DNA from: Planctomicrobium sp.
GTDB taxonomy: Bacteria > Planctomycetota > Planctomycetia > Planctomycetales > Planctomycetaceae
Assembly (NCBI GenBank): GCA_029259835.1
Contig: JAJDEL010000879.1
Location: 1 to 16,694, forward strand
Direction of reading: 5' to 3'
DNA: 16,694 nucleotides
A model generated the notes under the pieces. That model was not told the DNA's origin. It saw only the letters and a list, made by a program, of their open reading frames with translations, and made no database searches. Below are positions 1 through 16,694 of this stretch, in pieces (positions within the stretch are counted from its first letter, which is position 1; each line of letters opens with the position of its first letter). Made by a program: the position numbers and the translations under genes.

Positions 1-1
1 T

Positions 2-2611
2 AAGCATGTTTTTGCTCCGGCATATGGTCGTGTGGGGTCACGACTGCTGGCGCCCGTTGATGCGACGTTCCTGCCGGTGATGACTGATTCGGAATGGGAT
101 GTCCTTCTCTCCGGCTCCGAGCGAACATCGCTCTGGCATCCGCAACTTGGATTGATTGGGTTTGAGCCGGACGAGGTTCTCTCGGTCGCCGATTTAATTG
201 AGTTCACACCTCCCGGTCGCGCGAACTGGTCGTCCGCGCACGAAGGTGTTGGGTTCAATTCTCGGTTACTCAGCATTCAGGCGGTTTGGCCGGAAAATCC
301 TGGTGAAATGATCAAACAGGGAGGCGGAGAAATCGGCTCCAAAGGTGGCGAACTTAAAAAGCTCAAAGGAAAAGGACGCGATGGAAAGACGAGTGATCTC
401 GCTCAGAAAGCAGGAGGGCTGGCGGGTGCGGCAGTCGGCTTGGCTCTCACTCCATTTGCAATGGCGGCGAAGATGATGGCAGGCATGGTTCCAGGCACCG
501 CGAACCAGCCGACCTGGGTGAATAAAATTGAAGACTGGTCCAACGACATTCTTCGAAAAGGAGCGAATCTATTGAATTCGCGGATGCGTGAGATGGACCG
601 GCTGATGAAAATGCTCAATGAATCTCCGGACGAAGGCTTGAAGTATGCGATCCCAATGGGACAAGGCAACGCGACTCCGGGTTCTTCTCAAGGATCGAGA
701 CTCGTTGGTCGGAACGTCAACTTCAGCTTGAGGAACATCTTCGGCGGCGGACCAGCGGACTACTGGGACATGCCGTACGATGTGCAGGCGAACTTGCACG
801 CGCGGTATCGAGAACTCGCGGAGCGGGAAGTCCATCTTGGTCGACACCGCCGGGCGGCGTACATCTATGCCGAACTCCTCGGCGATTTGAACGGAGCCGC
901 CGCCGTTCTGGTTGCAGGCAAGCATTTTCGCGAAGCGGCGGTTCTGTACAAGGAGAAACTTTATCGACCACTCGAAGCGGCTCAATGTCTGGAGAAAGGT
1001 GGTCTGTTGCACGATGCGATGGAGATCTACTCTGAGCTAGGCAGTTTCGAAAAAGTCGGCGACTTGCAGACTTTGCTTGAAGATCAAGAAGCCGCTGACA
1101 ACGCATATTGCCGGGATGTTGAAAAACATCTCGCGACGAGAGACCACCTTCATGCCGCACGAATCCTCGACGAAAAACTCGACAATCCCGACGAAGCGAT
1201 CATTGTGCTGGAGACCGGCTGGAGCGGTACTTCGCATGTCAAAGATTGCTTGCAGAAAAGCTTTGAGATTCAAGCACGTCTGGGTCAACACGACGCTGTC
1301 AAAACCCTGATTCACCGCTTCTCCGAAGAGTCGTATCAGCGCGGTCGAGCAGTCGCCATCGTCAGCGCGCTCGGAACTGCGGCGACGAGTTATCCTGATT
1401 CATCGACACAAGCGCAAGCCGCAGACGCCTCGCGAATCATTGCTTCCAAAACAGCGCAAGCCGATCCGAAATCGGCTCGGCAGTTATTAGGGCTTGTTGA
1501 GAAACTCGCCCCGGAGGATCGTTTACTCAAGAGAGATACGTCACGTTTCCTGAAACAGCATCGCCCAGCACCGGTCAGCCGAACAATCCGCCAGCGCAGT
1601 GCAAACCTGATTGTCGCCAAGATCGAGTCGATGCAGAAACTCGATTGGCCCGACACCACTTGGCGGTCTTTCGCTCAATCGAATCAACACATTTACGCAG
1701 TCGGAGATATTCACAATGGTGAGCTTGCACTGGGACTGGGGAGTTATTCAGACGATGGACTTATCTACTTGAGTGCGAGTCTTTGGGGTAGAGAGATCTC
1801 ACCTCGTCACAATGTCTATGGGATTACGAGAGCTGAACAGTCTGCGCTCGGGCTGAGCCATCAAGATGATCGATCTTTCATTGCAATCGACGAGCAAGCA
1901 TCATCTGTTTCCCTCTGGAGTATGTGCTTCGAACTCGGTTTGATAGATGTCATCCCGCCGAATCGTATCGACGCAATCAATATCGGCACGCCAGCATTTC
2001 TAGCTGATGAAACGGTCAACATCGCCAGCAATGCTGAAATGCTCTGGGCGGTCGAATGGCCGACCTTGGCACTCAAAGGATTCAACCACGACGGTTTGCC
2101 GGTGATCAATCAGCAACTCGAACCACCACCTGGCTGGGAATTCGACTCCGCGGTTGGCATCCCAATGCTGGCGCAGTCGAATGCTGTTTATGTGGCCTTG
2201 GGGTCGACATTCCTGCAAATCACCAAAAGTGGTCGAGTACTCGAAACCGAATTCGAGCACGTGATTCAGCGTTTGGTTGGGAGTGTTTCTCATACGCTTT
2301 CACGGATCGCAGTCTTCTTCGAAGAAGGAGGCGCCGTTTGCTGGCCCCGATTGGTTCATGAACAGCACTTTGAGAAATTGCCCCAAGGGCTGTACCAACC
2401 AGACGGACTCTTTCTACGGAACGGAAATTTCATCACACATGCCAATGGAGACTGGCATCTTTACTCAACGGAATCTCGCAAGTTGAATTCTCTCGGCTTC
2501 ATCAGCGGCATTGCTCACAAACCAACAGCAATCCTTCGGCACCCTAATGCGAACAAAATCGTGGTCTGCACCGAAGGTGGCGAGGTCGCGGTCTATTCAC
2601 TTTCGAAATGA
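2..2611 (+). CDS. bpX6 protein of a MoxR-vWA-beta-propeller ternary system (5' end outside window)
   Basis: The reading frame is open to the left edge. The first possible start inside the window is a GTG at 32, but the frame reads through it from base 2 and no ribosome binding site precedes it, so the true start is probably upstream. Numbering from the GTG: residues 1-75 resemble the end of the bpX6 domain; about 95-165 are Gly/Lys-rich then hydrophobic; around 203 there is a YAIPMG signature typical of bpX6 proteins. About 255-440 are TPR-like helical repeats (AAYIYAELLGD, EAAVLYKEK, DAMEIYSELG). About 530-859 are strand-rich and should form the C-terminal beta-propeller. Family knowledge: bpX proteins are encoded with a MoxR AAA+ ATPase and a vWA protein in NTP-dependent systems proposed to act in biological conflict or protein remodelling. 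Neither partner is in the window; they would be expected upstream. Family call fairly sure; cellular role unknown. Confidence 0.8.
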   Translation, partial: KHVFAPAYGRVGSRLLAPVDATFLPVMTDSEWDVLLSGSERTSLWHPQLGLIGFEPDEVLSVADLIEFTPPGRANWSSAHEGVGFNSRLLSIQAVWPENPGEMIKQGGGEIGSKGGELKKLKGKGRDGKTSDLAQKAGGLAGAAVGLALTPFAMAAKMMAGMVPGTANQPTWVNKIEDWSNDILRKGANLLNSRMREMDRLMKMLNESPDEGLKYAIPMGQGNATPGSSQGSRLVGRNVNFSLRNIFGGGPADYWDMPYDVQANLHARYRELAEREVHLGRHRRAAYIYAELLGDLNGAAAVLVAGKHFREAAVLYKEKLYRPLEAAQCLEKGGLLHDAMEIYSELGSFEKVGDLQTLLEDQEAADNAYCRDVEKHLATRDHLHAARILDEKLDNPDEAIIVLETGWSGTSHVKDCLQKSFEIQARLGQHDAVKTLIHRFSEESYQRGRAVAIVSALGTAATSYPDSSTQAQAADASRIIASKTAQADPKSARQLLGLVEKLAPEDRLLKRDTSRFLKQHRPAPVSRTIRQRSANLIVAKIESMQKLDWPDTTWRSFAQSNQHIYAVGDIHNGELALGLGSYSDDGLIYLSASLWGREISPRHNVYGITRAEQSALGLSHQDDRSFIAIDEQASSVSLWSMCFELGLIDVIPPNRIDAINIGTPAFLADETVNIASNAEMLWAVEWPTLALKGFNHDGLPVINQQLEPPPGWEFDSAVGIPMLAQSNAVYVALGSTFLQITKSGRVLETEFEHVIQRLVGSVSHTLSRIAVFFEEGGAVCWPRLVHEQHFEKLPQGLYQPDGLFLRNGNFITHANGDWHLYSTESRKLNSLGFISGIAHKPTAILRHPNANKIVVCTEGGEVAVYSLSK

Positions 2612-2733
2612 TGTAGGGCCGGTTCGCTCCTCTCTCTTTGAAAGTCCAAAGAACTTTGTGAATTGCCTGTAAGTATTCGCTGCCTGCCCCGTATGTGGAA
2701 TGCAAACACGCACGGTCGCGTGATTAACCCGCC

Positions 2734-2809
2734 AGAAACACCAGCATGCAGGCATGACCCAGGAGGGGCAAGAGCAACAAGGACGTTGCCCCTGCTGCCT
2801 GGTGTTTCT
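2734..2809. repeat. Long imperfect inverted repeat (76 nt) between genes
   Basis: The outer arms AGAAACACCAG (2734-2744) and CTGGTGTTTCT (2799-2809) are perfect over 11 bp. Further in, GCAG (2748-2751) can pair with CTGC (2795-2798), and AGGGGCAA (2764-2771) with TTGCCCCT (2786-2793) over 8 bp around a 14-nt loop. Bulges lie mainly on the left arm. There is no T-run after either side, so it is not a standard terminator. It sits between the bpX6 gene and the small gene at 2835. It could be a dispersed palindromic element (REP/MITE-like) or a structured leader of the small gene. Confidence 0.55.
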
Positions 2810-2834
2810 ATCTCTTCGAAATAAGGTTGCAACG

Positions 2835-3014
2835 ATGGTTCGAGAAGTTCAGATGAGTTGGGATAGTGAGAATCCCATGCCGGAAGAGTTGAGTCACAGC
2901 TCCTGGGATAACGATGACCCTGCCCTTGAAGAACCCAAACGCAAGGAACAAAAGAGACAGGATCAACGATTGAATTCAACCGAAACTCCTGAACGAGAAA
3001 GCCAGGATCGTTAA
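2835..3014 (+). CDS. Small acidic, probably disordered protein with a duplicated SWD-P-EE motif (59 aa)
   Basis: I do not recognise this family. The frame is open from an ATG at 2754, but that start lies inside the long hairpin and has no good ribosome binding site. The ATG at 2835 is preceded by AAGG eight bases upstream and is preferred. The protein is strongly charged. An 11-residue motif is present twice: SWDSENPMPEE at about residues 8-18 and SWDNDDPALEE at about 23-33. A Lys/Arg/Gln-rich tail follows. There is no membrane segment and no cysteine in the short form. Trp in an acidic repeat suggests a short linear interaction motif, which is inference. It could be non-coding, but the protein-level duplication argues for a real gene. 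Confidence 0.45.
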   Translation: MVREVQMSWDSENPMPEELSHSSWDNDDPALEEPKRKEQKRQDQRLNSTETPERESQDR

Positions 3015-3090
3015 GCATCGAGAATTGAACGAAACATCTTTTGCCGTTTTTTTCTCTTTGAATCTCATTTTATACTCAGACAGGTCACCT

Positions 3091-3264
3091 ATGAAGACAA
3101 CTGAAATTCGCAAACAGATCTCAATCTTCCTTCCGGTTTCCGACTGGCGCGTACTCCGCCACGAAGCCGCACGTCAAGAGGTTCCGATCACCGAACTATG
3201 CCGCCGCTGGATATGCCCGGAGATTGTTGTGATCAAGGCGGAGCGAAGCACACCCAGCCAATGA
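3091..3264 (+). CDS. Ribbon-helix-helix-like small DNA-binding protein (57 aa)
   Basis: The frame is open from 3025, but the ATG at 3091 is the better start: AGGT lies five bases before it, and the residues it removes are not part of the fold. The predicted order is strand (KQISIFLP), helix (SDWRVLRHEAARQ), a turn (EVPI) and a second helix (TELCRRWI). This is the CopG/Arc ribbon-helix-helix pattern, in which the strand contacts DNA as a dimer and the second helix starts with a polar residue. A roughly 15-residue tail follows. No toxin-like gene is adjacent, so an antitoxin role is not supported. It is more likely a stand-alone regulator or a member of a small planctomycete family. Fold moderately sure; target unknown. 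Confidence 0.6.
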   Translation: MKTTEIRKQISIFLPVSDWRVLRHEAARQEVPITELCRRWICPEIVVIKAERSTPSQ

Positions 3265-3280
3265 GAATATCAAAGCGTCG

Positions 3281-3310
3281 TTTCGCCGCACACTTAAAGT
3301 GTGCGGCAAA
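3281..3310. terminator. Bidirectional hairpin between convergent genes
   Basis: A perfect 11-bp inverted repeat, GCCGCACACTT (3285-3295) and AAGTGTGCGGC (3297-3307), has a one-base centre; as RNA about 10 bp close on a TAA loop. TTT (3281-3283) and AAA (3308-3310) can extend it. It lies 20 bp after the stop of the + strand small gene and 35 bp after the end of the convergent - strand activator gene. It fits a terminator shared by both, although neither side has a long T-run. Confidence 0.6.
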
Positions 3311-3342
3311 CCTGGGATTGAGCAAATTGCCCAGCTCTCAAC

Positions 3343-6300
3343 TCAGGTAATGTTGTACTTCTTGAGTTTACTGAAGAAGGTGCTACGAGGAATCCCTAAG
3401 AGTCGCGCCGCTTCGGCTTTGTTTCCGTGGCAGGTTTCCAGAGCATTTCGCAAAGCCTCTTCCTCCTGGTCTTTGGCAAGGACTGTCTTCCTGGCGACGG
3501 CAAGATGCGCGGGAGCCGATGCGGAACGAGTTTCTGATGAAGATGCTTTCGATGGCGAAGTGAACACCGGAACGGATTTAGGGTCTGTCAATTCGACTGG
3601 CAAATTTGAACTGTAGACGGTGTTCCCTTCCGCCAGGACAACTGCGCGTTCGATGGCGTTTTGCAATTCACGGATGTTTCCAGGCCAATGATGTTTTTTG
3701 AGGATTGCCAAAGCGTCATCGTCAATCCGCAAGACCTGCTTGCCGGATTTCTCTGACGCGACGCGGAGGAAATGAACGGCCAGTTCGTAGAGATCCTCTT
3801 GCCGTTCCCGTAGTGGGGGGAGCGTCATGGATATCACATTGAGGCGGTAGAACAAATCTTCTCGGAATTTCCCTTCTGAAATGAGCTGTTCCAGGTTCCG
3901 ATGGGTCGCCGCGACGATGCGAACATCCACTTTCATGGACTTTGTACTCCCGACCGGTTCGAACGTTCGTTCCTGAAGGACACGTAAAAGTTTCACCTGA
4001 ATATCGAGCGAGATATCTCCGATTTCATCGAGAAACAGAGTCCCTCCGTTGGCACGCTGGAATCGACCGATTTTGTCTTCCCTCGCATCGGTAAAAGCTC
4101 CCTTAACGTGGCCGAAGAGTTCGCTTTCCAGAAGAGTTGGCGACAACGCAGCACAATGGACCGAGACAAGCGGCTTTTTCCGTCGAGGACTATTGTCGTG
4201 AACAGCTTTTGCGAGAAGCTCTTTCCCGGTTCCACTTTCACCACGAATCAACACAGACGAATTACTGGAGGCCACTTTACGGACTGTTTCAAGGAGTTCC
4301 TGGATGACCTCACTCCGGCCCAGAATCCCTGACCGGTCAAAGGGTTCTTTTTCACCTTGAGGCTCAGGAGTTTTAGAGAGGGCTGCAAGCTCTTGCTGAA
4401 AGGCTCCGAGTTGTCTTTCCTGATCATTGATCTTTTCAATTTTTAATTGCAAATCCTGATTGAGCCGCGAAACATCTTGCTGCACGTTGGCACAATGCAA
4501 AGCGACTGCGGTGATTCGAGCCATTGCAATCACATAAGCAACATCTTCTGCAGAAAAGCTAGCATGATTGGGCTTTGCACCGAGGACGAGAATTCCTCCA
4601 AGTTGATCCTGAATCTCTAACCCGTGAATCACTTCCGCATTCAGTTGCCTGATGAGTTTCTGCGATGGACTCCCCCGTTCTGAGACGCGCTGTAAAATTC
4701 GGTGTTGCGTCAAGTCCGCATCCGCGTCTGCTTCAACATGAATCTGTAACGGAAAATCGCCTTGCCCAGAGGCCATGACCATACGAAACTCAGGGAGATC
4801 CTTTCTACGAAGATAAAGCGCTGCTTCATCAACATGGAGAACTTCCCGACAGGAGTCGAGCAGGCTGGCGGAGACGGCTTCAGGTTCCAGCACGTCAGAG
4901 ACAACGCGGTTCATGCGAGTCAGTGCTTTATCAAGTTGGTATTTTTCGCTAAAGAAATTACGGTCGAGAACTCGTTGGATGTTGTCGCGGAACCAACTGA
5001 GAACCAAAATCGAAGTCATCAACACCAACGCAAGCGGAACTGTTTGTTGGAAAATCGCTAAATCTTGATGCAAGGCGTTCACCGCTCCGACAGCAATCAA
5101 GGCACTGAAAACGAGAGCCAAAGCAATGCTGCTCCCGTAATACCAAACACCACGGCTGACAACCTGATCGATTAACATCAGCTTGTACCGTGCAATCCCG
5201 ATTCCGTATGCCAGCATGAATGCCAGGCTGGCAATAAACATAGGAAGCCGGGCAGCACCTAACGCAAAGCTGACGTGATCAAATACTGCCAGATAAAAAG
5301 TGTACCCAATGGGCATGATTGCAAAGAGAGCCGCCCAGAGAATCCATTTCACCTGACTCCGCTCCAGAGGATTCCTCGCTCTGGTGTAACTGCGAAGTAG
5401 ACGATGGATGCAGAGGACGAAGTATGCAATCGAAAAGCAGAGGACGGCGAAAATCGTATTGTGAAGGAGCGGCATTATCCCCGCTGTGGTGAGGCTGGAC
5501 ATCCTTTCGAGAGTTTCAGAAAAAGGTCCGAATCCTCGATCAACAGTCAATCCCCAAGTCAGCAAAATGCAAGCAGCCAGTGTAACGGCACCCAAGACTG
5601 GAATCGCATAAATCGCAATGATCGTCATCCCGCGCGAGCGAGAATACGTCTCTGACGGAAATGGGTACACCATCAAAAAATGCATCAAAACCGCCGGAAG
5701 CAAAGCGCCTGAGACAGCAAAGATTGTAATCAAGGACGGACTCGCAGCGATGACCCACCAATGACTACCACCTACAAAGGCCATCAAGGTGACTGCGGAC
5801 AAGGCGAAAAATGTTCGTACCGGTTGGTCGAATGGACGGTTCCAGTAAGCGACACCTCCAATGACAACGATAAAGAATTGCAGGATGTACCAGACCAGAG
5901 TGATCGAGACGCCAAATGCTGGTTGAGGTATCAGCGGGACAAAACTGACGAGGGCTTCAGTCTCACCAGGTCGAATAAAATACAGACGGACGTAACGAGA
6001 ATGGTCAGGGTACTCAACAGCTGACAGGTTCCCTAAATTTCGATCCTCTGTCGGATCAACCCTAAATTCCAGGATCCCTTCTGAGCCAATTTCAAGATTA
6101 CGGAACTCACGATGTGCTCGCACCCAATCAGTAAAGGAATAAATCGGTCGACCAGCAAGTTCGATAATCCGGTCCCCAATATCTGGAGTGTTTCCTTTGA
6201 TATCAACTTTTGCCAGTGCAGAGATGTCTTGCACTTCGAGACCCCGAACAGCAGAACCGGATTGCGAGTCACTTTCGATCAGGCAGCCGATTGGAACAAC

Positions 6301-6399
6301 AGGCTGAGTTGGCACAAACCACAAAACGACCAATCCATAAAACGCTGAGGTCAGCGCCAGCGCCGAAATGAGCCAGATTTTTTGGATTTTGAAGTTCAC
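3343..6399 (-). CDS. Membrane-embedded sigma-54-dependent transcriptional activator (PDZ - 10 TM - GAF - AAA+ - Fis)
   Basis: This 1018-residue bacterial enhancer-binding protein hydrolyses ATP to remodel sigma-54 RNA polymerase. In order: membrane helix 8-29; PDZ-like domain about 45-145 (GDRIIELAGRPIYS); nine more helices, about 163-185, 195-214, 222-246, 259-284, 308-331, 350-373, 384-404, 420-441 and 452-470; GAF about 500-635; coiled coil about 640-675; AAA+ about 690-930; Fis-type helix-turn-helix about 980-1016. Ten helices with the N-terminus inside put the PDZ domain outside and the ATPase inside, which is consistent. Seen in the AAA+ domain: Walker A GESGTGKE (720-727), Walker B with D791/E792, sensor I AATHRN, arginine fingers R846/R852, and sensor II WPGNIRELQ. 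The sigma-54 contact loop reads GAFTDA (767-772) instead of GAFTGA. No response-regulator receiver domain is present, so it probably senses directly. The start is GTG at 6399 with AAGAGA upstream. It is divergent from a sigma-54-driven RNA at about 6598, its likely target. Confidence 0.9.
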   Translation of the reverse strand: MNFKIQKIWLISALALTSAFYGLVVLWFVPTQPVVPIGCLIESDSQSGSAVRGLEVQDISALAKVDIKGNTPDIGDRIIELAGRPIYSFTDWVRAHREFRNLEIGSEGILEFRVDPTEDRNLGNLSAVEYPDHSRYVRLYFIRPGETEALVSFVPLIPQPAFGVSITLVWYILQFFIVVIGGVAYWNRPFDQPVRTFFALSAVTLMAFVGGSHWWVIAASPSLITIFAVSGALLPAVLMHFLMVYPFPSETYSRSRGMTIIAIYAIPVLGAVTLAACILLTWGLTVDRGFGPFSETLERMSSLTTAGIMPLLHNTIFAVLCFSIAYFVLCIHRLLRSYTRARNPLERSQVKWILWAALFAIMPIGYTFYLAVFDHVSFALGAARLPMFIASLAFMLAYGIGIARYKLMLIDQVVSRGVWYYGSSIALALVFSALIAVGAVNALHQDLAIFQQTVPLALVLMTSILVLSWFRDNIQRVLDRNFFSEKYQLDKALTRMNRVVSDVLEPEAVSASLLDSCREVLHVDEAALYLRRKDLPEFRMVMASGQGDFPLQIHVEADADADLTQHRILQRVSERGSPSQKLIRQLNAEVIHGLEIQDQLGGILVLGAKPNHASFSAEDVAYVIAMARITAVALHCANVQQDVSRLNQDLQLKIEKINDQERQLGAFQQELAALSKTPEPQGEKEPFDRSGILGRSEVIQELLETVRKVASSNSSVLIRGESGTGKELLAKAVHDNSPRRKKPLVSVHCAALSPTLLESELFGHVKGAFTDAREDKIGRFQRANGGTLFLDEIGDISLDIQVKLLRVLQERTFEPVGSTKSMKVDVRIVAATHRNLEQLISEGKFREDLFYRLNVISMTLPPLRERQEDLYELAVHFLRVASEKSGKQVLRIDDDALAILKKHHWPGNIRELQNAIERAVVLAEGNTVYSSNLPVELTDPKSVPVFTSPSKASSSETRSASAPAHLAVARKTVLAKDQEEEALRNALETCHGNKAEAARLLGIPRSTFFSKLKKYNIT

Positions 6400-6431
6400 A
6401 TTATCTCTTAAAAGTTGAGCGCCACAAGCGT

Positions 6432-6443
6432 TTCGGCGCCGAA
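6432..6443. promoter_or_regulatory. Perfect 12-bp palindrome, candidate activator-binding site
   Basis: TTCGGCGCCGAA is self-complementary over 12 bp. It lies about 33 bp upstream of the activator start codon (6399) and about 155-165 bp upstream of the predicted start of the sigma-54-driven RNA on the other strand, a usual distance for an enhancer site. The GCGCC core recurs at 6419-6423, 6448-6452 and 6558-6562. A second weaker inverted repeat, CAACAA (6488-6493) with TTGTTG (6511-6516), is centred about 96 bp upstream of that start. Binding by the neighbouring Fis-type domain is inference. Confidence 0.4.
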
Positions 6444-6570
6444 GTCAGCGCCGACCAAGATTATCCTAACACATTATTTTGTAAAAGCAACAATTCTGAT
6501 ATGAGGCAAGTTGTTGGTACTCCTAGGGCTAGAGCGAAAACCTCAATTAACCGCTCGGCGCCTTACACTT

Positions 6571-6588
6571 TTGGCACACTCATTGCAT
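6571..6588 (+). promoter_or_regulatory. Sigma-54 (-24/-12) promoter
   Basis: TTGGCACACTCATTGCAT matches the sigma-54 consensus TTGGCAC-N5-TTGCA at every conserved position. GG at 6573-6574 and GC at 6585-6586 have the obligatory spacing, predicting a start near 6598 on the + strand. It lies outside any convincing gene, about 170 bp from a divergent sigma-54 activator gene, and immediately before a foldable RNA with a terminator. I found no other full match between genes in the window. Confidence 0.8.
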
Positions 6589-6597
6589 ATCAAAGAA

Positions 6598-6731
6598 TCG
6601 ACCCCAACCATGCCCTTGGATTTATTCAGGCGAGTTGTTGTACGTTTTGTTTGCAGCCAAACCCACTCTGCTAACAGCCTCTCTTCTCCACGAGCGGCGT
6701 GCAACCACCCACCTGGTCCAAGGGCTTTTTT
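6598..6731 (+). ncRNA. Sigma-54-driven structured small RNA, candidate new family
   Basis: Start predicted from the -24/-12 promoter; end set by six T at 6726-6731. The RNA folds as one long arm. A perfect 9-bp closing stem GCCCTTGGA/TCCAAGGGC pairs 6612-6620 with 6717-6725. A UUUAU bulge follows on the 5' side, then UCAGG/CCUGG (6626-6630 with 6712-6716), then an interrupted helix, then GTTGTACG/CGTGCAAC (6637-6644 with 6698-6705, one G-U pair). The apical part holds a small hairpin GTTTG-CAGC-CAAAC (6649-6662) and a pyrimidine-rich single-stranded tract at 6678-6689. The closing stem plus T-run can serve as the intrinsic terminator. I could not match it to 6S, SRP, tmRNA or RNase P RNA. Open frames across it are not protein-like. 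Length is about 134 nt. Its role is unknown; trans-acting regulation of mRNAs is inferred. Confidence 0.65.
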
Positions 6732-6779
6732 ATGCGCTTTACAACTGGCAAGGATTGCTAACAGCTCTAAGAAATTTTC

Positions 6780-6798
6780 CGTACGCCTCAAGCGTACG
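6780..6798 (-). terminator. Hairpin downstream of the DUF1080 gene, possible terminator
   Basis: CGTACGC (6780-6786) and GCGTACG (6792-6798) form a perfect 7-bp stem around a 5-nt loop, 44 bp after the end of the DUF1080 gene on the - strand. What follows on that strand is GGAAAATTTC, only a weak T-run. It also separates this gene from the convergent small RNA. Confidence 0.35.
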
Positions 6799-6842
6799 AG
6801 GGACGCTGCACCACACACGACTTTCCGAGAGCAGCTACACGA

Positions 6843-7640
6843 TTACAGTCGCTTTGCGAGCCGTTTTCGTTGCAGTAGAGACTGAAATCTCTTTTCTCTA
6901 CGCTGTGAAGATTTGGTAGTCGAGGGCTTTTCGCTTGGTAATTCGCGAATCCAGATGTTCCTGAAATGAATCTCAGACCCCTCACTTTGGAGGGAGATCG
7001 AGCCTTCAAGTGGATTGCAGTCAGCGACAGTTCCAACAGACTGACCATTGACTGTGACTGTGACTTTCCCGTCATTGCTCACAATAACGCAGTGATTCCA
7101 CTGATTCACTGGTCGAGACAACATCGGCACATTTCGAATTTCGTTGCTCGACTTTGCACCGGGAATAGGAAAAACACTTCCTGCAAATGGCTGCTGCAAC
7201 TGAACTTGCACCGATGTGGGCCAGATTCGATTGTCCCCATTTGTATAGATCAGAACTCCACTGTTTCCATTTTCGTCACTTGGAAATCGCCATTCAAGTC
7301 CAAACTCGAAGTTACGAAATTTCTTCCTACTGCGCAGATAACCGTTGGGCTTCCCGGTACACGCAATAAAAGCGACGCCAGTCTCGCTATCCTCTGTATA
7401 CTTCCAGGTTTCCTCGAACTTGGTGTCTTTCTTTCCTGAGAAAAAACTCCAGGTCTCTCCTGGAAAATCCTTCGTTAACAGCATCGTTTTCGGAGGAATG
7501 TCATTGGGGGCACCATTTGCCTCTGGAACTGTTTCCTGACAAAACCCGGGAGTGCTAAATACCGCTAAGAATGTCACCACTGCGAAAGTGGAGAACACAA
7601 GCTGGCGATTAAAAGAACTATGAATCATCTGAAGGCGCAT
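6843..7640 (-). CDS. Secreted DUF1080 (3-keto-disaccharide hydrolase-like) protein
   Basis: A 265-residue protein of the DUF1080/PF06439 family, which is greatly expanded in Planctomycetes and has a concanavalin-like jelly-roll fold; some members act on 3-keto-glycosides. Residues 1-35 are a signal peptide with a hydrophobic core (VFSTFAVVTFLAVF). The domain spans about 60-232, with typical segments at W76-K77, FEFGLEWRFP, GNSGVLIY and WNHCVIVSNDGKVTVTVNG, and ends in IHFRNIWIREL. The tail after 233 is Ser/Lys/Arg-rich and low-complexity. An in-frame ATG four codons downstream is an alternative start; neither has a clear ribosome binding site. It lies 111 bp after the DUF255 gene on the same strand and could be its last operon member. 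The exact substrate cannot be told from sequence. Confidence 0.85.
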   Translation of the reverse strand: MRLQMIHSSFNRQLVFSTFAVVTFLAVFSTPGFCQETVPEANGAPNDIPPKTMLLTKDFPGETWSFFSGKKDTKFEETWKYTEDSETGVAFIACTGKPNGYLRSRKKFRNFEFGLEWRFPSDENGNSGVLIYTNGDNRIWPTSVQVQLQQPFAGSVFPIPGAKSSNEIRNVPMLSRPVNQWNHCVIVSNDGKVTVTVNGQSVGTVADCNPLEGSISLQSEGSEIHFRNIWIRELPSEKPSTTKSSQRREKRFQSLLQRKRLAKRL

Positions 7641-7751
7641 ATCTCTAGCACTCTACTGTCAAGCCTTCTCCACGAAGCTATATGAAATCTAACCCGTTGA
7701 ACAAGCAAACGCAAACGATGACCGCCTCCTAAGGCTTTTCCAGGTCATTGC

Positions 7752-10379
7752 TCACTTATCTCCTGGGGTTGAAGAGTCAGGTGTTTTGAAGATTTTTGAG
7801 TTAATCGGTTTCGATTGCTGACCAGCAGGGATGACATGAATCGTCCCTGACAACGTCATTCGCTTGGGGGCGAGGCAAGAGACGTTATTACAGGCTTGAT
7901 ACCGAAGCTGCAGGCTCACTGGGACTTCACCACTGGCATTCTCCGGCAGATGAATCAGCCCTTTAAGAAGAATTTCCCCTTCATAAACAGAAAGCGCCTC
8001 ATCGATACCATCAAGCTTAAAGTCATGTCCCTTGGGATATTCAATTCCGTCAAACTTGAGCTTCGACTCTCCGATCAGCTTGAGTTCTGTTGGAATCACG
8101 AATGCTGGACGTCCGGGATTGGCATTGATGTGCCAACCTTCGGCGACCGTGATTTCAATTATGACCGGGAGACTGCCTCCGGCAGTGACTCCGTCGAGAG
8201 CAAAAAACCCGGCTGCTTTCACGTTCGGATTTTTATCTGTCGCCGATGCTGCCACTTTCAGTCCGATCACGCGCTGGTCATTCGTCGCCTTTCCGTCAGT
8301 GGCAGTCATCTTTGGACTGGAAACGCCACCTTGAAACAATCCTCCAGCACCAGAGGGGACTTGCGTCTCCCTCTTTGTGTCCAGCAGTTCCTGAGCCGCC
8401 AATGCGAAGTAAGGAAGATTGCCGGGAGATTGACGAAATTGCGGACCGAATGATTGAATCGTTTTCAAGGCGTGTTCGGCGTACATGCCCTCACCAGTCA
8501 GGCGAGCAAGTCGCACGAGGTTTTGAATGCTGACGCTGTTCCCGGAAGGGATCACGCTGTCGTACGCCGACTTCGACCGTGCCAGCAACGATTCATGATC
8601 GTGCGATGTGAAGTAAAAACCTCCCCGATCCTGATCCCAGAAAAGGTTGATCTGATTGTCGGTCAGCAGCCTCGCTGCGTTGAGCCATTTCTCTTCTCCC
8701 GTTGCATCGTGCAGAGCCAGCAAGCCACTCACGAAGAAAGCGTAGTCGTCCAGATAGGCTGACAAGGAAGCCTTCCCATTCCGGGCAGTCCGCAATAATC
8801 GACCTTCGCGGTCTCTCAAAGTCGAAAGTAAATACAACGACGCCTTTGAGGCATGATCGATATAATCTTGCCGATCCAAGATCTTCCCCGCTCGCGCGAA
8901 CGCACGAATCATCAGGCCGTTCCAACTCGTCAGAACTTTGTCGTCTCGACGAAGTGGCTTTCGCGTCCGTCTCTTAGCGAGCAGTTCAGCACGCATCCGC
9001 ACCAGACGAGTCTCGAGTTCCCCCACAGGTACGCCAAGCTGCTGTGCCGTTTCTGCAACAGGACGCGGCAAGTGCAGAATGTAGCCGTGTTCGAATTCTG
9101 AATTTTGGTCAAGTCCATATGTCGTAGTGAAGTGGCGCAGTCCACCTGGAGCCAGAGCACCCTGAATTTCTTCCTTAGACCAAACGTAATACTGCCCTTC
9201 CACTCCATCTGTTTCTGCATCGAGAGCGGAATAGAAACCACCGGACTTGTCAGTCATTTCTTCGAGAATGAATCCCAGGATCCCCTCTGTCACATCTTTG
9301 TACTGTTGCTTTCGCGTTCTCTGATATGCTTCCGCGTAAACCTCCGCGAGTTGTGCATTGTCGTAAAGCATTTTTTCGAAGTGCGGAACAAGCCATTTTC
9401 TGTCGGTGCTATACCGATGAAACCCGCCCGCCAAATGATCATAAATCCCGCCTTCTGCCATTTCCTGAAGTGTGTGATCCAGCTTTGTAGCGATCGATTG
9501 TGCATTGGGAGCCCCGAGTGCAATTTGCGACTGGAGCAACATCAGTCTCGATGGCACAGGAAACTTTGGCTTGTCCGGATTTTTAGACTGAAAGTCAAAG
9601 CCTCCATGCTCCGAATCGTATCGCGAGAGCACAGTCTCGACCGCAGCCTGAACGCTGGAGGTATCGAGTACGAATTTTTCTAAAGAGACAGGCGGTTGAG
9701 AGAGTCGCCGAACCTCTTTGGAAATGACTGCGGAGGTCCGCAGGATTGCCTGAGGTTGCTCCTTCCAAGCGGCATCAATCTGCTTCATGACTGTCATAAA
9801 TCCCGGTCGCCCAGGCATATCTTCTGGCGGAAAATATGTCCCACCTGCGATCGGTTCACCTTTCGGCGTGAGGAACATCGACAGCGGCCAGCCACCTCCT
9901 TGAGATGATTGAGCCAACTGAAAATAGACCTGCACGGCAAGCATGTAAATTTCATCAATGTCCGGTCGTTCTTCGCGATCAACTTTAATACAGACGAAGT
10001 GTTCGTTCATGTACTTGGCGATGGCTTCGTTTTCAAAAACCTTCCGCTCCATCACATGACACCAGAAGCAACTGCTGTAACCAATCGAAAGAAAGATCGG
10101 TTTGTTCTCACTCTGAGCCTTCTCGAACGCCTCTGCTCCCCACGGAAACCAATCCACCGGATTGTGAGCATGTTGGAGAAGATAAGGACTCGACTCCTGA
10201 GCCAACCGGTTCGCCTTATGCTTGTGTTCAATCTTCGGCTGCGGACCGGTTGCCTGCGCGAGAAGCTGCCCAGGAAACAATCCAACTCCGACCAGGGTAG
10301 CAATGCCTAGAACGAAGACAACTTGCCTGCGGAATGGAGTTTGAAGGCGTTGTTGAAAGAGACGGAAAGAGCCGAACAT
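7752..10379 (-). CDS. DUF255/YyaL-type thioredoxin-fold protein with C-terminal DsbD-alpha-like domain
   Basis: An 875-residue exported or membrane-anchored protein. Residues 20-42 are a hydrophobic signal or anchor. About 55-215 are the DUF255 thioredoxin-like domain, with the family opener [21 protein letters not shown] and the redox motif CFWC (C104, C107) followed by HVMERKVF. About 250-660 are the alpha/alpha-barrel part related to N-acylglucosamine epimerase/glycosidase folds ([19 protein letters not shown]). Ordinary family members end near 670-700 residues. Here a further segment, about 690-855, resembles the N-terminal domain of DsbD, including a cysteine pair C830/C835 in YQACNNVSC. 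This suggests a fused thiol-exchange partner for the CFWC site on the outer side of the membrane (inference). The start is ATG at 10379 with AGGA ten bases upstream. Upstream is a 175-bp gap; downstream lies the DUF1080 gene. Confidence 0.88.
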
Positions 10380-10525
10380 GGAATCAATATCCTGTGATAA
10401 ATTACGAACGCCTGTAGTCTATCCTTCACTGCAAAGAGTTTCGAGAGCACATGAGTTTCCACCGTCTGTGAGGAACCCACAAGACTGGACTGATTAACAG
10501 CCCCTACTTGACATGGGTGAAATCA

Positions 10526-10549
10526 CCGAGAGCTTTTTCGTTTTCTCGG
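10526..10549 (-). terminator. Hairpin after the LamG/propeller gene
   Basis: CCGAGA (10526-10531) and TCTCGG (10544-10549) form a 6-bp stem with a 12-nt loop, six bases past the stop of the - strand LamG gene. A second small palindrome, GGTGA-AA-TCACC, overlaps its far side. No clear T-run follows, so termination by it is uncertain. Confidence 0.3.
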
Positions 10550-10554
10550 CCTGA

Positions 10555-12249
10555 TCATTCTTTACTGATTGGAACTTCCGAGGCAATGGATCGGATTTTC
10601 TCTTCGCCCAATGCGGTTCGATACAGACGCATGTCAAAAATCGAGCCGTTGAAGTAGTCGTGTTGACCGAAACCAATATTCAGAGGTTTGTCGTTCGTCA
10701 GGTCATAATTCTCGACGTTGAATTTCCGGGATGTGCCGACCAGTTTCCCATCAACATAGAGCTTTAACTGTCCCCCTTGCTTCATCGCGGCGATGTGCCG
10801 CCAGCCTGGCTTGAGAGGGAAATCGTAAGAGACATTCCGCCCTGCTTCGATCGATTTCACTCGCCCCGAAGGTAACGCGCCGACAAAGAGTTGCCCCTTG
10901 TGAACTGCCATCGACCAGGCGCGGCGATACTTGACATCCTCGGTAAGATCGACTCTCCCGAGCAAGCTCCATTTTTGCCCTTCGTCATATCGAAACACAC
11001 CTGCCAGCGGCAAAGAGCCGCAATACATTTTTCCGTTGTAAACAACCAGTGGCATACTCTCCAACTCTTCGCCCAATCGCCCAACATCGGTCCAGCGGCT
11101 CTCATTTGATTGCGACTCAGATTCCAGGCGATAAATTTTTCCGCTCGGCCAACTACTGACGTGCAACCGCCCCTGATAAACTGCGAAGCCATAGGTCTGA
11201 GTATTCCCGTCCAGCACTCCCAAATCTTTCCAGTTCTCTCCATCATAGCGGTAAACCCCAGCTTCATCGAAACCGGTGCAGTACATCACTCCGTTGAATA
11301 CAGCCAGCGCTTCAACTCGTTTTCCATCGGGACTTCCACAGTCGGCCCAGGTTTCTCCTCCTTCATAACGATAAAGCCCGGGTGAATACATCGCTGAGGC
11401 GTACAGTTGACCGCGGTATTCCACCATTCCAAAGACCGCTTCCGCCTCACCAAGTTTCCCGCAACTGGTCCAGCGCTGCTCCCCGTCATAGCGATAGATC
11501 GTGCCGCCACGGTTCAGGTTTTCCGACTCACTCAAAGCTGAGCCAGCGAGGCGATATTTACTTGCGGCAGCATAAAGCTTGCCTTTGTAAACGATTAACG
11601 AAGTGACCGCGTTACAAGGATCAGGGCTGCCGCAATCGACCCATTGATCATTCCCCTCCAACCGCCAAACACGTCCCGATTCCTTCTCCCCTGCCTCACA
11701 AGTTCCCGCATAAAGCTCACCCTTAAAAACCGTCATCGAGAAAACATAAACATTATTCCCGGGCCGACCTCGATCAATCCAATCACCATCGACGTGCCCG
11801 CTATCGATTCCAAAATGAATGTTTCGATAGTTCGCCTGAGTGTTCGTGACGCCAACATTGTTTTTGATGCTGAGTTGAAAACCCGTTCGACTGACAGGGT
11901 CAAATTGACTCACCACATCACCAATCACATCGTCAAGCTCCTCAGCAGTGTTGACCCAAGTTGCAATCGTAAAATCTCCTTTACCAACATTGATTCCAGA
12001 ACTGTTCTTGACTTCAAGGTAATTCGAGCGTCCGTCTAGCAAGACTCCAATCTGTGAGGAAGAGAAATCGGCACCGTGAAACACTGCATGATGACCCTGG
12101 CCTGAATGGTCAAGGGCATCGACAGAAAATTTCCAGTGCCCCGAAGGTTTCTGCGCAGAAGCATGGCTACTCAAACACGCCATCAGCAAAACTAGACCAC
12201 CCGCAAGTCGCAACGAAATTTTTGAACCGAATCGAAGTTTGCAATTCAT
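10555..12249 (-). CDS. Secreted LamG-like jelly-roll protein interrupted by a seven-bladed propeller
   Basis: A 564-residue exported protein with a signal peptide at residues 1-32 (core LAGGLVLLMACLSSHASA). About 35-150 are the first half of a LamG/concanavalin-like domain (GHWKFSVDALDHSGQGHHAV, GDFTIATWVN). About 170-470 carry seven repeats of pattern V-(Y/F)-x-G-x-(L/M)-(Y/F/H)-x-(A/S/G), with xG-cores near residues 176, 222, 279, 319, 359, 405 and 451. Most are followed by (I/V/L)-Y-R-Y-(D/E)-G and W-x-D-x-G, as in a kelch-like propeller. About 475-560 return to the LamG domain (GWRHIAAMKQGGQLKLYVDG, FNGSIFDMRLYRTAL). The propeller is thus inserted in the jelly roll. The likely role is binding carbohydrate or protein outside the cytoplasm (inference). 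It begins 42 bp after the NHL gene, so both are probably one transcript. No good ribosome binding site precedes the ATG. Confidence 0.82.
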   Translation of the reverse strand: MNCKLRFGSKISLRLAGGLVLLMACLSSHASAQKPSGHWKFSVDALDHSGQGHHAVFHGADFSSSQIGVLLDGRSNYLEVKNSSGINVGKGDFTIATWVNTAEELDDVIGDVVSQFDPVSRTGFQLSIKNNVGVTNTQANYRNIHFGIDSGHVDGDWIDRGRPGNNVYVFSMTVFKGELYAGTCEAGEKESGRVWRLEGNDQWVDCGSPDPCNAVTSLIVYKGKLYAAASKYRLAGSALSESENLNRGGTIYRYDGEQRWTSCGKLGEAEAVFGMVEYRGQLYASAMYSPGLYRYEGGETWADCGSPDGKRVEALAVFNGVMYCTGFDEAGVYRYDGENWKDLGVLDGNTQTYGFAVYQGRLHVSSWPSGKIYRLESESQSNESRWTDVGRLGEELESMPLVVYNGKMYCGSLPLAGVFRYDEGQKWSLLGRVDLTEDVKYRRAWSMAVHKGQLFVGALPSGRVKSIEAGRNVSYDFPLKPGWRHIAAMKQGGQLKLYVDGKLVGTSRKFNVENYDLTNDKPLNIGFGQHDYFNGSIFDMRLYRTALGEEKIRSIASEVPISKE

Positions 12250-12291
12250 TGAAGGTCTCTCGAAGGGTGTTTCTCAGCATCTTCAGTTCGT

Positions 12292-13299
12292 TTACTTGGC
12301 ACGTACCAATTTGATGATGCGACCGGAGACGTTCCAGTCTTGAACGTACAGGTTGCCGTCTTTGTCCCAGTACGAGCCGTGTGTGCCACTGAAGACGCCT
12401 TCGATCCACTGCTCTTGTGGGATTCCAAAGCTTCCTCCTTTTTTACGATCAGGGTTGTGACCGAGAACGGCGACGATTGTGTTGCTCTTATCGAGAATGA
12501 CAACTCGCCCATGCAGGTCCGGCACAGAAACGTAGTCTCCCTGAACCGATGCGGAGGTTGGCATGCCGAGACCTGAGACGACAACTTCTATGAACTCTCC
12601 TTCAAGACTGTAATGGACCAATCGGCCTTTGGGTTGGTGATTGCGGTCGCAAACTAACAGTCGAGGTGGGTCATAGCGTGTGTCCAATGTCATTCCGTGA
12701 GCGGTGTTGAATTGCTTGAGACCATTCCCTTTCTCACCGAAGTGCATCAGGTATTTTCCGTTCTTGTCAAACTTGAAGATGTGGTTGCTCGCGTACCCAT
12801 CTGCGAGAATGATGTCCCCGTTCGGTGCAACAGTGATCGCGGTGGGATTGAACTTCTTGAGATCAAGCCCTGATTCCTTAGGGAATCCCATTTTCAAAAC
12901 AATTTCACCTGTTTCAGCGTTGAACTTAATTCCTTCGGCATTCGCATTTCTGGCTCCGTAGATAAATTCCCCATCACTTTCCTTACGAATCTCCATGTCG
13001 TGGATGTTCGAGTATTCGTCACCCAGAAAACGGCGAACGACTTTGCCGTCAGGCGAAAAAACAAAGACTCCGATGTTCGCGCTCGTATAGATGTTGCCAG
13101 TGCTATCGACGACAACACCACCATGAGTCGGCCCAATGATCGACTTCCCTGCTTCGCTCAGCCCCCAACCTGGAACTGTATCGAATGTCATCGAGCCGTT
13201 CCCCATGCGGACCGGCTGAGTTTTTTCTGCTGCGACAGCTGGGAGTGTCATGCAAAGCAAAATTGCAATAGTGGTGTAAATCGAGCAGTTCTTCATCAT
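12292..13299 (-). CDS. Secreted NHL-repeat six-bladed beta-propeller protein
   Basis: A 335-residue exported protein. Residues 1-24 are a signal peptide ending in AVAA. The rest is made of NHL-type blades: GVVVDSTGNIYT..FSPDGKVVRRF, AITVAPNGDIILADG..IFKFDKNGKYLMHF, HGMTLDTR..LLVCDRN..VHYSLEGEFIEVV, and GSYWDKDGNLYVQDWNVSGRIIKL. This resembles the propeller of peptidyl-alpha-hydroxyglycine amidating lyase and the many planctomycete secreted homologues of unknown substrate; the lyase reaction is not claimed. The start is ATGATG at 13299 with AGGAA six bases upstream, a good ribosome binding site. It is the first gene of a probable two-gene unit with the LamG/propeller gene, and is divergent from the PadR gene across about 200 bp. 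Confidence 0.85.
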   Translation of the reverse strand: MMKNCSIYTTIAILLCMTLPAVAAEKTQPVRMGNGSMTFDTVPGWGLSEAGKSIIGPTHGGVVVDSTGNIYTSANIGVFVFSPDGKVVRRFLGDEYSNIHDMEIRKESDGEFIYGARNANAEGIKFNAETGEIVLKMGFPKESGLDLKKFNPTAITVAPNGDIILADGYASNHIFKFDKNGKYLMHFGEKGNGLKQFNTAHGMTLDTRYDPPRLLVCDRNHQPKGRLVHYSLEGEFIEVVVSGLGMPTSASVQGDYVSVPDLHGRVVILDKSNTIVAVLGHNPDRKKGGSFGIPQEQWIEGVFSGTHGSYWDKDGNLYVQDWNVSGRIIKLVRAK

Positions 13300-13360
13300 T
13301 TGGAATTCCTGTTGTTTTTCTTGTCGTTATTCAGAGAGGGATCTGTCGCGAACGAATTGC

Positions 13361-13389
13361 AGTATCGAGTGACCAGCCCCACATTTCAA
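13361..13389 (-). promoter_or_regulatory. Possible sigma-70 promoter of the NHL-LamG unit
   Basis: On the - strand, TTGAAA (13389-13384) and GATACT (13366-13361) are spaced by exactly 17 bp and match the -35/-10 consensus at 5/6 and 4/6 positions. The start would fall near 13354, giving a 5' leader of about 55 nt before the ATG at 13299. Confidence 0.4.
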
Positions 13390-13429
13390 CCGGACGCGTC
13401 AAAAGTTGTGAAAAGCTGAGATGAGCGAA

Positions 13430-13492
13430 CCTCACTTGACCTAAACAACAGCCTGTCTATAATATAAGTCAGTTGATGAATATCAAGTGAGG
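13430..13492. promoter_or_regulatory. Inverted repeat bracketing the PadR promoter, candidate operator pair
   Basis: CCTCACTTGA (13430-13439) and its exact reverse complement TCAAGTGAGG (13483-13492) enclose the promoter with 43 bp between arms. The left arm overlaps the -35 box; the right arm overlaps the ribosome binding site. A smaller palindrome TTGAT-N4-ATCAA abuts the right arm near 13473-13486. PadR proteins usually repress their own operon through palindromes at the promoter, which fits. This is not the commonly reported ATGT-N8-ACAT form. Confidence 0.45.
13436..13463 (+). promoter_or_regulatory. Strong sigma-70 promoter of the PadR gene
   Basis: TTGACC (13436-13441) and a perfect TATAAT (13458-13463) with a 16-bp spacer. 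The predicted start is near 13470, about 29 bp before the PadR start codon. It is the best housekeeping promoter in the window. Confidence 0.7.
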
Positions 13493-13498
13493 ATAGAA

Positions 13499-13843
13499 AT
13501 GAAGCAAATCACTGGCGACAAATTACGTGGACACGTTGAAGACTTGATTTTGGCAGCTTTAGACCGAAGCGAGGCACATGGTCTTGAAATTGTCAAGAAA
13601 ATTGATGCGGCAGGTTCCGGCGCACTGAAACTCAAAGAAGGTTCTCTCTACCCGGCACTCTACCGGCTCGAAGAAGCGGGATTTGTGAAAGGAGCATGGG
13701 AGGGCGAGAACTCCGGTCGACGTGGTGCCAGACGGCGTCTTTATAAACTGACAGCCAAAGGGAAGCGACGACTGGCTCAGGGGCGGCAGGAGTGGATGGA
13801 TTTTGTATCAATTATGAACCAGGCACTTGGAGCAACGACATGA
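13499..13843 (+). CDS. PadR-family winged-helix transcriptional regulator
   Basis: A 114-residue cytoplasmic repressor-type protein. Residues about 10-90 are the PadR winged helix: LILAALDRSEAHGLEIVKKI, then the recognition segment LKEGSLYPALYRLEEAGFVK, then the basic wing SGRRGARRRLYKLTAKGKRRL. A short C-terminal helix, used by small (class II) PadR proteins for dimerisation, follows. An in-frame GTG at 13487 is part of the ribosome binding sequence GTGAGGA, so the ATG at 13499, five bases after AGGA, is the better start. Its stop overlaps the next start as ATGA, so the two are translationally coupled. PadR regulators paired with a HAAS-domain membrane protein are a common arrangement. Effector unknown. 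Confidence 0.9.
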   Translation: MKQITGDKLRGHVEDLILAALDRSEAHGLEIVKKIDAAGSGALKLKEGSLYPALYRLEEAGFVKGAWEGENSGRRGARRRLYKLTAKGKRRLAQGRQEWMDFVSIMNQALGATT

Positions 13844-14250
13844 AAGAACTCATGATCCACGTCGAGCAGGCAGTCCGCTCGATTCGAGCAACACAGTGGC
13901 AGAAACTCAAAATTCGTGAAGAACTTCTCGGACACCTTCAAGGCGTTTATGCAGAGGAATTTGAACGATTAGGCGACCACGACGAAACGGTGAACGCCGC
14001 TCTTAAAAGATTTGGTCCTGCGGATGACCTCGTGAATCAATTCAAAGAGTCGCTCCCTTGGTACACTTTTCCATTGTCTCTCGTTTTACAAAGCGCTTCG
14101 CGAGATTATTCTCGACCAGATTCTTTGCTGGAAATGTCTCTGTGGGGAGTTCGGTTGGGTGTGCTTTTCATGATTCTCTTTGGAATACCCTGGTATTCGG
14201 CACTCGTGTTTACAGGGCGATTGCAGACCTACGAAGCTGTCTGCGTGTAG
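13840..14250 (+). CDS. HAAS/permease-prefix membrane protein, N-terminal part ended by in-frame TAG
   Basis: 136 residues. About 1-70 form the helical cytoplasmic HAAS-type prefix found in PadR-partner proteins (LKIREELLGHLQGVYAEEFERLGD, ETVNAALKRFGPADDLVNQF). A membrane helix at about 104-124 (LWGVRLGVLFMILFGIPWYSAL) follows. The start is the ATG overlapping the PadR stop (ATGA). The frame ends at TAG 14248-14250, after YEAVCV, just as the next hydrophobic segment begins. The same frame continues without another stop to 14613, and the continuation is what a second membrane helix should look like. This is therefore probably the first part of an originally 257-codon gene. It may still make a functional shorter protein, since the HAAS prefix is intact. 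Confidence 0.7.
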   Translation: MKELMIHVEQAVRSIRATQWQKLKIREELLGHLQGVYAEEFERLGDHDETVNAALKRFGPADDLVNQFKESLPWYTFPLSLVLQSASRDYSRPDSLLEMSLWGVRLGVLFMILFGIPWYSALVFTGRLQTYEAVCV

Positions 14251-14613
14251 ACCACACTCACTCTCTCTGGTTTCTTGATGCTGTGGCGTTGGCTGGGAAT
14301 GATGTGGGCAGTTCAAGGAACGGATCGTCCGGAATTTTCACTACGGCGAATGATTTTTTTCAGCATTGCCTCATGGTGTGGTCCGCTGGTCTTTCCAATT
14401 CTGTTTTGGTCCGTTCCCTGGTTTGGCCCAACAATCAGCGATGCGTGGTTCCAGAGAGACACGAAACTGATCGTTTTCGCAGCGAGTGCGTTATTGATTC
14501 CAATTCTCATTATCCTCTTTGCGAGAACGAAAAGTTTCTCCAAGCTATTTCAGGAGGACTTGGAACGTAGTTCCTGTGTGAGAGAGTGGGAGCAACTCGA
14601 TCTCAATTCTTAG
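14251..14613 (+). pseudogene. C-terminal part of the HAAS membrane protein after the in-frame TAG
   Basis: In the same frame as the preceding part, starting right after the TAG. It encodes a hydrophobic segment (LTLSGFLMLWRWLGMMWAV), a short polar loop, two more helices (MIFFSIASWCGPLVFPILFW and LIVFAASALLIPILIILFA) and a charged tail. Separate translation could start at TTG 14275 or ATG 14278, but neither has a ribosome binding site and both would remove half of a helix. A nonsense mutation, stop-codon readthrough or a base-call error are the options. It ends 22 bp from the end of the convergent cytochrome gene, with no terminator hairpin visible between. Confidence 0.6.
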
Positions 14614-14635
14614 CTCGAAACACTTCAGTGACGCG

Positions 14636-16543
14636 TCATGGGTGAAAGTGAGAATCAGTTTTTGCGTGGTATTGGTGACACTGCGTGCAACTGTTGAGCT
14701 TTTGAGAAGAGTTGTGGCACTTCGCGCATGTCATCTTGGTGATGGAAGAAAAGCCGCTGGGGAAGTCAGTTTCCCAATCTTCATGACTGCCAAAGAGTGT
14801 CTGAAGATCGAATTGATAAGTAGAGATGTTTCTGGCATTCTCACTCAAAGAATGACAACTTGAGCAATTTTTTTTCTCTGAAGTTAGAAGATGTGGGGCA
14901 TGCGAGAACCTGGTGAGGGAATTCGATTGTTGTTTTGGAACTTTTGACGACCAGTTGATTTTCCATTGGCTGGAAACGCTGTCGCGTTCGATTTGGTGGC
15001 ATGCAAAACAACGTCCGGAAGCAACCGGGCCTTTTGTATTTTCGGAACCAGACGCTGTCGGGTTTGCAAGGACTTCCAGCATTTCCAGAACCGGATTTGA
15101 TTCGATGTTCCCTTTTCGGTTTTCCCAGTTTTCAACAGACGCTTCCAACCATTGCCGCACAACGGGATCGGCATGTCCGATCGGACGATAGCGAATTGTG
15201 TGATCCTTGTTGCGTACGTACCAACCTCCCCCGACTTCAGATTCTGGCGGAAAGAGCTTGAGGCTTTGCTTAGTTTTAGCGATCTCAGGCAGCGGATTTC
15301 CTGATTCTCGTTGAATGAACTCCTGCTTCAGATTCGGAAACCAAAGTTGTTGTGCGTGAACAAACGCAGGCACGATGGACGGCTCCAATTTCCCAAAGGC
15401 TTTCAACTCCGGTGGAAGGCGCTCTGCAATCGCAGATTGCCCCCGACGAGCAACATCGTAAAACAACTTCTTCACTTCCCAGAAGGATTCGTTGTCGTCG
15501 GTCTCACCAGATTGCAGCAACAACTTCATAAAGCCCGGCATGTTTCTGACTGCAGTGTCCAGAGATTGAGCGGGCCATTCGCCGATCTCGCTTGAGGGAG
15601 CGGACGGTAATGAAATAAACGGAATCCCTGGGAAATCTCGATCTTTGATTCCTCGTTCATGACATGCTGAACACATTTGTTCGAACCCGCGTGTCAACAT
15701 GACTCGTCCATCCTGACTTTGCTGATGACAGGCTGAACAATCGCTCGGAGGCAAGGCATCTGGCATGAGTCGCGTGGCATCGTCAACGAAATAGCGGCTT
15801 AAGTGACTTGCATGGTCGAAGTGAATTCGAGTTTGTCGGTGATGCGGATAATCTCCCAAATCTGGATGCCCGGATTCGAAACTGTGAAACTGATCTGCGT
15901 GGCAACTTTGACATTTGTTATTCGCAAATTCTTGCAAGTTGTTTTGAATGCCATGATGTTCCCGATGACACTCGCTACATGCGTGCTCTTGCTGCGAATG
16001 TCCCGCCGCGAGTTTTGCAGTCACGGTTTGGAAAAGTGTTGGGTTCAAATCGGATGGTGAAGAGTTTTTCTCAGTGAATGAAGCTATTAATTCCGGAGAA
16101 ATCCCGTGTGTTTGCAGCGGATTTTCACCCAATTCCGTATGACATTTCAAGCAGAGAGAAGAGTCTTCGAGAGATGTCCCAGATGTGAAGACGAACCCAG
16201 TCCAGTCGTGTGATGCTGCGCTGTGGCATGCTGAACATCCAATTTCGGCGGATGCATGATGCGAGGAAATTTCACCAGGGGAAATCGCGTTCGTGGAGCG
16301 ACCGCTCCATAACAACAGACAGGCCGCCAGCGAGAGAGCCGCCACGCTCATTGTGGCGATGCGTCTGCGTTGCAATAAACTTCTTTTCGGTTGGCATTGA
16401 TTCGAAGAGTTCTGGCAACGCCCGCGACTCGTCGGTCCAAATTCGCACGGTGTTCCATCACACAACTGACCGCACACCCATTTGTCTGACGGACGCTCGT
16501 AAGAACTTTTTTTCCATCCAAATTTTTGCAGAGGATCAGTCAT
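14636..16543 (-). CDS. Ten-haem cytochrome c with cytoplasmic Cys-rich head
   Basis: A 635-residue membrane-anchored multihaem electron carrier. Residues 1-58 are cytoplasmic and hold five cysteines (24, 28, 33, 43, 50) in a pattern CGxxCxGxPCxxGP..GRC that looks like a metal or Fe-S site. About 64-80 are a membrane helix. The outer part carries ten CxxCH haem sites starting at residues 103, 131, 189, 211, 269, 291, 512, 560, 606 and 619, arranged as six plus four around a haem-free stretch (about 300-505). HFDHASHL (241-248) and FSHAPHL (546-552) are typical distal-ligand motifs of cytochrome c7/c3-type modules. The probable role is moving electrons across the periplasmic side, perhaps from the membrane or from the cytoplasmic head (inference). 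The ATG at 16543 is the only start in frame before an upstream stop, and it lacks a clear ribosome binding site. The divergent neighbour starts 30 bp away. Confidence 0.88.
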   Translation of the reverse strand: MTDPLQKFGWKKSSYERPSDKWVCGQLCDGTPCEFGPTSRGRCQNSSNQCQPKRSLLQRRRIATMSVAALSLAACLLLWSGRSTNAISPGEISSHHASAEIGCSACHSAASHDWTGFVFTSGTSLEDSSLCLKCHTELGENPLQTHGISPELIASFTEKNSSPSDLNPTLFQTVTAKLAAGHSQQEHACSECHREHHGIQNNLQEFANNKCQSCHADQFHSFESGHPDLGDYPHHRQTRIHFDHASHLSRYFVDDATRLMPDALPPSDCSACHQQSQDGRVMLTRGFEQMCSACHERGIKDRDFPGIPFISLPSAPSSEIGEWPAQSLDTAVRNMPGFMKLLLQSGETDDNESFWEVKKLFYDVARRGQSAIAERLPPELKAFGKLEPSIVPAFVHAQQLWFPNLKQEFIQRESGNPLPEIAKTKQSLKLFPPESEVGGGWYVRNKDHTIRYRPIGHADPVVRQWLEASVENWENRKGNIESNPVLEMLEVLANPTASGSENTKGPVASGRCFACHQIERDSVSSQWKINWSSKVPKQQSNSLTRFSHAPHLLTSEKKNCSSCHSLSENARNISTYQFDLQTLFGSHEDWETDFPSGFSSITKMTCAKCHNSSQKLNSCTQCHQYHAKTDSHFHP

Positions 16544-16573
16544 TGCACATTGAGAGTTTCAGGGAGCTTTGAA

Positions 16574-16694
16574 ATGGGTCAGTCATCTTGTGAGTTGAAT
16601 CATTTTAGGTTTTCGCCGATTGCTACAAAAAAGCGTGAACCAAGAGTGCATGAAAACAAGCAACAACAAGTAGTCCATACGTCAAAGGTAAATG
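16574..16694 (+). CDS. Start of an unknown gene running off the right edge
   Basis: The ATG at 16574 is preceded by AGGGAG seven bases upstream, the best ribosome binding site near this end. The frame stays open for 40 codons to the window edge. The visible residues (MGQSSCELNHFRFSPIATKK at the start, then a Lys/Gln/Val-rich stretch) show no signal peptide, membrane helix or domain I recognise; it looks cytoplasmic. Being divergent from the ten-haem cytochrome by 30 bp between start codons, it may encode a functional partner of it, which is inference. Confidence 0.5.
   Translation, partial: MGQSSCELNHFRFSPIATKKREPRVHENKQQQVVHTSKVN

Follow-up and report, generated by a model that had tools for sequence, protein, structure and literature searches.

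Small RNAs (sRNAs) driven by sigma-54 promoters are a known kind of regulator, and the locus described here raises the question of whether a non-coding gap in a planctomycete genome holds such an RNA and, if so, what controls it and how it acts. The gap lies in a 16,694-nucleotide stretch of DNA from Planctomicrobium sp. (hereafter, the window), which belongs to a 6.0-Mb draft genome of 954 contigs. It is flanked on one side by a sigma-54 activator gene (3343-6399, minus strand) and on the other by a gene whose product is of the 3-keto-disaccharide hydrolase type (6843-7640, minus strand). A terminator-like hairpin on the minus strand at 6779-6799 fits the latter gene, although shuffles average 0.7 such sites. 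Farther out, the window encodes an apparent multihaem cytochrome (14636-16543, minus strand), in which cytochrome c7, MtrC-like and paired CXXCH domains were recognized, and a protein (2-2608, plus strand) that carries bpX3, a domain known from MoxR-vWA-beta-propeller ternary systems.

A first-pass annotation had placed in the gap a sigma-54 promoter driving a structured small RNA. Our analysis supported that interpretation and added what it lacked, namely, a palindromic site repeated in tandem (6432-6454), a pair of apical hairpins whose loops are conserved, and a conserved 5' tail. We conclude that the gap encodes a real, family-wide RNA with its own membrane activator, which is apparently new, and that the structure, the promoter and the linkage of the RNA to the activator are strongly supported.

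A sigma-54 promoter and a structured RNA

The full-consensus −24/−12 element proposed by the first-pass annotation is an exact match: TGGCACACTCATTGCA, of the form TGGCAC-N5-TTGCA, occupies 6572-6587 on the plus strand, with its GG at 6573-6574, its GC at 6585-6586 and 10 nt of spacing. Although this is the sole match in the window at no more than one mismatch, 93 of 200 shuffled windows also contain such a match (mean, 0.64), so that a single match is no proof and the case has to come from conservation across regions. We assembled 136 regions upstream of the activator gene, 36 of them selected because the RNA had already been found there and 100 further ones; activator genomes G011, G071, G080, G081, G086, G116 and G169 are absent from this set, mostly because of a partial match or a contig end. 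An element scoring at least 9 of 12 was present on the RNA strand in 127 of the 136 regions, compared to 19 on the opposite strand, and at a score of at least 10 the counts were 92 and 1. The element is thus conserved upstream of homologous RNAs, as the first-pass annotation held that it should be. Beyond it, at a distance of 8 to 140 nt, a CCCARC or ACCCA motif followed in 124 of the 127 regions. An automatic test for promoter, long hairpin and T-run together was passed by 123 of the 136 regions; several of the 13 that failed are truncated at a contig end. In G017 the RNA is present without a recognizable −24/−12 element, in G023 and G024 neither is clear, and one of the 123 RNAs (L153, in G033) has a promoter match that scores just 7.

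The predicted RNA spans 6598-6731 on the plus strand, with a predicted start at about 6597-6600. This 134-nt segment, claimed at about that length from the outset, folds at −47.8 kcal/mol, compared to −29.7 ± 3.4 kcal/mol for shuffled versions (z, −5.3; none of 200 shuffles equal). The opposite strand folds less well (z, −3.1) and has no T-run at its end, in keeping with the proposal that promoter, structure and terminator agree on the same strand. Matches to covariance models and covariation, described below, point to the same segment, and we infer that it is transcribed from the −24/−12 element.

From 5' to 3', the RNA consists of an unpaired tail, an outer stem, a broken arm, a junction of two hairpins, and six T. 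The tail, conserved in the alignments, reads ACCCCAACC at 6601-6609, and its commoner form in the family is ACCCAGCC. The 5' side of the outer stem (6612-6621) has its partner at 6716-6725; the perfect 9-bp closing stem of the first-pass annotation was recovered as 6612-6620 paired with 6717-6725, with one G-U pair in addition. Its 3' side serves as the terminator stem too, running into the six T at 6726-6731, and homologs are likewise T-rich at their ends. Across the homologs this stem (helix 1) has two-sided changes in all eight of its pairs, with 96.5% of cells paired. Apical hairpin A (6648-6676; helices 2 and 3) has a GCAG/CUGC stem and the loop CCAAACCCACU at 6657-6667, and its stem and most of its loop are unchanged across the first 6 sequences. 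Hairpin B (6677-6698; helix 4), with the loop UUCUCCAC at 6684-6691, is confined to part of the family, helix 4 being gapped in 38 to 41 of 57 alignment rows.

A search by blastn in 59 genomes, including the window's own, found the RNA in 6. The first-pass annotation had suggested a covariance-model search in related planctomycetes, and a model built from these 6 sequences placed the RNA in 14 of the 150 genomes of the family, among them all six of the genus. A second model (R2), built from 14 sequences, gave matches in 54 of the 397 class genomes searched, all but one in the same family, and in 11 of 294 phylum genomes, again all but one in the same family. We considered spread beyond the family on the strength of matches in G421 (E, 0.006; 397 genomes) and G625 (E, 0.0018; 294 genomes), but both are at chance level, and such spread is doubtful. 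Absence in these genome-wide searches is weak evidence, because just the best 8 to 22 candidates per genome were scored. When model R2 was applied to the 100 further activator-upstream regions, it found the RNA in 81 (E, 8e-11 to 0.11); 82 of the 100 regions had no earlier match, and R2 detected the RNA in 63 of those 82, in a small search space at E of at most 0.11. The RNA family is probably limited to one planctomycete family, which we take to be the Planctomycetaceae from the names on 80 activator loci: Planctomicrobium, Thalassoglobus, Schlesneria, Fuerstiella, Planctomyces and Planctomycetaceae, with a few misfits (Kuenenia and Rhodopirellula). Cultured strains that carry the RNA include Thalassoglobus neptunius KOR42 (G001) and Thalassoglobus polymorphus (G005). 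At one locus (L098, in G036) the RNA occurs twice in tandem, at 282-413 and 417-567, with a strong −24/−12 element before the first copy only.

Compensatory change in the stems, on which the first-pass annotation had staked its claim, was found in every modeled pair. Over 57 homologs, drawn from chosen loci at E of at most 0.0005 with weaker and redundant loci excluded, two-sided changes occur in 18 of 18 pairs and 95.6% of cells pair, in an alignment (A4) that, like the earlier A2, was fitted to the model. Two-sided cells numbered 187, whereas shuffles gave 47 and none of 500 reached the observed figure, and sliding the partner columns by one to three positions lowered pairing to 28 to 60%. 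The first 14 sequences had two-sided changes in 9 of the 18 pairs, and a structure-free MAFFT alignment of 6 sequences had them in 5 of the 18 pairs predicted, its covariation term being just −0.16. Among the 84 nonredundant RNAs (the 123 RNAs minus near-duplicates), 70 have a fold z below −3; values extend from −9.3 to +2.2 around a median of −4.9. The RNA had been said to belong to no recognized family, and this stood up to a scan with Rfam 15, which gave two matches in the window below the gathering threshold (E, 0.35 and 0.69), neither at the RNA, and none at E of 0.1 or less in 9 homolog loci.

The divergent activator and its putative binding sites

The neighboring gene encodes a protein of 1,018 amino acids with the Pfam domains Sigma54_activat, AAA_lid_14, HTH_8 and GAF_3, confirming the divergent, membrane-bound sigma-54 activator of the first-pass annotation. 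Its GAF_3, AAA+ and Fis-type DNA-binding domains lie at 3355-4884. The protein has the features of a bacterial enhancer-binding protein, namely, an AAA+ sigma-54 domain, a Walker A motif, a GAFTGA-type loop and a Fis-type helix-turn-helix. Walker A reads GESGTGKE in 49 of 50 activator records, in which the window's own protein is counted twice. The sigma-54 contact loop, within the AAA+ domain at 3826-4326, is a variant, since GAFTDA replaces GAFTGA in 46 of the 50 records; 3 have GAFTGA.

The sensor had been described as a PDZ domain with ten helices, and the N terminus does model as a PDZ domain plus ten long helices, although the model is weak over much of residues 401 to 500 (pLDDT, 44 to 63). 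A separate model of the PDZ domain places it at residues ~30 to 162 (5914-6312, minus strand), between helix 1 and helix 2; nine further membrane helices, at residues ~161 to 472 (4984-5919, minus strand), were assigned from AlphaFold helices and hydropathy, from which we also infer the topology. The PDZ assignment is clearer from the separately modeled domain than from Pfam, which among 18 activator members gave just weak PDZ_6 matches (3 of 18 at E of at most 1; best, 0.009). In a Foldseek search with the whole N-terminal model, the GAF domain dominated the matches.

The activator is 90% identical to a protein of a metagenome genome labeled Planctomicrobium, its sensor region is 72% identical to a Thalassoglobus polymorphus protein, and Planctomicrobium piriforme encodes it as well. 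The sensor part is present in 143 of 150 family genomes with a single match each, except for G071, which has two partial matches. Activator matches beyond the family came from 4 of 246 genomes of the phylum, and all are distant and cover just part of the membrane or GAF region.

RNA and activator are arranged divergently, 188 to 682 nt apart (median, 272), in 50 of the 54 genome-wide RNA matches; of the other four, three are in genomes outside the activator search and one has RNA and activator on different contigs. All 81 RNAs found in the 100 further regions are likewise divergent from the activator, as read off from the strands. Judged from the 15 largest clusters and their first members, no other neighbor of at least 120 amino acids turns up at more than 10 of the 80 activator loci; the larger frame clusters sampled were the activator gene's opposite strand or shifted frames, and many flanks end at contig ends.

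Between the two genes lies a tandem palindromic site of GCGCCGA repeats, TTCGGCGCCGAA...AGCGCCGA, at 6432-6454, a putative upstream activator sequence (UAS), and a promoter-proximal CGGCGCC half-site is found just 5' of the −24 element (6556-6562); several homologs have GCGCC sites similarly placed. In 122 of 123 regions, the 350 nt that precede the promoter hold at least two GCGCCGA/TCGGCGC sites; of 109 control windows taken downstream of the RNA, one does. In the window's genome, the tandem pattern (GCGCCGA-N3-12-GCGCCGA) occurs once, at 6432-6454. It is present at the RNA-activator locus in 15 of 20 genomes searched, and in 5 of the 20 (G000, G001, G004, G128 and G162) this is the single match genome-wide. 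It is missing from the locus in the remaining 5, namely, G006, G059, G068, G074 and G005, the last of which lacks the pattern altogether; it also occurs elsewhere in 14 of the 20, with up to 18 matches in G032, and a reversed control is equally frequent in some GC-rich genomes. Judged from this sequence pattern, the GCGCCGA repeats are likely the activator's binding site. Given that the tandem site stands ~30 to 55 bp before the activator gene, the activator could also regulate itself.

Exposed motifs and the probable output of the pathway

The reading that we consider likely is that a sigma-54-dependent, trans-acting sRNA is the main, and perhaps the only, output of the divergent PDZ/ten-helix/GAF/AAA+/Fis activator. 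The computational analysis establishes the RNA family, its structure, the conservation of its promoter and UAS-like sites, and the linkage. As for mechanism, a signal at the periplasmic PDZ/membrane domain would license the AAA+ ring; the activator would bind the tandem GCGCCGA sites and open sigma-54 polymerase at the −24/−12 element; and an RNA of ~130 nt would be made, terminating at its own outer stem. This RNA may then act through unpaired, often repeated C-rich motifs: the tail ACCCAGCC, the apical loop ACCCAC/ACCCAGC, and UCCCC.

Other readings of the locus are considerably less probable. Transcription of the RNA might be driven by another sigma-54 activator, while the divergent protein would act chiefly on its own gene or on others; some sRNAs under enhancer-binding proteins use more than one activator, as described for Qrr1, with LuxO and SypG (PMC10162802). 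Binding of the site by the divergent activator is, moreover, putative, and the tandem pattern is missing at the locus in 5 of 20 genomes. We nevertheless consider this unlikely, as RNA and activator form one conserved pair, GCGCCGA repeats accompany 122 of 123 regions, and the tandem site is genome-unique at the locus in 5 of 20 genomes. That the segment is a leader or attenuator rather than a free RNA would suit its strong, terminator-like outer stem and its intergenic position, yet the next gene in the window (6843-7640) is convergent with it and no downstream neighbor recurs widely around 80 loci, making this reading very improbable. Least credible of all is a small-protein gene. The window does have a frame open from the ATG at 6610 across the RNA and past it, but the closest relative (G002; 92% identical) stops the same frame after 7 codons, and among the 5 genus relatives shown, 3 others have a first ATG frame that breaks off or begins at a different place. 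A frame of at least 25 amino acids preceded by a Shine-Dalgarno sequence occurs in only 13 of 84 RNAs, and sequence changes keep the RNA pairs.

The exposed motifs bear on how the RNA may act. Of the 84 nonredundant RNAs, 82 contain ACCCA, where shuffles lead one to expect 26, and 74 contain CCCAGC, where they lead one to expect 10. The median probability that ACCCA is unpaired is 0.89, compared to a mean of 0.46 over all C, and UCCCC is exposed too (median, 0.92). At least two ACCCA copies are present in 54 RNAs, one copy in 28 and none in 2, and among the RNAs shown the repeats often fall one in the 5' tail and one in the apical loop; in the window's genus the tail is ACCCCAACC and the loop AACCCACU. 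Such exposed C-rich seeds are compatible alike with pairing to G-rich mRNA and with titration of a protein.

Hfq is used by most pairing sRNAs of model bacteria. A search for Hfq (PF17209) was negative in all 19 family genomes and positive in 5 of 14 control genomes, E. coli included; this counts against the pairing reading and, for the genomes searched, sets the RNA outside the class of Hfq-dependent trans-encoded sRNAs. CsrA, by comparison, gave 6 to 13 matches per genome in all 19, and the combination makes for an unusual posttranscriptional toolkit.

We slightly favor mRNA pairing over titration of an RNA-binding protein. Under pairing, the mRNA partners would carry GGCUGGGU-like sites. 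A small target search in three genomes (G000, G002 and G005) revealed no excess over a reversed control and no target at a ribosome-binding site: matches to the 10-mer complement of the tail numbered 11, 7 and 13 (control, 16, 14 and 19), and those to the 11-mer complement of the loop numbered 2, 3 and 2 (control, 5, 6 and 4), counts that include the RNA gene itself. One orthologous gene, for an NtrC-type response regulator (L314, L321 and L331), has the exact 10-mer tail complement in all three genus genomes; we rejected it because the complement lies ~220 nt inside the frame, over DGWG codons, where coding conservation is the likelier cause.

The RNA could instead be a decoy, similar to CrcZ or CsrB, whose repeated unpaired ACCCAGC motifs would sequester an RNA-binding protein. 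Among direct 7-mer repeats, ACCCAGC is the most frequent; 19 of 84 RNAs contain an exact 9-mer repeat, compared to 4.6 in shuffles, and 58 contain a 7-mer repeat, compared to 39. An ACCCA-type motif is kept while the arm sequence drifts, and the 54 RNAs with two or more copies, as well as the missing Hfq in 19 of 19 genomes, speak the same way. Because 28 RNAs carry a single ACCCA and 2 carry none, and the protein that would bind the motif is still hypothetical, we regard the decoy as possible but rather doubtful. Somewhat more tentative again is the fuller picture of a one-protein, one-RNA pathway, in which a family-wide membrane receptor with ComP-like topology and a DegS-like PDZ domain would have as its sole transcriptional target an RNA that acts, without Hfq, as a decoy for an ACCCAGC-binding regulator. 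A sponge for CsrA, like CsrB or RsmZ, might be suspected from the 6 to 13 CsrA copies per genome in 19 of 19 genomes and from csrA genes ~1.7 to 2 kb beyond the RNA in G022 (G022:C1:5174989) and G074 (G074:C1:6713206). CsrA is an unlikely partner, however, since GGA is neither enriched (155 observed, 167 expected) nor exposed (mean unpaired probability, 0.24; 8 exposed GGA across 84 RNAs, rather than several in each), and of 80 named loci just 2 have a csrA in their flanks; we give this reading hardly any credence.

A conserved receptor-activator-RNA unit would give the poorly understood planctomycetes a pathway with an RNA output, and the locus makes sRNA action without Hfq directly testable through the loss of one gene or one 134-nt segment.

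Relation to known systems

The RNA has two of the features that define a sigma-54-dependent sRNA, namely, a conserved −24/−12 element directly upstream and a discrete, structured RNA with an intrinsic terminator; the third, transcription that depends on RpoN and an enhancer-binding protein, is predicted. Sigma-54-controlled sRNAs include CrcZ/CrcY with CbrB in Pseudomonas and GlmY/GlmZ with GlrR in enterobacteria, and Qrr, CrcZ, GlmY and CsrB have Rfam families. The RNA described here differs from CrcZ/CrcY and GlmY/GlmZ in having no Rfam match, and the activator scores 292.4 of 763 bits against the GlrR model, below its cut-off. CrcZ repeats a single-stranded motif, and its Hfq/Crc sites are A-rich, whereas the motif here is the C-rich ACCCAGC.

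LuxO, the activator of Qrr, is a response regulator located in the cytoplasm. At the present locus a single membrane protein is both sensor and activator, the family genomes searched gave no Hfq match and the RNA has no counterpart in Rfam; the NCBIfam LuxO model gives the activator 313.5 of 800 bits, far below cut-off. What the locus would share with Qrr/LuxO of the Vibrionaceae is an sRNA whose sigma-54 promoter answers to a bacterial enhancer-binding protein; Qrr1 of V. fischeri depends on sigma-54, LuxO and SypG (PMC10162802).

In searches that covered mostly papers outside subscription, we found no published account of this RNA or of a similar planctomycete sRNA pathway, and the terms small RNA, sRNA and non-coding are absent from the main text of a 2025 survey of sigma-54 regulons that covers Planctomycetia (PMC12316311). 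A 2010 comparative screen reported a candidate structured planctomycete RNA, the Rhodopirellula-1 motif (PMC2864571); by that description, the motif occurs also in Proteobacteria, is apparently listed as likely cis-regulatory and has no Rfam number, and it is by description only that we set it apart.

On the side of the receptor, DegS/sigma-E with MicA and RybB differs in that the activator here has no protease domain by Pfam and works with sigma-54, not sigma-E. There is a likeness to ComP of Bacillus, a ten-helix sensor kinase for which a predicted model places a PDZ domain in the first extracytoplasmic loop, with the other nine helices after it (PMC9620489). The models suggest the same topology for the activator, with its PDZ domain in what would be the first extracytoplasmic loop and ten helices in all, a sidedness that we read from the predicted layout; the likeness is one of predicted models. 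In place of the histidine kinase that is the output of ComP, with no kinase found here, the shared PDZ and ten-helix layout is joined to a GAF-AAA+-Fis sigma-54 activator.
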